Positions 1 through 64,000 of a DNA stretch of 64,000 nt are shown here, piece after piece (positions within the stretch are counted from its first letter, which is position 1; each line of letters starts with the position of its first letter). The notes below the pieces were generated by a model, which was not told the DNA's origin, did no database searches, and was given only the letters and a program-made list of their open reading frames with translations. The translations under genes and the position numbers were made by a program. Source of the DNA: Oceanidesulfovibrio marinus (lineage in GTDB: Bacteria; Desulfobacterota; Desulfovibrionia; Desulfovibrionales; Desulfovibrionaceae); contig NZ_CP039543.1 of the NCBI RefSeq assembly GCF_013085545.1, positions 1,798,001-1,862,000 of the forward strand, given 5' to 3'.

Positions 1-1989
1 GGCCGCATTCAGCGCAAGGAGGTTGGTCTGGTCGGCGATGTCGTTGATCACGGCCATGACCTGACCGATGCCCTCCACCTGGCCGCCGAGCTCGCCCATG
101 GATTCCTTGAGCGCCAGGGCCTGGTTGCGCACCTCGCCGATGGACTGCATGGCCTGGTTCACCACGTCGGCGCCGGCCTCGGCGCGTTCGCGCGCGCTAC
201 CGGCCTGCTCCGCCGCATCGCTGGCGCTTTTGGCAACCTCCAGCACCGTGGCGTTCATTTCCTCCATGGCCGTGGCCGTCTCGCCGGAGCGGTTGGACTG
301 CTCCTCGGCGCCCTGGGTGATGTCCTTGAAGCGTTCGGCCATCTGCTTCGCCGCGCTGGCAATGCCCGCCGTGGCCTCGATAATCTCGTCGTTGATCCGG
401 GCCAGGCGATCCATTGCCGCCTGGTTCTCCTGATCTTTTTCAACGATTGCGGTCACATCGCGCGCCACCTCCACATAGCCGGACTTCTTGCCGTAGCAAT
501 CCCGAAGGATGTCGCCCACAGGCTGGATGTAGTGGGGTTTCTCGTCGCTGCCGATGTTGATGATCTCGGACTGGTACGCGCCGTTGATCTTCTTGGCCAT
601 GGCGATGGGACACTTATCCGTGTTGCAGACCTTGGTCTTGAACTGGTCGTGGCACTTTTTCTTTTTGAGCTCCTCGGCCGAGCAGCCCAGGAATCCCTCG
701 GTGGCCGTGTTGGCAACCAGGAAGTTGAAGTCTTCGTCCACGGCGAAGATGGGATCCGGCACGGCATTCACCAGGTTCTGGTAGCCCTCGACATTGCAGA
801 GGATGTCCTCGATCTTGCCCATGAGACGGTTGAACCACGTGGCCAGCGCGCCTATCTCGTCGTTGTGGCTGTCATCCAGGCGTTCCTTCAGGTCGGCGCG
901 ATCTTCGGCGATGGCCTTGATCTTGCCGATCATCGTGTTGACCGGCTTGGCCACGTAGCGCGAGATGACGAAAAATCCCACGATGCCCGGGATGATGAGG
1001 ATTGCGGCCAGCAAGCCGATCAGGGTCCAGAGCGTGTTGTCGATGGCGCCCACCTGGCCGGAGAAATCGGCGGCGAACGCGATGACGCCGATCTGGTGGC
1101 CCTGGTAATCCACAACCGGAAACGCCGAGAGCGCCGTCTTATCCTGAAGCTGCGTCGCTACCGTGTCGCGGCCCGCATCCAGCAGCGATATCGGCACGTC
1201 CTTGGACTCGTACTGGTACGCACCGGCACCGGCCACGTACACATACTTGTCTCCTACCAGGGGAAATTTCGCCGTATCCTGCAGACGCGTGGTGATGGCC
1301 AGGTTGTCCTTGTTCATGAACAGGAACAGCTTCTGCTGCGATCCGCTGGCCGCGCCCTCCAGCACCGGGGTGAAGTCGGTGAGCGCCTCCACGGAGCCGA
1401 GCTGCCTGCCGTCCGGTCCGACCACGGGCGAGATGCCGCGCATGACGAACCCCCCGCGGCCGAGCTCGATGCCTGACACGGCTTTCTTGTTCGCGTTGAC
1501 ATCCAGAACCGTCTGCCGGAACGAGGTCAGGTCGTCGGAGATATCGGCCCACTTGCCGTTGCGTTTGGCCTGCTTCTCCCGCCAGAGCCGCACGAGGCTC
1601 TTGCCATTGGCCAGATGGAAATGGATGCGCAGCTGCTGCCCGTTGAGGTTCTTGCCGACCATATCCGCTGCCTTGGCGAACTCCTTGCGCAGCATCTCCC
1701 TGGCCTGCTGCGAGTCCGGGCTCTCGGGATCGTCGATGTTGCCGGAAAGCGCCGTCTCGTAGGCATCCACAACTCCAGCACGGCTGGCGGCCATGCTCGC
1801 CATGGCCAGCGACAACCGGGAGCTGGTGGCGATTGCCAGGCTGAGCTCCTCGGCCTTGTTTTCCGCAAGAGTCGTAAGGCTGCGCTTTGTCAGCCCATGA
1901 AGCTGGCTTTGAACAACGACGTAACTGACGGCCCCGAGTGCGATAGTGAAACAGATGAGCGGAAGGCTGAGCTTCAAACGAATCGTCAT
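1..1989 (-). CDS. methyl-accepting chemotaxis protein (partial, C-terminus off window)
   Basis: Membrane chemoreceptor that relays a periplasmic signal to the CheA/CheW array. Only the first 663 residues are in the window. The minus-strand translation shows TM1 at about residues 8-27, a large periplasmic sensor (about 28-318, Cache-like by size), TM2 at about 319-343, HAMP at about 344-396, and a cytoplasmic PAS domain at about 400-515 with a Cys-rich stretch (Cys446, Cys455, Cys460). It ends in the conserved methyl-accepting segment containing DQTNLLALNAA. ATG follows a GGGGGAA ribosome site. The gene is divergent from the response regulator at 2308 and shares its upstream region, which carries a Rex/CRP-like palindrome. 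The Cys-bearing PAS domain might sense redox state or a cofactor, which is inference; the ligand cannot be told. Confidence 0.93.
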   Translation of the reverse strand, partial: MTIRLKLSLPLICFTIALGAVSYVVVQSQLHGLTKRSLTTLAENKAEELSLAIATSSRLSLAMASMAASRAGVVDAYETALSGNIDDPESPDSQQAREMLRKEFAKAADMVGKNLNGQQLRIHFHLANGKSLVRLWREKQAKRNGKWADISDDLTSFRQTVLDVNANKKAVSGIELGRGGFVMRGISPVVGPDGRQLGSVEALTDFTPVLEGAASGSQQKLFLFMNKDNLAITTRLQDTAKFPLVGDKYVYVAGAGAYQYESKDVPISLLDAGRDTVATQLQDKTALSAFPVVDYQGHQIGVIAFAADFSGQVGAIDNTLWTLIGLLAAILIIPGIVGFFVISRYVAKPVNTMIGKIKAIAEDRADLKERLDDSHNDEIGALATWFNRLMGKIEDILCNVEGYQNLVNAVPDPIFAVDEDFNFLVANTATEGFLGCSAEELKKKKCHDQFKTKVCNTDKCPIAMAKKINGAYQSEIINIGSDEKPHYIQPVGDILRDCYGKKSGYVEVARDVTAIVEKDQENQAAMDRLARINDEIIEATAGIASAAKQMAERFKDITQGAEEQSNRSGETATAMEEMNATVLEVAKSASDAAEQAGSARERAEAGADVVNQAMQSIGEVRNQALALKESMGELGGQVEGIGQVMAVINDIADQTNLLALNAA

Positions 1990-2307
1990 GTATTCCCCCG
2001 GAAAGGTATCGAGCAGAGATTGTGTGGAGGTCTGGCATACACAAATCCCTACTGTGGTCAATATCCCATACTTTCATGTACGGATTGAGACAAGAGAATA
2101 CGCGTTCACGTGTGTCTGTCACGTACATTGTGCGCGGATATTGTGAATTACTTCACATTTTCAGCAGTTTGTTGACATACCGGTTACGAGTGCAGGTTCT
2201 ATCTTCATTGAATCGTCATTTCAGGGTAGTATCTTAAGCATAGCGCCGCCGCTACGGCGCCGCGCCCTGCCTCCGAATGCCGCGGACCTGTAAAAACATT
2301 AGGCGAC
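1990..2307. promoter_or_regulatory. divergent regulatory region between chemoreceptor and receiver-PAS gene
   Basis: 318 bp without a gene, more AT-rich than its flanks. It contains the palindrome at 2141-2158 (listed separately) and a TTGACA at 2172-2177 that could be a rightward -35 box. The hexamer 17 bp further on (GGTTCT, 2195-2200) is a poor -10, so that promoter is tentative. No convincing leftward promoter for the chemoreceptor was recognised. Confidence 0.5.
2141..2158. promoter_or_regulatory. Rex-like / CRP-FNR-like operator
   Basis: TTGTGAATTACTTCACAT is a near-perfect inverted repeat (TGTGAA, 4-bp centre, TTCACA). It fits the Rex pattern TTGTGAA-N4-TTCACAA and equally the CRP/FNR pattern TGTGA-N6-TCACA. 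It lies 14 bp upstream of a possible -35 box for the gene at 2308. The core GTGAATTA-N-TTCAC recurs upstream of the qrc operon at 44932-44945. Confidence 0.6.
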
Positions 2308-3426
2308 ATGCACAGATACTCCATTCTCGTTGTCGAAGACGACGCCGTCACCCGAACAACCCTGCAACACTTCCTGACCAGCATGGGACACCTCATCACG
2401 GGCATGGTCTCCAGCGCCGAGGAGTGCTTCGAGCATTTTGAGGCCGCCGGACCGGACCGGACCGACCTCGTACTCATGGACATTATGCTTGACGGCGAAA
2501 TGGATGGCAGGGAAGCAGCCGTGCGTGTCGCTTCCGAGTACAACCTGCCTGTTATCTTCCTCACCGGCCTCTCGCCGGAAGATGTCATCGGCGACCACGA
2601 CACCCCAGCCGCGTGCTACATCCATAAACCTGTGCACAAGAGTGAGCTGGCCGCGAACATCCAGCTGACCGTGCGGAACCACCGTATGGAGCAGGAGCTC
2701 CGCGAGAGCGAGCACCGCTACCGCTCCCTCTTTGACAACGCGGTCGCCGGCATCTACCAGGCCACACCGGAGGGCCGCGTGATCGACGCGAACAGCAGCT
2801 TCGCCCGCATCCTGGGGTACGACTCCGCCGCCGAGGCCATGGAGAGCCTGCGCGATCTCGGCGTGCAGTATTATGATGAAGCCGGCCGTTGGAGCAAAAT
2901 CGTGCAACGGCTGGAGCGCGAGGGCGAGCTGGTCCGCGAGCAGAGCGCCGTGCTCGGACGCGACGGCGACCTAATCTGGGTCTCGGAGCATCTGCGCGCC
3001 ATACCGGACGGCCAGGGCAATATTGCCTGCATCGTGGCCGTGGTCCTGGACATCACCGAGCGCAAGGAGGCGGAGGAGAACATGCGCCTCACCACCAACC
3101 TGCTGCATCAGACCGTGGACTCCCTGCCCGTGCCGCTTGTGCTCACAGATCTCGACTCCAACATCATCCTGCACAACCAGCCGTTTGCGGACTGCTACTG
3201 CAATAACGGCAGCCTCGAAAGCCTGAACCTTGCCGACGTGCTGCCAAAAGCACTCCATGCCCAGTGCGCGCAGGCGTTCAGCAGATTCCTGGCCTCATCC
3301 GGCCAGGCGCTGACTGTTGAGGCCACTGACGACGTGCCGGCAGTGACCGTCTCTCCGTACAGGGATGCCGAGGATCAGCTCATCGGCGCATTGGTCATTA
3401 TCCGAAACCCGGTCCTGGAGACGTAA
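2308..3426 (+). CDS. response regulator with two PAS domains
   Basis: 372-residue cytoplasmic signalling protein. The N-terminal receiver (about 4-118) has the acidic pocket VVEDD (10-12), phosphoacceptor Asp58 in VLMDIM, the conserved Thr86 and Lys107 in HKP. A PAS domain with a PAC-type DITERKEAEE tail follows at about 130-260, then a second PAS-like domain at about 268-365. There is no DNA-binding, GGDEF, HD-GYP or kinase output, so it probably acts by protein contact or as a phosphate-sink or relay; that is inference. ATG follows TAGGCGAC. Only 7 bp separate it from the small Cys-rich gene downstream, so the two are probably co-transcribed. The divergent chemoreceptor hints at a shared sensory pathway, but no kinase lies nearby. 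Confidence 0.88.
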   Translation: MHRYSILVVEDDAVTRTTLQHFLTSMGHLITGMVSSAEECFEHFEAAGPDRTDLVLMDIMLDGEMDGREAAVRVASEYNLPVIFLTGLSPEDVIGDHDTPAACYIHKPVHKSELAANIQLTVRNHRMEQELRESEHRYRSLFDNAVAGIYQATPEGRVIDANSSFARILGYDSAAEAMESLRDLGVQYYDEAGRWSKIVQRLEREGELVREQSAVLGRDGDLIWVSEHLRAIPDGQGNIACIVAVVLDITERKEAEENMRLTTNLLHQTVDSLPVPLVLTDLDSNIILHNQPFADCYCNNGSLESLNLADVLPKALHAQCAQAFSRFLASSGQALTVEATDDVPAVTVSPYRDAEDQLIGALVIIRNPVLET

Positions 3427-3433
3427 AGCCCGT

Positions 3434-3700
3434 ATGAAGAAGCATCAGTTCGTCAAAACGGATTGCGACTGCACCCGTCGCGCAACCCGCTTTGTCTGCA
3501 AACATTGCGGGACATACGATTACAAAAGCCCCAAGGAAATACGAAAAATGTCCCTGGTCCAGGCCGAATGCAGCCACCCGGACGCCCCTGACATTCCTCC
3601 TGCGGAAAAGTTCAAGTGCCACATGGGCGGCACCGTGGATTGCCTTGCGCCGGACTACGAAACCTACATGAAAGGCAGTGGCCAGTGCTCCAACTGCTGA
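3434..3700 (+). CDS. small Cys-rich hypothetical protein
   Basis: 88 residues, no signal peptide, nine cysteines at positions 11, 13, 22, 25, 46, 62, 70, 85 and 88. They include CxC, CxxC (VCKHC) and a C-terminal CSNC. The pattern suggests a metal-binding (zinc or iron-sulfur) protein, though the spacing matches no family I recognise. ATG at 3434 was chosen over an upstream in-frame codon because that extension would overlap the receiver-PAS gene by about 60 bp. It starts 7 bp after that gene's stop and so is probably translationally linked to it. Function unknown. Confidence 0.7.
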   Translation: MKKHQFVKTDCDCTRRATRFVCKHCGTYDYKSPKEIRKMSLVQAECSHPDAPDIPPAEKFKCHMGGTVDCLAPDYETYMKGSGQCSNC

Positions 3701-3766
3701 TCGTGCGTCGGCCCTATCCGCACGTGTAGCGGCCGGTCGCAGAAGAACGACAATCACGGCCAGCCC

Positions 3767-5014
3767 ATGCACACCCCGCCCCTCACCTTTGTCATCCCGG
3801 CCTACGGCCAATGGCCGCACACCAGCGCGTGCCTGGAGTCCATCGCCGCGCACGTGCCCCCCAGCCAGTGCGAGGTGGTACTGGTGGATGACTGCTCCCC
3901 GGACGAGACGCAAAGCGGAGCAGCCGCCCTGGGACCGGCCCTGTTCGGCGAGCGCTTCACCCTGCTGCGCAACGAGACCAACCGCGGTTTCGCTGCATCC
4001 GTAAACCTCGGCGCGGCGCAAGCCTGGGGCTTACGGCTCTTTCTGCTGAACAACGACACCGTGTTGCCCGCCAACCCCGTGCCAGCGTGCCTCGCCGCCC
4101 TGGACGGCGATCCGTCCCTGGCCGGCGTCGGGCCGATCCTCACCTACTCCGACGGCCCGGACGCCCGCATCCAGCACCTGGGTGTGGCCGTCCCCTACGC
4201 TCTCAAGTGTGTACACCTCTACGCCCTGTTCCCGGCCGGCCACCCCGTGACGCGCCGGCAGAGACGGCTGCAGGTCATCACGGCGGCGGCGCTCTGCATG
4301 GACCGCGGCCTCTTTCTGGAGCACGGCGGCTTGCACGCAGGGTTCGTCAACGGCATGGAGGACATCGATCTCTGCGCGCGGCTCTCGCACGCCGGCTACG
4401 GCTTTACCGTCACCCCCAAAGCCACGGTGGTCCATGCCGAGCACGCCAGTCCGGGACGCTTCGACAGGGAGGCGGCCAACGACGCCCTGCTCCACAGCCG
4501 CGCGGCCGGGCTGCTGCATCCGGATATGGCGGCCCTCGCGGCCGAGGACGGCTACGCCCTACACCTGACGGCGTGGCTGGACCCGTATCTGCTGCCCGAG
4601 GGAGCTCGCCTGGCCGAGCTGGACGCTACCGGGCCGGATGATCCCCACGCCATCCTTGAAACGCTGGAGCAGGAGCCCTGCTGGCCCCTGGGCTATGACC
4701 GGCTGGAATCCGCCTTCCGCAAACGCGGGGAGTGGTCCCGCGCCCTGGCCGCGGCCGTGCGCCGCTCCGCCTTCCTGCCCTCGCAGGACGCTTACCGCGC
4801 CATTCTGGACCTCGCCTCCCGCGCCGGGGACACGGCCCGCGCCGACGACGCTTCCCGGCGTCTAGCGGACACCACGCGGATGCTGGCCCGCCCGGAAGGG
4901 CTGCGGCAGACCGCCCTCGCCGCCCTGGAGCAGGCCCGCGAGTCCGGGGACGCACGGCTGTCCACCGCCTTCAAGCAGTGGTTCGCCGCCAACGCGCGTA
5001 CGTTCCGGCCGTGA
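3767..5014 (+). CDS. glycosyltransferase family 2 protein
   Basis: 415 residues. The N-terminal GT-A domain (about 5-240) begins with LTFVIPAYG and has the nucleotide-binding VDDCSPDET, the acidic LLNNDT metal site and the later GMEDIDLCARL segment typical of rhamnosyltransferase-like GT2 enzymes. It should transfer a sugar from a nucleotide-sugar donor to a polysaccharide or protein acceptor at the cytoplasmic face. The C-terminal 150 residues are alpha-helical and Ala/Arg-rich with a TPR-like feel, as in some large GT2 proteins of this bacterial group. There is no polysaccharide cluster around it, so the acceptor is unknown. The ribosome site before ATG is weak. Confidence 0.85.
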   Translation: MHTPPLTFVIPAYGQWPHTSACLESIAAHVPPSQCEVVLVDDCSPDETQSGAAALGPALFGERFTLLRNETNRGFAASVNLGAAQAWGLRLFLLNNDTVLPANPVPACLAALDGDPSLAGVGPILTYSDGPDARIQHLGVAVPYALKCVHLYALFPAGHPVTRRQRRLQVITAAALCMDRGLFLEHGGLHAGFVNGMEDIDLCARLSHAGYGFTVTPKATVVHAEHASPGRFDREAANDALLHSRAAGLLHPDMAALAAEDGYALHLTAWLDPYLLPEGARLAELDATGPDDPHAILETLEQEPCWPLGYDRLESAFRKRGEWSRALAAAVRRSAFLPSQDAYRAILDLASRAGDTARADDASRRLADTTRMLARPEGLRQTALAALEQARESGDARLSTAFKQWFAANARTFRP

Positions 5015-5249
5015 AAGGAATCCCATAGCCGGGCATGGCGGAGCTGTATTCCTGAGACCTCGGCCTGCTTTTCCGTCAGCGCTGTTGCCGCCTCGCCCAA
5101 AAGCCCGCACCGCCGCAATTTGGCCTTTTCTTCCTGCAAGGAACTGCGTATGCAGTGGACGAGGGGATTTCCTGCATGCATACAGCAGGTTGCGTACTCC
5201 CCTTCCCTTGCACGACATGCATCGCGAATCACCATCGAGGAGGCTCCCC

Positions 5250-5729
5250 ATGCGTCGATTCCGGACATGCCTCATCGGAGCGATCCTGCTCCTCTGCGTT
5301 GCGGCGGCTGCCGTTGCGTCCCAACCCCTTTCCGTTCAGGTCCACGAGGCCGCCCTGCACAAGGACCCGACCTTCCTGGGCCCGGTCGTGACCACCGCGC
5401 CATACGGCAGCACCGTAACCCTGGTGGAACGCCACGGCGACTGGCTGCTGGTGGAGTTCGGCGGCGAGCGCGGCTGGGTGCACGCCTCTGCGGTGGCGGA
5501 TCACGCCCCGGCCCTGCGCTCCGGCGGCGCTGCAGCGGCCGGCGTGTCCGGCCAGGAGCTGGCCCTGGCGGGCAAGGGGTTCAACCCGGCTGTGGAAGCG
5601 AGCTTTCGCGCCTCGCATGGCGGCGGCTATCTTTGGGTCGAGCGCGCCGAGTCCATGCGTTATTCGCCCGAGGAGCTGGCCGCGTTTCTGGAAGAAGGCG
5701 GCCTGAACGTGGAAGGAGGCCGGCCATGA
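5250..5729 (+). CDS. secreted SH3-domain protein
   Basis: 159 residues. A signal peptide (RRFRTCLIGAILLLCVAAAA, cleavage near VAS-QP) leads into a bacterial SH3 domain at about 25-90 with the typical GSTVTLVERHGDWLLVEF and RGWVH segments. Such domains bind peptidoglycan or partner proteins in the periplasm. ATG at 5250 was chosen over upstream codons because it follows GAGGAGG and starts the signal sequence. Its TGA overlaps the ATG of the M48 lipoprotein gene (ATGA), so the two are translationally coupled and probably work together in envelope quality control. Confidence 0.82.
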   Translation: MRRFRTCLIGAILLLCVAAAAVASQPLSVQVHEAALHKDPTFLGPVVTTAPYGSTVTLVERHGDWLLVEFGGERGWVHASAVADHAPALRSGGAAAAGVSGQELALAGKGFNPAVEASFRASHGGGYLWVERAESMRYSPEELAAFLEEGGLNVEGGRP

Positions 5730-6631
5730 AGCGCATCGCCTTCCTTCTCGCCCTATCGGTTCTGCTGCTGGCCGGCTGTAAGGACACCGACGTGCTGGGC
5801 AGTATGGTGGGCTCCGTCGCCTCGGTGGCCGGCGTGCCAGGCTCTGAGTACGCGGGCTCCGTTTCCCGTAGCGCCGTAGCTGTGGCCAAGTCGGCCGAAG
5901 ACTTCACGCCGCAGCAGGAGTACTACATTGGGCGCGCCGTGGGCGCCGTGTTGCTGGAGAAGTACCGCGTCTACCCGGACGAGCAGACCAACAGCTACGT
6001 CAACCTCGTGGGCCAGTCCCTGGCGCTGTACTCCGACCAGCCGCGCACCTACGGCGGCTACCGCTTCCTCATACTGGACTCAAACGAGATCAACGCCTTT
6101 GCCGCGCCGGGCGGGCTCATCTTCGTGACGCGCGGCATGCTGCGCTGCTGCCCGGACGAAGACGCCCTGGCCGCGGTGCTCGCGCATGAAATCAGCCACG
6201 TGACCGAGAAGCACGCCCTTCGCTCCATCAAGACCTCGCGGATCACCGAGGCGTTCGGCGTGATCGGCTCCGAGGCGGCCGGCCACTTCGCGCCTGCCGA
6301 GGTCTCGACGCTGACCGATCTTCTGGGTGAGTCCGTGGGCGACATCATGCAGACCATGGTGGTCAACGGCTACTCCCGCGCCTACGAGCGCGAGGCCGAC
6401 GCCGGCGCCGTGCGCATCCTGACGAAGGTGGGCTACAGCCCGGACGGGCTGACCCGGATGCTGCGGATCATGGACCAGCGGCTTACGCCCGGCGGTTCTG
6501 ACTTCGCCGCCACGCACCCGGACCCGCAGGACCGCATAGCGGACGTGGCGCCGCTCATGAGCAAGACCGTGGTCCCTGTTGCGCCGGAGGCCCGGAAGGC
6601 GCGGTTCGAGCTGGCCATGCAGGGCATCTGA
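5726..6631 (+). CDS. M48 family metalloprotease lipoprotein
   Basis: 301 residues. The lipoprotein signal ends in LLLAGC with Cys18 as the acylation site. The M48 catalytic domain carries HEISH at 154-158 and the third zinc ligand in the YEREAD segment (about 220-225), as in BepA/LoiP-type periplasmic proteases that degrade or help assemble outer-membrane proteins. Residues 20-60 are low-complexity. ATG overlaps the stop of the SH3 gene by 4 bp and has GGAAGGAGG in front. The adenylate cyclase gene starts 27 bp after its stop. The zinc ligands are visible; substrate identity is inferred from the family. Confidence 0.92.
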   Translation: MKRIAFLLALSVLLLAGCKDTDVLGSMVGSVASVAGVPGSEYAGSVSRSAVAVAKSAEDFTPQQEYYIGRAVGAVLLEKYRVYPDEQTNSYVNLVGQSLALYSDQPRTYGGYRFLILDSNEINAFAAPGGLIFVTRGMLRCCPDEDALAAVLAHEISHVTEKHALRSIKTSRITEAFGVIGSEAAGHFAPAEVSTLTDLLGESVGDIMQTMVVNGYSRAYEREADAGAVRILTKVGYSPDGLTRMLRIMDQRLTPGGSDFAATHPDPQDRIADVAPLMSKTVVPVAPEARKARFELAMQGI

Positions 6632-6658
6632 CGGCGGATACAGCGCGGCCCTTTGTCC

Positions 6659-8800
6659 ATGGCTCTGCCCTTGCTGAACCGCAAGCGTCTGCTCCACGGC
6701 CTGGCCGTGGGCCTGCTCGCCGCGTTTGCCGCCGTGGCGCTCTGGCGGCTGGGCTGGCTGGAGAGTCTGGAACTGCGCACCTACGACTGGCGGGCGCGCA
6801 TCCTGGCCCAGGCTTCGCCCAACCGCGATCGCATCCAGCTCATCATGGTGGACCAGAACAGCCTGGACTGGGCGAGCAACGAGCTTGGCCTGGGCTGGCC
6901 ATGGCCGCGGGAGATGTACGCCGCCGTGGCGGACTTCTGCCGTCGCGCCGGGGTCCGCGCACTGGCCTTTGACGTGCTGTTCACCGAGCCCTCCAAGTAC
7001 GGCGTGTCCGATGACCAGCGCTTCGGCCGAGCCATCGAGACGCAGGGAGCGACGGTGCTGCCGCTCTTCCTGGGCCGATCTACCGGGCAGGAGCGCGCGT
7101 GGCCGCCGGATGCGCCCGACCCGGACGTCCGCATCACTGGTATGGATTCGTGGCTGCACAGCCGCCGGGAGCAGGAGCTGACCTTTCCGCGGGCCGCGTT
7201 TCCACCGCCCCCCATCCGGAGCCGGGCCAGGCTGCTGGCCAATGTGGCGTCCCAGCCGGACGCGGACGGCGTGTACCGCCGGCTGCCCCTCTTCGCCCTG
7301 TTCGACGGCCGCACCGTGCCCTCACTGGCCTTGGGCCTGCGGATCGCCGGGACGGATGGTTTGAAACTCTCCCTGCAGAACGACGCGTTGCACCTGGACG
7401 GCGCGGCCATCCGGCTCGACGCCTCTGGCCAGGCGCTCATCAACTTCCGCCGTCCGGGCGATTACACGGTCCACTCCGCGGCGCAGATCATCCGCAGCGA
7501 GCTGCTGCTGCGCGAAGGCAAGCCGCCGGACATCGAGCCGGCATCGCTATCCGGGAGCTACGTCCTGTTTGGTTTCGTGGCGCCCGGCCTCTTCGACCTC
7601 AGGCCGTCGCCTGTCTCCGGGGTCAGCTCCGGTACGGCAATCCACGCGGCCGCGCTGGACAACCTGCTGGCCGGGGACTTCATCGCGCCGACGCCGGAGT
7701 GGCTAGCCCTGCTCCTGCTCCTGGCTCTGCCCGTGGCCGCCGCACTGACCGTGTTCCTTGTGCCGATGGGACATGCCGCTGCGGCAGTCATTGGGCTTAT
7801 TCTGCCGCCGATTGTCGCGACCGCATCCTACGCCCAGGGCTGGCAGGTCCCCCTGGCCGGCCCCACCCTTGGCGCGGCGGCCGCTGTGCTGGCCTCGCTG
7901 GCCGTGCTCCACGCCACGGAAGGCCGCCAGCGGCGCTTTATCCGCAGCGCCTTCGGCCGCTACCTGAGCCCGGCGGTCATCGACATGCTGATTCGTCATC
8001 CGGAGCGCATGTGCCTAGGAGGGGAACAGCGCACCCTCTCCATATTCTTTTCGGATATCGAGAACTTCACGGCCATTTCCGAGGGCTTGTCCCCGGAGGC
8101 GCTCACCGAGTTCCTCAATGACTACCTCTCGGCCATGACCAACATCATCCTGGACGAGGGCGGCACCCTGGACAAGTACGAGGGCGACGCGATCATCGCC
8201 TTCTGGAACGCGCCGCTGGACCAGCCCGACCACGCGATACGCTGCATCCGCGCCGCTTTGCGCTGCCAGAAGCGCCTGGCCGCCATGCAGCCGGAGTTTG
8301 CCAGGCGCGTGGGCCGTACGGTCCGCACGCGCATCGGCCTGAACACCGGAGCGGCTGTGGTGGGCAACCTGGGTTCGGACGCGCGCTTCGACTACTCGAT
8401 GATCGGCGACGCCGTGAACATCGCCTCGCGGCTGGAGGGTGCGAACAAGGTGTTCGGCACGTACACCATCGTCTCGGACGAGACTCTGGCGGCATCCGGA
8501 CAGGCATTCCCGGCGCGGCCTCTGGCGCGAGTCGTGGTGGTGGGCCGTTCGTCGCCGCTGTTGATCCACGAGCCCATGACGCCCGAGGATTTCGCCGCAC
8601 ACGCCGAGGCGCTTCAGATGTTTGAACGCGGCCGGGCGCTTTACTGCCGCGGCGATCTGGACGAGGCCCTGCGCTGTTTCGAGTCGTTCGAAGAGACGGA
8701 CCCGCCCGCTGCGGCGTATGCCGCGCAATGCAGGCTGCTGCTTTCCGGTCAGGGTGTTCCGGACGGCTGGTGCGGAGACTGGCGGCTGACGCGCAAGTAG
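6659..8800 (+). CDS. CHASE2-domain adenylate/guanylate cyclase
   Basis: 713 residues. One N-terminal TM helix (about 12-30) precedes an extracytoplasmic CHASE2 sensor (about 35-340). Clustered TM helices at about 348-418 lead into a class III cyclase domain (about 455-605). Metal aspartates are Asp466 (FSDIENF) and Asp510 (DKYEGDAI); Lys506 lies where adenine-specific enzymes keep Lys, and Asn587/Arg591 are the transition-state residues. This argues for cAMP rather than cGMP. A short TPR-like tail (about 655-690) follows. ATG at 6659 is used; a TTG two codons upstream is possible. The gene follows the M48 gene closely, so the sensor may report on the envelope; that is inference. Confidence 0.93.
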   Translation: MALPLLNRKRLLHGLAVGLLAAFAAVALWRLGWLESLELRTYDWRARILAQASPNRDRIQLIMVDQNSLDWASNELGLGWPWPREMYAAVADFCRRAGVRALAFDVLFTEPSKYGVSDDQRFGRAIETQGATVLPLFLGRSTGQERAWPPDAPDPDVRITGMDSWLHSRREQELTFPRAAFPPPPIRSRARLLANVASQPDADGVYRRLPLFALFDGRTVPSLALGLRIAGTDGLKLSLQNDALHLDGAAIRLDASGQALINFRRPGDYTVHSAAQIIRSELLLREGKPPDIEPASLSGSYVLFGFVAPGLFDLRPSPVSGVSSGTAIHAAALDNLLAGDFIAPTPEWLALLLLLALPVAAALTVFLVPMGHAAAAVIGLILPPIVATASYAQGWQVPLAGPTLGAAAAVLASLAVLHATEGRQRRFIRSAFGRYLSPAVIDMLIRHPERMCLGGEQRTLSIFFSDIENFTAISEGLSPEALTEFLNDYLSAMTNIILDEGGTLDKYEGDAIIAFWNAPLDQPDHAIRCIRAALRCQKRLAAMQPEFARRVGRTVRTRIGLNTGAAVVGNLGSDARFDYSMIGDAVNIASRLEGANKVFGTYTIVSDETLAASGQAFPARPLARVVVVGRSSPLLIHEPMTPEDFAAHAEALQMFERGRALYCRGDLDEALRCFESFEETDPPAAAYAAQCRLLLSGQGVPDGWCGDWRLTRK

Positions 8801-8887
8801 GCCCGAATCCCTGGCGTGACCACCAGGTGCCTGCGCCCTCCATAAGCGGCGGGATCATGCTCTTGGCCTTGCGGCCGACTTCACGCT

Positions 8888-10444
8888 CTAGAACGGCCCG
8901 GCGCAGTGCCGCTGCAGCTCCACGACCCTGGCCGCACTGTTGCTCGCTATTCTGGGTATGTCGTACTCGAAGAACGCCTCGACCACACGGGGGTCGAACT
9001 GCTTTCCGGACTGCTCCCGAATGTATGCAGTGGCCTTCTCCGTGGGCCACGCCTGGCGATACGGCCTGTCCGAGATGAGCGCGTCCCAGACGTCCACCAC
9101 GGCGAATATCCGCGCGGCAAAGGGGATGTCCTCGCCGGAGAGTCCCTGGGGGTAGCCCTTGCCGTCCCAGCGCTCGTGATGGCAGTACGGTATGGTCATG
9201 GCCGGCTGCAGATACGGCACGGCGGAGAGCCACTCGTGGGCGTACTCCGGGTGGCGGCGCATGGTCATCCACTCCTCGTCGTTGAGCTTGCCCGGCTTGA
9301 GCAGAATGTCGTCCGGCACGCCCATCTTGCCGATGTCGTGCAGGATGGCGCCGTGCTCGATGTGGGTCAACTCCTCGCCCTCTATGCCCAGGGCTCTGGC
9401 CAGCTCCAGCGTCATGTTCACCACGCGGCGGGAGTGTCCCTCGGTCTCCTTGTCCTTCAGCTCCAGGGCGCGGGCCCAACCCTCGATGGTGTGGCGGTAG
9501 GCCTCCATCAGCTCGCCGTGCGCCTCGGCCAGGGAGTAATGCAGCTTCTCCATCTCCTGGTGCGAGCGTTTGCGCTCGCTGATGTCCATCATCACCTGGA
9601 CCAGCCGGGTGACATGGCCGTACCTGTCGAAAAGCGGATTGCAGTGCGCAAACCAGGAGCGGCCGTCCATGGTGACGACCTCGCCTTCTGCCGGGGCGCA
9701 ACTTTCCAGAGCCCTCTTGACCACGTTGCCGTTGGCGCTGCCATTGTTCGACTTGAAGAGCTTATCGTACTGCGCACCTGTGATCGCTCCGCCGGCGACT
9801 TCGGGAAACATGCTGCGGGGGGCGTTGGTCCACAATATGTCCATATCCGGCGACAAGGAAAAGACCACGACGTCCTTGAGCCCGGACAGCACGGCGTTCT
9901 TCTCGCGCTCCACGCGCAAGAGCTCTTCGCTGCGCTCCTGCACGCGCTGCTCCAGCGTGGCGTTCAGCGCCTCCAGCTCCTCCTGCTTACGCTTGAGCTC
10001 GTTTTCCAGGCGCCTGTGCTGCAGGGCGATGCGCAGCACGGCGCGCGCCTGATGCATCTCGAACGGTTTGGACAGATAGGCGTGGGGCTGCACGTCCACG
10101 GCGCGATCCACATCACGAAGACCAGTAAGAAAAACAACCGCGCTCTTGTAGCGCTGGAGAATGACACGGGCTGCCTCCACGCCGTCCATCTCACCGGCAA
10201 GAACGATGTCCATGAGCACGCCGTCCGGTTCGCAGCCGGTGGCGGACAGGCGGCGCATGTTGATCAGCGCTTCCTCGGCCGTGTCGTATACGCCAAGAAT
10301 GGTGTAGCCTTCCGCCTCGAAGAACTGCTCCAGGTAGAGGGCTAGCGTCGATGAATCCTCCACGATGAGCAGGGACGCGCGCTCGGGCTGCTGCCTGGCG
10401 GTCGGTTGCTCATTCGCGGCGGATGGAAATACGGTTACTGACAT
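8888..10444 (-). CDS. HD-GYP domain response regulator with PAS domain
   Basis: 518 residues. The receiver (about 24-140) has phosphoacceptor Asp79 (VLMDIV) and Lys126. A coiled coil (about 140-185) leads to a PAS domain (about 190-295). The C-terminal HD-GYP phosphodiesterase carries His369-Asp370 (LHDIGK) and the signature HHERWDGKGYP at 422-432. It should hydrolyse cyclic di-GMP under phosphorylation control. Its start overlaps the end of the thioredoxin-like gene by 10 bp, so the two are one operon, apparently driven by the sigma-54-type promoter at 10790-10805. It converges on the adenylate cyclase gene. Confidence 0.93.
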   Translation of the reverse strand: MSVTVFPSAANEQPTARQQPERASLLIVEDSSTLALYLEQFFEAEGYTILGVYDTAEEALINMRRLSATGCEPDGVLMDIVLAGEMDGVEAARVILQRYKSAVVFLTGLRDVDRAVDVQPHAYLSKPFEMHQARAVLRIALQHRRLENELKRKQEELEALNATLEQRVQERSEELLRVEREKNAVLSGLKDVVVFSLSPDMDILWTNAPRSMFPEVAGGAITGAQYDKLFKSNNGSANGNVVKRALESCAPAEGEVVTMDGRSWFAHCNPLFDRYGHVTRLVQVMMDISERKRSHQEMEKLHYSLAEAHGELMEAYRHTIEGWARALELKDKETEGHSRRVVNMTLELARALGIEGEELTHIEHGAILHDIGKMGVPDDILLKPGKLNDEEWMTMRRHPEYAHEWLSAVPYLQPAMTIPYCHHERWDGKGYPQGLSGEDIPFAARIFAVVDVWDALISDRPYRQAWPTEKATAYIREQSGKQFDPRVVEAFFEYDIPRIASNSAARVVELQRHCAGPF

Positions 10445-10752
10445 TTGAGTACTCCAAAAACAGCTTCCAGCAGGGAATCAAGGGCATCGGCATCCAAGCG
10501 TCCAAGGTGCCGGCCAACCTCCTTGCCGTTTTCAAATAGTATGTACGTAGGCAGCCCGCGCACGCTGTACGAAGAGTACAGTGATGGCTCGCCGCACACG
10601 GGCAGGAACTCGAGACGGTTGCGGCACAGCCATTCCACGTCCATGGCCTGCACGGACATGGCGTACGACGTGCCCAGGAACCCCACGAGCAGCGTGCCCG
10701 TGGACGCCTCGATTGTGTCCTGACAAACAGTAGTTGTGGTGTTTTGCATCAT
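10435..10752 (-). CDS. thioredoxin-fold protein lacking the CxxC active site
   Basis: 105 residues. The C-terminal half reads as a thioredoxin: SVRGLPTYILFENGKEVGRH matches the cis-proline strand (GLPT) and the loop after it. Where thioredoxins have WCGPC, this protein has GTSYAMS, so the redox dithiol is missing; the remaining cysteines (residues 10, 43, 53 and 104) are elsewhere. It is therefore probably a binding or scaffold module rather than a reductase. The start is ATGATG after GAGGAGG, with the second ATG equally possible. It precedes and overlaps the HD-GYP regulator and lies under a sigma-54-type promoter. A role in regulating the HD-GYP protein is inference. Confidence 0.75.
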   Translation of the reverse strand: MMQNTTTTVCQDTIEASTGTLLVGFLGTSYAMSVQAMDVEWLCRNRLEFLPVCGEPSLYSSYSVRGLPTYILFENGKEVGRHLGRLDADALDSLLEAVFGVLKCQ

Positions 10753-10789
10753 ACGACCTCCTCAACTTCGTCGGCATTGCTATTCCGAT

Positions 10790-10805
10790 ATCAAATAGCG
10801 TGCCA
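10790..10805 (-). promoter_or_regulatory. sigma-54 (-24/-12) promoter
   Basis: The minus strand reads TGGCACGCTATTTGAT, close to the sigma-54 consensus TGGCACG-N4-TTGCW; GG (-24) and the -12 TTG are correctly spaced and only the -12 C is A. It lies about 38 bp upstream of the ATG at 10752 and points at the thioredoxin-like/HD-GYP operon. Confidence 0.7.
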
Positions 10806-10840
10806 TGAAAAGGCTATAGAATCATGATGCGTTATTTCGC

Positions 10841-10862
10841 CACGTTGGACATATTCAACGTG
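10841..10862. repeat. inverted repeat CACGTTG-N8-CAACGTG
   Basis: Perfect 7-bp arms at 10841-10847 and 10856-10862 around GACATATT. It lies between the sigma-54 promoter and the GTGTTC cluster, where a second regulator or an architectural protein could bind. Confidence 0.45.
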
Positions 10863-10892
10863 GAGATATTATGATTGTTCGGCGCCGTAAAA

Positions 10893-11080
10893 GTGTTCAC
10901 TGAACAGAAAAGTGTTCGCCGTCACGAGAAATGAACACTTTCGAACACAGCCCAGAGTTCATCCGCCGCCTAAAGGCGCTTCGGATCAACGATTTTGCTG
11001 AGAACAAGGAAACGTGGCCGCCTGGACAGGCGCACCAGAGTGTTCAGGAAAGTGTTCGGAGCAAGACAGGGGGCGTGTTC
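10893..11080. promoter_or_regulatory. cluster of GTGTTC/GAACAC sites, likely enhancer for the sigma-54 activator
   Basis: Half-sites occur at 10893-10898, 10902-10906 (partial), 10912-10917, 10933-10938, 10943-10948, 11040-11045, 11052-11057 and 11075-11080. The first two form the palindrome TGTTCACTGAACA (10894-10906). Two pairs are close direct repeats (GAACACTTTCGAACAC; GTGTTC spaced 12 bp). They lie about 90-290 bp upstream of the -24/-12 promoter, the usual place for enhancer-binding proteins, and directly behind the activator gene. Confidence 0.6.
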
Positions 11081-11089
11081 ACAGCGCCT

Positions 11090-12796
11090 CTAACCACGCC
11101 TGGCGCGACGACGGTCCACAATGCCCATGGATTCCATCTTCATGTACAGGGTCGTGCGCCCTATACCCAGTATCCGCGCTGCCGGAGCCTTCTTCCAGTT
11201 TGTCTGTTCCAAAGCACCGATAATCTCTTCGGCCGTCACGTCTCTGCGCCGGCTGCGGCTCATGGCCGGTTCGCGCTCCGTCTGCTCCCGGAACTCCACC
11301 GGCAGGTGGTTGCGCTGGATAAGCCCGCCCTCCCCCACCACAAAGGCGTGCTCAATGGTGTGTTTGAGCTCTCGGACATTGCCCGGCCAGCTATACCGCA
11401 GCAGGAGCTGCATCACCTCGCCGGTCACGCCCTCGATCTCCTTGCCGTGCACGCCGCGGAACAGCTTGATGAAGCGGTCTACGAGCAGGGGGATATCCTC
11501 GGTTCGCTCCTTGAGCGGCGGCACGTGCAGGATCATCACCCGCAGCCGGTAGTAGAGGTCCGCGCGGAACCGGCCTTCGCGTATTCCCTCGGTCAGGTTC
11601 GCGTTGGTCGCCGCGATGATCCGCACATCCGCCTTGCGCGTGTGGGATTCGCCCACGCGCTCGTACTCCTTGCTTTCCAGAAAGCGCAGCAGCCGGAGCT
11701 GGGTGTGCGGCGAGATATCCCCGATTTCGTCCAGAAACAGGGTGCCGCCCTCCGCGGCCTGGATGCGGCCCGTCTTGTCCGTGACGGCTCCGGTAAAGGC
11801 ACCGCGCACATGGCCGAACAGCTCGCTCTCCAGCAGGTTTTCGCTCAGCGCCGCGCAATTCAGCTTGACCAGCGGCCCCTTGGCCCGCGGTCCCGTGGCG
11901 TGGATGGACTCGGCAATGAGATCCTTGCCCGTGCCGGACTCCCCGGTGAGGAGCACGGTGGCGTCCACATCGGCAAACTGCTCGATGCGCGCGAAGATGG
12001 AGCGCATGAGCGCGCTCTTGCCCACAATGGGGCCGAAGCCCATCCGCTCGTCCAGCCGCTTCTCCATGTCCACGAGCCGGGAGATGTCGCGCAACACCAT
12101 GACCACGCCGACGAGCCCGCCTTGCTTGTCCGTCAGCGGCTTGGCGCTGCACACCACGGTCTGGGGGTCGCCGCCGCAGTCCAGAGAAAGGCGGTACTCC
12201 TCCACGGAGCGGTTGGAAGTGAGCGCCTGCTGCAGCGGTCCGTACAGGGGGCAGTCGCTTTCCTCGGCAAGGGCGCGGATATCCGTGCCGGTGGTGATGC
12301 TACACTGCCGGCAGAGGGCGCCGGCTGGGGCGTTCACCTTGAGCACGCGCAGATCCGGCCCGGCCGCGATAACGGCGTCCGGGATGTGCTCGATGATCGT
12401 CTCCATGGTCTGGCGGTAGCGATCGATCTCCAGGGCGGCCATGCGCAGCGTCTGTTCGGACCGCAGGCGCGGCGACAGATCCCGCAATACAATGAGCGCA
12501 GCGGGCAACCCCTCGTGCTCCATGGGGGCCGCCTCCATCTCCATCTGGCGCATCACGCCGCCCGGCAGCTCCAGCGACAACGTCATCTCCCGACCGGACG
12601 GAAAGAACGGCGGCAGCTCCAGCCCCAGCTCGTCCATGGTCGAGTCGAGCATCCGATCCTTGTTCACCCCCCACAGATCGAGCGCCGCGCGGTTCGCCAG
12701 CAGTATCTGCCCATCAAGGCGCCGGGCGATGAGCCGCGCGCCGCAGCATTCGAATGCTGCCTCGTACAGGGATTTGCGGGGGACTTCCGATGACAT
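11090..12796 (-). CDS. sigma-54-dependent transcriptional activator with two PAS domains
   Basis: 568 residues. PAS domains lie at about 10-110 and 130-240; the second contains Cys162, Cys165 and Cys182 (CRQC...C), a possible redox or metal site. The AAA+ domain has Walker A GESGTGK (285-291), the sigma-54 contact loop GAFTGA (332-337) and Walker B LFLDEIGD (353-360). A Fis-type helix-turn-helix sits at about 535-560. It activates sigma-54 promoters by ATP hydrolysis from distant enhancers, sensing a cytoplasmic signal through PAS rather than by phosphorylation. ATG is preceded by GAGGAG at about 10 bp. The downstream GTGTTC cluster and sigma-54 promoter point to the trx-like/HD-GYP operon as its target. 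Confidence 0.93.
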   Translation of the reverse strand: MSSEVPRKSLYEAAFECCGARLIARRLDGQILLANRAALDLWGVNKDRMLDSTMDELGLELPPFFPSGREMTLSLELPGGVMRQMEMEAAPMEHEGLPAALIVLRDLSPRLRSEQTLRMAALEIDRYRQTMETIIEHIPDAVIAAGPDLRVLKVNAPAGALCRQCSITTGTDIRALAEESDCPLYGPLQQALTSNRSVEEYRLSLDCGGDPQTVVCSAKPLTDKQGGLVGVVMVLRDISRLVDMEKRLDERMGFGPIVGKSALMRSIFARIEQFADVDATVLLTGESGTGKDLIAESIHATGPRAKGPLVKLNCAALSENLLESELFGHVRGAFTGAVTDKTGRIQAAEGGTLFLDEIGDISPHTQLRLLRFLESKEYERVGESHTRKADVRIIAATNANLTEGIREGRFRADLYYRLRVMILHVPPLKERTEDIPLLVDRFIKLFRGVHGKEIEGVTGEVMQLLLRYSWPGNVRELKHTIEHAFVVGEGGLIQRNHLPVEFREQTEREPAMSRSRRRDVTAEEIIGALEQTNWKKAPAARILGIGRTTLYMKMESMGIVDRRRARRG

Positions 12797-13086
12797 GCCA
12801 GCGTACTCCTCAAGCTCCTCTATGGTGGAACGGCAGAGAGTGTCCTATACAACAGCGATGCATGCTTACGGAAGGGCCTGCTTGACCCCAGGCCGTCAGT
12901 GGCCGTAACACCCTGAGAAAATACAACGCGTCGCACGAAAAGGCTTGCGCGGCACAGTATCGGTGGAGCGTCGGATCCCGCTAAACCAATTTCCGGTACC
13001 GACCGATACGTAGATGTCCGCCGCGAGCAGCCCATGCACAGGCGCACAGCAGACACGCGGCGCTCGACGCCGCCACCGGACTCACA

Positions 13087-14214
13087 ATGAACGAACCTTA
13101 CTCACGACTCCTTGCCGGCGCCGCCGGCCGCACCGCCGCTCTGGAGCACGAGACCGTCTTCTATCCGTTCGGCATCCCCGTGGCTGTGGCCTCCAACGCC
13201 GAGTCGGTGCTGGAGGCGGCCGAGGATGCATTGGGCCGCTGGAAGTCCATGCCCACGTCCTATCGCGAGAGTGACCTCCCCCGCCGGCTGGAGATCGTTG
13301 TACTCAAAGGAATGAAGGGCTGCTCACCGGCGCGGATCATCTGGCGAGGACGAGACGGCCTGCTCACGGCCGCCGCGCCGGGCCTTCTGGCCACGGCGGC
13401 AGGAACGTCCGGAGCGGTTTTTGCCTCGCCGGCCTGGGCAGACCTCGGCCGGACATTCGCCGACCTCGTCGTGGTTCCGCTGGCCGTCTCGCTTGCCGCC
13501 GAATCGCTTTCCGAGGAGCGCCTTTTCCTGCGCGCCTCGGCCTTTGTGCATGGAAACGCCGCAATGCTTCTGCTCGCACCGGCCAGGGCCGACATGGCCC
13601 GGCTCGACTTTGCGGGCAGGCTGCACCGCGCCGGTATGGAGATGCTCGCCGCCGATTTCCTGCTGGCGGCGCACCATCCAGTCCGCGGCCTGGAGCTGTG
13701 GGGCCACCCCGCGGCCATCCCCCCCGCTCCGGACATGATCCCGGAAGAGATCATCATGCCGCCGGAAAAACCGTCCGCTTCGAGCTCAGGCAGCGCGAAG
13801 TCGGCCGGCGCAGCCAAGAGCACCGAGGACGAGGCAACTCCCGGCCCGGCGCCAAAAGAAAGCGTGACCACCTGGACGCCACTGCCGCTGGAAGGGGGCG
13901 TCAAGGTTCACCTCCAGCACAGCGGCCCTGTGCTCATCGCCATGCTGGACAGCGCCGCCCCCGGCCCGGAGGAGGATGCCTTTCCCGCGCCGCTGGGCAT
14001 GGACAGGGCGGCTGTGGAGCTGTTGTTTACCAAACGGGCGGCGGTCCACTACCCGCCGCCACGGGATGCGGACCCTGCGCAGCTTCCGACCCGGGCGCGG
14101 GCAATACTGGCTGCCCTGAGCCGCAACGAGGCCGTGCGCGTTCCGGCGGGCGACCCCGAATCCATGGCCACGAAGCTGCTGAAAAAGCTGGAGGCCATGA
14201 CCCGGCACAAGTAG
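13087..14214 (+). CDS. hypothetical protein, possible degenerate HprK-like kinase
   Basis: 375 residues, no signal peptide or TM segment. The N-terminal part (about 24-50, FYPFGIPVAVASN...) and a later FVHGNAAMLLLAPARADMAR stretch (about 153-172) resemble the layout of HPr-kinase-related proteins, in which the second segment would be a P-loop GxxGxGKS. Here the P-loop Gly and Lys residues are absent, so ATP binding is doubtful. Residues 210-265 are a Pro/Ser/Ala-rich linker, followed by a second unassigned domain. The resemblance is weak and seen by eye only. It lies upstream of a 3D-domain gene on the same strand, divergent from the sigma-54 activator. The ribosome site is poor. Confidence 0.7.
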   Translation: MNEPYSRLLAGAAGRTAALEHETVFYPFGIPVAVASNAESVLEAAEDALGRWKSMPTSYRESDLPRRLEIVVLKGMKGCSPARIIWRGRDGLLTAAAPGLLATAAGTSGAVFASPAWADLGRTFADLVVVPLAVSLAAESLSEERLFLRASAFVHGNAAMLLLAPARADMARLDFAGRLHRAGMEMLAADFLLAAHHPVRGLELWGHPAAIPPAPDMIPEEIIMPPEKPSASSSGSAKSAGAAKSTEDEATPGPAPKESVTTWTPLPLEGGVKVHLQHSGPVLIAMLDSAAPGPEEDAFPAPLGMDRAAVELLFTKRAAVHYPPPRDADPAQLPTRARAILAALSRNEAVRVPAGDPESMATKLLKKLEAMTRHK

Positions 14215-14349
14215 CGCGCACCGGGAATATGGCGTCATTAAATATGAACACAGAGAAGGTATAGACAGGAATCGTTGCTCTTCGTATAGTGCTGCCGCAT
14301 TGTGCGCCTTTGTTGAACCAACCTGTGCAAAAACGCCCGATCCCGGCCT

Positions 14350-14946
14350 ATGATACACCTCTTCTTCAAATATACGCCTCTGCCTGCGCTCATTCTCGTC
14401 TGCATGCTGGCCGCGTACCAACAGAGCGTCATCGACGGCCTGTCCAGTGATCTCGACCAGGTGCGCGAGAAGTACCGCACGCTGGAGATATCCCGCGCCG
14501 GGGCCGAAGGCGCGCTGGAGGGCCTCGCGTTCTCGACCAAGCAGCGCACCCTCCTCCTGGGCTCTTCCCTTGAGGAAAACAAGGCCATGGTCCACAGGCT
14601 CTACTGTCTGCTGGAAGACAAGGAGCACATGATCCAGAGCCTCTCCCGCGGCAGGATGCTGACCGTCACCGCATACAGCCCGGCCGTGGGACAAACCGAC
14701 TCCACCCCTTTCATCACAGCCAGCAACCGCCGCGTGCGTGACGGCATTATCGCCGTCTCCCGCGATCTCTACTCCAAGGGCTGGGAGTTCGGCCGGCACG
14801 TCTACGTCAAGGGCATGGGCGTCTTCACCATTGAGGACCTCATGCACAGCCGCAAACGAAACCAGGTGGACATCTTCATGTTCGATACCCATCGCGCCCT
14901 CCAGTTCGGCCGGCGCAAAATGCGCGTCTACCTGCTGGGCTCCTGA
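14350..14946 (+). CDS. 3D-domain envelope protein
   Basis: 198 residues. An N-terminal signal-anchor helix (about 10-25) is followed by a coiled coil (about 28-100). The C-terminal double-psi barrel '3D' domain (about 103-190) has VTAYSP, the Asp in TDSTPF, ASNRRVRDGIIAVSRDL and the closing VDIFM. 3D domains occur in MltA/Sps-type lytic transglycosylases and cut or bind peptidoglycan; the conserved aspartates are present. The product is anchored in the inner membrane facing the periplasm. The next gene starts 2 bp after its stop, so the two are translationally coupled. ATG was chosen because the hydrophobic helix begins there; the ribosome site is weak. Confidence 0.82.
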   Translation: MIHLFFKYTPLPALILVCMLAAYQQSVIDGLSSDLDQVREKYRTLEISRAGAEGALEGLAFSTKQRTLLLGSSLEENKAMVHRLYCLLEDKEHMIQSLSRGRMLTVTAYSPAVGQTDSTPFITASNRRVRDGIIAVSRDLYSKGWEFGRHVYVKGMGVFTIEDLMHSRKRNQVDIFMFDTHRALQFGRRKMRVYLLGS

Positions 14947-14948
14947 CC

Positions 14949-15947
14949 ATGGCTGCCGCCGGTGTGACGCTTGCCTACTCTACACACCGACCGGAAACGC
15001 TTGCCCCTGCCGCCGCGCTCATGCGCGGCCACGCCACCATCATTCTGGAAGAGCCCGAGACTCCGGGCTTCCACGCCATGCTCCGCCGCGAGCTGGCTGT
15101 GGACGAGTATTTGACGGTCACCGAGTACGAGTACCCGGCCTTTGCCAGACGCTCCGCCTCGCTGCTGCGCGAGCTCTTTGCCGAGGGCAAATACATCGTC
15201 CAGCTCGACCCGTACATGGACGTCCTCGTCTCCATCCACGAGTTCTTTACGGACGGCCACGGCCCATCGGACATCGCCCCGAAAACGACGCAAGCCGCGG
15301 TGTACGATGTGGAGCACCGCTGGACCAAGACCCTCATCCACTACTACGAGGCATCCGGCCAGACGGATTTCGACGGTCTTGTGGCGGCGCTCATCGGCTT
15401 TGCCCGCAGGGACGCCGAGCGCGGCAGGATGCGCGACGCCATGCGCGCCGAACATTTTGCCCGGATTTTGCATAAAGATTCATCGGCATGGCCCGGTCCG
15501 GTGTACCTGGAGGCCGGTTCCATACATTTTTCCCTGCTGCGCGAGCTGGTGCGGCGGTTGGATAAGCCGCCCAGGCTCGTCTACCTCATGGAGGATGTCT
15601 CCCGCCGCGTGTGGGGCAGGCGGCAGGTGCTCGGTCCGAGCGACGTGCTGACTCTGCTGCTCACCTTCTTCCCGGACCGTGCCGGACCGCGCCCCGAGCT
15701 GCTCGCGGCGCAGAGTCTGATCCATGTAAAAATACAGCAAAAGGAGGAGCTGGAGGAGTGCAAAGAAGAGCCGGCGCCGCATACTGTGGACGAAGCCTGG
15801 AGCGCCGGCGTGTCCATGGCCCTGGGATATGACGAATGCCGGGAGCTGTACGAGCGGCTGAAGGGTCTGCCCACACCGCATGCACGGCGCCTGGCCACGG
15901 ATTACTTGAAACACATCAACCGGCGGCCCGTAGGCCACATTGCGTGA
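14949..15947 (+). CDS. hypothetical protein, possible TraB/ChaN-like fold
   Basis: 332 residues, soluble, no signal peptide. The opening YSTHRPETLAPAA and IILEEPETPGFHAML, and the later GPVYLEAGSIHFSLLRELVR at about residue 180, recall the His/Glu-bearing strands of TraB/PrgY and erythromycin-esterase-like proteins. The match is weak and the catalytic set is not assured. It starts 2 bp after the 3D-domain gene, with no separate ribosome site, which suggests coupled translation and a shared task. I cannot name the function. Confidence 0.65.
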   Translation: MAAAGVTLAYSTHRPETLAPAAALMRGHATIILEEPETPGFHAMLRRELAVDEYLTVTEYEYPAFARRSASLLRELFAEGKYIVQLDPYMDVLVSIHEFFTDGHGPSDIAPKTTQAAVYDVEHRWTKTLIHYYEASGQTDFDGLVAALIGFARRDAERGRMRDAMRAEHFARILHKDSSAWPGPVYLEAGSIHFSLLRELVRRLDKPPRLVYLMEDVSRRVWGRRQVLGPSDVLTLLLTFFPDRAGPRPELLAAQSLIHVKIQQKEELEECKEEPAPHTVDEAWSAGVSMALGYDECRELYERLKGLPTPHARRLATDYLKHINRRPVGHIA

Positions 15948-16025
15948 CCAGACATCTTGCGGCCCGTATGGCGAGGGTGTATACGCCGGTCCTAACGCTT
16001 TATTGATTCAAGGGAGCCCCCACCA

Positions 16026-16289
16026 ATGCGCATGCCTCATCTCCTGCTTATCGTCGCCCTCTTCCTCGGCTTCGTCACGCTGCTGGCCCACCAGCCGGAT
16101 GACGACCGCGCCTTTGCCGAAGAGGGGGTCATGCAAGCCGCCAACACTTCACCGGCGCACCCGCCGAAAGACGTGATGCGCCAATGCCTGGAGCAGGCCC
16201 GCGCCGCCAATGTCTCCGAGCAGGACATGAACAGCTACATGGAGCAGTGCGCCGGCGTGCGCACCGCGAAGAGCGCCCTCGCGGAGTAA
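16026..16289 (+). CDS. small secreted hypothetical protein
   Basis: 87 residues. It has a signal peptide or anchor helix at residues 4-22 (HLLLIVALFLGFVTLLA) followed by a short acidic mature part with cysteines in RQCLEQ and EQCAGV, which could form one disulfide in the periplasm. ATG follows AGGGAGCC. Its stop overlaps the ribosome site (GGAGTAACC) of the thermonuclease gene 7 bp downstream, so the pair is an operon. No family recognised. Confidence 0.72.
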   Translation: MRMPHLLLIVALFLGFVTLLAHQPDDDRAFAEEGVMQAANTSPAHPPKDVMRQCLEQARAANVSEQDMNSYMEQCAGVRTAKSALAE

Positions 16290-16296
16290 CCTTTCC

Positions 16297-16824
16297 ATGC
16301 GACCGAGCGTCCGGCCCGATTCCACCCGTGCGGTCCGGCTGTGCGCTGCGTGCATCGTCTGGTGCGCGCTTCTGACTCCATCCGCCCTCGCCGGCGATAT
16401 CTACCGCTGCATCAACGTGCTCGACGGCGACAGCATCATCATCCAGATCGGCGAGTTCCTCGCCCCCGTGCGGCTGCTCGGCATTGATTGCCCGGAGAAG
16501 AACCAGGAATGGGGCGACGCCGCCAAGGCCTTCACCACCGCGCGCATCCAGGGCAAGGACGTCCGCCTGGAGTTCGACACACCCTATCACGACAAGTACA
16601 GCCGTAATCTCTGCTACGTCTGGTACAAGGAGAACGGCGGCTGGACCTGCCTGAACGTGGCGCTGATCCGCGCCGGGCTTGCCGTGCCCTTCCGCTCCCG
16701 ATCGAACATCCGCCTGCAGCCAAAGATCCTGGCCGCGCAACAACAGGCCAGGGAGGCCCGCGCCGGGTTCTGGGCCAATGGCGGCCTCTCCCTTTCCCCG
16801 CATGACTTCCGCCGCCGGAACTGA
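16297..16824 (+). CDS. thermonuclease-family (SNase) nuclease
   Basis: 175 residues with a secretion signal (about 10-32, ending near SALAG). The staphylococcal-nuclease fold follows. Residues matching the nuclease active site are visible: Asp in VLDGDS, Arg in PVRLLGIDCPEK, its Asp and Glu, and the later Arg in KYSRNLCYV; the usual Thr after the metal Asp is Cys. It should cleave DNA or RNA outside the cytoplasm in a Ca2+-dependent way. A GGAG ribosome site overlaps the stop of the small secreted gene upstream. The DUF1848 gene converges, only 6 bp away. Confidence 0.88.
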   Translation: MRPSVRPDSTRAVRLCAACIVWCALLTPSALAGDIYRCINVLDGDSIIIQIGEFLAPVRLLGIDCPEKNQEWGDAAKAFTTARIQGKDVRLEFDTPYHDKYSRNLCYVWYKENGGWTCLNVALIRAGLAVPFRSRSNIRLQPKILAAQQQAREARAGFWANGGLSLSPHDFRRRN

Positions 16825-16830
16825 CAGCCT

Positions 16831-17772
16831 CTAGAGCAGCGAGTGCTGGTCCGCGTGCGGTGCTGCCGCCGCGTCCTTTCGCGTTCCGAGGAGCGCCGGT
16901 GCTTCCGGGTCATGCGCGCTCCTGTTGGCGTCCGCCGCGTCAAAGCGCTGCGTGGCGTAGCAGTAGCGGCAGCCGAACCCGCAGCTTTCGTACATGCCAA
17001 TGTCCCGGCTGGGGGCGCAACCGCAACGAGGCCGCTGGCCGCCGTCGCGAGCACTCTCCACAGGCCGGCCGCTGAGACGCGCCACAAGTTCCGGGTCCAC
17101 GCATCGCGATGGTACGATCCCTGCGTCCCTGGCGATGGGCTCCAGTGACTCCCACAGGGCGCAGCCGTCCATCTGCATGGACGAGGCGCGGGCCATGTCC
17201 GCCAGGTCCGGTAGCAGTGATCCGGCCAGCGCTGTCAGCCGATCCTTGTCCAGCTCGATGCCCGGCACGTCCGTCAGCCTGCGCCGCGCCTTGGCGTAGG
17301 GCTCCAGCACGCTCACGATGACGCGCTCCGTGGCCCCTTCCAGCCGCTTGGCCAGGGCCTCGAACCGTCGCCTATGGTAGTCGGCGTCCAGCCCGTGGGC
17401 AAAGACGATGGGATCGTAGCGCCAGCGCACCCGATGCGAACCGATACGCTCGGCCAGGTCGCGGAACACGCGCACAGCCGCATCCAGAGACGGTCCCCTG
17501 GCGTCCAACGAGCGCGGGTATCCGGTGAGCGTAAAGAGGAAGTAGAAGGCGTGGCCCATAGTCTCCAACTCGTCGAGATAGCAGAGCATCGGCCTGGGGA
17601 ATCGTGTCCAGAAAACGAGACCATCCACGGCGGCGGGCGAGAGGTCCACACGGGAGACCTGCGCGCTGTTGAAGGGATTGGGCACCTCGCACCACCCCGC
17701 GCGCAAGCGGGTCATAAGCCAGGGCGCGTAAAAAGCCGGGATGTCCGTGCGCCGGCTTGCCGAGATGATCAC
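16831..17772 (-). CDS. DUF1848 family iron-sulfur protein
   Basis: 313 residues. It opens with IISASRRTDIPAFY and holds NPFNSAQVSRVDLSP, FWTR and TLTGYP, hallmarks of the DUF1848 family. The C-terminal cysteine cluster RCGCAPSRDIGMYESCGFGCRYCYA is like a radical-SAM-type cluster site but lies at the C-terminus. The family function is unknown; an iron-sulfur, possibly radical-SAM-related enzyme is inferred from the cysteines and a TIM-barrel-like length. Translation ends 6 bp from the converging thermonuclease gene, and its start is 3 bp after the DacB-like stop, so it is probably co-transcribed with that gene. Confidence 0.88.
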   Translation of the reverse strand: MIISASRRTDIPAFYAPWLMTRLRAGWCEVPNPFNSAQVSRVDLSPAAVDGLVFWTRFPRPMLCYLDELETMGHAFYFLFTLTGYPRSLDARGPSLDAAVRVFRDLAERIGSHRVRWRYDPIVFAHGLDADYHRRRFEALAKRLEGATERVIVSVLEPYAKARRRLTDVPGIELDKDRLTALAGSLLPDLADMARASSMQMDGCALWESLEPIARDAGIVPSRCVDPELVARLSGRPVESARDGGQRPRCGCAPSRDIGMYESCGFGCRYCYATQRFDAADANRSAHDPEAPALLGTRKDAAAAPHADQHSLL

Positions 17773-17775
17773 GGC

Positions 17776-19317
17776 CTACTCCACGGCGGAGAGCGCCGCG
17801 ACCACGGCGTCCTGCATGGCCTTGGCGTCGCGCACCGGGCCAGTGTGGTTATTCACGAAGAGCGCGTAGGCGTACCAACCGCCCCGCTTGTCGCGCGTGT
17901 AGCCGGCCAGGCAGATGTCATGGGTCACGAAGCCCACCTTAGCGTGGGCCACGTCCTCCGCCGGGGTGTTGCACATGCGGTTGGTCAGGGAGCCATGGCA
18001 GCCGGCCACGGGCATGGAGTCGTAGAACGCCTGGAAGTTGCCCGAGCCGCGCATGCCCTCCAGCAGCGCCACCATGGCCCGCGGAGAGACGAGGTTCATG
18101 CGCGAAAGACCGGAGCCGTCCACCATCTCCAGGCCCTTGCGGTTCACCCCCAGGCCGGAGGCCCAGGACATGACCGCCTCGGCCCCGGCCCTGGCCGTGC
18201 CAAGATTGCGGCGCGTGGCGCCGATGGTCTTGAGCAGCTGCTCGGCGTAGAAGTTGTGGCTCTTGCGGTTGGTGAAGGTGACGAGTTCCGAGACCGGCGG
18301 CGAGGTATACACCGCGGCCTGGGTCGCATTGCTCCAGCCCGCCGTCTCCCTGGGGTCCGTCACCACGCGGGACTGCCCCACCACGTACACGCCGTTGGCC
18401 TCCAGCACGCTGCGCAGGGCAAAGAGGAACCAGTCGGCCGGCCCCTCCACCGTGCAGGCAAAGCCGGTTCTGGAGCCGCGGGGGAGCTCGCCGGTCATCG
18501 CCAGAACGTTCTCGCCGTGGCGGCGCTCCGCCACAAAGCTGGAGCCAGACTTGGGTGCGCCTACCACAGCCTCGTTGTCCACATTCAGATAGCCGGCTAC
18601 CGGTCCCACCTCGTAGCCAACCGGATCGCCCGGCTTGCCGTCGGCGGTCACGCTCACGTCGGCCGTGGACTCGTTGAAGGCCAGGGCCCCGGTCTGCGCC
18701 GCGTACCAGTAGCTCTCGTCGTCCCAGTTCCAGCCCATGCCCAGCGGCGGCCCAGGAAAAAGCGAGGCGTCGCCGATCAGATCGCCGGAGATGCGCTGAA
18801 TGCCGCGCTGCCTGAGCTGCTGCGCCCACGCCGTGAACACGGTCAGGGGCTTGTCGCCGTGAAACACGCCGGAGATGGAAGGATCGCCGGAGCCGCGCGC
18901 TACCAGGTTGCCGTGCAGGGTGTCGCCCTCCACGACGCCGTCCAGCAGGAGCGGCGTCTTGTAGGTGTACGACGGCCCCAGCAGCGAGATGGCAGCCGCG
19001 GTGGTGAATAGCTTCAGGGTGGAGGCTGGAATGAAGAGCAGCTCGGAGTTGCGGTCCAGCAGCACCTGTCCGGTGCTCAGATCCTTCACATAGAGGCCTG
19101 TGTGTGCGCGGGTGAGCTTGGGGTCCGTCACGATGCTCAAAAGCTCGACTCTGAGCGCGTCCGCATCGCTGGCCGCGGCGTGGTAATTGCCGGGCGCAGG
19201 GGCCGGAGCCACCGCGGCCTGGACCGTGCCCTGCTGGGCGCGCGCCGGGCCGGCGGCAAGCAGTATGAGCAGGAAAAAAACAAAACAGACAGGATTCCGG
19301 ACGGGCAGTGTGCGCAT
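17776..19317 (-). CDS. dacB: D-alanyl-D-alanine carboxypeptidase/endopeptidase (PBP4 type, S13)
   Basis: 513 residues, periplasmic. A signal peptide (VCFVFFLLILLAAGPARA) is followed by a serine DD-peptidase of the S13/PBP4 class. The nucleophile motif is PASTLKLFTT (SxxK), the second is SHNFYAEQL (SxN), and AKVGF near the C-terminus stands where KTG is usual. The large insert between SxxK and SxN is typical of PBP4. It trims or cuts peptidoglycan cross-links. Start 19317 was preferred to an ATG nine codons upstream because CAGGGAA lies just before it and it opens directly on the signal peptide. The DUF1848 gene follows after 3 bp. Confidence 0.92.
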   Translation of the reverse strand: MRTLPVRNPVCFVFFLLILLAAGPARAQQGTVQAAVAPAPAPGNYHAAASDADALRVELLSIVTDPKLTRAHTGLYVKDLSTGQVLLDRNSELLFIPASTLKLFTTAAAISLLGPSYTYKTPLLLDGVVEGDTLHGNLVARGSGDPSISGVFHGDKPLTVFTAWAQQLRQRGIQRISGDLIGDASLFPGPPLGMGWNWDDESYWYAAQTGALAFNESTADVSVTADGKPGDPVGYEVGPVAGYLNVDNEAVVGAPKSGSSFVAERRHGENVLAMTGELPRGSRTGFACTVEGPADWFLFALRSVLEANGVYVVGQSRVVTDPRETAGWSNATQAAVYTSPPVSELVTFTNRKSHNFYAEQLLKTIGATRRNLGTARAGAEAVMSWASGLGVNRKGLEMVDGSGLSRMNLVSPRAMVALLEGMRGSGNFQAFYDSMPVAGCHGSLTNRMCNTPAEDVAHAKVGFVTHDICLAGYTRDKRGGWYAYALFVNNHTGPVRDAKAMQDAVVAALSAVE

Positions 19318-19647
19318 GTGCAGTTCCCTGGGGCAAGACGTCATGAAGGATAGCGGACAGAGTACCCTACCCGGCGGCGGAAAGAAATGGCCGATGCGCC
19401 TGCCAAGGCCGGGACGCGGCTATCAGTAAAAATCCGTGAGGAAGCAGGTGGGATCTGAGAAAACACGCCGGCATGAGACCAGACCGGGCCGCGAATATTG
19501 GCGGAATACCCCGGCAAGGATGACATCCCCCGCCCCATGCTTATCATTCCGAGCATGGCCGTCGCGCACAGCCCTGCGCCTTGCCAACCATGACCCGCCG
19601 GGGTACACACTATCCCCTTCATCAACAGATTTTTCCAGGAGAAATCA
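19318..19647. other. divergent intergenic region, no feature recognised
   Basis: 330 bp between the divergent dacB-like gene and the secreted protein gene at 19648. It must hold both promoters. I see no convincing -35/-10 pair, sigma-54 site, palindrome or RNA gene. A good ribosome site (AGGAG) for the 19648 gene lies at its right end. Confidence 0.4.
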
Positions 19648-20052
19648 TTGCCTGTTCCGCTCTTTCTGCGCCAGCTTTCCTTCTTGCAGGCCATCGCCCT
19701 GGCCGCATGCATGCTGCTTGCTCCGCTGTGCCTGTCCCAGGCAGCATGGGCCGGCGACAACGCCACCGAGCTGTTCGTCCCCTTCAAGCCCAAGGACGAC
19801 CCCAACCGCGCGGCGTACGCCATGGGCATTCTGTTCCGCGCCAATCTCGCGGACATCACACCCGGCGAGGAGACGCAAGGCATGGTGCGCTATCCTGGGC
19901 CGTTGCGGAGGCTGGGCGTTCGGGCGCACGCCGGGCAGAAGATCCGCATCGTGGGCATGGACGGCGGATTGCGCATGGAGCTGCCAAACGGCGACGCCGT
20001 TGAGGGAATCAAAGGGGAAAGCGGGTACGCTTGGCGGAAGATTGAAAAATAG
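19648..20052 (+). CDS. secreted hypothetical protein (TTG start)
   Basis: 134 residues. A clear signal peptide (FLQAIALAACMLLAPLCLSQ, cleavage near AWAG) is followed by a roughly 100-residue mature protein of beta-rich appearance with no cysteine. The start codon is TTG at 19648: it is preceded by CCAGGAG at 7-8 bp and opens the signal peptide, and no ATG gives a comparable N-terminus. No family recognised. It is divergent from the dacB-like gene. Confidence 0.68.
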   Translation: MPVPLFLRQLSFLQAIALAACMLLAPLCLSQAAWAGDNATELFVPFKPKDDPNRAAYAMGILFRANLADITPGEETQGMVRYPGPLRRLGVRAHAGQKIRIVGMDGGLRMELPNGDAVEGIKGESGYAWRKIEK

Positions 20053-20279
20053 CCGCCCAAAAACGGCGCTAACTGGTCTGCTGCCGGCGTGAAACAGAAC
20101 ATCGACAGGCAGGGATACTTTCCTCCGGCAGGGCTTGCCTGATGTTATCTTAGCCGCTAAAAAACTCGCCGGCCTGCTGCTATAAAAAACAGAGCCATTG
20201 GCCAGGCGGTCATTTCCGCACATAAAGCCGTCAGACCGCCGGCGGCGCATTTCAACCGAGAATTCGAGACGCAACACCC

Positions 20280-20684
20280 ATGGGCCTATTATCCAGAACC
20301 CTCTCAGCAGATGATATCGCATCCAAACACATAGGCAAACAACGGCGCTACCGCCTCGCTCGCGATGACTTCTTCACGTCCTTCAAAGGAACGCTCCTGA
20401 CCTTCTACCGCGAAGGCCTCACCGGAAGCGACCGCGAGCGCTTCGTGTCCAACTATGTAGACAGCATGGCCATTTTCCGAACGGAAAAAGGTCAATATCT
20501 TGTGTATTATATTGTGGAGTTCATCGGCAACGAGTACAGCTCCGGCCGCAGGACATTCATCAAGGTGCTGGACTCGCCGGAGATGCTCAAGCAGTTCGTG
20601 GACCGAATGGAGTACAACAATAACAAGCTCTTCAAGCCGATCATCTTGAGCGAGCTGCGCAATCGGCTGCAGATGGAAGGCTGA
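20280..20684 (+). CDS. hypothetical protein
   Basis: 134 residues, cytoplasmic, charged, predicted alpha/beta with no cysteine, TM segment or signal. The segment YLVYYIVEFIGNEYSSGRRTFIKVLDSPE suggests a small beta-sheet domain. No family recognised. It stands alone: 227 bp separate it from the upstream gene and an M23 peptidase gene converges on it. The upstream ribosome site is weak, but no better in-frame start exists. Confidence 0.62.
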   Translation: MGLLSRTLSADDIASKHIGKQRRYRLARDDFFTSFKGTLLTFYREGLTGSDRERFVSNYVDSMAIFRTEKGQYLVYYIVEFIGNEYSSGRRTFIKVLDSPEMLKQFVDRMEYNNNKLFKPIILSELRNRLQMEG

Positions 20685-20850
20685 GACGCCCCACCTCCCT
20701 TTTTTCAACGCAGTTTGACGAGCCGGCCTACTCCGGCACCAGTCCCCTCATTTTCAGAGAAGCGCACGAGCCACGCTGACCGACATGCCGTTTTAACCGG
20801 CAACCGACATGCACTGACAGCGCGCCTAGCTCGCCACATTTTCCGGACAG

Positions 20851-21750
20851 TTAGTTCAGGATGTAGTGCATGGGGTCCTTCAGCTTGCCGTCCATGTGGA
20901 CCTCGTAGTGCAAGTGTGAGGCCGTGCTGCGGCCCGTGTTGCCCACGCGCGCCACAACCTGCCCGCGCTTGACCTTCTGCCCCACCTTGGCCTCGAAGGC
21001 GCTGAGATGGCCGTAGCGCGTCTTGAATCGCCCGCCGTGGCGAATCTCCATGGTCAGACCGTATGACGAGAACCGCTGCGCGTAGACCACCACGCCGTCC
21101 GCCGGTGCGCGCACCGGGGTGCCCTTACGCGCTGTGATGTCCACGCCCTTGTGCAGCTGTCTGCGCCTGGTGACGGGGTTGATGCGGTAGCCGAAGGGCG
21201 AGGAGAACCGGCCGCGGACCGGCCAGATGGAAGGAATGCGCGCGAACTGGTCGGACTGGATGACCATCGCGGCGATGATCTCCTGCTGGATCTTCTCCTC
21301 CAGAGCCAGGGATGTGTTCATGTCGTCCAGCATGGAGTGCAGGGAACGGCCAAGCTGCCGCTCGGACATGAGCGCCACAGGAACCACGCCGTCCATGCGC
21401 CTGTATGGACCGCCCCTCGGCAAGCCGGCGTCGGTGCGGTCGAAGCTGAGCATGATGCTCAGCTTGGAGTTGAATGCCTTGATATGCCTGGACTTCCCGA
21501 CCAGAGAGAAAACCTCGGCGGCGCGTGAGAGCAGCTCGGCATGCTGCCTGCCGATGACGAGATCGTACTCGGCCTGCTTATCCAGCAGGGAGTCGTAGTC
21601 GCGGGAGATGCTCCAAAGATAAAAGGCCGAGCCGGCAAGCAGCAGCAACAGAAGCGCCACCGCCGGAATGACGCCGTTCCAGAACGGCAGCGACCGGCAC
21701 GAGCCCTCATGGTTTCTGAAAACCAGCAGCTTGTATTTTGTCAGAAGCAT
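20851..21750 (-). CDS. M23 family metallopeptidase
   Basis: 299 residues. A cytoplasmic stub and one TM helix (about 26-48) anchor the protein, with a coiled coil at about 50-90. The C-terminal LytM domain (about 180-295) carries zinc-ligand motifs HKGVDI (Hx3D) and HLHYEVHMDG (HxH), so it should be an active endopeptidase cutting peptide cross-links of peptidoglycan. The architecture resembles MepM/NlpD-type cell-wall enzymes. It follows the GAF-HD-GYP gene on the same strand after 146 bp and converges on the hypothetical gene at 20280. Confidence 0.93.
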   Translation of the reverse strand: MLLTKYKLLVFRNHEGSCRSLPFWNGVIPAVALLLLLLAGSAFYLWSISRDYDSLLDKQAEYDLVIGRQHAELLSRAAEVFSLVGKSRHIKAFNSKLSIMLSFDRTDAGLPRGGPYRRMDGVVPVALMSERQLGRSLHSMLDDMNTSLALEEKIQQEIIAAMVIQSDQFARIPSIWPVRGRFSSPFGYRINPVTRRRQLHKGVDITARKGTPVRAPADGVVVYAQRFSSYGLTMEIRHGGRFKTRYGHLSAFEAKVGQKVKRGQVVARVGNTGRSTASHLHYEVHMDGKLKDPMHYILN

Positions 21751-21896
21751 GGCGGAGCAAGGCGCGGCATTTATTGGGTTGCAAAACGGGTTGAACCGCG
21801 CGGTCCGCCATGCGGCGGACCGAACCGGACGTATGCGCCCCTCGGACTGTTATTCACAACGGGGGCAGCGTCAAGTCCACAGGCCTGGCTGATTGC

Positions 21897-23393
21897 TCAA
21901 CTTTTACAATCGTCACAAAATTTCAAGCGGATAGCGTAAACAACATCCTGAATTCGCAGGAAGCTGTCCACAAGCTCGGGATCGAACTGCGCGCCCTTTT
22001 CCGCCATGATGAGAGCGAGCACTTCGTCGTCGGACCACGCCTCCTTGTAGACGCGGCTGGAGCAAAGTGCGTCATACACGTCGGCCAGGGCCACGATCCT
22101 CGCCGACAGCGGGATGTCCTCGCCGGCCAGGGGCGCGCCGCGGGGTCCGACGGGCCGCATCACGTCTCCAATGCGTCCGGGGTAGCCGGCGCCGTCGTAC
22201 CGCTCGTGATGGTGCAGGGCTATGTCATAGCACATCTGGTCCAGGGCCGGAGCCGCATCGCAGAACACCTGGGCTCCGTAGATGGGGTGCATCTTCATGG
22301 CCTCGTACTCGTCCTCGGTCAGCTTGCCGGGCTTCTTGAGGATGGCGTCCGCGATGCCGACCTTGCCCACGTCGTGCAGCATGGCCGCGATGCGGATGAG
22401 GTCGCCGTATCGTTTGCGCTCCTCCGGCCGCACCCCCCTGAACTCGGCCCAGCTCCGATAAATCTCCGCGGCATAGGAGCCTACGCGCTGCACATGCGAG
22501 CCCGTCTCCTTGGGGTCCCGGAGCTCGGCCAGCTTTATCATCCGCAAAATCCGCTCGCGGGTCATCATGGACCGCTCCAGGATGACCGTACATTTGTTGG
22601 CGAAGAGCGGGATGTACGTCATGCTCTCGCGGTCAAAGGGGGCGAAGCGGCCCTCCGCGTTCCGGGCGTTAATGATCTGCATGACGCCAAGCAGCTCGCC
22701 GCTGAAGGACTTGAGCGGGATGGTCAGGATGGATTTGGTGGCGTAGCCCGTCTTGTGGTCGAAGCTCTTGTTGAAGGAAAACGGGGACTCCGGCGGCAGG
22801 GCGTAGGCATCGTCGATGGCCAGAGTCCGGCCCGTGGAGGCCACGTAGCCCACGATGGAGGTCTCGTCCATGGCCAACGTGTGGCTCCGGTAGACGGCTG
22901 CCTTGCCCTCCCCGGTCTGCATGCCCTCGCCGAAAAGCGTGTCGTTGTGCACGTAACGGAAGCGCAAGGTTCCGTCCTCCACCAGGTAGATGGAGCCGGC
23001 GTCGGCGCGCGCCAGGTTGCGAGCATGCCACAACAGCGCATCCAGCACGGTATCCACATCCTCGTAGCGATTCAGCTCCTCGATGGTCGCCATGATCGTG
23101 TTGAGGAATGCGTGGCGGCGGGCGTCTGCGGCGTCCTGGGCCAGGAGAAGCTCCGTGAGCAACGCCGCCACCTCGCCGGCGCCATGGGCTGCCTGCACCC
23201 GCGCCACGGCGTTGTCGCTGATAACGACGCAGGCGTCTTTGAGTGCATTGGGATCGGGGACCGCCAACGAGACGGACGCGCCCTTGGTCAGGGCGCCGAC
23301 AAGAAGCGCGACGCGAGGCTGCTCAAGAATTTCGCGCAAATGATCGAGCGGATTGCGGCGAATGATCCCGCTGCTGCCAGCAGGTGATCGCAT
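21897..23393 (-). CDS. GAF-HD-GYP domain phosphodiesterase
   Basis: 498 residues from the chosen start. After a roughly 100-residue N-terminal region with little similarity to anything I recognise, a GAF domain lies at about 115-270 (SIYLVEDGTLRFRYVHND...; ILTIPLKSFSGELLGVMQIIN). An HD-GYP domain follows with LHDVGKVGI, HHHERYDGAGYP and the extended insert RPVGPRGAPLAGEDIP. It should degrade cyclic di-GMP in response to a ligand at the GAF domain. ATG at 23393 was preferred over the ATG 11 codons upstream (23426) because GGGGGAGG lies close before it; the longer form cannot be excluded. It is the second HD-GYP protein of the window. Confidence 0.9.
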   Translation of the reverse strand: MRSPAGSSGIIRRNPLDHLREILEQPRVALLVGALTKGASVSLAVPDPNALKDACVVISDNAVARVQAAHGAGEVAALLTELLLAQDAADARRHAFLNTIMATIEELNRYEDVDTVLDALLWHARNLARADAGSIYLVEDGTLRFRYVHNDTLFGEGMQTGEGKAAVYRSHTLAMDETSIVGYVASTGRTLAIDDAYALPPESPFSFNKSFDHKTGYATKSILTIPLKSFSGELLGVMQIINARNAEGRFAPFDRESMTYIPLFANKCTVILERSMMTRERILRMIKLAELRDPKETGSHVQRVGSYAAEIYRSWAEFRGVRPEERKRYGDLIRIAAMLHDVGKVGIADAILKKPGKLTEDEYEAMKMHPIYGAQVFCDAAPALDQMCYDIALHHHERYDGAGYPGRIGDVMRPVGPRGAPLAGEDIPLSARIVALADVYDALCSSRVYKEAWSDDEVLALIMAEKGAQFDPELVDSFLRIQDVVYAIRLKFCDDCKS

Positions 23394-23529
23394 GGCCTCC
23401 CCCGGATTGTTGCGGCCTGGAGCCATGTGGACGTGAACCGCGTGCGCGAATCAGGACGCCGGGTTCACGGGTGCTATGACGAGATCATGGGTACCAGCAA
23501 GAGAGCCGGTACTCAAGAACAGATGGAGA

Positions 23530-23558
23530 GCGCGCCGGGTCGACGGTACCCGGCGCGC
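23530..23558. terminator. strong hairpin downstream of the 70-residue ORF
   Basis: Perfect 11-bp inverted repeat (GCGCGCCGGGT / ACCCGGCGCGC, 7-bp loop) about 50 bp beyond the stop of the leftward gene at 23611. There is no T-run, so it may act as an mRNA 3' end stabiliser or a Rho-type stop rather than a classical terminator. Confidence 0.45.
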
Positions 23559-23610
23559 CTCACGGAGCAGGAAGAAGAGAAGCCGTCGTCAACGAGTGCT
23601 GGAAATTTTT

Positions 23611-23823
23611 TTAAACGCCAAGGTCCATGCTGCTTACGGCCTGGATGATCTCGCCTTTGGCGTTGTACACGGGGGACGCCTCGGTGGCCACGAGCTGCTT
23701 TGCCAAGCCTGGGTCCTGGTAGACCATGCGCTGGAGCCGGGCCTTCTTGATGGCCTTCATTTGCTCCGCGATGCCGCCGGCGCCATGCACTTCGAAAGAT
23801 TGTTGGACGTTGACCTGTTCCAT
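23611..23823 (-). CDS. small hypothetical protein
   Basis: 70 residues, cytoplasmic, no cysteine. It contains a basic helix (GIAEQMKAIKKARLQRMVYQD) and a short PAS-like segment EASPVYNAKGEIIQAVSSMD, where VYNAKGEII resembles the central strands of a PAS domain. It might be a stranded PAS remnant or a small adaptor. A strong ribosome site (GGAGGTGA) at proper spacing before ATG argues that it is translated. It stands between the terminator of the Rrf2 gene and the 23530 hairpin, so it is probably its own transcription unit. Function unknown. Confidence 0.62.
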   Translation of the reverse strand: MEQVNVQQSFEVHGAGGIAEQMKAIKKARLQRMVYQDPGLAKQLVATEASPVYNAKGEIIQAVSSMDLGV

Positions 23824-23916
23824 GGTTCACCTCCATGCCCTTCCTGGGCGCTTATCTTTCTTTCTTCAGCTAACCTATCGGACGATTCGCCAAATACCTT
23901 TAGGCCGCGAGCAAAG

Positions 23917-23943
23917 AAAAACGGCCCGCATGGGGCCGTTTCG
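23917..23943 (-). terminator. rho-independent terminator of the Rrf2 gene
   Basis: Perfect 8-bp stem AACGGCCC/GGGCCGTT (23920-23927 and 23933-23940) with the minus strand running into TTTTTC. It lies about 30 bp after the stop of the Rrf2 gene at 23971. Confidence 0.75.
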
Positions 23944-23970
23944 AGGTGTCCTGGCAAGGGACTGAAAGAA

Positions 23971-24417
23971 TTACGAATTAACGAGACACTGATGCGCCGA
24001 GCTGCCGGCGCGCTCCGCCTCTTCGATCAGGTCGGCGAAGCTCACGGCGTCCAGCTTTTCGAACATGGCGTTGGTAGCCTCCACCCACACCTTACGTGTC
24101 AGGCAGTCGTCCGAAATTGGACAGATCTTGTCGTCTTTGGTGCACTCCGTGAGGGCCAGCTCGCCTTCCATGGTGCGCACGACCTGGCCCACGGTGATGT
24201 TCTCCGGCTTTTCGGAGAGCAAATGGCCGCCGCGGGGGCCGCGCTTACTGGTGATGTACCCATCCTGCTTCAACGGTCTGATGAGCTTTTCGAGATACTT
24301 CACGGAAACGCCCTGCCGCTTGGAGATGTCGCTGATGCGAACCGGGCCATCCTGGGAGTGCAGCGCAATGTCCAGCACCATACGGGTGCCGTACCGGCTA
24401 CGGGTGGAAAGTTTCAT
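23971..24417 (-). CDS. Rrf2 family transcriptional regulator
   Basis: 148 residues. The N-terminal winged helix (MKLSTRSRYGTRMVLDIALH, recognition region VSVKYLEKLIRPLKQDGYITSKRG split across the helix and wing) is typical of IscR/Rrf2 proteins. Three cysteines in CTKDDKICPISDDC match the C-x6-C-x5-C cluster region that binds [2Fe-2S] or senses redox stress in this family. It probably represses genes of iron-sulfur or sulfur metabolism and itself. A sigma-70-type promoter at 24538-24566 drives it, with a palindrome-like element over the start point, and a terminator follows, so it is monocistronic. IscR and cysteine-metabolism regulators are the alternatives; no target operon adjoins. Confidence 0.9.
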   Translation of the reverse strand: MKLSTRSRYGTRMVLDIALHSQDGPVRISDISKRQGVSVKYLEKLIRPLKQDGYITSKRGPRGGHLLSEKPENITVGQVVRTMEGELALTECTKDDKICPISDDCLTRKVWVEATNAMFEKLDAVSFADLIEEAERAGSSAHQCLVNS

Positions 24418-24537
24418 GTGGTTTTAACTCCTGTCTTCCACCGAAATCCGGCAAGCCGCCGCGATTCCGGCACTATTCTGGTGCCCTGCCACACCTCGCC
24501 ATGGAGGTTCGTCAGGATTACATACTCACTAAGTGTG

Positions 24538-24566
24538 ATTCTACCACGAGATTCCCCGCATGTAAA
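24538..24566 (-). promoter_or_regulatory. sigma-70-type promoter of the Rrf2 gene
   Basis: The minus strand has TTTACA (24561-24566), a 17-bp spacer and TAGAAT (24538-24543), giving a start near 24531. Just downstream, overlapping the start, is an imperfect palindrome around CACTTAGTG (24526-24534) that could be the autoregulatory operator. Confidence 0.65.
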
Positions 24567-24613
24567 TGAGGCTTTTCAATGAATCGGTGTGAAAAATTCG
24601 ATGGCGCGCCGGC

Positions 24614-25120
24614 TCAGCCGCACAGGGTAAGCACTTCCTCCACCTGCTCGGCGTTCTCCTCCACCGGTCTGTAGGCGCTCAGGGGGAGGCCGCCCAGGGA
24701 ATGGAAGCGCATCTCAAGTTCGGGAAAAGCCGCGGCAAAGCTTTCCTGCTCCCCTTCCGGAATACCTTGCGCCTCGATGAGAAAGGGCACGTCCGCCATG
24801 AGAAAGAACACATGGCCAAGACGCGGTATCAGTGCGGCGGAGTCGGGATCCTGCAGGTGCCCAGGACCAATGATCACGATATGGCCGCCGCTTTCGGCAA
24901 AGGGGGCCAGCGCGGAGACTCCATCGGCGGCGTCCGGAGCGGCGACCTGCATGTCCAGGAGTCTGGCCGTCTCGTTGGCCAGGGCCGTACGGCCGCTGCC
25001 CTCCAGGCCGCAGAGGATTACATTGCGCGGCTTGCCGGCCGGCGCGCTCCCGCGCTTGAAGGTCCGGACCTTGCCTTCTTCCTGAACTTCCTGCTTTTTT
25101 TTGATGAAATGTTCGTACAT
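24614..25120 (-). CDS. P-loop protein, shikimate-kinase-like, with altered Walker A
   Basis: 168 residues. After a basic, glutamate-rich N-terminus (HFIKKKQEVQEEGK) comes NVILCGLEGSGRTALANETARLL, which has the position and shape of the shikimate-kinase P-loop, but the invariant Lys of GxxxxGK[ST] is Arg. No matching shikimate-binding RxxD or lid motif was seen. It may be a non-catalytic nucleotide-binding or scaffold protein. Start 25120 (MYEHFIK) is preferred over one 17 codons upstream that would lie inside the neighbouring gene. It begins 7 bp after the stop of the transglycosylase gene, so it is co-transcribed with it. Confidence 0.7.
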   Translation of the reverse strand: MYEHFIKKKQEVQEEGKVRTFKRGSAPAGKPRNVILCGLEGSGRTALANETARLLDMQVAAPDAADGVSALAPFAESGGHIVIIGPGHLQDPDSAALIPRLGHVFFLMADVPFLIEAQGIPEGEQESFAAAFPELEMRFHSLGGLPLSAYRPVEENAEQVEEVLTLCG

Positions 25121-25127
25121 GGCGTGC

Positions 25128-26261
25128 TCACTGGCTGGGTGCGCCGCGCCGGATGTGGTCGGCCACGGCAAGCACCGTGTTCACGTAGATGATTGAATGG
25201 TTGTAGCGGTACAGCGCCTTGCGTTGCGCCCGCCGATTTTTCGCGCCGGCCTTCCAGCCGTGCTCATTCAGAAAGTTGCCCAGGCTCATGAGCGCGTCGT
25301 CGGCCGTGTAAAGATTGACGGCGCCGTCGGCGTCGCCATCCACGCCGAACTTCACAGCGTTGGTGGGCATGAACTGGCAGATGCCGATGGCCCCGTACAC
25401 CGAGCCCGGCATGCGCAGGGGATCGAGCCCGTTGAGCGCCGCGTACTGGAGCATAGCCACGAGCTCGTTCTGGGCCCAGTCCGCCTTCTCGTTCATGCGG
25501 TTGTACAGCCAGCTGCGCTGCGGCGGCGTGGGTTTCTCACGCGCCACCAGGCTGTCGAGGATAGTGGGGTTACGGCTGGCGGCCATGCTCGCCAGGGTGG
25601 CGAAGGCGTTCTCCTCTCCCAGGTACAGGCCGCACCGCGTCTCCACGGTCACGATGCCCACGGCGATTTCCTCGGGCACGCCGTAGCTGGCGCGCATCTT
25701 CTGCAGCGCCTTGCGGTGCGCCTTGTAGAATGCGCTCGCCTCGGCCAGGCGCTCCGGCGTGAGCACCGAGGAGTAGACCAGGGCCTTCTCCTCCGGCAGC
25801 GAGAGATCCGCCGGCTTGGGCTGGGTCTCCCTCTTGGCCAGCGCCAGAATCTCCTCGTCTGCCACGCCGGTCACGGCCATGCCATGGGCCTGCTCGAACA
25901 GTCGCACGGCGTTGCGCGTGTTGGGGCCGACCTTGCCGTCCACGTCGTCATCCAGGTAGCTCAGGCGCACCAGCTCCGTCTGCACGGCCCGCACCAGCCG
26001 GATTCCGTACTTGGTGGCGTACAGCGCCTCCATCTTGTCGACCATGGGCTCGGGATCGTACGCCAGCCTTGCCCTGGCAAAGAGGCTGTCCATGGCCGCG
26101 CGGTCGAAGCCCTCCAGGACCAGGCGGTCCACCAGAGGCCGCCACGCCGGGGGCGTCTGGGCTTCGGCGCAGGGTGCGACAAAGATCGCGACGAGGTTGC
26201 ATAAAAACGCTGCGGCGAGCAGCGGGCCGATACGGAACGGATTGCTGCAACGAATGCTCAT
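25128..26261 (-). CDS. MltB-type lytic murein transglycosylase
   Basis: 377 residues, secreted (signal helix about 10-33, ending near CAEA). A short helical N-domain and a peptidoglycan-binding domain (about 85-142, VDGKVGPNTRNAVRLFEQAHG) precede the lysozyme-like SLT domain of the MltB class. The catalytic Glu207 is in VTVETRCG; QFMPTNAVKFGVDGDADGAVNLY carries the EF-hand-like Ca2+ loop, and LYRYNHSIIYVNTVL closes the fold. It should cut glycan strands to 1,6-anhydro ends. ATG follows AGGGCAGT. It lies in a leftward group with a small helical gene and a larger MltB paralogue. Confidence 0.93.
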   Translation of the reverse strand: MSIRCSNPFRIGPLLAAAFLCNLVAIFVAPCAEAQTPPAWRPLVDRLVLEGFDRAAMDSLFARARLAYDPEPMVDKMEALYATKYGIRLVRAVQTELVRLSYLDDDVDGKVGPNTRNAVRLFEQAHGMAVTGVADEEILALAKRETQPKPADLSLPEEKALVYSSVLTPERLAEASAFYKAHRKALQKMRASYGVPEEIAVGIVTVETRCGLYLGEENAFATLASMAASRNPTILDSLVAREKPTPPQRSWLYNRMNEKADWAQNELVAMLQYAALNGLDPLRMPGSVYGAIGICQFMPTNAVKFGVDGDADGAVNLYTADDALMSLGNFLNEHGWKAGAKNRRAQRKALYRYNHSIIYVNTVLAVADHIRRGAPSQ

Positions 26262-26353
26262 ACTGCCCTGCTGGCTGATGCCGGATGGAAGGGGAATGGA
26301 TCGGGAAGGACGCGTCGGTTGCGGGCCGCGCTCCCCGGAGGTGGCGGAAAACG

Positions 26354-26611
26354 TTACGAACGTTTCCTGTTGCGAAATGTTTCGAGCAGATTCAGCCCGC
26401 GGCGGCGCAGCTCGTCCTTGTCCAGGGAGCCGTCCTTGGAAAGGGTCCGGAACCCGTCCACGACCTCGTCCAGGGTCACGGGCTCTTCGAGAAGGCCGCG
26501 GCGCATGGCCGCCTTGGAGCCTGCCCCGGTGAGTTTCTCGCCGGCCTTTTTCGCGACCTTGCCGGCTTCCTTGCCCAGTGCGTTCGCGATGTTCTTCAGT
26601 TGCTCGTCCAT
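26354..26611 (-). CDS. small helical hypothetical protein
   Basis: 85 residues. It is charged and alpha-helical, with a Lys/Ala/Gly-rich region (ALGKEAGKVAKKAGEKLTGA) and a C-terminal part (about 45-80) that may be an EF-hand-like segment: SKDGSLDKDEL has the Asp-x-Asp-x-Ser spacing with a terminal Glu. ATG at 26611 follows GAGGATAGT and was preferred to a TTG six codons upstream. It sits between two MltB-like genes on the same strand and is probably co-expressed with them. No family recognised. Confidence 0.62.
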   Translation of the reverse strand: MDEQLKNIANALGKEAGKVAKKAGEKLTGAGSKAAMRRGLLEEPVTLDEVVDGFRTLSKDGSLDKDELRRRGLNLLETFRNRKRS

Positions 26612-26657
26612 ACTATCCTCGTTGGGCAATCCTCATCAGGGGCACGCTGAAGGCCGA

Positions 26658-28670
26658 TCAGCCCAGGCCGTGCTTGAAGGAGTTCTTTTTGATCACTGTG
26701 GCAAATCGGCTCAGCGCATTGAGCTGGTCGCAGAACCTGCCGGCGCGGTTGCCCCAGACCACGGAGCTTTCGAGCGCATGGCCCTCGGACTCTCCGGCAA
26801 TGGAGACGATGGCCGTGTTGGTCACGTCGTCGTCCATTCCGTTGGTCAGGGCGTTGTCCAAAAAGCCGCACCAGGCGATGCGTACGTCCTTGCACTGCTC
26901 CAGCCGCAGCAGCTTGCCGGCCGGATTGGCGGTGAAGAAGGAGTCCCGCACGCTGAACCGCTCACAACGGTCGGCCAGCAGCACGGACTGGCCGCAGCCG
27001 GAAAAGTGGCAAAAGCGCAGCTCGGTGTCCGCGCAAGCCTCGAACCGTACGCCCCCCTGCTCCAGGTTCGCGAATTGGCAGCCTTCCAGGACAATGCTCC
27101 GGCAGTCCACGGCGACCAGGCCGGGACCGTACTGCGCAGTCAACGGCGGCTGTACGCCCGCTTTCTTATTTTGCGTTTTTTCCACGCTCGCGGCAAGGGA
27201 GCAGGCCTGCGGCGTGCGCGGCATGAAGGCCACGTCGCGGATCTCCATGTCCCGGACATTTTCCAGCACCAGTGCCGGCGCGCCTTCGGGTGTAAGGATT
27301 CGCACCCTGCCCTCCTGCGCCTGGATGGTGACGCCGGCGATATCGTGCAGCACGGGCACCATCGCAGCGCCGCGTTTTTCCCAGCGCACGTAGTTCGTGC
27401 TCGTGGAGCCTGCCAGGCCGATGAGATCGTACGTGCCGGGCGCGAGAATGACCCGGGTGTCCGGCTCGATGGCGCGGATCAGAGCCGAGGCGTCGGAAAC
27501 GTGCACGCGGTTGGTGCGCGGCGCCGGGTCCGGATCGGTGCGGTCGCGCTCCTCCAGCTTGTCCGCCACGGCCAGCACCGTGTTCACGTAGGTCTGGCTG
27601 TGGTTGTACGTGTACAGAAGCTCGCGCCGTTCCTGCAGGGTATCCGCGGCCGAGCCGGACCAGCCGTACTCGTGCAGGTAGGAGCCGGCGCTGTGGATGG
27701 CGTCTTCCGGATCAAAGAGGTTCACGACGCCGTCGCCGTCGCCGTCCGCGCCGTGCTTTGCCACGTTGGATGGCATGAACTGCGCGATGCCGATGGCTCC
27801 GTAGATGGAGCCCGGCAGGTCCACCGGGTTCTGACAGGAATTCTTGGCGTAGCGCAGCAAGGCGGCCAGCTCGTCCAGAGCCCAGTCGCCGCGCTCCTTG
27901 GCGGTGTTCTTCAGCCACGCCTCCATCTCCGGGGTCAGCTTCTCATCCGCAAAGAACGGCTGCACCACGGTGTAGTCCGCGCCCAGGGCCATGCTGGCCA
28001 GGGTGTTGAACGCCGAGCGCACGCCCAGGTAGCGTCCGGAGCGCGTCTCCACGCTGACGATGCCGCCCACCACGTGGGAGTCCACGCCGAAGCGCCTTTC
28101 CATGGCCGCGAAGTCCGGCCGGTGGAGCACGTAGAAGTCACGCGCTTCGGCAATGCGGCGGGGATGGGTGCCGGCGTCGTAGACCCTGGAGGTCCAGCCG
28201 ATGCCCGGTTTGGCCATACCGCGCTTCTGCAGGGCCATGCGGATGTCGGCCGCGAGATCACGTGTGGCCAGACCGTCGGGCTCCAGCCCATGGTCGGCCT
28301 GGTAGCGGCGGATGGCCTGGTCCGTGTTCGGCCCGTACTTGCCGTCCACCTTGCCGGGCAGGTAGCCCAGCTTGGCGAGGTCCTCCTGAATGCCCCGCAC
28401 GCGGGAGGAGTCCGTCATGCCCTTGTAGAGCGTGCGCAGCTTGATGCGCATGGGCCTGGGATCGTACTCCACGCCGGATTGCGAGAACACGGCGCGCAGC
28501 TCGGCAGGGTCGAAACCCTTGGCGGCCAAGCGAGTGATGAGCGGCGCCCAGACCGCATCGGCGGCGTGCGCCGGCTGCGGCAGGGGCAGTGTCGCAACGA
28601 GGGCCAGGAGGAAGAGGACTGCTGCGGACAGCAAACCGATACGTACTCTGAAAAAACGGCTGATGCTCAT
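26658..28670 (-). CDS. MltB-type lytic transglycosylase fused to a C-terminal beta-helix domain
   Basis: 670 residues, secreted (signal about 8-36, ending PAHA). Layout: N-domain (about 40-90), peptidoglycan-binding domain (about 92-145, VDGKYGPNTDQAIRRYQADHG), MltB lysozyme-like domain (about 165-400) with catalytic Glu208 in VSVETRSG and Ca2+ loop GADGDGDGVVNLF, then a 260-residue C-terminal domain (about 410-670). That domain reads as a right-handed parallel beta-helix: short repeating strands such as VTIQAQEGRVRIL, LVLENVRDMEIRDVAF and IVLEGCQFANLEQGGVRF. MltB proteins normally end after the SLT domain. ATG at 28670 starts the signal peptide; a longer frame upstream lacks one. The ribosome site is weak. 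Confidence 0.9.
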   Translation of the reverse strand: MSISRFFRVRIGLLSAAVLFLLALVATLPLPQPAHAADAVWAPLITRLAAKGFDPAELRAVFSQSGVEYDPRPMRIKLRTLYKGMTDSSRVRGIQEDLAKLGYLPGKVDGKYGPNTDQAIRRYQADHGLEPDGLATRDLAADIRMALQKRGMAKPGIGWTSRVYDAGTHPRRIAEARDFYVLHRPDFAAMERRFGVDSHVVGGIVSVETRSGRYLGVRSAFNTLASMALGADYTVVQPFFADEKLTPEMEAWLKNTAKERGDWALDELAALLRYAKNSCQNPVDLPGSIYGAIGIAQFMPSNVAKHGADGDGDGVVNLFDPEDAIHSAGSYLHEYGWSGSAADTLQERRELLYTYNHSQTYVNTVLAVADKLEERDRTDPDPAPRTNRVHVSDASALIRAIEPDTRVILAPGTYDLIGLAGSTSTNYVRWEKRGAAMVPVLHDIAGVTIQAQEGRVRILTPEGAPALVLENVRDMEIRDVAFMPRTPQACSLAASVEKTQNKKAGVQPPLTAQYGPGLVAVDCRSIVLEGCQFANLEQGGVRFEACADTELRFCHFSGCGQSVLLADRCERFSVRDSFFTANPAGKLLRLEQCKDVRIAWCGFLDNALTNGMDDDVTNTAIVSIAGESEGHALESSVVWGNRAGRFCDQLNALSRFATVIKKNSFKHGLG

Positions 28671-28811
28671 GATGCAGAGGCCCCACGGACGGCTTGAGGT
28701 GGACCGATAATGGTACTGAATCGAACAGTAGCCCGATGCAGCCGCGTTCGACAATGAAAAAAACGAACCGCAACTCTATTCTGTTGTCCAGGCGATGCGC
28801 CTGCCCGGGCT

Positions 28812-29315
28812 TCAGAACTCGTATACACGCGCTGGCTTGCTCCCTTGCGGCGTCTTGTCCAGGGTTCCCCCCTGTGCTGCATTCTGCAACCGTTCCATGG
28901 GGTAACCCAGCCAGTACTCGTTCTTGCCATGGTCCCCGGTCTTCTCCATGCGCATCAGGGCGTTGTCGCGAAAATCCGCAATAACGGTGTACCTGGTGGG
29001 CCCCACTCTATAGGTGATCGTGTAGCGATCCTTGTCCGGTTGGGACTTGATGAAGGCGAGCAGATCCTCGGCCTGCTTCTTGTCCATGGACTCTCCGCTG
29101 AATCCGGCGAACTTGCCCAGGTCTCGTGTGGCCTCCAGCAGCGGCTCGGAACCTTCCTTACCCGGCCCCAGCATACGCTGGGCGAACCGCCGCAGCCCCA
29201 CCTCGTCCAGCACGTCGCGCACCTCGACCTTTTGCTGCGGCCAGAACACATAGGCGGCAACGCCGCCGGCAATCAGCACCATGAGCACGATGCTCAGCCA
29301 AACCGCTTTCCGCAT
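28812..29315 (-). CDS. membrane-anchored hypothetical protein
   Basis: 167 residues with one N-terminal TM anchor (about 4-24, KAVWLSIVLMVLIAGGVAAY) and a periplasmic or extracytoplasmic domain. The segment DRYTITYRVGPTRYTVIADFRDNALMRMEK looks like a small beta-sheet. No family recognised. ATG at 29315 follows AGGAGTTTCC, and a longer upstream extension lacks a ribosome site. It is divergent from the MATE exporter gene at 29466 and leads leftward towards the transglycosylase genes. Confidence 0.68.
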   Translation of the reverse strand: MRKAVWLSIVLMVLIAGGVAAYVFWPQQKVEVRDVLDEVGLRRFAQRMLGPGKEGSEPLLEATRDLGKFAGFSGESMDKKQAEDLLAFIKSQPDKDRYTITYRVGPTRYTVIADFRDNALMRMEKTGDHGKNEYWLGYPMERLQNAAQGGTLDKTPQGSKPARVYEF

Positions 29316-29465
29316 GGGGAAACTCCTTGCACACATCTTGTGCGGCCGAAACCGCCGGGGATGCAGCCGCCTAAAGTCTTGCCGGACCACCGCGGCCCAT
29401 GTAGTTATATCCTCCGGGCATCATCACCCGGACCAACGGATACCCCAATTTTCGCAATCGTGACA

Positions 29466-30842
29466 ATGCGCTACGACCTGACGACCCTGCCCATCTCCAA
29501 GGCCATCGCCCTGGTGGCCGTGCCGGCGTCCATCGGCTTCTTTTTCCACACCATGTACAACGTGGTGGACACATTCTTTGCCGGGCACATCTCCACCGTG
29601 GCCATGGCCGCGCTGTCTCTGGCTTTTCCGCTCTTCTTCGCCATCACGTCGCTGGGCAACGGCCTGGGCACCGGCGCCACGGCGCTGATCGGCCACGCCC
29701 TGGGCGCCGGGGACGAGAAGTCCGCCCGGCTGTTCACCCAGCAGGCCCTCTCCTTCGGCGCCCTCGCCTCCCTTGTGCTCACCGTGGTGGGCATCGCGGC
29801 CTCGCCCATGCTTTTCCGCATCCTCGGAGCCGAAGGACAGTACCTGGAGCTGTGTCTGGAGTACATGGACGTCATCTTTGCCGGGTCGTTCTTCTTCATC
29901 CTCATCTACATGTTCAACGCCTCGCTGAACGCGCAGGGGAACACGAAGATCAACAGGAACTTTTTGATCTTCAGCTTCTTTGCAAACTGCGTGCTGGATC
30001 CGTGGTTCGTGCGCGGCGGCCTGGGCCTTCCGCCCATGGGCGTCCGGGGCATCGCCCTGGCCACGGTGCTCATCCAGGTGGCGGGCTCGGTGTACATGGG
30101 CTTCCGCACCTGGCAGAGCGGCCTGCTCTGCGTGACCTGCTGGCAAGACTTCATTCCCCGGCGCGAGCCCTGGGCCGAGATCGCCAGGCAGGGATTTCCG
30201 GCCAGCATCAACTTCTTCACCATCGGGCTCGGCATTTTCGTCATCACGTACTTCATCTCGCAGTTCGGCGAGGCCGCCGTGGCGGCGTACGGCATTGCCA
30301 CGCGCGTGGAGCAGATAGCGCTGCTGCCGACCATAGGCCTCAATGTGGCCACGCTGACGATCGTAGCGCAGAGCTACGGCGCCGGGTTGGGCGGGCGCGT
30401 GTTCGCCGTGCGAGCCAAAGCCCTGAAGCACGGCGCTGTCATTATGATCTTCGGCACATTGCTGGTCTTTTTCGGAGCCAGGCTCCTGCTGTCCTTTTTC
30501 ACCAAGGACGCCGAGGTCGTCGCCATCGGAGCCGAGTATCTGCATATCTCCGCATTCGCGCTGTATGCCTATGTCATCCTATTTGTAAACGTCGCGTCAT
30601 TGCAAGGCGTGAAGCGCCCGATGTTCGCAGTGTGGATCGGCCTTGCGCGGCAGATAGTCTTCCCGATTATTGTCTTCTCACTGCTTGTGCACGTTCTTGA
30701 TGTTGGCACACTGGGTATCTGGTGGGGCATCTTCGCGATCACCTGGACAGCAGCGGTCATTTCCATCTTCTATGCGAACCATCTGCTTCATAAGGTCATT
30801 GCGAGCATGCCCAAAAAGCGCGCCTCCGGCGCCAAAGCATAA
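29466..30842 (+). CDS. MATE family efflux transporter
   Basis: 458 residues, about 12 TM helices in two six-helix halves. MATE features are visible: SIGFFFHTMYNVVDTFFAGHIST near the N-terminus, NGLGTGATALIGHALGAGDEKSA, and in the second half GIATRVEQIALLPTIGLNVATLTIVAQSYGAG (cited in parts). It should export cationic drugs or metabolites in exchange for Na+ or H+. It is probably monocistronic, with a likely terminator at 30967-31001. A second MATE gene lies at 61745. Substrate unknown. Confidence 0.92.
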   Translation: MRYDLTTLPISKAIALVAVPASIGFFFHTMYNVVDTFFAGHISTVAMAALSLAFPLFFAITSLGNGLGTGATALIGHALGAGDEKSARLFTQQALSFGALASLVLTVVGIAASPMLFRILGAEGQYLELCLEYMDVIFAGSFFFILIYMFNASLNAQGNTKINRNFLIFSFFANCVLDPWFVRGGLGLPPMGVRGIALATVLIQVAGSVYMGFRTWQSGLLCVTCWQDFIPRREPWAEIARQGFPASINFFTIGLGIFVITYFISQFGEAAVAAYGIATRVEQIALLPTIGLNVATLTIVAQSYGAGLGGRVFAVRAKALKHGAVIMIFGTLLVFFGARLLLSFFTKDAEVVAIGAEYLHISAFALYAYVILFVNVASLQGVKRPMFAVWIGLARQIVFPIIVFSLLVHVLDVGTLGIWWGIFAITWTAAVISIFYANHLLHKVIASMPKKRASGAKA

Positions 30843-31229
30843 GCGACTACAGATTTCCGACATGGCCGATCCTTCGATTCATGGAAATATTGCATACATA
30901 ACACCGTTCCCCAGCATACCTCCGCTCTCCATGTATCACGCGTTGCGTTGACGCTTTTTTCTTTTTTATCCCAGTCCCGTATTATGACTGGATATTTTTT
31001 ACCATTTACGCTAAAGGGTCTATCAGTGATGTAGTAGTGCCTCGATGTATCGCCGCCAGCCATGGTCTGCGTCATCGGCCTGCAACGTGGTGATTGATTC
31101 GGGAAATCGGCGTTCTTCCTGCAGCCCCCGGGCATGGAACGCCGTGTGCGCGAAGCTTTTTTACCGCTTCTGGAATGTCTGCATATTGCTCGACATTTCC
31201 GCACAGCGCCAATCGCGAAGGAGTCTTCC
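30843..31229. other. intergenic region with a probable terminator, no gene recognised
   Basis: 387 bp, more AT-rich than the flanks. The left part carries a probable MATE-gene terminator (30967-31001). The right part precedes the PilZ gene and should hold its promoter, but no clear -35/-10 or sigma-54 pair was identified. An AAGGAG ribosome site ends the region. Confidence 0.5.
30967..31001 (+). terminator. probable terminator of the MATE gene
   Basis: CCAGTC and GACTGG (30971-30976 and 30985-30990) pair around an 8-bp loop, extended by flanking AT pairs, and run into TATTTTTT. It is weak in GC but in the right place, about 130 bp after the stop. Confidence 0.5.
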
Positions 31230-31625
31230 ATGGCGGAGAAAAACTCGGACCTCAGCTCCGAAGAGCTGACCACGACGGAAAAAATTACCACCACCCGCAA
31301 GTCGTTCCGTGTGCCGGTCAATGATCCCTTCACGCTTACCGTGAAGATTGGAGATGAGAGCTTTGGCGCCTTCGATGTCGTAGAGGGCGGCGTGGGCGTG
31401 TTCCAGTCCAGACGCAACCTGTTCTCCATTGGTGAAGAGATCGACAACATCACGCTGCTCTTCAGGGGAGAGCCGCTCGCAATGCAGGGACGGGTCGTGC
31501 ACATCTCCCGCGACGAGGACAACACCTTCCGCTACGGAGTGCAGTTCACCAAGCTCGATCCCGAGACTGAGGACAAGCTCGTGTCGTTTGTTTCCCGCAC
31601 GCGCGAGGATTACTTTCAGGAATAG
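31230..31625 (+). CDS. PilZ domain protein
   Basis: 131 residues. After a 20-residue charged tail, the PilZ fold begins with RKSFR (Arg23, Arg27; the RxxxR c-di-GMP motif). The second motif (D/N)hSxxGh is present as DVVEGGV (49-55) with Ser replaced by Val, so c-di-GMP affinity may be low. The strands LLFRGEPLAMQGRVVHIS and YGVQFTKLDPETEDKL complete the domain. ATG at 31230 follows AAGGAG; an upstream extension has no ribosome site. The zinc-ribbon ParA-like gene follows after 118 bp, and both probably form one transcription unit ending at the 32647 terminator. Confidence 0.85.
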   Translation: MAEKNSDLSSEELTTTEKITTTRKSFRVPVNDPFTLTVKIGDESFGAFDVVEGGVGVFQSRRNLFSIGEEIDNITLLFRGEPLAMQGRVVHISRDEDNTFRYGVQFTKLDPETEDKLVSFVSRTREDYFQE

Positions 31626-31743
31626 GTATGTTGTGGGATAGCACCGTGGCCCCGGCTGTTCGCGCGCCGTCATTCGGCGTCTGCGCCGTACAAGGCGTTG
31701 CGCGGACGGAATGCGCCCGGCCCCCCGCCACGTGGAGGCATTC

Positions 31744-32622
31744 ATGGAGATAACCTGTCCGAACTGCGGCTTTCAGCGCACCATTGACGATTCCAAGGTG
31801 CCATCACGGAAAGCCATGGTGCACTGCAAGAGCTGTGGCCACCGCTTTCCGCTGAAGAAAGCCCGCTCCATTGCCGTGCTGCTTTCCAAAGGCGGCGTGG
31901 GCAAGACGACCACCTCGGTGAACCTTGCCGCCGGCCTGGCGCTGGAAGGCAAGCGCGTGCTCCTGGTGGACACGGACACGCAGGGCCAGTCCGCGTACAT
32001 GCTCGGCGTCAAGCCCAAGGCCGGCCTGACCGAGCTCGTCACGCGGGAGCTCAAGCCCAAGGACGCCATGTTCAAGGCGCGGGACAACCTCTGGCTGCTT
32101 TCCGGCGGCAAGTCCCTGGCAGGCATCAAGCGGATGATTGACCGCAAGGACTTCGGCGGCGAGATGACCTTGACCGAAGCCCTGGCCCCGCTGGAGGTCC
32201 ACTTCGACTTTATCGTCATCGACTCCTCGCCGGGCTGGGACCCCCTCACCGTGAACGTGCTCTTCTACGCCAAGGAAGTGCTCATCCCGGTCTCGCTGGA
32301 GGTCATGAGCCTGCAGGGCCTTTCCGAGTTTATCAAGAGCCTGCAGTCCATCAAGAAGTACCGCAAGGAAGTGGGCATCAAGTACATCCTGCCCACCTTC
32401 CTGGACGAGCGAATCAAGAACCCCGGCGAGATCCTTGAAAAGCTCCGCACCATTTACGAGCAGTACCTCTGCCCGGCCATCCGCTACAACGTGCGCCTCT
32501 CCGAGGCCCCGGCCTACGGCATGACCATCTTCGAGTACGCCGGCGGCTCCACCGGCGCGGCCGACTACAAGGGCCTGGTGAAAAAGGTCCTGGCCGAGGA
32601 CGAAGAGGAAGAAGAGTCCTAG
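31744..32622 (+). CDS. ParA/MinD-family ATPase with N-terminal zinc ribbon
   Basis: 292 residues. Residues 1-38 form a zinc-ribbon like those of the MJ0042/zinc-ribbon domain family (CPNC at 5-8, CKSC at 28-31). The ParA/Soj ATPase follows: deviant Walker A KGGVGKTT (49-56), VDTDTQGQ, and FIVIDSSPGWDPLTVNVLF for Walker B. The tail is acidic (EDEEEEES). Such ATPases position cargo (plasmids, chemoreceptor arrays, flagella); no ParB partner is near. ATG at 31744 follows GGAGG. It lies downstream of the PilZ gene. The zinc ribbon fused to ParA is unusual in my experience. Confidence 0.88.
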   Translation: MEITCPNCGFQRTIDDSKVPSRKAMVHCKSCGHRFPLKKARSIAVLLSKGGVGKTTTSVNLAAGLALEGKRVLLVDTDTQGQSAYMLGVKPKAGLTELVTRELKPKDAMFKARDNLWLLSGGKSLAGIKRMIDRKDFGGEMTLTEALAPLEVHFDFIVIDSSPGWDPLTVNVLFYAKEVLIPVSLEVMSLQGLSEFIKSLQSIKKYRKEVGIKYILPTFLDERIKNPGEILEKLRTIYEQYLCPAIRYNVRLSEAPAYGMTIFEYAGGSTGAADYKGLVKKVLAEDEEEEES

Positions 32623-32646
32623 CCCCGGATACCCCATACACATGCC

Positions 32647-32690
32647 AAAGCCCGGCCTCCCTGTTCGATACGGGGAAGCCGGGCTTTTCT
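32647..32690 (+). terminator. rho-independent terminator of the PilZ/ParA unit
   Basis: 9-bp stem AAGCCCGGC/GCCGGGCTT (32648-32656 and 32678-32686) followed by TTTTCTTAT on the plus strand, 25 bp after the ParA-like stop. It also stands between this unit and the convergent oxidoreductase genes. Confidence 0.75.
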
Positions 32691-32737
32691 TATCGGGGCG
32701 CAGACAGCTTACGCCGGTCCGCCGCGTTTCTATCCTC

Positions 32738-34843
32738 TCACTTCTTGCGGGACAGCGGCAGCTCGGTCACGCGCTCTCCGGTCAGGGTCTTCAGAGCGTT
32801 GGTCACTGCGGGCAGAACGGCCGGCAGACCGGGCTCGCCCACGCCGCCGGGTGCCTCCGCGTTTTCCACGATGTGCACCTCTATGGCCTCCGGACTCGCG
32901 TCCATTCGCATCACCGGATAGGTGTTGAACTGCTTGGTGGCCACGCCGCCGTCGGCGAACTCCATACCTTCGCCGACCAGGGCGGAGAGCCCCATGATCA
33001 CGGCGCCTTCCACCTGCATGACTATGTTGAGCGGGTTGACGGTCTGGCCGCAATCCATGGCCGCCACGACGCGGTGGACCGTAATTGCGCCACTCTCGGG
33101 ATCGCGGCTGATCTCGGCGACCTGCGCGGTGTAGCTGCCGAAGCAATGGTCGCAGGCCACACCGGCGGCGTGGCCCTCGGGCAGCTCCCTGTCCCAGCCG
33201 TAGCGCTCGGTCGCCAGCTTCAGCACCCCGGCTGCTCTAGGATCGGTCATCCGCGCCAGGCGGAACGCCACCGGGTCTTCCCCTGCAACGGCGGCCAGCT
33301 CATCAATCACGGATTCGCGCACAAAGCAGTTGTGCGAGCTGCCTACCGAGCGCCAGAAGCCGATAGGCACGGGCGTCTCGTGGCGCAACCACTCCACGCG
33401 CAGAGCGCCGATGTCATAATCCATCTCCGATACGCCCTCCACGCCGGTGAAATCCAGGCCGGTCTCCGCAAGCATGAATGGCAGGAGCCCTGCCAGAACC
33501 GAAGCCGAGGCGGTGCGGTGATTCCAGAATGCGATCTTCCCATTCGCGTCCAGGCCGGCCTGCACCCGAGCCACGCTGCCGGGCCGGACGGCGTCGTAGT
33601 GGAACTCCTCGTCCCGCGAGTACAGAAGCTGCACCGGTTTGCCGCAGGCCTTGGAAACATGCACCGCGACCCGTGCGCCATCGAGCATCCCCTTGCGTCC
33701 GAATCCCCCGCCGGCATAGGTCGTATGCACGGCAATGGACTCCATGGGCAGACCGGTTATCTCGACGGCTTTCTCGGCCCAGCCGGTCTGGAATTGTGTC
33801 GGCCCCCAGAGGTCCACACCGTCCGGCCGGACGTGGGCGGTGCAGTTCATGGGCTCGATAGGGGCGTGCGCCAGAAAGGGCTGGTGGAAGGTGAGGTCGA
33901 TCTTGTCCGCGGCGGCCTCGGCCCGGCCCGGTGCGTCTCCAGTGTCCGCCGCAATTATGCCGGAGGAGTCAAGAAGCGCTTCCAGCTCCTCGAACAGCAC
34001 TTCGGTGGAGAGGTCCGGTTGCGTGCCCTCGGACCACTGCACGGCCAGAGCGTCGCGGCCCTTCCAGGCGGCCCAGGTGTTCTCGGCCAGCACGGCCGGC
34101 CCGATCTCCGTCTGCACGACCTCGGTCACTCCGGGAACGGCCAGGGCGGCATCCTCGTCCCACGACTCGGCTGTTGCGCCATATGCACGTGGCCAGGCAA
34201 GGGCTGCGTAGTGCATGTCAGGCAGGTGGACATCCAGGCCGAAGCGCGCCGCGCCGGCAATCTTGTCCGGGATGTCCATCCGCCGGGCGCAGTGGCCGAG
34301 ATATCGGAAAGACGCGGCGTCCTTGAGCGGGGGCGATTCTGGCACGGCCTGCCCGGCCGCCTCTTCCACAAGCTCGCCGTACGGGATTTTCTGCTCGCCA
34401 TGGATCACGAACCCGTTCTCTGTGGTCAGCTCGGACGCATCCACGCCCAAGCGCTCCGCCGCAGCGGTCTTGAGCATCTCCCTGGCCGCGGCGGCAGCCT
34501 CCCGCAGCGGTCCCATCATGCTGCGCACGCTGGTGGAGCCACCCGTGAGCATGGCGTGGAACTCCGGGTCGTCGTACTTCGGGTCGTACAGCGCCTGGAC
34601 GAACCCGACCCGCTGCAGGTCCGCGTCCAGCTCGTCGGCCACGATCATGCACAGGGCCGTACTGGAGCCCTGCCCCATCTCGATCTTGTTGAGCATCACG
34701 GAGACCTTGCCGTCCGTGTGCACAGTAAGCCAGAGGAGCTCCAGGCCTCCTTCCGGCGGTTGCCCGTCTACAGCGAATACGCCATTGACGCCTGGATTCA
34801 ACATATCGGCGCACAGGGTCAGGGCATTGGGTGCGTTTGTCAT
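32738..34843 (-). CDS. molybdopterin-binding subunit of a xanthine-dehydrogenase-family oxidoreductase
   Basis: 701 residues, of the isoquinoline-oxidoreductase-type large subunit (IorB) class. Typical segments: LNKIEMGQGSSTALCMIVADEL, HAPIEPMNCTAHVR, YAGGGFGRKG, and near the end GGVGEPGLPAVLPAVTNAL, whose Glu is the candidate catalytic base. It holds molybdenum-pterin and oxidises an aldehyde or N-heterocycle, with electrons leaving through the 2Fe-2S subunit. There is no FAD subunit, and no twin-arginine signal or Sec peptide is evident, so it looks cytoplasmic. Its ATG overlaps the stop of the small subunit (ATGA). Substrate unknown. Confidence 0.9.
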   Translation of the reverse strand: MTNAPNALTLCADMLNPGVNGVFAVDGQPPEGGLELLWLTVHTDGKVSVMLNKIEMGQGSSTALCMIVADELDADLQRVGFVQALYDPKYDDPEFHAMLTGGSTSVRSMMGPLREAAAAAREMLKTAAAERLGVDASELTTENGFVIHGEQKIPYGELVEEAAGQAVPESPPLKDAASFRYLGHCARRMDIPDKIAGAARFGLDVHLPDMHYAALAWPRAYGATAESWDEDAALAVPGVTEVVQTEIGPAVLAENTWAAWKGRDALAVQWSEGTQPDLSTEVLFEELEALLDSSGIIAADTGDAPGRAEAAADKIDLTFHQPFLAHAPIEPMNCTAHVRPDGVDLWGPTQFQTGWAEKAVEITGLPMESIAVHTTYAGGGFGRKGMLDGARVAVHVSKACGKPVQLLYSRDEEFHYDAVRPGSVARVQAGLDANGKIAFWNHRTASASVLAGLLPFMLAETGLDFTGVEGVSEMDYDIGALRVEWLRHETPVPIGFWRSVGSSHNCFVRESVIDELAAVAGEDPVAFRLARMTDPRAAGVLKLATERYGWDRELPEGHAAGVACDHCFGSYTAQVAEISRDPESGAITVHRVVAAMDCGQTVNPLNIVMQVEGAVIMGLSALVGEGMEFADGGVATKQFNTYPVMRMDASPEAIEVHIVENAEAPGGVGEPGLPAVLPAVTNALKTLTGERVTELPLSRKK

Positions 34844-35292
34844 TTCGCCACCTCCCTGGCCGCGCGCAGCACGGCAGCTTCGATGCGGGGGTATGTGCCG
34901 CAGCGGCAGAGGTTCCGGGACATGGCCTTGCGCACCTCGTCGCGGTCCGGGTCCGGATTTTCATCCAGCAGGGCCACGGCGCGCATGATCTGGCCGGGCT
35001 GGCAGTAGCCGCACTGGGGGACCTGCTCCTCCAGCCAGGCCTGCTTGACCGGATGGTCCTCTGGAATGCCTTCGATGGTGGTTATCTTCTTGCCTTCCAG
35101 GCCGGATATCTTGGTCGTGCACGAAGGCCGGGCCTTGCCGTCCACGATTACTGTGCAGCCCCAGCACTGCCCGGCGCCGCAGCCGAACTTGGTGCCCGTC
35201 AGCCCGAGAACGTCGCGGAGAACCCAGAGCAAGGGCGTATCCGGGTCCACGTCCACGGAGTACTCGTCGTCGTTGATAATGAGCTTGATCAT
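34840..35292 (-). CDS. 2Fe-2S subunit of the same molybdenum hydroxylase
   Basis: 150 residues. Plant-type ferredoxin cluster ligands Cys38, Cys43, Cys46 and Cys58 (FGCGAGQCWGC) and the second cluster ligands Cys94, Cys97, Cys129 and Cys131 (QCGYCQPG; CRCG) match the XDH-family small subunit of two 2Fe-2S clusters. It carries electrons from the molybdenum centre to an acceptor that is not encoded nearby. ATG at 35292 was chosen from CAGGAGATTTGC; a longer upstream frame has no ribosome site. It overlaps the large-subunit gene by 4 bp (ATGA), so the pair is translationally coupled. Confidence 0.92.
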   Translation of the reverse strand: MIKLIINDDEYSVDVDPDTPLLWVLRDVLGLTGTKFGCGAGQCWGCTVIVDGKARPSCTTKISGLEGKKITTIEGIPEDHPVKQAWLEEQVPQCGYCQPGQIMRAVALLDENPDPDRDEVRKAMSRNLCRCGTYPRIEAAVLRAAREVAK

Positions 35293-35609
35293 GCAAATCT
35301 CCTGGGGTGTATGGAGCAGTAGCGTTCCATGTTGAAAACGTGGTGCATCCGCGCAACAGCGCGTTGAAAACTTTCGATGCAACTTGTGAGTAAACGCCAA
35401 ATGTATCTCAGAGTCATGACACTATTTGGGTTATCTTTCGGAACACCCGGCGTGCAGCCGATCGCAGAGGCAATAAGACGCGCGGGGCGGTCTGAACCGG
35501 CAGTGAAGGCGCTACGAGAGAATGCGGGTGGGCATTCCAAAACGAACAAGCCCGGCCTCCGTGGAGGTCCGGGCTTTTCATGCAGGGAGAAGCTTCCGCG
35601 CCGTGGGCG
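35293..35609. other. intergenic region with promoter space and a terminator
   Basis: 317 bp between the start of the oxidoreductase operon and the end of the AEC gene. The left half must hold the oxidoreductase promoter; I see no convincing -35/-10 pair. The right end has the terminator at 35545-35578. No gene is recognised. Confidence 0.5.
35545..35578 (-). terminator. terminator of the AEC gene (bidirectional-capable)
   Basis: Stem AAGCCCGG/CCGGGCTT (35548-35555 and 35569-35576) continues inward as CCTCC/GGAGG with one bulge around a 2-base loop. The minus strand runs into CTTGTTCGTTTT; the plus strand also has TTTT. It lies about 32 bp after the AEC stop. Confidence 0.7.
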
Positions 35610-36512
35610 TCAGTCTACGAGGTAGAGCGCCACGGGCAGGGTCACGAAGGCTATCACGGTCTGGGCGGTGATGATGGAAGCCATGAGATCTTCGTCGCCG
35701 CCGAGCTGCCGCGCCAGGATGTAGCAGGAGACGGCCGTAGGCAGGGACGCGAAGAGCACGGCAACCACGTCCGCCGGGGTGGGCACGTTGTACAGCCTAC
35801 AGGCCAGGATGGTGACGGCCGGCAGCAGCATGAGCTTAAGCGACGCGGCCAGGAGAATGCGGTATTTCTGCGGCGCGATGTGGCGGAAGTTGAGCCCGGC
35901 GCCCACGGTGAGCAGGCCGACGGGCAAGGCCGCGCGTCCCAGCAGGTGGAGCATTTCGTAAAGCGCATCCGGAAGCTGGATGTGCGTGTAGTTGAGCGCG
36001 AAGCCGCCGACACTGCCCAGGATCAACGGGTTCTTGGCCAGGGCCGCGAGTATGGCGCGCAGCGAGGAGATGTTGCCGGCTCCATAATGCGAGACCACGG
36101 GCACGGACAGAAAGTTCACCAGAGGGATGGTCGCTACCAGCGCCACAGCGGACAGCGTGACGCCCGGACTGCCGGCCATGGCCGACGCAGCCGCGATGCC
36201 CACGTACGTGTTCATGCGGATGGAGCCCTGGAAGATGGAGGAGAACGCCGGCCCCGGCATGCGGAAGCGCGATTGCAGAAAAAGCGCGATACCGGAGACC
36301 GCGACCACGCCGGTTATCATGGCGCCGGCCATGGTCAGGGCGGGCTGTTCGCCGAACGAGGCCGTGGAGAGGTTGGACAACAAAAGCGCCGGGAAGAAGA
36401 TGTAGTAGGTCGCCTTCTCGGCCTGGGGCCAGAAGCTGAGCTCTACGACGCCGGTGCGGCGGAAGACGTAGCCAACGAGTATGAGCAGGAAGATTGGGAG
36501 GAGAACGTTCAC
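35610..36512 (-). CDS. AEC (auxin efflux carrier) family transporter
   Basis: 300 residues, about ten TM helices. The first helices (NVLLPIFLLILVGYVFRRTG) and the central SIFQGSIRMNTYVGIAAASAM, with the conserved Asn-Arg-type core, are typical of AEC/AmiS-like proteins such as MleP. Bacterial members export or exchange malate, malonate or other carboxylates. No partner gene reveals the substrate. It is followed by its own terminator and preceded by the EAL-HDOD gene (same strand, 52 bp). Confidence 0.9.
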   Translation of the reverse strand: MNVLLPIFLLILVGYVFRRTGVVELSFWPQAEKATYYIFFPALLLSNLSTASFGEQPALTMAGAMITGVVAVSGIALFLQSRFRMPGPAFSSIFQGSIRMNTYVGIAAASAMAGSPGVTLSAVALVATIPLVNFLSVPVVSHYGAGNISSLRAILAALAKNPLILGSVGGFALNYTHIQLPDALYEMLHLLGRAALPVGLLTVGAGLNFRHIAPQKYRILLAASLKLMLLPAVTILACRLYNVPTPADVVAVLFASLPTAVSCYILARQLGGDEDLMASIITAQTVIAFVTLPVALYLVD

Positions 36513-36564
36513 GGGGCGGTGCTATACCACGGGGACCCACGCGCGGCAATCGGCGCTCGGCCGG

Positions 36565-37827
36565 TTATTCGATGCGCGCGGATTCCTCCTGAATGGATTT
36601 CGCCCAGGTAAGCGCCTCGGCATAGGAGTTGGCCACGGTCATGGGGTCGAGCTGGAGCGTTTCGATGATCTCGTCGATGTTGTCCCAGTCGCCGCGCTCG
36701 AAAAGCTTGGCCATATCCAGCCAAGCGCTCAGCTCGTTGTCCTTGCCGCTCAGGGCGTCGATAATCTTCTCGTCCAGGGGCAGGTTCTCGGCGATCTCCT
36801 CGAAGGGGATGTCCAGCAGGGCCTCCAGCAGGGAGAACAGACCGAGCAGGTAGAGGCTGTCCGGTTTGGGAGCCATGCGGTCGTGGTTCATGGCCGCGCG
36901 CTCCAGGAACTTGCCGCGGATGGTTGAGAGATACGGCAGCTCGGAGGTCTTCTCCTCCGGCGTGATGTCCGAAAGGAAGATGAGCCACAGCCAGCTTTTG
37001 ACCTGCTTGAGCCCCAGCAGCACCAGGGCCTGCTTGATGGACTCCACCTTGCGGGACAGGCTGAACGCCGCGGAGTTGATGAGCGCCAGGAGCCGGTAGC
37101 TGATTGAGACGTCGGCTTCGATGATGGAAGCGAGCTCGTCGAACTCCGGGTTTTCCTTTTCCAGCGCCCGGAAGAGCATGAGCCGCGAGATCTGGTTGGA
37201 GGAGAGCTTGCGGCCGGGCACGATCTCCGGTTTTTCGAAGAAGAAGCCCTGGAACAGGGTGAAACCGAGTTCCCTGGCCAGGCTGAAGTGGGTGAGATCC
37301 TCCACCCGCTTGGCCGCGAGCACGCATTGGTGGGGCTTGACCGCATCCACGAGGTTCTGGATGCGCTCACCATCACCGTCCAGCACGTCCACGAACACGA
37401 TGTCCGCCAGCTTGAGCAGCACCTCGGACTCCGGAGCGCCGGAGTAGTCGTTGAGGGCTATCTGGTAGTCGTCCGCCTTGAGCTCCATCAGCGTCTTGAG
37501 AACCTCGCGGTTCTTGGAGATGGACTCGTTGACCGCGATGACCGTGGTCTCAACTGGAAGCGCCAGGGGAATTTTGCGGAGCAAGGGCTCTTCGGTAAAT
37601 GTGATGAACAGCTTTTTCCGGGCCTTCTCTTCCTTGGGCATGTTCATGATCGCGTTTGCGATCACGGTGAGCGTGGCGATATCCTTGTCTTCGAAATGCG
37701 CCGTGGTAGCATCGGAGCTGTGGCGATACAGAAGAGCATATCCGCGGGGCTCCTTCTTCTTGTCGAAGATGGGTTGCCTCGCGAAAAACGTGTCGATGTA
37801 TACCGCATCGGATTTGGCGTCTGCCAT
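36565..37827 (-). CDS. EAL-HDOD signalling protein with degenerate EAL domain
   Basis: 420 residues. The N-terminal EAL-like domain (about 8-200) opens with FFARQPIFDKKKEPRGYALLYR, the layout of YuxH-type EAL-HDOD proteins; the catalytic Glu of the E-x-L motif is Ala here, so it is unlikely to hydrolyse c-di-GMP. The C-terminal HDOD domain (about 210-400) shows RLMLFRALE, IIEADVSISYRLLALINSAAFS, VESIKQALVLLG and IRGKFLERAA, all typical. It may bind c-di-GMP or a partner and act as a two-domain switch. ATG at 37827 follows GAGGAAACG; an upstream extension lacks a ribosome site. It is divergent from the GspE-like gene. Confidence 0.85.
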   Translation of the reverse strand: MADAKSDAVYIDTFFARQPIFDKKKEPRGYALLYRHSSDATTAHFEDKDIATLTVIANAIMNMPKEEKARKKLFITFTEEPLLRKIPLALPVETTVIAVNESISKNREVLKTLMELKADDYQIALNDYSGAPESEVLLKLADIVFVDVLDGDGERIQNLVDAVKPHQCVLAAKRVEDLTHFSLARELGFTLFQGFFFEKPEIVPGRKLSSNQISRLMLFRALEKENPEFDELASIIEADVSISYRLLALINSAAFSLSRKVESIKQALVLLGLKQVKSWLWLIFLSDITPEEKTSELPYLSTIRGKFLERAAMNHDRMAPKPDSLYLLGLFSLLEALLDIPFEEIAENLPLDEKIIDALSGKDNELSAWLDMAKLFERGDWDNIDEIIETLQLDPMTVANSYAEALTWAKSIQEESARIE

Positions 37828-38183
37828 TCGTTTCCTCGTTGGTATGGCGCTTCTCGTCTCGGGATGACAAGGATTTAAAACAACCAGGGGTTGCATGCAA
37901 GCTGCGGAAGACATACATACAGCAACGGGCGTGGTCTACTCAACCCCGAACACGGCCGAAATTGCGTATGTGCCAACGGGATTTCGTCTTCCGCCGGTTC
38001 TATACCCGTTTTGCATACACTATCCGGCCCGGGAACGCCCTGGAAAATTGTTCTCCGCCCCCCTTGGCTTCTTTCTGACAAGGAGCTATCTTCCTTGAAG
38101 AAATACTTGTGGGGAGATTTGGATTCACGACGCCCCTGTTGGGGGCGCAACATCTGTGCACCTTCTTGGATCGCCCGAGGACG
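37828..38183. other. divergent intergenic region, no clear promoter seen
   Basis: 356 bp between the divergent EAL-HDOD and GspE/PilB genes. A short hairpin CGCCCC/GGGGCG (38131-38136 and 38142-38147) lies near the right end, before the GspE start. No sigma-54 site or strong -35/-10 pair was recognised, and no RNA gene. Confidence 0.4.
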
Positions 38184-39851
38184 ATGACTCAGCAACCCAA
38201 CAATCCTTCCGCCTTCAGCTCCAGCGTTGGCAACTCGCGCATGGCTCGCGCCGTGCAGCGGAAATCCGGCCTCAAGCTCGCCGAGTACTTGCGCCACCAG
38301 GGGAAGCTCAAGGAAAATGAGCTGATGGAGTACGTCTCCAACCAGCTCCAGATAGACAAGTACGACCCCAAAACCTACCCGTTCGAGCAGAGCCTCTCGC
38401 GGATCATCGATCCGGAGACAGCCCGCAAGCACGGCATCTGCGCCATCAAGGAAAAAGGCGGCCTCGTCTATGTGGCCACCTCGGACCCGCTGAACGTCTC
38501 CCTGCTGGATACCCTGGAGAAGAGCCTCAAGCTGGATCTGGAGCCAGTCTACTGCCCCAAAGGCGACCTCGACGAGCTCATCTACCAGTACTACGGCAAA
38601 GCTGCCGCCCTGGGGGACATGCAGTCCGCCATCGACGAGCTCGAAGTCGAGGAAGGCGAAGAAGAGCAGATCGTCGACATCTCCATGGCTGCGCTGGAAG
38701 ACGCGCCCGTGGTCAAGCTCGTCAACCAGATCCTCTACCAGGCCGTCAACGAAGGGGCGAGCGACATCCACATCAGCCCTCAGCGCGACCGCGTGCAGCT
38801 CCGCTTCCGCGTGGACGGCATCCTCCGCGAGTACCCGGCACCGCCCAAGTCCATATTCATGCAGGTCATCTCGCGCATGAAGCTCATTTCCAACATGGAC
38901 ATTTCGGTGACGCGCGTGCCGCAGGACGGCCGCTTCTCCTTCAACGTCCAGACGCGCGAGGTCAACGTCCGCGCATCCGCCCTGCCTACCATCTACGGCG
39001 AGAACATGGTTCTGCGTCTGCTCATCCGCAAACGCGGCACCCTGCAGCTGGAAGAGCTGGGCATGACTGAAGAAGACATGCAGCGCATTGAGGAGGCCAC
39101 ATCCAAATCGTACGGCATGATCCTGGCGACCGGCCCCACGGGTTCCGGTAAAACCACGCTGCTCTACTCCCTGCTGCACCGCATCGACAAGCCGGAAATC
39201 AATATCATCACCCTGGAAGACCCGGTGGAGCACCGCGTGGACACCATCCGCCAGGTGCAGCTCAACCGCAAGGCCGGCATGACCTTCGCCTCGGGTCTGC
39301 GCTCCATCCTGCGCCAGGACCCCGACGTCCTGATGGTCGGTGAGATTCGCGACCACGAGACCGCGCAGATTGCGGTGGAGTCCGCCATGACCGGTCACCG
39401 CCTGCTCTCCACCGTACATACCAACGACGCCGCCGGCGCCGTGACGCGCTTCATCGATATGGGCATCGAACCCTTCCTGGTGGCCTCCACCCTGCTGTGC
39501 GTCGTGGGCCAGCGGCTCATGCGGCGCAACTGCCAGGAGTGCCTGGAGGAGTACCAACCGCCCCAGAAGTACGTGGATGCGCTCAAGCTCAAACGTGAGG
39601 TAAAATTCTTCCGCGGCCGCGGCTGCCCCAAGTGCCGCGATTCCGGCTACTCCGGCCGGACCGGCGTCTACGAGGTGCTCAACATCGACGAGCAGATTCA
39701 GGAACTGATCATCAAGCGCGTCTCTTCCCGTGATATCGCCCGCGCCGCCCAGGCCTCCAAGAAGTTCCGGCCCATGCGCCAGGACGCGCTGAACAAGGTG
39801 CTCAAGGGCATCACCACCCTCGAAGAAGCCGCACCCCTGATCTTCATGTAG
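38184..39851 (+). CDS. GspE/PilB-type secretion ATPase
   Basis: 555 residues. An N-terminal GspE/PilB domain (about 20-150) precedes the ATPase core: Walker A GPTGSGKT (about 342-349), Walker B region DPDVLMVGEIRD, catalytic His in STVHTNDAAGAVTR, and a tetracysteine zinc site CQEC...CPKC (about 475-520). It drives a type II secretion or type IV pilus machine by ATP hydrolysis at the inner membrane. No other gsp/pil gene lies beside it, so it serves a machine encoded elsewhere. ATG at 38184 follows GAGG; an upstream extension is out of keeping with the family N-terminus. Whether it is GspE, PilB or MshE cannot be settled from this window. Confidence 0.9.
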   Translation: MTQQPNNPSAFSSSVGNSRMARAVQRKSGLKLAEYLRHQGKLKENELMEYVSNQLQIDKYDPKTYPFEQSLSRIIDPETARKHGICAIKEKGGLVYVATSDPLNVSLLDTLEKSLKLDLEPVYCPKGDLDELIYQYYGKAAALGDMQSAIDELEVEEGEEEQIVDISMAALEDAPVVKLVNQILYQAVNEGASDIHISPQRDRVQLRFRVDGILREYPAPPKSIFMQVISRMKLISNMDISVTRVPQDGRFSFNVQTREVNVRASALPTIYGENMVLRLLIRKRGTLQLEELGMTEEDMQRIEEATSKSYGMILATGPTGSGKTTLLYSLLHRIDKPEINIITLEDPVEHRVDTIRQVQLNRKAGMTFASGLRSILRQDPDVLMVGEIRDHETAQIAVESAMTGHRLLSTVHTNDAAGAVTRFIDMGIEPFLVASTLLCVVGQRLMRRNCQECLEEYQPPQKYVDALKLKREVKFFRGRGCPKCRDSGYSGRTGVYEVLNIDEQIQELIIKRVSSRDIARAAQASKKFRPMRQDALNKVLKGITTLEEAAPLIFM

Positions 39852-40029
39852 GACCCCGGCAGCGCAGCTGCGCCGGCGTGCCTCGGCACGCAAGATCTGG
39901 TTGCAACCATGAGGCGGCTTATCCCGCCCTCTCTATCTGCGTGTCCCCTCCTAGCGGGACACCTCCTGCATATCACCCCCCTCGCCCAAATCAGATTGCC
40001 GAGGCGCAGCGTCGGGTTCGACACAAAAA

Positions 40030-40069
40030 AGACGGCCTCGCGATGCAATCGCGAAGCCGCCTCTTTTTG
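40030..40069. terminator. bidirectional terminator between gspE/pilB-like gene and qrc
   Basis: A stem of GGCCTCGCGAT/ATCGCGAAGCC (arms about 40034-40044 and 40048-40058, one mismatch) has T-runs on both strands (CTCTTTTTGG on plus, TCTTTTTTGTG on minus). It lies 20-60 bp after the qrcD stop and also follows the converging gene. Confidence 0.75.
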
Positions 40070-40089
40070 GATCGTGTGTCGTGTTCAGA

Positions 40090-41328
40090 CTAGGCGTTCA
40101 GCTTCTTCTCCTGCGGGAAGAGCGGCAGGTACCGGTAGGAGAGGCTGATGATCAGCGCCCCGTATGCCAGCACCAGGAAGGACGGCGCCCACTCGGCCTG
40201 GTTCGGAATGTACAGCTGCCACTTGTCGAACGGCATGACCGGATGCGCCAGGGTCTGCACGGTGAAGACGTAGCGGTTGATGGTCACGCCGATGCAGTCC
40301 AGGATACCGGCGGTGTACAGCAGCGACGGCGTGTTGCGGATGGACGGCACGAGCAGCATGATCATGGGCAGCAGACCGCAGAGGCCGATCTCGGCCCAGA
40401 GCAGCCACTGGCCGTAGATGCCGTGGAACATCTCGTCAAAGGTCAGGCCGACGCTGGGCAGGTAGCCGGTGGCCCAGGCCCAGGTGTCGATGATCTTGAA
40501 GAACATGTAGACGGCGAGCATGGTGCCCGCGATCTTGCCCATCAAGGCCTTGACGCGGAACTCCACCAGCTTGCGGCCGGACACCTTCTCGATCAGGGCC
40601 GCGATAAGCATGGTCAGCGCCGGACCGGAAGCCACGGCGGACAGGACAAACAGGAAGAAGGTCCACGGCCAGATGAAGAAGCCCTCGCGGAAGGCGAACG
40701 GACGGCTGAAGAGCACGCCATACATGCCGCCCAGGGAGCCCTGGTGGAAGAAGGAGAGGAACGCGCCGATGCCGGCAAAAAGCGGCATGAGTACGTGGAA
40801 GTTATGCGACAGCTTGTGGATGAAAGGAATCTTGTCCAGCTGCCGATTTTCCAGAACCAGCGGTATGAACTCGATGGCCAGCACCATGAGGTAGCACGTG
40901 ATGCAGAACATCACCTCGACCAGCATGGAGTGGACGTTGGCGTGCCAGAAGCCGAACCACGATCTCAGCGGCTGGCCTACGTCGAGCCCCAGGACGATCA
41001 TGGCGCCGGAGTAGCAGATGAAGCCGATGACCACCGCGAGGTTCACGATGTTTTTCAGCGGATCGATGTTCAGGATGTAGCGCAGCAGGCCAGTGAAGAA
41101 GGCGCCGGCGCCAAGCGCGATGACCGCGAGGTCGAACGTGATCCAGAGACCGAATCCGAAGTAGTTGTCCAGAGCGGTGACGCCCAGACCTTCGTAGAAG
41201 ATGATTCCCATCCAGATGCCGCCCCAGGCCAGGAAGAGGCCGATAATTGCCAGCCAGAGCAGGAATTTCGGCAAGGAGCAGCGGGGCAGCCCCTCATTGA
41301 GAAGTGGGTAATCCGTGGGCTTAGCCAT
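40090..41328 (-). CDS. qrcD: menaquinone reductase membrane subunit QrcD (NrfD/PsrC-like)
   Basis: 412 residues, about ten TM helices, no cofactor motifs, as in the NrfD/PsrC family. As the integral membrane subunit of Qrc it binds menaquinone and links it to the periplasmic QrcABC part. ATG at 41328 (MAKPTDYP) was preferred to one two codons upstream, because GGGGG stands 8 bp before it. It overlaps the qrcC end by 8 bp. The last gene of qrcABCD, transcribed leftward and closed by a bidirectional terminator. Confidence 0.92.
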   Translation of the reverse strand: MAKPTDYPLLNEGLPRCSLPKFLLWLAIIGLFLAWGGIWMGIIFYEGLGVTALDNYFGFGLWITFDLAVIALGAGAFFTGLLRYILNIDPLKNIVNLAVVIGFICYSGAMIVLGLDVGQPLRSWFGFWHANVHSMLVEVMFCITCYLMVLAIEFIPLVLENRQLDKIPFIHKLSHNFHVLMPLFAGIGAFLSFFHQGSLGGMYGVLFSRPFAFREGFFIWPWTFFLFVLSAVASGPALTMLIAALIEKVSGRKLVEFRVKALMGKIAGTMLAVYMFFKIIDTWAWATGYLPSVGLTFDEMFHGIYGQWLLWAEIGLCGLLPMIMLLVPSIRNTPSLLYTAGILDCIGVTINRYVFTVQTLAHPVMPFDKWQLYIPNQAEWAPSFLVLAYGALIISLSYRYLPLFPQEKKLNA

Positions 41329-42118
41329 GACCATGACCCCCTACGACCTGGAATTCACCAGTCTTTTCTTCGTCCAGGTAGTGATCGCCCAAGCGGCGGA
41401 CCCATTCGCGCCGGCTCAGGTAATATACCTGCGGTTCCATTCCCAAACGTTCCAGCAGCCGGAAGGCGTACTTGCTCTTGGAGAGCTCGTGCACCGTATG
41501 CTCGGGGTTCTTCAGATCGCCGAAGTGGATCGCGCCGTTGGGGCACGCTTCCGTACAGGCGGTCTGATACTCGCCCTGCTCCAGCGCGTAGGGATCGCGG
41601 CCCTCGACGCGGGCCTTGTCCTTGGCGTGCTGCCAGCGGTGGTGGCAGAAGGTGCACTTCTCGACCACGCCGCGAGGACGCGTGGAGACATCGGGAGACA
41701 GGGTCTTCTCCATGCCCTCGGGCCAGACCGGGTCGAACCAGTTGAAGTAACGGGCGTGGTACGGGCAGGCGGCCATGCAGTACCGGCAGCCGAAGCAGCG
41801 CGGGTAGATCTGGCTGACGATGCCGCCTTCTTCGTCCTTCTTGGTCACCGTGGCGGGGCAGACAGGCACGCACGCCGGGTTTCCGCATTGCTGGCAGGGA
41901 CGGGGCAGATACGCGACATCGTGGTCCGGGAAAGGCTTCCCGTTGGAAAGCTCGTACACCAGAAGCCATGACAGGGTCCGGAGCTTGTTCGTGGCATCTT
42001 TGGTGATGGGCACGTTGTTCTCCGCCTGACAGGATACCATACACGCACCGCAGCCCGTGCACTTGTCCAGGTCGATGACCATCCCCCAGACAATATCGAA
42101 CTCTTTTTTGGAGCTCAT
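41321..42118 (-). CDS. qrcC: menaquinone reductase iron-sulfur subunit QrcC
   Basis: 265 residues. Four cysteine groups for iron-sulfur clusters: CTGCGACMVSC, CQQCGNPACVPVC, CFGCRYCMAAC, and CTFC...CTEAC. This is the DMSO-reductase-type FeS subunit layout; the characterised QrcC has three [4Fe-4S] and one [3Fe-4S]. It carries electrons between the QrcA/QrcB part and the membrane subunit. It overlaps qrcD by 8 bp and follows qrcB after 25 bp. No signal peptide is visible, which fits export together with a partner carrying a Tat signal. Confidence 0.94.
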   Translation of the reverse strand: MSSKKEFDIVWGMVIDLDKCTGCGACMVSCQAENNVPITKDATNKLRTLSWLLVYELSNGKPFPDHDVAYLPRPCQQCGNPACVPVCPATVTKKDEEGGIVSQIYPRCFGCRYCMAACPYHARYFNWFDPVWPEGMEKTLSPDVSTRPRGVVEKCTFCHHRWQHAKDKARVEGRDPYALEQGEYQTACTEACPNGAIHFGDLKNPEHTVHELSKSKYAFRLLERLGMEPQVYYLSRREWVRRLGDHYLDEEKTGEFQVVGGHGHG

Positions 42119-42143
42119 GACGGTTGTTCCTTATGACTTGCAG

Positions 42144-44186
42144 TTAGGCGCGCTTCAGATCGACAGCCTGACCGGTCCACACCGCGGCACCAGTGCCCGG
42201 CTCGGAGCTGACTGTAAAGAGTGCGCTCACATTCTCACCCTTACCGCGGGTGTACTCATCGAAAGCGGTGTGTCCGAAGTTCTTCGGCATGGCGACAACG
42301 CCGTCCATGACACCTTCGAAGATGTTCACCTTGACCGTAACGGAACCGGCGTCGCTCGCCAGCGTGACCACGTCGTCCTGCCCCAACCCCTTGCTCTTGG
42401 CGGTGTTGGAGTTCATGTGGACGAAGAGGTAGTCGGAAGCGAGCTCGTCGTCGCGGATGGTCTTCAGGTTGAAGGGCGGGATACCGCAGGCAGCTGTTCC
42501 GTAATTGAGCTTCATCACGGGGCAGAGGGTGAGGTCGGCGGCCTCGACAACTGCGGCGGCTTTGGCCAGAGCGTCCGGGTCCACGCTGATGCCGTAGGCG
42601 GAGGCCGTAGAGTCGCTCACGTAGGTGGCGCCCTTGGTCAGGTCGCCCCAGTTGGCGCCCATGGCCTTGGCCTTGGCCTGGAGAACCTTCAGATACGAAT
42701 CAAAGCCAAGGTCCTTGCCGAGCTTCGCGGAGAGTCCGAGCAGGAAGTCACCCGGGTGCTTTGCTTCGACAAGCGTGGGGATGACGGGCATCGCCAGGGC
42801 GTAGAGAACCTTGCTGCAGCCGAACGGCGAGGCCACGTCGTCGATCATTTCAAAGGAGTGCGGTACCGGCAGGATGAGGTCGCTCACCAGGGCCGTCTCG
42901 GTCAGGTACGTGGAGAAGCAGACCTTGAAGGAGACGCCGTTGAAGGCTTCCTTGGCATTCACGGAACCGGGGAGCGCGTAGACCGGGTTGGCCTGATAGG
43001 TAATCAGCACCTCGGGGGCGTCGCCGCCCAGGAACCCGGCAACATAGCCGGCCGCGTCCTTGGCGAGCATGTCGCCGCGGCCCATGGCGCCCTTGACCAC
43101 GGTCTTGGGGTACGGAAGCGCGCGGAAGTTGCCCAGGAGCATGTTGCAGGCGATGCCTGCGGCCGCTGCGGCCGGGCTGCCGCCTTCGTTGCCTTCGGCG
43201 CCCACAACCACCAGGGGTTTCTTGGCGGAGGCAAGGCCCTTGGCGATTTCCTGCAGGGCGTCGGGCTTGACGCCGGCGACCTCGGCCACCTTTTCCGGCG
43301 TGTACTGCGCCGCCAGTGAGGCGAAGCCGGAAAGGCCGGGGGCGGAAGCGCCCTGCTTGATGAGCAGGTTGGCGATGCCGAGCGCGAGGGCTGCCTGCGC
43401 GCCGGGGCGCATGGGCACCCATTTGTCGGCGCCGGCTGCGGTGTTGGTCTGGAAAGCGCCGGCGTAGACCCAGGTGGAGGCAGGATCCTCACCATGGGGG
43501 CGCTTGCCGGCAAAGCCGCGGCGGTTGGCTATCACCGGGCCCCAGGACTCGAGCACATCCGCGCCGATGGCCAGCACGTAGTCGGCGTTGTCGAAGTCAT
43601 AGGCCGGCTGTCCGTCGCCGCCCATCTGGCCGTTGTACGCCTGGGCCTCGGGCTGCGCGGAGTCGGGCATGAAGCAGCAGTTCTCGGAGCCGAAGCCGGC
43701 GGCAAAGGCGGAGAGCACCTCGTTCATGGTGCCGTTCATGTCGCCGGAAATCACTCCGACGCCGCCGGTGGCGTTGCCCAGCTTCTCGGAGAGGATAGCT
43801 TCCGCCTCGTTCCAGGAGACGGCGACGTAGGTGCCGTCAGCGGACTTGCGCAACGGACGGCGCACCCGCGCCGGGCTGTAGAGGAGCTCGCCCTCGGCGG
43901 CTGCCAGGGAGCTGATCTTGCCGCCGGAAAGCGGAGAGTCGGGGTTGCCGACGGGGCGCACGGGACGGCCGTTGACAGTGCGCACCAGCATGCCGACGTT
44001 GGACGGACAGAGCTTGCTGACCGTGGGCTTATAGTCGTTCTTTCCCGGCATGTTCCGGGGAATCCACGACCAGTTCTGGGTCCAGATGGAAATATCGTCG
44101 GTGAGTTTCCAGGGGATGGGCGTAAGCGTGGTGCCCACAGCACCACCGACGATGAACTTAATGGCGTCTCTTCTATCGATTCCCAT
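42144..44186 (-). CDS. qrcB: menaquinone reductase molybdopterin-oxidoreductase-like subunit QrcB
   Basis: 680 residues. Starts MGIDRRDAIKFIVGG with a twin-arginine-like signal, then a fold related to molybdopterin oxidoreductases. The cysteine motif that binds [4Fe-4S] in the catalytic family is degraded: only one Cys remains in SKLCPSNVGM, in line with the known lack of molybdenum and this cluster in Qrc. It is thought to serve as a structural and electron-transfer subunit. ATG at 44186 follows AAGGG; a GTG three codons upstream is possible. It lies 15 bp after qrcA. Confidence 0.93.
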   Translation of the reverse strand: MGIDRRDAIKFIVGGAVGTTLTPIPWKLTDDISIWTQNWSWIPRNMPGKNDYKPTVSKLCPSNVGMLVRTVNGRPVRPVGNPDSPLSGGKISSLAAAEGELLYSPARVRRPLRKSADGTYVAVSWNEAEAILSEKLGNATGGVGVISGDMNGTMNEVLSAFAAGFGSENCCFMPDSAQPEAQAYNGQMGGDGQPAYDFDNADYVLAIGADVLESWGPVIANRRGFAGKRPHGEDPASTWVYAGAFQTNTAAGADKWVPMRPGAQAALALGIANLLIKQGASAPGLSGFASLAAQYTPEKVAEVAGVKPDALQEIAKGLASAKKPLVVVGAEGNEGGSPAAAAAGIACNMLLGNFRALPYPKTVVKGAMGRGDMLAKDAAGYVAGFLGGDAPEVLITYQANPVYALPGSVNAKEAFNGVSFKVCFSTYLTETALVSDLILPVPHSFEMIDDVASPFGCSKVLYALAMPVIPTLVEAKHPGDFLLGLSAKLGKDLGFDSYLKVLQAKAKAMGANWGDLTKGATYVSDSTASAYGISVDPDALAKAAAVVEAADLTLCPVMKLNYGTAACGIPPFNLKTIRDDELASDYLFVHMNSNTAKSKGLGQDDVVTLASDAGSVTVKVNIFEGVMDGVVAMPKNFGHTAFDEYTRGKGENVSALFTVSSEPGTGAAVWTGQAVDLKRA

Positions 44187-44201
44187 GGCTCGCACCCTTC
44201 C

Positions 44202-44846
44202 CTATTTATGGCAGCTGAAACAGGCCTGGGCCTTGGGGGACCCGGTCATTTCATAATGTTCGGGCAAGGTGTGGCACTTCTCACACTGCCACATCTTCAT
44301 GGTGTCCTTGCTGTAACCGGTGATGCGATCCTGCTTGAGCACTGGCGGGGTGTCCGTCTCCGCCACGTTGGGGTGGCATCCGCCAAACGAGCAGAGCTGC
44401 GCTTCGGTAAGGTCATGACACTGTCCGCAGTTGTCCATGCTGTGCGCAGCGTGTGAGAAGAAGACGTTGTCGGGCTGGTACTGATACACCTTCCAGTCGA
44501 CTTCTTTGTTCAGCTCCACATAGTCACGGACAAAGGAGACCTCGTCCTCGCTCCAGTCCATGGCTTCCATGTGACATTCGGCGCATTCTTGTGTCGTGGG
44601 CAAACCATGATACGAGCCGTCTTCACGATAGTAGTGACAGCTCGAACACTCCATTCCCACATTCTCGATGTGCACCTTGTGACTGAAGCTGATCGGTTGG
44701 GGCTCTTTTGAAAAGAGCGCGTCCGGAAAAACCCACCAGCCTACAACGAGAGCCAGAGCAAGGCCAAACAGAAACGGCACTGCCCCGACGATGGGATTTC
44801 TGGAGCTGGCTTCGGCATTCACCTGGCTTTGCTTGTGTGCCTCCAT
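44202..44846 (-). CDS. qrcA: menaquinone reductase multiheme cytochrome c subunit QrcA
   Basis: 214 residues. An N-terminal TM anchor (about 18-40) is followed by six c-type heme sites: CSSCH (67-71), CAECH (88-92), CGQCH (140-144), CSFGGCH (152-158, CX4CH), CEKCH (188-192) and CFSCH (209-213). The hexaheme content with one CX4CH site matches known QrcA, which accepts electrons from periplasmic cytochrome c3. ATG at 44846 follows GGAAGGG; an upstream extension is not supported. First gene of the operon; the upstream promoter abuts a Rex/CRP-like palindrome. Confidence 0.95.
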   Translation of the reverse strand: MEAHKQSQVNAEASSRNPIVGAVPFLFGLALALVVGWWVFPDALFSKEPQPISFSHKVHIENVGMECSSCHYYREDGSYHGLPTTQECAECHMEAMDWSEDEVSFVRDYVELNKEVDWKVYQYQPDNVFFSHAAHSMDNCGQCHDLTEAQLCSFGGCHPNVAETDTPPVLKQDRITGYSKDTMKMWQCEKCHTLPEHYEMTGSPKAQACFSCHK

Positions 44847-45208
44847 AACCCTTCCGCCTTTTGAGGTAATGTATGTAAGACTTGCGACTGACCCGCGCAC
44901 TACTTACCCTTGAGCATTCCAGAGTGTCAAGGTGAATTATTTCACGAACCCAGTGCACAGATCGCCGTCACAGGCCGTCGTTACTGATATTTGGCAGCAC
45001 ACACCTGTGACACATCGCTCGGCTGAAGAGCCCCTCCTCCCTGCCGTGTTGTCTAAAAAAATAGACTGCGCAAGCACATCAGGCGGCGGTTTGTCCCCTT
45101 TTCTCGGAATCCCCCCCTCACGGGATTCGGTATTGGCGTCCGCCCTATCTTCCTCCTTGGCGCCATCACGCGCCTCAATCCTCGCAACGGTTGTTACGTT
45201 CGTCTCAA
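44847..45208. promoter_or_regulatory. qrc upstream region and rfbC downstream region
   Basis: 362 bp between qrcA and the end of rfbC. The qrc-proximal part contains a TTGACA -35 (minus strand, 44925-44930) with a poor -10 (GTAAGT, 44902-44907) and the palindrome at 44932-44945. The rest (45000-45208) shows no gene, clear terminator or RNA gene. Confidence 0.55.
44932..44945. promoter_or_regulatory. Rex-like / CRP-FNR-like operator of qrc
   Basis: GTGAATTATTTCAC is a perfect inverted repeat (GTGAA, TTAT, TTCAC) that ends one base from the TTGACA of the qrc promoter. It is almost the same as the palindrome at 2142-2157 (GTGAATTACTTCAC). Binding just upstream of or over the -35 could mean repression by Rex or activation by a CRP/FNR protein. 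Confidence 0.55.
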
Positions 45209-45766
45209 TCAGGCCTTGACGTATTCGAACGGCGAATCGAACTCAGCCAGGGTGGGCAGCTCGCGATCCTTGGCCGAGAGCACCGGATCGTCCGCGGGCC
45301 AGTCAATGGCGAGGTCCGGGTCGTTCCAGATGATGCCCCCGTCCAGCTTGGGCGCATAGTAGTTGTCCACCTTATATTGGAACTCGGTGTCGGGTTCGAG
45401 CGTTACATAGCCGTGCGCAAAGCCGCGCGGCACGAGGAACTGGAGGAAGTTCTCGGCGGAGAGCGTGACTCCGACCCATTTTCCGTAGGTCGGCGAACCC
45501 TTGCGCAGGTCCACGGCCACATCGTAAACCGCGCCGCGCGTCACGCGTACGAGCTTGGCCTGGTCCGCGGGCGGCCGCTGGAAATGCAGACCGCGCAGCA
45601 CGTTCGAGGCGGATTTGGCGTGATTGTCCTGGATGAAGTCGTACTGGAGTCCGTAGGAGGTGAGGACTTCCTTATTATATGTTTCCAAGAAGAAGCCGCG
45701 CTCGTCCTGAAAGACCTTGGGTTCAAAAATGACGAGGTCGGGGATGTCCGTTTCGATAAGACGCAT
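45209..45766 (-). CDS. rfbC: dTDP-4-dehydrorhamnose 3,5-epimerase
   Basis: 185 residues, the usual length. RmlC family features: DERGFFLETYNKEVLTSYG, NHAKSASNVLRGLHFQRPP (with the catalytic His), VRVTRGAVYDVAVDLRKGSPTYG and the LVPRGFAHGYVTLEPD segment with the conserved Tyr region. It makes dTDP-4-dehydro-L-rhamnose for surface polysaccharide. The other rml genes are not adjacent here. It is leftward and upstream of the qrc region, separated by 362 bp. Confidence 0.93.
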   Translation of the reverse strand: MRLIETDIPDLVIFEPKVFQDERGFFLETYNKEVLTSYGLQYDFIQDNHAKSASNVLRGLHFQRPPADQAKLVRVTRGAVYDVAVDLRKGSPTYGKWVGVTLSAENFLQFLVPRGFAHGYVTLEPDTEFQYKVDNYYAPKLDGGIIWNDPDLAIDWPADDPVLSAKDRELPTLAEFDSPFEYVKA

Positions 45767-45859
45767 ATCGTTTATCCTTCGCGTTTTGGATAATTCGGTT
45801 AGCAGAATGTATTACCGGGTCCGTTCTGCAATACCCAAACCGCGGGCCGTTGAAAAGTG

Positions 45860-46819
45860 TTATGGCCCGGTTACGAGGATAAACGCCGCCCCCACGATTA
45901 TCAGGCTGATGACGCGCAACAGCTGGTTGTAGACCATCAGACGCAGCGCCAGGCGCGGCTTGAAGATGCCCGCGTAGTACGGGAATTGATGCCGGAAAGC
46001 GCGCATGGGCGAGGAAATGATGTTACCGACCAGCAGGGCGACAACGATCTGATTGACCGTCAACGAGCCGGCCTGCATGAGCGAACCGGCAGCGGCCAGC
46101 CCGGCCGTGAACTCCGCCGCCACATGGAAGACCACGATGGACATGGCAGCCGGCGGCAGGAAAGACAGCCCTTTCACGTACTCGGCCATGAATCCTTCGA
46201 GCATATCGAAGAGGCCGAGGTTTTTGGCGATATACACGGCGATGTAGATGGGTACGGTTATGGTCGCGATCTTCCATATCCGCTTTTTGAAACGCCGCCA
46301 GGCCTTGCGCATCGCGGACTTCCAGCTCCGCGCCCTGTCCTCCTCCAGTCGGCAGATCACGCAGCCCTCCGGCAGCGGCGGCAGCAGAATCCTGCCTAGA
46401 AGGATGGTGGCCGCCGTGCGCACCACGGCCGATGCGACGGTGAGTCCCACATAGATCACGGCGGCGCTGCCGATGAATGGCAGCGTGATGAAGAAGACCG
46501 TGGGCAGATGGAGGAAATACGTAGGCAGGCTGTTGAAAAGATTGGCGAGAACGAGCTCTTTTCTGGTCAGGTTGCCCTGATCGTAGTGCTCGGCCAGCAT
46601 GGAGTTGGCCGCTACGCCGGAAAAGAAGGCCATGGAAAAGCTCGCGCCGGTGATGTCCTTCATGTGGCCCATGCGTATCAGCGGTTGGGCAAGACGGGAC
46701 ATGGCGCGGGTCCAGTTGAGCGCCTCGATGACGTTGGCCACGAACAGGCCCAGGGAAACAAAGGCGAGCAGCCGGACCAGAGGCCAGCCGAGCCCGCTCC
46801 AGAGCGATCCTAAATCCAT
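45860..46819 (-). CDS. Gate (nucleoside-recognition) domain membrane protein
   Basis: 319 residues, several TM helices. Halves with ASFSMAFFSGVAANSMLAEHYDQG, NLFNSLPTYFLHLPTVFFI and the second SIVVFHVAAEFTAGLAAAGSL show the paired 'Gate' repeat of nucleoside-recognition/spore-maturation-like proteins. Their transport substrate is mostly unknown. A charged cytoplasmic loop (about 145-170) contains CVIC, two cysteines that are unusual. It is leftward, 93 bp upstream of rfbC and divergent from the gene at 47014. Confidence 0.82.
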   Translation of the reverse strand: MDLGSLWSGLGWPLVRLLAFVSLGLFVANVIEALNWTRAMSRLAQPLIRMGHMKDITGASFSMAFFSGVAANSMLAEHYDQGNLTRKELVLANLFNSLPTYFLHLPTVFFITLPFIGSAAVIYVGLTVASAVVRTAATILLGRILLPPLPEGCVICRLEEDRARSWKSAMRKAWRRFKKRIWKIATITVPIYIAVYIAKNLGLFDMLEGFMAEYVKGLSFLPPAAMSIVVFHVAAEFTAGLAAAGSLMQAGSLTVNQIVVALLVGNIISSPMRAFRHQFPYYAGIFKPRLALRLMVYNQLLRVISLIIVGAAFILVTGP

Positions 46820-47013
46820 GCGATCCTCGCGCGCCCACGGCGCATCATGCTATTCTTGCCCGGCGAAATACTTGGCCCGAGTCCTGGCGAGCCCCCGGAA
46901 AAGCTCGACACTCTACCCCAAGTCGTCCGCTCAATAAAGTGGCCCCGTTCCCCTTTGGTGCATTTCCCGGAATTCCGTTGACCGCGAATCGCCAGGGCTG
47001 ATATGATCAAGAT

Positions 47014-47580
47014 ATGTTTACAACTTTTTGTCGAACCCGCGTAGCGTGGCGCCCCCTCTCCGCTCCCTTTCTACGCACCTGCCGCGTGTTGCTGCTGCTG
47101 GTTTTCGCAGGGTTCATCACCCTGCCCGCCCGCGCCCAGGCGCCTGCCCCACTGCCGCAGGATATGCAGGCCCATCTGGCGCGGCACAAGGCGCTGCAAA
47201 CCGCCATGGACGAGGCGCGGAGCAGCCTGGAGTCGTACGCCGAGGCCGACCCGGCCGAACAGGGCGTGGTCAACTACTTCCTCATGCAGCTCGACCTCAT
47301 GGAAGCCCTGGCCCAAAATGCCTTTGATCTCAGCTTCTTGTACTATGATCGGGTTCTCGTCTCACAGAAGGCGGGCAACATTCTGGCCGGCTACCTTGGG
47401 CAGCGGCTCACCCTGCTGGCGGACGGATTGTTCGAGACCACGCGCTCCTTCCGCGAGCGGCTGGACGCCGTTCCCGCACTGCGCGCCATGCCTGCCATAG
47501 CTGGTGTGCTGCCTGCGGCCATAGAGTTCACCAACGCCACGGGCGTGCATGCCGAGGACATCCTCTCCCACGTCAAATAG
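47014..47580 (+). CDS. secreted hypothetical protein
   Basis: 188 residues. A signal segment (TCRVLLLLVFAGFITLPARA, cleavage near ARA-QA) is followed by an all-helical mature domain of about 145 residues rich in Leu/Ala with no cysteine. No family recognised; an alpha-helical periplasmic bundle is likely. ATG follows a weak site (GATCAAGAT). It converges on the TPR lipoprotein gene. Confidence 0.68.
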   Translation: MFTTFCRTRVAWRPLSAPFLRTCRVLLLLVFAGFITLPARAQAPAPLPQDMQAHLARHKALQTAMDEARSSLESYAEADPAEQGVVNYFLMQLDLMEALAQNAFDLSFLYYDRVLVSQKAGNILAGYLGQRLTLLADGLFETTRSFRERLDAVPALRAMPAIAGVLPAAIEFTNATGVHAEDILSHVK

Positions 47581-47742
47581 CCGGGAGCATGCCCAGCTTT
47601 CTGGACATTTGCCAAGCACAATCTACACAGAACAGCTCGTTATTCCAGGGAAAGAAGGCTTCGCGGTCCACGCGCGCAACCGAACGCCCGCCCGCAGCGG
47701 GGCAGCTTGTGAGGTCGCCGACCGGGTGGGGGCTCTCCGCGG

Positions 47743-48480
47743 CTAGTGGATGGACTCCGGAATGGAGATGGCCGGGTTCAGCGCCCTGGCGCGATCCGCA
47801 TCCTGGCTCGCCGCCGCGGCGTCACCCAGCTTGAGGTAGACGTAAGCCCGGTTCGCGTACGCTTCGGCATAGGAGCTGTCGAGCTTGATGGCGCGGGTGT
47901 AGCTGTCCACCGCCTCGTTCCAGCGAGACATCGCGCTCAGGGTGTTGCCCCTGTCGTAGTAGACGTGCGCGTCGTCCGGCTTCAGCGCCAGGTGGGCGTC
48001 GTACTCCTCCAAGGCTTCCTCGTAGCGGCCGAGCATGTGCAGGCTGGCCCCTTTCTTGAAGTGCGCACGGGGATGCTCCGGCTCCAGCACGAGGACGTTG
48101 TCGTACGAGGCCACGGCCCGTTCGTACTCGCCGGCGTTGAAGTGCTCGTTGCCGCGTTGGTACATGAAGATGACCGGGTCTTCGGCCGCCAGCCGGTCCA
48201 GCTGGCGCTCTTCGGCGTCGCCCACGTACGGCGTGTGCGGTTCCGGCAGCGGTTCCTGCTCGTGATAATCCACTGCGTCCGCAGGGTCTTCGCCGGCCAT
48301 GTTTTCCGAGAACTCGTGGAACATGTCCAGGTTGGGCAGGTGCACGTCCTTGCCTTCAAGCAGGGAGCAGCCGCCAAGCAGCACGAAAAGCAGGATGGGC
48401 AGAAGAAGAGCCGCAACGCGGCTCCCGAAGAATGACGACAATGTCGAGGATGGGGAGAGGGTAAGCTTCACAAGAACCAC
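47743..48480 (-). CDS. TPR-repeat lipoprotein (GTG start)
   Basis: 245 residues. A signal ending in LLGGC gives an acylated Cys, so the protein is anchored to a membrane from the periplasmic side. About four TPR motifs lie between residues 105 and 235 (for example HFKKGASLHMLGRYEEALEE and YANRAYVYLKLGDAAAASQD), forming a protein-binding superhelix. The GTG at 48480 is preceded by AGGGA at 6-7 bp; a GTG three codons downstream is less favoured. Function unknown; it may scaffold an envelope complex. Leftward, between the secreted protein gene and the ClpX-like gene. Confidence 0.83.
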   Translation of the reverse strand: MVLVKLTLSPSSTLSSFFGSRVAALLLPILLFVLLGGCSLLEGKDVHLPNLDMFHEFSENMAGEDPADAVDYHEQEPLPEPHTPYVGDAEERQLDRLAAEDPVIFMYQRGNEHFNAGEYERAVASYDNVLVLEPEHPRAHFKKGASLHMLGRYEEALEEYDAHLALKPDDAHVYYDRGNTLSAMSRWNEAVDSYTRAIKLDSSYAEAYANRAYVYLKLGDAAAASQDADRARALNPAISIPESIH

Positions 48481-48662
48481 CGGGCGTCCCTGACGGACAA
48501 CGCATTTCCGGACGTAAAAGGCAAAACGGGGTACACCGCATTCTTTCCTGTCATGGAAATCTTAAGCCACATAACCGATTACCTCGCGTTGCAACCTTTC
48601 CCCTTGCCCTCCTTTTATAACCCGGCCAGCCGGACAAGGTCAAACGGCAGCGCGCAATCAGC

Positions 48663-49772
48663 TTACTCTTCCCACGATTGCAGCGCAGCGTCCACCATCC
48701 CGGCATCTATTTCCAAAACCCGTGTGCCATTCTCGCCGTCTCGCAGGGCTCCGGAGTCAAAGGGGTCGAACTCCAGGTCCATAATCACCCGGCTGAACAC
48801 CTCGCGCAACGCACGCGCGCCAAGGCGCGTATTGTCGGCTGCCTGGCTCACAACCAGGTCCACGGCCTCGTCCGTTATCCGGAGGTCGATGTCCATAGTC
48901 TTGAAGTACGTCCGCGACTGGTTGAACGGCGAGTCCTTGGAATGGAGCAGGATGCGTTGCAGCGTCTCCCGGCCCAGGTCATCGAGCATGGCGATGGAGC
49001 CAAACCGCGAGAGAAACTGCGGCGCCATCCCATAGTAGAAGAGGTCCGACATCTTGAGATAGTCGCGCAGCGTGAAGAGGATGGTGGACTTCATGCCGCT
49101 CGTTTTGTCGTAGACGCGCACTTCCTTGAGCCGGCGCTCGTCCTCCTTGTTGTCCACACGGGCATAGACCTGATCGTAGAGCTCCTCGAAGGCGCCGCCG
49201 CAGACAAAGAGGATGTTGCGCGTATTGATGGGCAGCTTGGCGTATCGCTCTGCACCCTGTGCGTGCACCCGGGCCCGATAGAGAAAGCGCTCGCCCTCGA
49301 TGAAGGTCAGCAGCGCCTGCTGCAAGCGCATGCCGGTCACGTCCGACTTGCCTGCAATTTTGCCGGATATCTTGTCGATCTCATCCAGACAGACCGTGGC
49401 GTTCTCCATGAGGACCTGCACGTCCCTGGGCGCGCGCTTCTCCCCGAGCATGGCCGCGACGCGGTTCTCCAGGCTCCGGAACACGGCAAACGTGTCCACA
49501 TCGCCGGCCTCGTCCAGAAGGGTCCGTGCGTTCATGATCGTCATGGCGCGGAACTCGGCCAGTGACTCGTGCGCGGCGTAGAACTCCTCGATGGCCTGCA
49601 TGATCGTGGTCTTGCCGGTGCCGCTGTTGCCGATCATCAGGATGCGCGCGCCGCCGATGTGGTTGATGTGCTTGTATATGGCCACGGAGATGGCGCGCAG
49701 GGCCGCCTCCTGCCCGAGAACGCGAGCAGCCAGATGCTCGTAGATGTTGTTCGGCATCAGTGATGCGATCAT
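48663..49772 (-). CDS. ClpX-like AAA+ ATPase without zinc-binding domain
   Basis: 369 residues. The AAA+ core aligns by motif with ClpX: VLGQEAALRAISVAIYKH, Walker A GNSGTGKT (48-55), Walker B VCLDEIDK (127-134), sensor region NILFVCGGAFEELYDQVYAR, then FLSRFGSIAMLDDL and NTRLGARALREVFSRV for sensor 2. The N-terminal zinc-binding domain of ClpX is absent and no IGF ClpP-binding loop was spotted, so it may remodel proteins without ClpP. ATG at 49772 has AGGAGG about 12 bp upstream; a longer frame lacks a ribosome site. It lies behind the S24-repressor gene on the same strand, separated by a terminator. Confidence 0.85.
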   Translation of the reverse strand: MIASLMPNNIYEHLAARVLGQEAALRAISVAIYKHINHIGGARILMIGNSGTGKTTIMQAIEEFYAAHESLAEFRAMTIMNARTLLDEAGDVDTFAVFRSLENRVAAMLGEKRAPRDVQVLMENATVCLDEIDKISGKIAGKSDVTGMRLQQALLTFIEGERFLYRARVHAQGAERYAKLPINTRNILFVCGGAFEELYDQVYARVDNKEDERRLKEVRVYDKTSGMKSTILFTLRDYLKMSDLFYYGMAPQFLSRFGSIAMLDDLGRETLQRILLHSKDSPFNQSRTYFKTMDIDLRITDEAVDLVVSQAADNTRLGARALREVFSRVIMDLEFDPFDSGALRDGENGTRVLEIDAGMVDAALQSWEE

Positions 49773-49865
49773 GGTAGTCACAACCCTCCTGAATGGTTGG
49801 TGTAAACTACCACAGCAAAAAAGAGCAAGTCCGAAAACCAAATGCAGGGAATTGTAAAGACAAAC

Positions 49866-49897
49866 AAAAAAGCCGCGACGCCCGAAGACGCCGCGGC
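49866..49897 (-). terminator. terminator of the S24 repressor gene (UUCG loop)
   Basis: The minus-strand RNA has GCCGCG/CGCGGC arms extended inward, with two wobble pairs, to a UUCG tetraloop, followed by TTTTTTGTTTG. It lies 34-65 bp after the stop at 49931. Confidence 0.75.
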
Positions 49898-49930
49898 CAA
49901 CTCGTACACGCATACGAGTTACAATGCAGC

Positions 49931-50626
49931 CTAGAGATCCTGTATGACCCACACGGCGCGGCCCACGATGCGCTCCTGGGCCTTGTCCACATGAATCTCG
50001 GTCTCGGGGTGCGCCTGGTTCTCGGACCGCAGCACGATGCGCTCGCGGTCGGCGTCCAGGTACACGCGCTTGAGCAGCAGTCCCTCGTAGGGGACGAAGA
50101 CGCCGAAGATCTCGCCGGACACGACGTTCTTCTTGTTCTGGTCGATGCCCACATACGCGCCGCGGCGGATGTAGGGTTCCATGCTGGAGCCCTCCACTTT
50201 GACCACGAGGATGGAGCTGGGGGCCAGGGAGCGGGGCACGTTCAGCTTGCCGATGGCCTTGGGCTCGTAGCCGTCGTGGCCCTCGTTCTCGCTCTGCATG
50301 GAGTGGACATTGACCACGGTGCCTTTGCTTTCGGGCTCGGCGTAGTGGGCGGCCTCCTCGCGCAGGCTCAGCGCAGCCGGACCGTCGTAGGGCTGATAGC
50401 CCTCTTCGCTTTTCAGATACATTGGGCCCTGTCCGAGCTTCAGCCAGTCAGGATTGAGGCCATACTGTTCGAACAGCTTCAGATACCAGTCGGCCGGCAC
50501 CGAGTTGCGGCGCTTGGCGTCCGATATGCTCGACTGACGAATACCGAGAACTTCTGCAAGCTCGACTTGCGTCCGGGTATTTGTCGCCGATTTGATACGT
50601 TCAAATACTTGATCAAAAGAGGACAC
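49931..50626 (-). CDS. CI/LexA-like S24 family repressor
   Basis: 231 residues. The N-terminal HTH of the Bac_CI_repr type (TQVELAEVLGIRQSSISDAKRR) is joined by a linker (about 70-120) to an S24 peptidase-like domain with Ser148 (VEGSSMEP) and Lys186 (LLKRV), the Ser/Lys dyad used for self-cleavage. No typical Ala-Gly cleavage site was seen in the linker, so self-cleavage is uncertain. It should repress its divergent neighbour and itself. ATG follows AGGAG. No phage genes adjoin, so it may be a domesticated or stress-response repressor. Confidence 0.88.
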   Translation of the reverse strand: MSSFDQVFERIKSATNTRTQVELAEVLGIRQSSISDAKRRNSVPADWYLKLFEQYGLNPDWLKLGQGPMYLKSEEGYQPYDGPAALSLREEAAHYAEPESKGTVVNVHSMQSENEGHDGYEPKAIGKLNVPRSLAPSSILVVKVEGSSMEPYIRRGAYVGIDQNKKNVVSGEIFGVFVPYEGLLLKRVYLDADRERIVLRSENQAHPETEIHVDKAQERIVGRAVWVIQDL

Positions 50627-50766
50627 GTGGTAACTCCTATTTGTTTCCTTCGCGAAAAAAGTGAAACAGATTTTTATTTACGGATTAACTCTTGACCAAT
50701 ACATGCACCATCGATATGGTTACATAGAATGCTCATTTCCCTGTAATTAAAAAACCGCATACCGTT
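50627..50766. promoter_or_regulatory. overlapping divergent promoters with a candidate operator
   Basis: 140 bp, AT-rich. The rightward promoter reads TTGACC (50692-50697), 17 bp, TATGGT (50715-50720). The leftward promoter reads TTGGTC (minus strand, 50694-50699) and TAAAAA 17 bp on. The two -35 boxes overlap. A nested palindrome lies near the repressor start: TGTTTC (50642-50647) and GAAACA (50663-50668) around TTCGCGAA (50649-50656). It is the likely operator. Confidence 0.6.
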
Positions 50767-51036
50767 ATGGAAAATCGTTGCCAACTACTTCGGGCGTGGC
50801 TTGCTTTCAATGGCATCTCGAACAAAGAACTCGCTATCCATCTGGGCACGCACACTTCGTTCGTGACCAGGCTCATCAAGGGCGAACGGCGGCCCAAGGA
50901 CAAGATCCAGCGTCTCGTCGAGTACGGTATTCCTGCGAACCTCCTTCCAGCTCCCTCTGAACGGGGCCCTGGACGGCCCCGGAAGACGCAACGCACAAGC
51001 AACGACGATCCGCCCTCCTCGGATAACATTGCGTGA
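50767..51036 (+). CDS. small HTH protein with AT-hook
   Basis: 89 residues. A helix-turn-helix of Xre type lies at about 17-38 (ISNKELAIHLGTHTSFVTRL), followed at 66-73 by RGPGRPRK, which matches the AT-hook core GRPRK and would grip the minor groove of AT-rich DNA. The tail (DDPPSSDNIA) is acidic. It is divergent from the S24 repressor, in the position of a Cro-type antagonist, so the pair looks like a bistable switch; that is inference. No ribosome site stands out before ATG. The nearest downstream gene is converging hflC, 645 bp away. Confidence 0.72.
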   Translation: MENRCQLLRAWLAFNGISNKELAIHLGTHTSFVTRLIKGERRPKDKIQRLVEYGIPANLLPAPSERGPGRPRKTQRTSNDDPPSSDNIA

Positions 51037-51681
51037 GCATGTCATGCTGCCTGTGCTTCTGGATGCTGCGCATCTCCTCAGCAGATGTCGACAGCAGGGT
51101 GGTATGGAACGCGACATACACAAAGCAATATATACAAACTTGATGCCAAACTCCAAATACAGGCAAACCGCTTTTGGATTTGCTACCATCCCAATATGAT
51201 AATGAGCAATTCTCAGATACTCGTGCGCAAGAAAACAGAAAGCAGAACTGACACATTGCGACAGAAATGTAACCCTTCTGTTACAATGTTACATGCCTGA
51301 ACTTGGGTATATTCTGCTCCCCTATACGCTCCAGTACCACCACATACGGCGATCCTACACCCTATTATTGCTTAATCCTTCACTTCGACAAGTGGTTATC
51401 GACTGCAGGAACCGGGCCGAGTGATATCGTCAACCAAAGACGACCTGATGTTTCTGTTCCCATGGGCACATCTATAGGCGACAACAGCGTCTTACCCGCA
51501 ATCCTATTAAAAAAGAGCTGCAAAAACAGCGCAGCATATGGCAAGCGCCTCGCAGGGGCCGGAGCCCAGACTTGCAAAGAGACCGTGCATTGCGAGGAAG
51601 CACAGCCTGCGGATTATGTTCGGGGGATGCGCCGGGTACCGGGAGCGGCTGGTCCTAGCCGCCCCCGGCATGGCGTGATGA
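51037..51681. other. 645-bp gene-free gap with palindromes
   Basis: The largest stretch without a supportable gene. The 51080-51400 part is AT-rich against the high-GC background. A nested repeat TGTAAC (51268-51273), GTTACA (51280-51285) and TGTTACA (51287-51293) lies in it. The right end holds the hairpin behind hflC. Open frames here have no ribosome site or codon bias of this genome. No tRNA or known RNA was recognised; an unknown small RNA is possible. Confidence 0.45.
51639..51668. terminator. hairpin downstream of hflKC
   Basis: 12-bp arms CCGGGAGCGGCT/AGCCGCCCCCGG with one mismatch and a 6-base loop, 14 bp after the hflC stop. There is no T-run, so it is probably a 3' end or Rho-assisted stop. 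Confidence 0.5.
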
Positions 51682-52527
51682 CTACTTGAAGTAGTGCAGG
51701 AACTCGTTTTCAGGCGTGAGCAGCAGGCGCGTATTGTTGCCAAAGCTCTTGCGATACGCCTCCAGGCTGCGCTGGAAAGCGAAGAACTCCGGCCCCTGCT
51801 CCAGGGCGCCTGCGTATATCTTCACCGCCTCGGCCTCGCCTTCGCCGCGGATCTCATCAGCCTGGCGCTTGGCCTCGGCGATGATCACGGAGCGGTCGCG
51901 CTCGGCGCTGGAGCGGATCTTCGCCGCCTCTTCCCGGCCCTCGGAACGATACTGCTTGGCCTGGCGTTCACGCTCGGCGCGCATGCGGTTGAAGATGGCC
52001 TGCTCGTTCTGCGGCGGCAGCTCGGTGCGCTTGATGCGCACATCCAGAAGCTCCACGCCGTACCTCGCCACAAGCTCGGACGCCTCGTCCGTGATCTGCT
52101 CCATGATCGCACCGCGCTCCTTGGCCACGATCTCGGTGAGCGTGTGTCGGCCCAGGGCCTCGCGCAGCTCGGAGTAGACAACGTCCTCCAGCCGGGCCCG
52201 CGCTCCCTGTATGGTCCGCACGGTCCGGTAGAACTGCAGCGGATTGGTGATCCGCCACTTAAAGTAGTTGTCCACAACAAGGTTCTTCTTGTCGCTCGTC
52301 AGCACCTCGGTGGGCTGCATGTCGTAGTCCTGGATGCGCTTGTCGAAGAACTCTACCGTCTGAATAAGCGGCTTCTTGTAATGCAGGCCGGGCTCCAGCG
52401 TGCTGCCCACCGGCTTACCAAGCTGCAGCACAATGGCGTACTGCGTCTGGCGCACCGTGAAGAACACCTGGGACGCGACGAACAACACCACGAACAGCAG
52501 GATGAGAAGGATTCCGGAACGTTTCAT
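51682..52527 (-). CDS. hflC: HflC, SPFH-domain membrane protein
   Basis: 281 residues. An N-terminal TM helix (about 5-24) is followed by an SPFH/band 7 domain and the long C-terminal coiled coil (RAERERQAKQYRSEGREEAA). The HflC protein forms a membrane cage with HflK that surrounds and restrains the FtsH protease. Its ATG overlaps the TAA of hflK by one base (TAATG), so the two are translationally coupled. Second gene of the hflKC operon, closed by a hairpin. Confidence 0.94.
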   Translation of the reverse strand: MKRSGILLILLFVVLFVASQVFFTVRQTQYAIVLQLGKPVGSTLEPGLHYKKPLIQTVEFFDKRIQDYDMQPTEVLTSDKKNLVVDNYFKWRITNPLQFYRTVRTIQGARARLEDVVYSELREALGRHTLTEIVAKERGAIMEQITDEASELVARYGVELLDVRIKRTELPPQNEQAIFNRMRAERERQAKQYRSEGREEAAKIRSSAERDRSVIIAEAKRQADEIRGEGEAEAVKIYAGALEQGPEFFAFQRSLEAYRKSFGNNTRLLLTPENEFLHYFK

Positions 52528-53621
52528 TACTGCTGCCCTCCCTGCATCTGATTCTGCGTGGAAGGCTGGGTCTGCCCCTTGGGGAAACCGCTGTTCCCGG
52601 AGCCGAGCGGCAGAAGCGGCAGTACGCGTTCCATGTTCTCCTTGCTCACGATGATCTTCTCGGTATTCGGATTGGAGTAGATGTTTTCCATGGTCTCCAG
52701 GTACAGGCGCGTACGCGTGACGTCCTCGGCCTTCTTGTACTCGGTGAGGACGGAGAGGAAGCGCTGGGCCTCACCCTTGGACTCGCGAATCTGCGTCTGT
52801 TTGTAGGCGTCCGCCTGGTTCACCATCTCCGCGGCCCGGCCGCGGGCCTTCGGGGTGATGTCATTGCGGTAGGCTTCGGCCTCGTTGATGAACCGCACGC
52901 GGTCCTCACGGGCGCTGGCCACATCCTTGAACGCGTCCACCACTTCGCGCGGCGGCGTCACGTCCTGCAGCTTCACGGCCACCACCTGCAGCCCGGTCTG
53001 GTAGCGGTTCAGAATCTCCTGCAGCAGGTCGCGAGTATCGTTCTGGATCTTGAACTTGCCGTCGGTCAGTGCGGCGTCGATCTTGCTGAAGCCGATGACC
53101 TCGCGCATGGCCGTTTCCGATGCCGACTTCACTGTGGCGTCCGGCCCGGCCACGTTGAACAGATAGTTCTCCGCGTCCTTGATCTTGTACTGGACAACAA
53201 ACTCCACGTTCACGATGTTCTCGTCGCCCGTAAGCATGGAGGACTCGTCCTGTCCGGCCGTGCCGGCACCGGGAACGCCCACCACCACACGGCGAATCTG
53301 CTCCACGTTCGGTGTCATCACGGTCTCGATGGGGAACGGGTAATGCAGATGCGGCCCCTCACCCGTTGTCCTGTTGTACTCGCCGAAACGGAGCACCACG
53401 CCCACCTCGCCGGGCTGGACGATGTAGAAACCGGACACGAGCCATGCCAGCACGACCAGCACGATGATGACCTTGCCGAACGGGAACTTGAAGTTCCTGA
53501 AGTGCTCGAGCTTGTCGGAGATGTCCCACTCCGGACGCGTGGGCTCCGGCCCGCCGCCGCTGCTGCCGCCGCCTGTCTGCCGGCGCTTCTTTTCAGAGAG
53601 CTTGTCCCAATCCCAATTCAT
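52527..53621 (-). CDS. hflK: HflK, SPFH-domain membrane protein
   Basis: 364 residues. A Gly/Pro-rich cytoplasmic N-terminus (about 1-45) and a TM helix (about 52-70) lead to the SPFH domain (about 75-260) and coiled-coil tail, ending in a Gly/Gln-rich stretch. It pairs with HflC to cage FtsH in the inner membrane. ATG follows GAGGAA at about 10 bp. It is divergent from the phosphohexomutase gene, with about 110 bp between for the promoters. Confidence 0.94.
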   Translation of the reverse strand: MNWDWDKLSEKKRRQTGGGSSGGGPEPTRPEWDISDKLEHFRNFKFPFGKVIIVLVVLAWLVSGFYIVQPGEVGVVLRFGEYNRTTGEGPHLHYPFPIETVMTPNVEQIRRVVVGVPGAGTAGQDESSMLTGDENIVNVEFVVQYKIKDAENYLFNVAGPDATVKSASETAMREVIGFSKIDAALTDGKFKIQNDTRDLLQEILNRYQTGLQVVAVKLQDVTPPREVVDAFKDVASAREDRVRFINEAEAYRNDITPKARGRAAEMVNQADAYKQTQIRESKGEAQRFLSVLTEYKKAEDVTRTRLYLETMENIYSNPNTEKIIVSKENMERVLPLLPLGSGNSGFPKGQTQPSTQNQMQGGQQ

Positions 53622-53732
53622 AATAATACATTCCTCGAAACAACCGCCCGCGGCATGCGGCGGCGTTGTCTTCTTCTGGGGGATGATTTACGACTCCAGC
53701 GTCCGCCAATACGCCAAGTCATGGAGCCGCTC

Positions 53733-55109
53733 ATGAAACCTGTGTCGCCAAAAGTTTTTAAAGCCTACGATATTCGGGGTATTGTGGGCAAGGACTTCGA
53801 CGGCCCTTGGGTGGAGCGCCTGGGACGCGCCCTGGGCGCCTACTTCCTCGGCCGCGGCTTCCGCGACGCCGTGGTCGGACGCGACTGCCGGGAAAGCTCG
53901 CCCGAGTACGCCGCCCGCCTCATCCACGGCCTCACCGCTTCCGGCGTGGACGTCATCGACATCGGCATGGTCGCAACACCGATCTTCTACTACGCCGTGA
54001 CCACGCTCAAGCGCCACGCCGGCTGCATCATCACCGCCAGCCACAACCCCAAGGAGTACAACGGCTTCAAGGTCTGGGCCGGCGAGACCACCATCCATAC
54101 CGATGAAATCCGCGCCGTCTACGAGCTCATGGCCAGCGGCGAGCTCCCCGCAGGCCGGGGCGTCGCCTCCAGCCACGACATCACACCAGCTTATATGGAT
54201 GCGCTCGTCCAGAACCTCGAATCTCCGCTGGATGGTCTCAAGATCGTCGTGGATGGCGGCAACGGCGCCGGCGGCGAGGTCTGCGCCGAAATTCTGCGCC
54301 GCGCCGGTGCCGAGGTCATTCCCCTGTACTGCGATCCCGATGGCCGCTTCCCTAACCACCATCCCGATCCGGTGGTCGAGCCCTACATGGCCGATCTGAA
54401 AGCCGCCGTAACCAGGAACGGCGCCGACGCCGGCCTGGGCCTGGACGGCGACGCCGACCGCCTCGGCGTCATCGACGAGACCGGGGCCATGGTCTACGGC
54501 GACAGGCTTCTCGCCATCTACGCCCGCGACATGCTGACCCGCTGCCCCGGCGCCATGGTCATCGGCGACGTCAAAAGCTCCCACCTGCTCTACAAAGACA
54601 TCTCTGCGAACGGCGGCGAGCCGCTCATGTGGAAGACCGGCCACTCCATGATAAAGACCAAGCTCAAGGAAACCGGCGCGCTCCTGGCCGGCGAGATGAG
54701 CGGCCACTTCTTCTTCGCTGACCGCTACTGCGGTTTTGACGACGGCATCTACGCCGCCCTGCGCATCGCCGAAATCCTCGCCCGCGCCAAACGCGACGGC
54801 AGCCCGCCGCTGTCCAGGTCCCTGGACGATTGGCCGGTCACGAGCAACACGCCCGAGCTGCGCATCGATTGTCCTGAAGAGAAGTTGCACGGTGTTGTGG
54901 AGCACGCCCGCCGCCACTTCCGCAACGGCTACGATGTCATCGACGTGGATGGCGTGCGCCTCACCTTTCCGGACGGCTGGGCCCTGCTCCGCGCCTCCAA
55001 CACCCAGCCCGCGCTCTCCCTGCGCTTCGAAGCCGAAACACCCGAACGCCTCGCCGAAATCCGCGCCCTCGTGGAAACACCCCTCGCCCGCTGGATTGCC
55101 GGAGACTGA
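53733..55109 (+). CDS. phosphomannomutase/phosphoglucomutase
   Basis: 458 residues. Alpha-D-phosphohexomutase family: start FKAYDIRGIVG, phosphoserine loop TASHNPKEYNGFK (about residue 100), metal loop DGDADRLGV (about 245), sugar loop GEMSGHFFF (about 330) and C-terminal RASNTQPALSLRFE. It interconverts hexose 1- and 6-phosphates (Man/Glc) for sugar-nucleotide synthesis. ATG at 53733 was chosen because GGAG stands 6 bp before it; ATG at 53721 (four codons earlier) is possible. It is divergent from hflKC and converges on the aminotransferase gene. Confidence 0.93.
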   Translation: MKPVSPKVFKAYDIRGIVGKDFDGPWVERLGRALGAYFLGRGFRDAVVGRDCRESSPEYAARLIHGLTASGVDVIDIGMVATPIFYYAVTTLKRHAGCIITASHNPKEYNGFKVWAGETTIHTDEIRAVYELMASGELPAGRGVASSHDITPAYMDALVQNLESPLDGLKIVVDGGNGAGGEVCAEILRRAGAEVIPLYCDPDGRFPNHHPDPVVEPYMADLKAAVTRNGADAGLGLDGDADRLGVIDETGAMVYGDRLLAIYARDMLTRCPGAMVIGDVKSSHLLYKDISANGGEPLMWKTGHSMIKTKLKETGALLAGEMSGHFFFADRYCGFDDGIYAALRIAEILARAKRDGSPPLSRSLDDWPVTSNTPELRIDCPEEKLHGVVEHARRHFRNGYDVIDVDGVRLTFPDGWALLRASNTQPALSLRFEAETPERLAEIRALVETPLARWIAGD

Positions 55110-55139
55110 AGCTCTTTTTTCAGGAGCCTCCGGCAGCCC

Positions 55140-55210
55140 CCCTGGACCCCTTGATCTGGGTCCAGGGAGCCATGCTCCCTGGCGCGGTGCCCGAGGGGCA
55201 GCGCCCCTCG
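55140..55210. repeat. three consecutive perfect hairpins between convergent genes
   Basis: Arms: CCCTGGACCC/GGGTCCAGGG (55140-55149 and 55158-55167); CCAGGGAGC/GCTCCCTGG (55163-55171 and 55175-55183); CCGAGGGGC/GCCCCTCGG with loop AGC (about 55189-55209). The first and second overlap, so they can form alternative stems. The layout resembles REP-type or terminator elements scattered through genomes of this group. It stands between the stops of two convergent genes. Confidence 0.65.
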
Positions 55211-55231
55211 GAACACATTTGCCTGATGTCG

Positions 55232-56425
55232 TTACCCGGCCACGGCGCGTTTGAAGCCTTCGGCCGAGCGGGTGATGACGTCCTCGTCCACGCAGAAGGT
55301 GAGGCGGAAGTAGCCGGGGCAGCCGAACCCACGTCCGGGCACGGCGAGCACGAGCTCTTCGGCGAGACGATTGACAAAGGCGACGTCGTCGCCCTCGAAG
55401 CGGGCCGGGACTTTGGGAAAGAAGTAGAAACCGCCCTTGGGCATGGAGAACTCGATGCCGGCGTCTTCCAGGACCTTGGCCATGGTCGCGCGGCGTTTCG
55501 CGTAGACGGTGGTGTCCACAGCCGTGCCCAGGCCGTCGGCAACGAGATGCTGACCGATGGCGGGCGCGTTGACAAAGCCGAGGATGCGGTTGGCGAGGAC
55601 CACGCCGGCCAGGAGCTTGTCTTTGTCCTCCATCTCCGGATGCACGGCAATGTAGCCCACACGCTCGCCGGCCAGGGACATGTTTTTGGAGAACGAGCTG
55701 ACCACGATGGCGTTGGTGGAGATGGGCAGGAACGGCGGGGTTGAGGCGCCGTCGTAGGTAAGGAAGCGGTAGGGCTCGTCGGCCAGCAGGAAGATGGGTC
55801 GACCATACTCCTGGCTCTTGGCGTCCACGGCCTTGGCCAGGGCTTCCAGTGTTTCCGTGGGGTAGATCGCACCCGTGGGGTTATGGGGCGAGTTCACCAG
55901 CACGATGCGCGTCTTGGGCGTGATGGCTGCGGCCATGGCCTCAACATCGAGGTTGAAGTCCGGAGCCACGGCCGGAACGCTCTTGAGCGTACCGCCGTGG
56001 TTGGCGGCGTAGAAGCCATACTCCACGAAGTAGGGGCTGGGACACAGGAGCTCGTCGCCCGGATCGAACACCGCGCGCATGACGGCGTTGAGGCCGCCGG
56101 CCGCGCCGCAGGTAATTACAATGTCGTCGGCCGAGAGCGACACCTGCTGCTCGTTGCTCAGGTAATGCGCCAGTTTCTCCCGCAGCCAGGGGTAGCCGGC
56201 GTTGGGCATGTAGCCGAAGGCGAAGGAGCGGTTGCACTCCTTGGCCAGGCGATCCAGGGTGGAGCTGACGCATGTGGGCGGCGAAAGATCCGGGTTGCCC
56301 AGGCTGAAGTCGCACACGGCGTCTTCACCGTGGTATGCTTTCAAGGCGGCTCCGGTTTCAAACATTTTCCGGATCCAGGAGGACTTGTCGAGGTATTCGG
56401 ATACAGCCTGGGAAATAACGGACAT
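55232..56425 (-). CDS. PLP-dependent aminotransferase, class I/II
   Basis: 397 residues. Fold type I features: FSLGNPDLSPPTCV, NAGYPWLREKLAHYLS, ITCGAAGGLNAVMRAVF, VNSPHNPTG, LADEPYRFLTYDG, and FSKNMSLAGERVGYIA with the Schiff-base Lys. It belongs with aspartate/aromatic aminotransferases; the exact amino acid is not clear from sequence. ATG follows AAGGAGAG. The NtrC-like gene is upstream on the same strand, 75 bp away. It converges on the hexomutase gene with the triple hairpin between. Confidence 0.92.
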   Translation of the reverse strand: MSVISQAVSEYLDKSSWIRKMFETGAALKAYHGEDAVCDFSLGNPDLSPPTCVSSTLDRLAKECNRSFAFGYMPNAGYPWLREKLAHYLSNEQQVSLSADDIVITCGAAGGLNAVMRAVFDPGDELLCPSPYFVEYGFYAANHGGTLKSVPAVAPDFNLDVEAMAAAITPKTRIVLVNSPHNPTGAIYPTETLEALAKAVDAKSQEYGRPIFLLADEPYRFLTYDGASTPPFLPISTNAIVVSSFSKNMSLAGERVGYIAVHPEMEDKDKLLAGVVLANRILGFVNAPAIGQHLVADGLGTAVDTTVYAKRRATMAKVLEDAGIEFSMPKGGFYFFPKVPARFEGDDVAFVNRLAEELVLAVPGRGFGCPGYFRLTFCVDEDVITRSAEGFKRAVAG

Positions 56426-56500
56426 CGATCGAACTCTCCTTGTCTATCTACAGAAATGGACACGTGAAGAACGCCCGGACGGGCGGAAGACGCCGGGGAA

Positions 56501-57940
<1,440 letters not shown>

Positions 57941-58063
57941 GCGTCACTTGATACCCGTCACGCCGTAAATTTTCAACGAATATACTGGCATTTTTCGCCA
58001 GGCATCCTGCTTTTCCAGCCGCCCGGCTTGACCTGCACACGCGGCCGGACCTACACAGGCTCG

Positions 58064-58906
58064 ATGCGCCCCCTGATGGACTCCTCCAATCTGGCCGAGC
58101 TGCTGCGCGCCGTGGCCGAGGGAAAGACCGCGCCGGAAGACGCGGCCCGGTCCATTTTGCAGGAGCCCTTCCGCCGCACCATACGCGCGCAATCTTCCGG
58201 TGAGGGCACGGCCGACGACCCCGGCGTCTGCCTGGACAACCACCGCTCCTTGCGCACCGGCATGGGCGAGGTGGTGTTTGGCCAGGGCAAGAGCCGCCGG
58301 CAGATGGAGGCGGCCGTGGCCGGGCTCGGCGAGTCCGGCGAGCCAGTGCTGGTCACCCGCCTGGACGATGAGGACGGCACCTGGCTGCTGGAGCGCTTTC
58401 CCGGAGGCGAGCACTGGCCGGCGGCAAAGCTGTTCATCTCGAAATCGCCATCCAAGGTGACGGGCAGCCTGGCCGGCCCCTTTGGAGCGGACAAGGCCTC
58501 CTGGCCGAATCATGGCGAGATCGTCGTGGTCACGGCCGGGTCCAGCGACATCCCCGTGGCTCTGGAGGCCGTGGGCACGCTGCGCTTCCTGGGGCTGGAG
58601 CCGGGGCTTGTTCCCGACGTGGGCGTGGCCGGCATCCACAGGCTGGAGCCGCATCTGCCAGCCCTTTCCGCCGCGCGATTGCTCATCGTGGCCGCCGGCA
58701 TGGAGGGCGCGCTGGCTTCGGTGCTTGCCGGGCTTGTGTCCGCCCCGCTCATCGCGGTACCTACCTCCGTGGGGTACGGCGCGTCGTTCGGAGGGCTGTC
58801 CGCCCTGCTCGCCATGCTCAACGCCTGCGCGCCGGGCGTGGCCGTGGTGAACATCGACAACGGCTTCGGCGCCGCGGCCCTGGCCGCCCGCCTGCTGTCC
58901 ATCTGA
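58064..58906 (+). CDS. larB: LarB, nickel-pincer cofactor biosynthesis carboxylase
   Basis: 280 residues. After an N-terminal helical part (about 5-75) the C-terminal domain resembles PurE-like AIR carboxylase: EIVVVTAGSSDIPVALEA, FLGLEPGLVPDVGVAGIHR, RLLIVAAGMEGALASVLAG and VPTSVGYGASFGGLSALL. LarB carboxylates nicotinic acid adenine dinucleotide and cleaves it as the first step to the nickel-pincer cofactor of lactate racemase-type enzymes. larC, larE and larA are not in the window. Start ATG 58064 or 58076 cannot be decided; the first is used. Confidence 0.9.
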   Translation: MRPLMDSSNLAELLRAVAEGKTAPEDAARSILQEPFRRTIRAQSSGEGTADDPGVCLDNHRSLRTGMGEVVFGQGKSRRQMEAAVAGLGESGEPVLVTRLDDEDGTWLLERFPGGEHWPAAKLFISKSPSKVTGSLAGPFGADKASWPNHGEIVVVTAGSSDIPVALEAVGTLRFLGLEPGLVPDVGVAGIHRLEPHLPALSAARLLIVAAGMEGALASVLAGLVSAPLIAVPTSVGYGASFGGLSALLAMLNACAPGVAVVNIDNGFGAAALAARLLSI

Positions 58907-59019
58907 GCATCGTCGCCCCATCTTCACCGGCCGGCTTGCAAGCCGTCTTCCGTTTTGTGCTATGATCGCCGTCGGCCCTTTGGCCTGCGCACCATCAACT
59001 GTCAGGAAGCGGAATCATC

Positions 59020-60984
59020 ATGGCTTTTTTCTCCAGACGTACTGCGCGCCGCGCGCTCATCGCCGCAACCATTGTCGCCGCCCTGCTTGTTCTTGCTGTA
59101 TGGGCCGCAGGAGCGGTCCTCTTTCCTTCCGGTCCGCCCAAGATCGAACAAGCCCAGCTCCAGGCCATGGCCAAAGCCTTTGGCGGCGAGCCGCACGTGA
59201 GCCCGCAACGCTACGAAGAGTGGAAGCGCACGTCCTTCTACCTGCCCATGCGCGACGGCGTGGACATCGCCGTGGACCTCTGGCTGCCCGGACCGCTGGA
59301 GCCCGGCGACCAGCTGCCGGCAGTCATCTTCCCCACCCGCTACTGGCGACGCTGGGACACGCGCTTCATCGATTGGGGCGAGCGCCCCTGGGCCATGGAC
59401 CGGCTGCTGCTCTCGCACGGCTACGCCGTGGTCAAGGTAGACGCCCGCGGCTCCGGCGCATCATTCGGCACGCGCAAGTACCCATGGTCGCCGGACGAGA
59501 TCGTGGACTACGCCCAGCTTGTGGACTGGATCATCGCCCAGCCCTGGTCCAACGGCCGGGTGGGCGCGGACGGCGTCTCCTACAGCGGCACGGCCTCGGA
59601 GTTCCTCGCCGCCCTGGACCACCCGGCCGTACGCGCCGCGGCCGTGGAGTTCAGCCTGTTCGACGTGTACCGCGACATCGCCTTTCCCGGCGGCGTGTTC
59701 AACGAGTGGTTCGTCTCCCAATGGGGACGATTCAACGCTGCCTTGGACTCCGGCACCGTGCCGGCAGTGATCGGCATCATCGGCAAGGCCCTGGTTCGCG
59801 GACCGGCCCCGGCTGACCTGCGCTGGACGCCAACCGGGTTCCAACCCCTGCCGGACGGCGGCCGCGAGGCGCTGCAGCAGGCCATCGAGGATCATGCCGC
59901 CAACGTGGATATCGAGGACGCTGCGCGGCGCGTGGCTTTCCGCGACCAGGTGGCCGGTCCGGCCGGCGCATCCACGGACGACTTCAGCCCCAGCGTGTTC
60001 CACAGGCGCGCAGGCGAGAGCCGCACCGCCATCCTCTCCGTGGGGGGCTGGTACGACGGGGCCTACGCCCGCTCCGCCCTGCAACGATTCATGACCGTGC
60101 CCAGCGCACACACCTGCATTGTGGGCGCGTGGAACCACGGCGGCCGCAGAAACGTGGACCCCTTTGAGCCGCGCGACGCCGATGCATCACCCTCGCGTAC
60201 AGTGCAACGCCTCGCCGTGCTGCGCTTCTTTGATTACTACCTGCAGGATGAAGGACCCAAGCCGCCCGACGGGCTCTCGTACCAGGTCATGGGCGGCGGC
60301 GCCTGGCAGCACGCCGATTTGTGGCCGCCGCAGGGATCGACCATGCATTCGTACTACCTCTGGGCCGGGCAGGGGCTGGCCCCCACGCCGGACGAGTCCC
60401 TGGACGGCTTCGACGCATTCACGCCGGATCTGACCCATGGCAGCGGCCAAAACAACCGCTGGCGCACGCAACTGGGCCAGTCCGATGTCTATTATTCTGG
60501 ACTGACCGACGGCCCCGGCCTGCTCTCCTACACGTCCAAAGCACTGGACATGCCCATGCGCATCGCGGGAGATCCCGCCCTGCGCTTGTTCGTCTCGGCG
60601 GACCGCGCAGACTTCGCCGTATTCGCCTATCTGGAGGCCGTGGACCAGGACGGCCAGCGCTACTACATCACGGAGGGACGGCTCCGGCCGGACTGCCGCG
60701 GTGATGGCGTCACGCCGCGTTTCACCAGCGATGCAGCCGAGCCAGTCAGACCTGGAAAGACCATGGAGATGACCGTGCCCCTGCTGCCCGTGGCCATGCA
60801 GGTTCCGGCCGGGTACAGGCTGCGGGTGACCATTGCCGGAGCCGACGCCGACGAGTTTGCCCGGCATCCCTCGCACGGGCCGGTGACCATGACGGTCCAC
60901 CGCTCGGCAGTGGAGCAATCAGCCCTGCTGCTGCCGGTGCTTGCTCCACGGGACGTCACAGCGGATCGTGAAAATCGTGAGTGA
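59020..60984 (+). CDS. CocE/NonD family hydrolase
   Basis: 654 residues. An N-terminal TM or signal helix (about 10-32) points the enzyme to the periplasm. The alpha/beta-hydrolase domain of the CocE/NonD (S15-like) family contains VDARGSGASFG and the nucleophile elbow GVSYSG (Ser187). The C-terminal jelly-roll domain (about 440-650) has the family's SYTSKALDMPMRIAGDPAL. It cleaves esters or amide bonds of acyl compounds; substrate unknown. ATG follows AGGAAGCGG. Next on the same strand, 48 bp on, is the heme-oxygenase-like gene. Confidence 0.9.
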   Translation: MAFFSRRTARRALIAATIVAALLVLAVWAAGAVLFPSGPPKIEQAQLQAMAKAFGGEPHVSPQRYEEWKRTSFYLPMRDGVDIAVDLWLPGPLEPGDQLPAVIFPTRYWRRWDTRFIDWGERPWAMDRLLLSHGYAVVKVDARGSGASFGTRKYPWSPDEIVDYAQLVDWIIAQPWSNGRVGADGVSYSGTASEFLAALDHPAVRAAAVEFSLFDVYRDIAFPGGVFNEWFVSQWGRFNAALDSGTVPAVIGIIGKALVRGPAPADLRWTPTGFQPLPDGGREALQQAIEDHAANVDIEDAARRVAFRDQVAGPAGASTDDFSPSVFHRRAGESRTAILSVGGWYDGAYARSALQRFMTVPSAHTCIVGAWNHGGRRNVDPFEPRDADASPSRTVQRLAVLRFFDYYLQDEGPKPPDGLSYQVMGGGAWQHADLWPPQGSTMHSYYLWAGQGLAPTPDESLDGFDAFTPDLTHGSGQNNRWRTQLGQSDVYYSGLTDGPGLLSYTSKALDMPMRIAGDPALRLFVSADRADFAVFAYLEAVDQDGQRYYITEGRLRPDCRGDGVTPRFTSDAAEPVRPGKTMEMTVPLLPVAMQVPAGYRLRVTIAGADADEFARHPSHGPVTMTVHRSAVEQSALLLPVLAPRDVTADRENRE

Positions 60985-61032
60985 CAGCGCATCTGTCTAT
61001 AATTCTGGACAGCAAATCAAAGTGAGAACGCC

Positions 61033-61632
61033 GTGATCCATCCGTTCATGAGCCGGCTCAAGGACTCCATCCAGGACCTGCACGACGCGGCCCAGGAGAC
61101 CAGACCGCTGGACGCGATCCTCAACCGCAGCATCACCCGGGACGAGTACCGCGCCGTGCTCGAACGGTTCTACGGCATCGTTATCCCGTTCGAAGCATTT
61201 ATCGCCGCCAACATCGGCGGCTTCGACCTGGGACAACCGTATGCCGAAATCGCGCGCCGGCCGGACCTGGAGCGCGATCTTCTGTTTTTCGGTGCGGATG
61301 CGGAGTATATAGCCGCCCTGCCGCTGGCGGAGGTGGACGCCCGGCCGGATCTGCCCACGGCCCTTGGTCTGCTCTACCTTATGGAAGGCTCCCGCCTGGG
61401 CGGGCTGGTCATCGCACGCAGCTTGCAGGAGAGCCTGCATGTCGACCCTTGCCACGGCGCAGCGTACTTTTCCTCCCGTGGCAAGGACCCGCACATGCTC
61501 AACGACGAGCTGCGGAATCGGCTCGAATCATGGGTCACCAGAACCGGAAAGGGAGACGCCGTGATCAGCGCGGCGCGCGAAGGTTTCAGCTTGATGAACG
61601 CCTGGATGGACCAATCGCAGAACAGCGCATGA
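61033..61632 (+). CDS. heme oxygenase-like protein (GTG start)
   Basis: 199 residues, all-alpha. It has the heme-oxygenase family layout: LHDAAQ (His17 at the proximal heme-ligand place), FYGIVIPFEAF, and LGLLYLMEGSRLGG matching the distal helix with its Gly pair. Heme oxygenase needs O2 to cut heme, which is unusual in a sulfate reducer; it may act under air exposure, or bind heme or something else. GTG at 61033 is used, with ATG at 61048 also possible; the ribosome site is weak. It follows the CocE gene after 48 bp. Confidence 0.8.
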   Translation: MIHPFMSRLKDSIQDLHDAAQETRPLDAILNRSITRDEYRAVLERFYGIVIPFEAFIAANIGGFDLGQPYAEIARRPDLERDLLFFGADAEYIAALPLAEVDARPDLPTALGLLYLMEGSRLGGLVIARSLQESLHVDPCHGAAYFSSRGKDPHMLNDELRNRLESWVTRTGKGDAVISAAREGFSLMNAWMDQSQNSA

Positions 61633-61744
61633 TCCGCCGCGGCTCACAGCTCTCCCGACAATGGGTGCATCCACCAAGACAAACCTCGCTGCCCTGAATA
61701 TTGCGAAAACAATGCACAGGGCAGCCCTGCTGCCGCAGCCGGCA

Positions 61745-63178
61745 TCACGCCTCGTCGCGCAATGGGACGACCGTATCCGCCATCTCCGGCGGCTCGGCCT
61801 CGATGACCCGCTTGGAGCGCCAGCCCCCCTGGCGGAAGCGCAGGTACGCCCCTGCGGAGAGCAGCAGCACATAGATGGTGACTATCCGCCACGCCGCTTC
61901 CAACCCGGCGCCGTACACTTCCAGGGCCAACCACGAGGGCACGATCAGGCCAAGCACGGCGATGGCAGCCATGGCTTTCATAACAAAAACGATGTCGCCG
62001 GCGCCCTTGAGCGCGCCGAAGTAAATGACCGCCACGGTGTCGAACAGGCAGTACAGCGCCACGTAGCGCAGGAGTACTACGCCGGTGGCCACGATGCCGG
62101 CCCACTCCGCGTCGCCCGTCCCGGCCGGCCGGAACAGATCGAGCACCAGGTGCGGCGCAAAGAGATAGACCGCCATCATGCCCAGGGTCCACAACAGCGC
62201 CATGTGCAGCGCGCTGCCCGCGGCCACGGCGCCGTCATCCGGCGTACCGCGGCCCACGGCCTGGCCCACCAGACTGGAAACCGCGATGTGCAGGCCGACC
62301 ATGGGCAGAAAGCCGAGAGTGTTCACGGCAAAGACGATGTTGGACGCGGCGAGCTCCACCGTGCCCAGCCGCCCTACCAGAAAGACGAAGAAAGCGATGG
62401 CCGAGATCTCCAAAAAGAACTCCACCCCGCCCGGCAGGCCGAAGCGCACGAGTCGCGCCAGCAGCGCGCGGTCCGGCCGCCACGCGGATCGCACGGCGTA
62501 CTGCTCCTCGTTCTTTCGCGTGAATATCCACCAGCCAAAGAGGGAGGCCGTGAACGTCGCGCCGCAGACCGAGGCGGTAGCCGCGCCGGCAATGCCCAGC
62601 TCCGGGAATGGTCCCCAGCCGAAGATAAGCGCATAGTCCAGCGGGATGTTCAGCATCGTCCCGGCCAGGTTGGCGGCCAGCACCGGCCGGGTGATTCCCC
62701 GGCCCGAGTAGAAGCAGGACAAGATCTCCATGAGCAGCACAAAGATCGCGCCCAGGCAGAGGATGCGGAAGTACGTCGCCTCCTCCGCGGCGATGACCGG
62801 TCCATGCCCGGCCAGACGGAAGAGCGTATCGGCGGCCATGGAGCAACACGCCATGATCACGCCGGCGCACAACGCCACGTAGATGCCCTGCCACAGCGCC
62901 GCGCCAACGCGTTTTGGTTGCCTGGCACCGGTGTACTGGGCCACGAATACGTTGGTGTACAGGCAGATGCCGAAAAAGAATGCAATGATAGTAAACCACG
63001 CAGTCCACGCCGGCACGGCCGCGGCGATGGACTCCATGGAGTACCGGCTCAGGAAAATGCGATCTGTGAACTGCATCAGCGTGGCCGCGCCCAGGCTGGC
63101 CACCAGGGGCAGTCCCACCCTGAGCACCTCACGGTATCCATTCTGCGCCGACCAGCGGCGCCTTACTGCACCAAACAC
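61745..63178 (-). CDS. MATE family efflux transporter (GTG start)
   Basis: 477 residues, about 12 TM helices. MATE features: GLPLVASLGAATLMQFTDRIFLSRYS, FVAQYTGARQPKRVGAALWQG, and in the second half FAVNTLGFLPMVGLHIAVSS and GQAVGRGTPDD. It exports drugs or metabolites in exchange for cations. The GTG start is preceded by GGAGAG at 6 bp. It differs from the other MATE protein at 29466 and is probably not a recent duplicate. Substrate unknown. It is divergent from the APH-type gene at 63280. Confidence 0.92.
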   Translation of the reverse strand: MFGAVRRRWSAQNGYREVLRVGLPLVASLGAATLMQFTDRIFLSRYSMESIAAAVPAWTAWFTIIAFFFGICLYTNVFVAQYTGARQPKRVGAALWQGIYVALCAGVIMACCSMAADTLFRLAGHGPVIAAEEATYFRILCLGAIFVLLMEILSCFYSGRGITRPVLAANLAGTMLNIPLDYALIFGWGPFPELGIAGAATASVCGATFTASLFGWWIFTRKNEEQYAVRSAWRPDRALLARLVRFGLPGGVEFFLEISAIAFFVFLVGRLGTVELAASNIVFAVNTLGFLPMVGLHIAVSSLVGQAVGRGTPDDGAVAAGSALHMALLWTLGMMAVYLFAPHLVLDLFRPAGTGDAEWAGIVATGVVLLRYVALYCLFDTVAVIYFGALKGAGDIVFVMKAMAAIAVLGLIVPSWLALEVYGAGLEAAWRIVTIYVLLLSAGAYLRFRQGGWRSKRVIEAEPPEMADTVVPLRDEA

Positions 63179-63279
63179 GGGAACTCTCCGGAACTATTCG
63201 AAACGTGGAAAAAGAGTGTAGCCATATGGCGAATACAGTATGGAGTCAATACCCCGCACAAAAAATCACCTTTTCGACC

Positions 63280-64000
63280 ATGATTAATGAACTACTGAAC
63301 CTCTGGAACAGGACGGCGGCGACTGTCCGCAACAACATCCCCCTGACTGGAAGCCCGGAACGCTGCGCCATGCGCGTGGCCGTCCAGGACGACCGCGGCG
63401 AGGTCCTGGTGCTCGAACGGCTCTCCAGGGGCCAGGCGGAGCGCAGACGGAGCATCGCAAAAGTCCTCGCCGCCCTGGCGGACAACGGGCTCGCCCTCTC
63501 CCTTGTCTATCTGCCGGACGCGGATGGCGATTACGTGGCGGAGCACCGTGGAGAATCGTACATGCTGGCTCCGCTCCTGCCAGGCGGACCGCCGCCCAGG
63601 CCGGAGTCAGCGGAGCATGCCTGGCGCGGCAAGGCCCTGGCCGAGTTTCTGATCGGCATGGAGCAGGCTGCGGCGTCCCTGCCCACAGCCCTTGTGGATG
63701 CGCTGGGGCCGCCCCTGGACCTGCCCGTCTACGCCGCATCCCTGGCCGAAACTGTGCGCCTGCGCGAGCCGTCTGTCCATGCCCGGCTCATGCCATCGCT
63801 GGACCGCCTCGCCCCGTTTCTGGAGTCCTGGGCTTTTTTACCGCTGGGCCTGTGCCACGGGGACTATCATCCGCTCAACGTGCTCTGGAGCGAGAACGCC
63901 GTGACCGGCGTCATCGACTGGGAGTTCATGGGCCCCAAGCCGACGCTGTACGACGCGGCAAACTGCGCAGGCTGCGTGGGTAGCGAGGGACCGGCCGCGC
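63280..64000 (+). CDS. APH-family phosphotransferase (partial, C-terminus off window)
   Basis: The first 240 codons are present. The aminoglycoside-phosphotransferase/homoserine-kinase-like fold shows LCHGDYHPLNVLW (catalytic HGD and metal-binding Asn) and VIDWEFMGPKPTLYD (metal-binding Asp). An N-lobe with VLVLERL precedes it. It would phosphorylate a small hydroxyl substrate; aminoglycosides, homoserine and others are possible. It is divergent from the MATE gene, with 101 bp for promoters. Confidence 0.88.
   Translation, partial: MINELLNLWNRTAATVRNNIPLTGSPERCAMRVAVQDDRGEVLVLERLSRGQAERRRSIAKVLAALADNGLALSLVYLPDADGDYVAEHRGESYMLAPLLPGGPPPRPESAEHAWRGKALAEFLIGMEQAAASLPTALVDALGPPLDLPVYAASLAETVRLREPSVHARLMPSLDRLAPFLESWAFLPLGLCHGDYHPLNVLWSENAVTGVIDWEFMGPKPTLYDAANCAGCVGSEGPAA

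Follow-up and report, generated by a model that had tools for sequence, protein, structure and literature searches.

Our analysis indicates that positions 48663 to 51036 of the window (the whole stretch of 64,000 nucleotides of Oceanidesulfovibrio marinus DNA that was analysed) probably hold two independent chromosomal modules lying side by side. The first module would be a CI/S24-derived transcription regulator that has been retained at the hflC locus in much of the family Desulfovibrionaceae, and which in some lineages has a divergently oriented HTH/AT-hook partner. The second would be a ClpX-derived AAA+ ATPase, for which the label ClpXL is coined here, probably with its own promoter and a client of its own. 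The two modules appear to adjoin only in one small lineage, and the S24 regulator, ClpXL and the HTH/AT-hook protein are probably not one system. What had been proposed as a single speculative three-part system is thereby turned into two modules, each of which can be tested. The features of the region are given below.

45860 to 46819, minus strand: Gate/nucleoside-recognition protein, with a homologue in the stretch at 23 of the 54 S24 loci
48663 to 49772, minus strand: ClpX-derived AAA+ protein ClpXL, 369 aa, start at the ATG at 49772
49871 to 49898, minus strand: intrinsic terminator 3' of the S24 gene, with a 12-bp GC-rich stem, a UUCG loop and a U-run
49931 to 50626, minus strand: CI-type HTH and S24 regulator, 231 aa, GTG start, S148 and K186 present
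50627 to 50766, no strand: divergent intergenic region, inside which lies a 9-nt inverted repeat (50639-50647/50663-50671)
50692 to 50720, plus strand: sigma-70-like promoter candidate of the HTH/AT-hook gene (TTGACC-17-TATGGT), weak alone
50767 to 51036, plus strand: HTH/AT-hook protein, 89 aa, divergent from the S24 gene
51682 to 52527, minus strand: hflC-like gene (SPFH/Band 7), a conserved neighbour of the S24 gene
52527 to 53621, minus strand: hflK-like gene (SPFH/Band 7), named from its position before hflC

All three genes of the region are real and lie where the first-pass annotation had placed them. For ClpXL the ATG at 49772 is preferred as the start, since beginning at the GTG at 49952 would take the gene through the terminator and into the end of the repressor gene. 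The regulator had been called an S24 repressor, and both of its domains exceed their Pfam cut-offs (PF00717 at 50 bits against 23.3, PF07022 at 48 bits against 22). The 89-residue protein is divergent as described, and its tail with the PGRP motif, which we take to be an AT-hook, recurs in all 13 homologues that occupy this position; taken alone, the protein gives only HTH matches below the Pfam cut-off. It was also found that two elements had been overlooked in the earlier description, namely the intrinsic terminator with its 12-bp stem (49898-49871, minus strand) between the repressor and the AAA+ gene, and hflC/hflK beyond the HTH gene.

The regulator had been supposed to come with its own unfoldase. 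The surroundings of ClpXL were compared at 29 loci (the window, 26 other Desulfovibrionaceae loci, G061 and G248) in stretches of 4.4-15.5 kb, some of which were ended by contig ends. The S24 and HTH genes were present around ClpXL at three of the 29, that is in the window, at L039 (G015) and at L040 (G001). Viewed from the other side, ClpXL lies within three of the 54 S24 stretches examined. The AAA+ gene is usually unlinked from the other two, not always. Where the trio does occur, the order and strands are identical in three genomes of two genera. The S24 protein of the same-genus relative G001 is 95% identical to that of the window, and towards G015 the identities drop to 65% for the S24 protein and 55-58% for ClpXL. 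The trio has thus been kept over considerable divergence in three genomes and is not an accident of one strain.

One could imagine, then, that in the lineage of G000 (the window genome), G001 and G015 the trio is a functional unit, in which ClpXL would set the switch without self-cleavage by remodelling or evicting the S24 regulator or the HTH/AT-hook protein. The shared arrangement is consistent with this, as is the clustering of the G000 and G015 ClpXL sequences in a 36-row tree (support 95/88), and the S24 protein of the window has no cleavage dipeptide, so that another off-switch would be needed. We nevertheless regard a functional unit as quite improbable. S24 and HTH genes are missing from the stretch at 26 of the 29 ClpXL loci, and ClpXL from 51 of the 54 S24 stretches. 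G014 carries the S24 gene (protein 62% identical), followed directly by the Gate gene with match ends 217 bp apart, and has its ClpXL on a different contig. Moreover, a hairpin separates the S24 gene from ClpXL in all three trio genomes. The terminator stretch of the window (51 nt) folds at -25.7 kcal/mol with a z-score of -5.1, and at the same place hairpins occur in G001 (z -2.7, with a U-rich tail) and in G015 (z -4.9, with no U tract). As the G015 hairpin has no U tract, and as neither it nor that of G001 was picked up by the terminator pattern scan, some readthrough may occur. A promoter scan of the three trio loci found none for ClpXL, which would probably still be transcribed from a promoter of its own. 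The linkage counts, the hairpin in the three trio genomes and the split in G014 were together counted in favour of two modules. The trio as a unit is thus disfavoured, and with it the idea of a composite regulatory system of three genes; the AAA+ protein belongs to a family of its own that is mostly located elsewhere.

The S24 regulator is widespread. At E<=1e-40 it was found in 50 of the 59 sampled Desulfovibrionaceae genomes and in none of 40 from other families of the order. This search gave 62 matches in the 50 genomes, of which 54 were counted as the best match per fetched stretch (one of these rows, G022, is truncated), while eight further copies in G023, G025, G031, G037 and G057 were left uncounted. 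Over 288 genomes the number was 23 at a far stricter threshold (1e-85), which is not a measure of presence across the family. An hflC gene, always on the same strand, lies in the S24 stretch in 33 of the 50 genomes, although the match in G017 is weak (21% identity) and that in G024 is 4 kb off; it is absent from the stretch in the remaining 17. Several of the neighbourhoods examined are shortened by contig ends. In six genomes the ends of the hflC and S24 matches are 30-68 bp apart, and there the two genes look like an operon. Where a Gate homologue was found, it lies downstream of the S24 gene on the same strand at 21 of the 23 loci. Altogether hflC, a PGM/PMM gene or the Gate gene was present in the stretch at 38 of the 54 S24 loci, the remaining 16 being second copies or lying at other places or on short contigs.

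This distribution bears on the possibility that the S24/HTH pair was stranded only recently, as the immunity region of a prophage (a CI/Cro remnant) with no host role. The domains and the PHROG matches are indeed of the phage repressor type, and the best-ranked phage relative among the matches listed is a Desulfovibrio phage repressor (29.8% identity). We find such a remnant very hard to reconcile with the rest of the data. A protein that is present in 50 of 59 family genomes, is accompanied by hflC, a PGM/PMM gene or the Gate gene in the stretch at 38 of 54 loci, and has a nearly invariant recognition helix does not look recently stranded. The absence of phage genes that had been reported earlier was borne out by a Pfam scan of the eight neighbouring proteins (a sugar epimerase, the Gate protein, one without assignment, a TPR protein, two Band 7 proteins, a PGM/PMM and an aminotransferase), none of which is of phage type. 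The HTH protein had no match in the phage set even at E<=1, and no close viral contig was found with a single-sequence query, which detects close relatives only. The earlier idea of a domesticated immunity-type switch holds in so far as a CI/S24-type regulator is present outside any prophage, and more widely than had been claimed. The immunity-type switch itself is unproven: the search for a palindromic operator common to the loci recognised none, and most members have a degenerate S24 protease.

The two halves of the regulator have fared very differently. The presumed recognition helix, IRQSSISDAKRR, hardly changes: of its 12 positions the first is conserved in 45 of the 54 rows and each of the other 11 in 52-54. 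Autocleaving S24 repressors carry an Ala-Gly or Cys-Gly cleavage site 25-45 residues before the catalytic serine. Among the 54 rows the serine is kept in 16, the lysine in 28 and both in nine; an AG or CG dipeptide occurs in the expected cleavage segment in 18 rows, and all three features coincide in one (G023). The window protein keeps S148 and K186 and has neither Ala-Gly nor Cys-Gly in the expected segment. By contrast, the repressor of phage ProddE and the S24 protein L290 of the same genome were read as keeping all three features, while two more S24-like proteins of that genome (L288 and L289) look degenerate. From these losses across the rows, self-cleavage appears unlikely as a general trigger of the S24 regulator.

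The same counts bear on whether the protein is an ordinary SOS-type autocleaving repressor of its locus, like FddR of Francisella. Such a role would agree with the S24 fold, with the retention of Ser and Lys in the window genome, and with the G023 protein, which retains Ser, Lys and Ala-Gly; a divergent gene is also found at FddR loci, as far as the available part of that report goes (PMC13148647). It is, in our judgement, improbable, since serine and lysine occur together in only nine of the 54 rows and with AG/CG in one, the segment of the window protein has no AG/CG, and intact sets of features are seen, by reading, in the ProddE protein and in one other S24 protein of the same genome. The CI/S24-derived regulator of the first module would instead probably bind DNA as a dimer through its hardly changing helix, at targets that would be conserved along with it. 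In most lineages switching by self-cleavage seems to have been lost, and the signal would likely be a protein contact, a ligand or the level of the protein. Kept by most sampled genomes of the family, with a near-invariant helix and an autoprotease in decay, this CI-type repressor resembles a phage-type switch that is losing its trigger and keeping its DNA target.

The HTH/AT-hook partner has a more restricted distribution. An HMM search of the ORFs up to 1.5 kb upstream of the S24 gene found a divergent homologue at 13 of the 54 loci including the window, all 13 with a PGRP-type tail, so the partner is not general. Homologues elsewhere occur as tandem copies. The first-pass annotation had placed overlapping promoters between the two divergent genes. 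The scan gave one weak plus-strand site in the intergenic region (50692-50720) and none on the minus strand, and the three promoter-like sites of the 3.4-kb region are no excess over the 2.0 expected from shuffles; by eye, TTGACA/TATA-like signals stand at about the same position in several relatives. As for the operator that had been put forward, the inverted repeat at 50639-50671 is no better than chance, with an equal one in 142 of 400 Markov shuffles of this intergenic region, and none turned up in the same-genus relative G001. No shared palindromic operator was recognised by palindromic EM across 12 intergenic regions, from which G001 was dropped as a near-duplicate. The likelihoods did exceed those of eight mononucleotide shuffles at every width, and the motif was rejected as a shared operator because by eye it consists mostly of the -35/-10 elements of the HTH gene.

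The AAA+ protein had been described as a ClpX relative that lacks the zinc domain, and the family profiles and alignment agree with this. ClpXL exceeds the Pfam cut-offs for AAA_2 (39.5 bits) and ClpB_D2-small (23.2 bits). Its nearest NCBIfam model is ClpX, yet it scores 130.1 bits against a clpX equivalog cut-off of 370.75, and 157.1 against a cut-off of 359 for PRK05342. A canonical ClpX (L004) is encoded in the same genome, and a further AAA_2 match there is presumably HslU. Motifs were counted over 22 ClpXL rows, namely nine of the 10 genomes with an orthologue and 13 of the 14 loci L048-L061. Left out of the counts were G001, whose gene reads in two frames, L050, which is the G027 sequence, and the later loci L267-L285; the ClpXL of some loci (among them L041, L043, L049, L053 and L060) was read from the ORF listing or the match frame. 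Nine ClpX proteins served as controls, the one of G000 itself and eight chosen from L062-L127.

Walker A, Walker B and the sensor-2 GAR are present in all 22 ClpXL rows. The N-terminal zinc motif is found in none of them against six of the nine controls, the other three of which had clipped or odd starts. GYVG, which we take to be the aromatic pore-1 loop of ClpX, is likewise found in none against nine of nine (the loop lies at about 86-94 in the model), and the same counts hold for RKH, presumably the RKH loop of ClpX. No IGF/LGF ClpP-docking loop stands at the aligned place in the nine ClpXL rows that were aligned with their own ClpX. An IGF regular expression is a weak test, matching one of the 22 ClpXL rows (L046, in its C-terminal part) and missing four of the controls; as it finds just five of the nine, the loss of this loop is judged from the alignment. 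ClpXL and ClpX are split with support of 100/100 in the 36-row tree, which leaves out the control rows canon_L030, L033 and L035. The structure model of ClpXL (pLDDT 94.8) has only ClpX or ClpXP entries among the best 50 PDB matches listed, at 23-29% identity. ClpXL is a separate ClpX-derived family without the zinc domain, GYVG, RKH and apparently the ClpP-docking loop, which has kept its ATPase motifs. A phenylalanine is present near the pore loop in six of the 22 rows (L053-L057 and L060), and the ClpXL of the window has F95, so that the protein may still thread a substrate. Because the zinc domain, GYVG, RKH and, by alignment, the ClpP-docking loop are missing, we infer that ClpXL most likely remodels or disassembles a client of its own, driven by ATP and independently of ClpP, rather than feeding a protease or acting as an antirepressor of the S24 protein.

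Among 99 genomes (the window genome and its relatives) a ClpXL orthologue with at least 340 bits was found in 10, that of G001 being split in two frames. All ten carry a second match at the level of ClpX (73-87 bits), and the other matches in the 99 are of ClpX level, at most 96 bits, or weaker and partial. At E<=1e-75 the protein occurs in 27 of 288 Desulfovibrionaceae genomes and in eight of 44 genera. A thin draw across the phylum gave five of 395 genomes, one of them outside Desulfovibrionaceae (G248); with G061 the protein is thus seen in other families too. Beyond Desulfovibrionaceae it was found in at least seven Acidobacteriota MAGs, at least one genome assigned to Myxococcota, at least one of Pseudomonadota and at least one MAG without assignment. 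It should be noted that three contigs carry two labels in our lists (L048 is G588, L049 is G690, and L051, of Solidesulfovibrio, is G692). No conserved neighbours of ClpXL were seen beyond close relatives among the loci compared. An origin from phages or plasmids was considered and rejected, as the matches listed (best 80 of 228 viral matches, 20 of 64 phage records and 20 of 68 plasmid records) have 26-32% identity, which is the level of canonical ClpX.

Taken further, these data may point to two undescribed things. One would be a ClpX-derived AAA+ family in Desulfovibrionaceae and Acidobacteriota that has been stripped of its elements for handling substrates and ClpP and acts as a ClpP-independent remodeller. 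The other would be a family-wide CI/S24 pseudo-protease regulator at hflC/hflK, coupling membrane protein quality control by HflKC-FtsH to transcription, with the AT-hook partner in some lineages. We offer this wider proposal tentatively, as a possibility that could well turn out to be wrong. A ClpX paralogue without the ClpX-specific loops is in any case an example of how an unfoldase core may be reused, and a plain 'ClpX' annotation would be misleading in genomes that contain ClpXL.

In a literature search by title and the start of the abstract, with few subscription journals covered, nothing came up on this ClpX paralogue, on the S24 regulator or on the AT-hook partner. Compared with known systems, ClpXL shares with ClpX the AAA+ core, Walker A and B, the sensor-2 GAR and the fold; it differs in having no zinc domain, GYVG, RKH or IGF at the aligned place, and in occurring alongside canonical ClpX. 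The phage family phrog_4339, of unknown function, matches ClpXL at E 4.9e-40 in two stretches (the best at 105-338), but its profile has 552 positions, and the phage, plasmid and viral matches listed reach at most about 32% identity to ClpXL. The CI repressors of phages such as ProddE and phi80 have the same architecture of CI HTH and S24 domains as the regulator (25-30% identity, best 12 of 25 records), whereas that of ProddE keeps Ala-Gly, Ser and Lys by eye and its gene lies in a phage beside an integrase. IrvR of Streptococcus mutans is, according to the accessible part of its report, a LexA-like regulator encoded in the chromosome that departs from the RecA paradigm and whose autocleavage was studied (PMC7101444); the S24 regulator described here differs in having largely lost the features of autocleavage. 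The closest published precedent found for a co-opted S24 repressor with a divergent neighbour is FddR of Francisella, which the available part of the source describes as a phage repressor of the S24 type that was co-opted, regulates itself at a GTG-N11-CAC palindrome and is linked to DNA damage (PMC13148647). Like FddR, the regulator of the first module is chromosomal and lineage-wide (50 of the 59 family genomes), is of phage-repressor descent and has a divergent neighbour gene. It differs from FddR in that most members have lost the catalytic dyad and the cleavage site, that the operator search recognised no common palindrome, and that its place is the hflC/hflK locus.

In genus g10 the gene for ClpXL, the ClpX-derived AAA+ protein, starts after a 2-nt gap behind a gene of 159 codons, and the two could possibly form an operon. 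The pair was found at three loci:

L269 7254-7733 and 6148-7251, 159-aa gene and ClpXL gene, respectively
L276 5593-7178, 159-aa gene with ClpXL gene
L048 5516-7101, 159-aa gene with ClpXL gene

Judged by eye, the 159-aa neighbour is Lrp/AhbA-like in appearance, and the arrangement provides a lead to the role of ClpXL. The ClpXL gene of the same-genus relative G001 (L040 7117-8245) lies in two overlapping frames, a split which could be either a true frameshift or an error of assembly.

Three HTH/AT-hook homologues stand in a tandem array in G031 (G031:C8:145559-146417, within L218) and likewise in G027 (G027:C139:2081-3014, L220), where two copies contain a stop codon. A TGTAACA/TGTTACA-type repeat was seen by eye in the window (51268-51293) and in L039 (9713-9741), in both genomes within the stretch that separates the HTH gene from the hflC end.

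S24 paralogues are clustered, two or three each, at L214, L215 and L217 (G031, G025 and G057). The O. marinus genome (G000) itself has two more CI/S24-like proteins with degenerate-looking S24 domains, L288 and L289 (G000:C1:1565910 and 4088044), which suggests further regulators of this kind.
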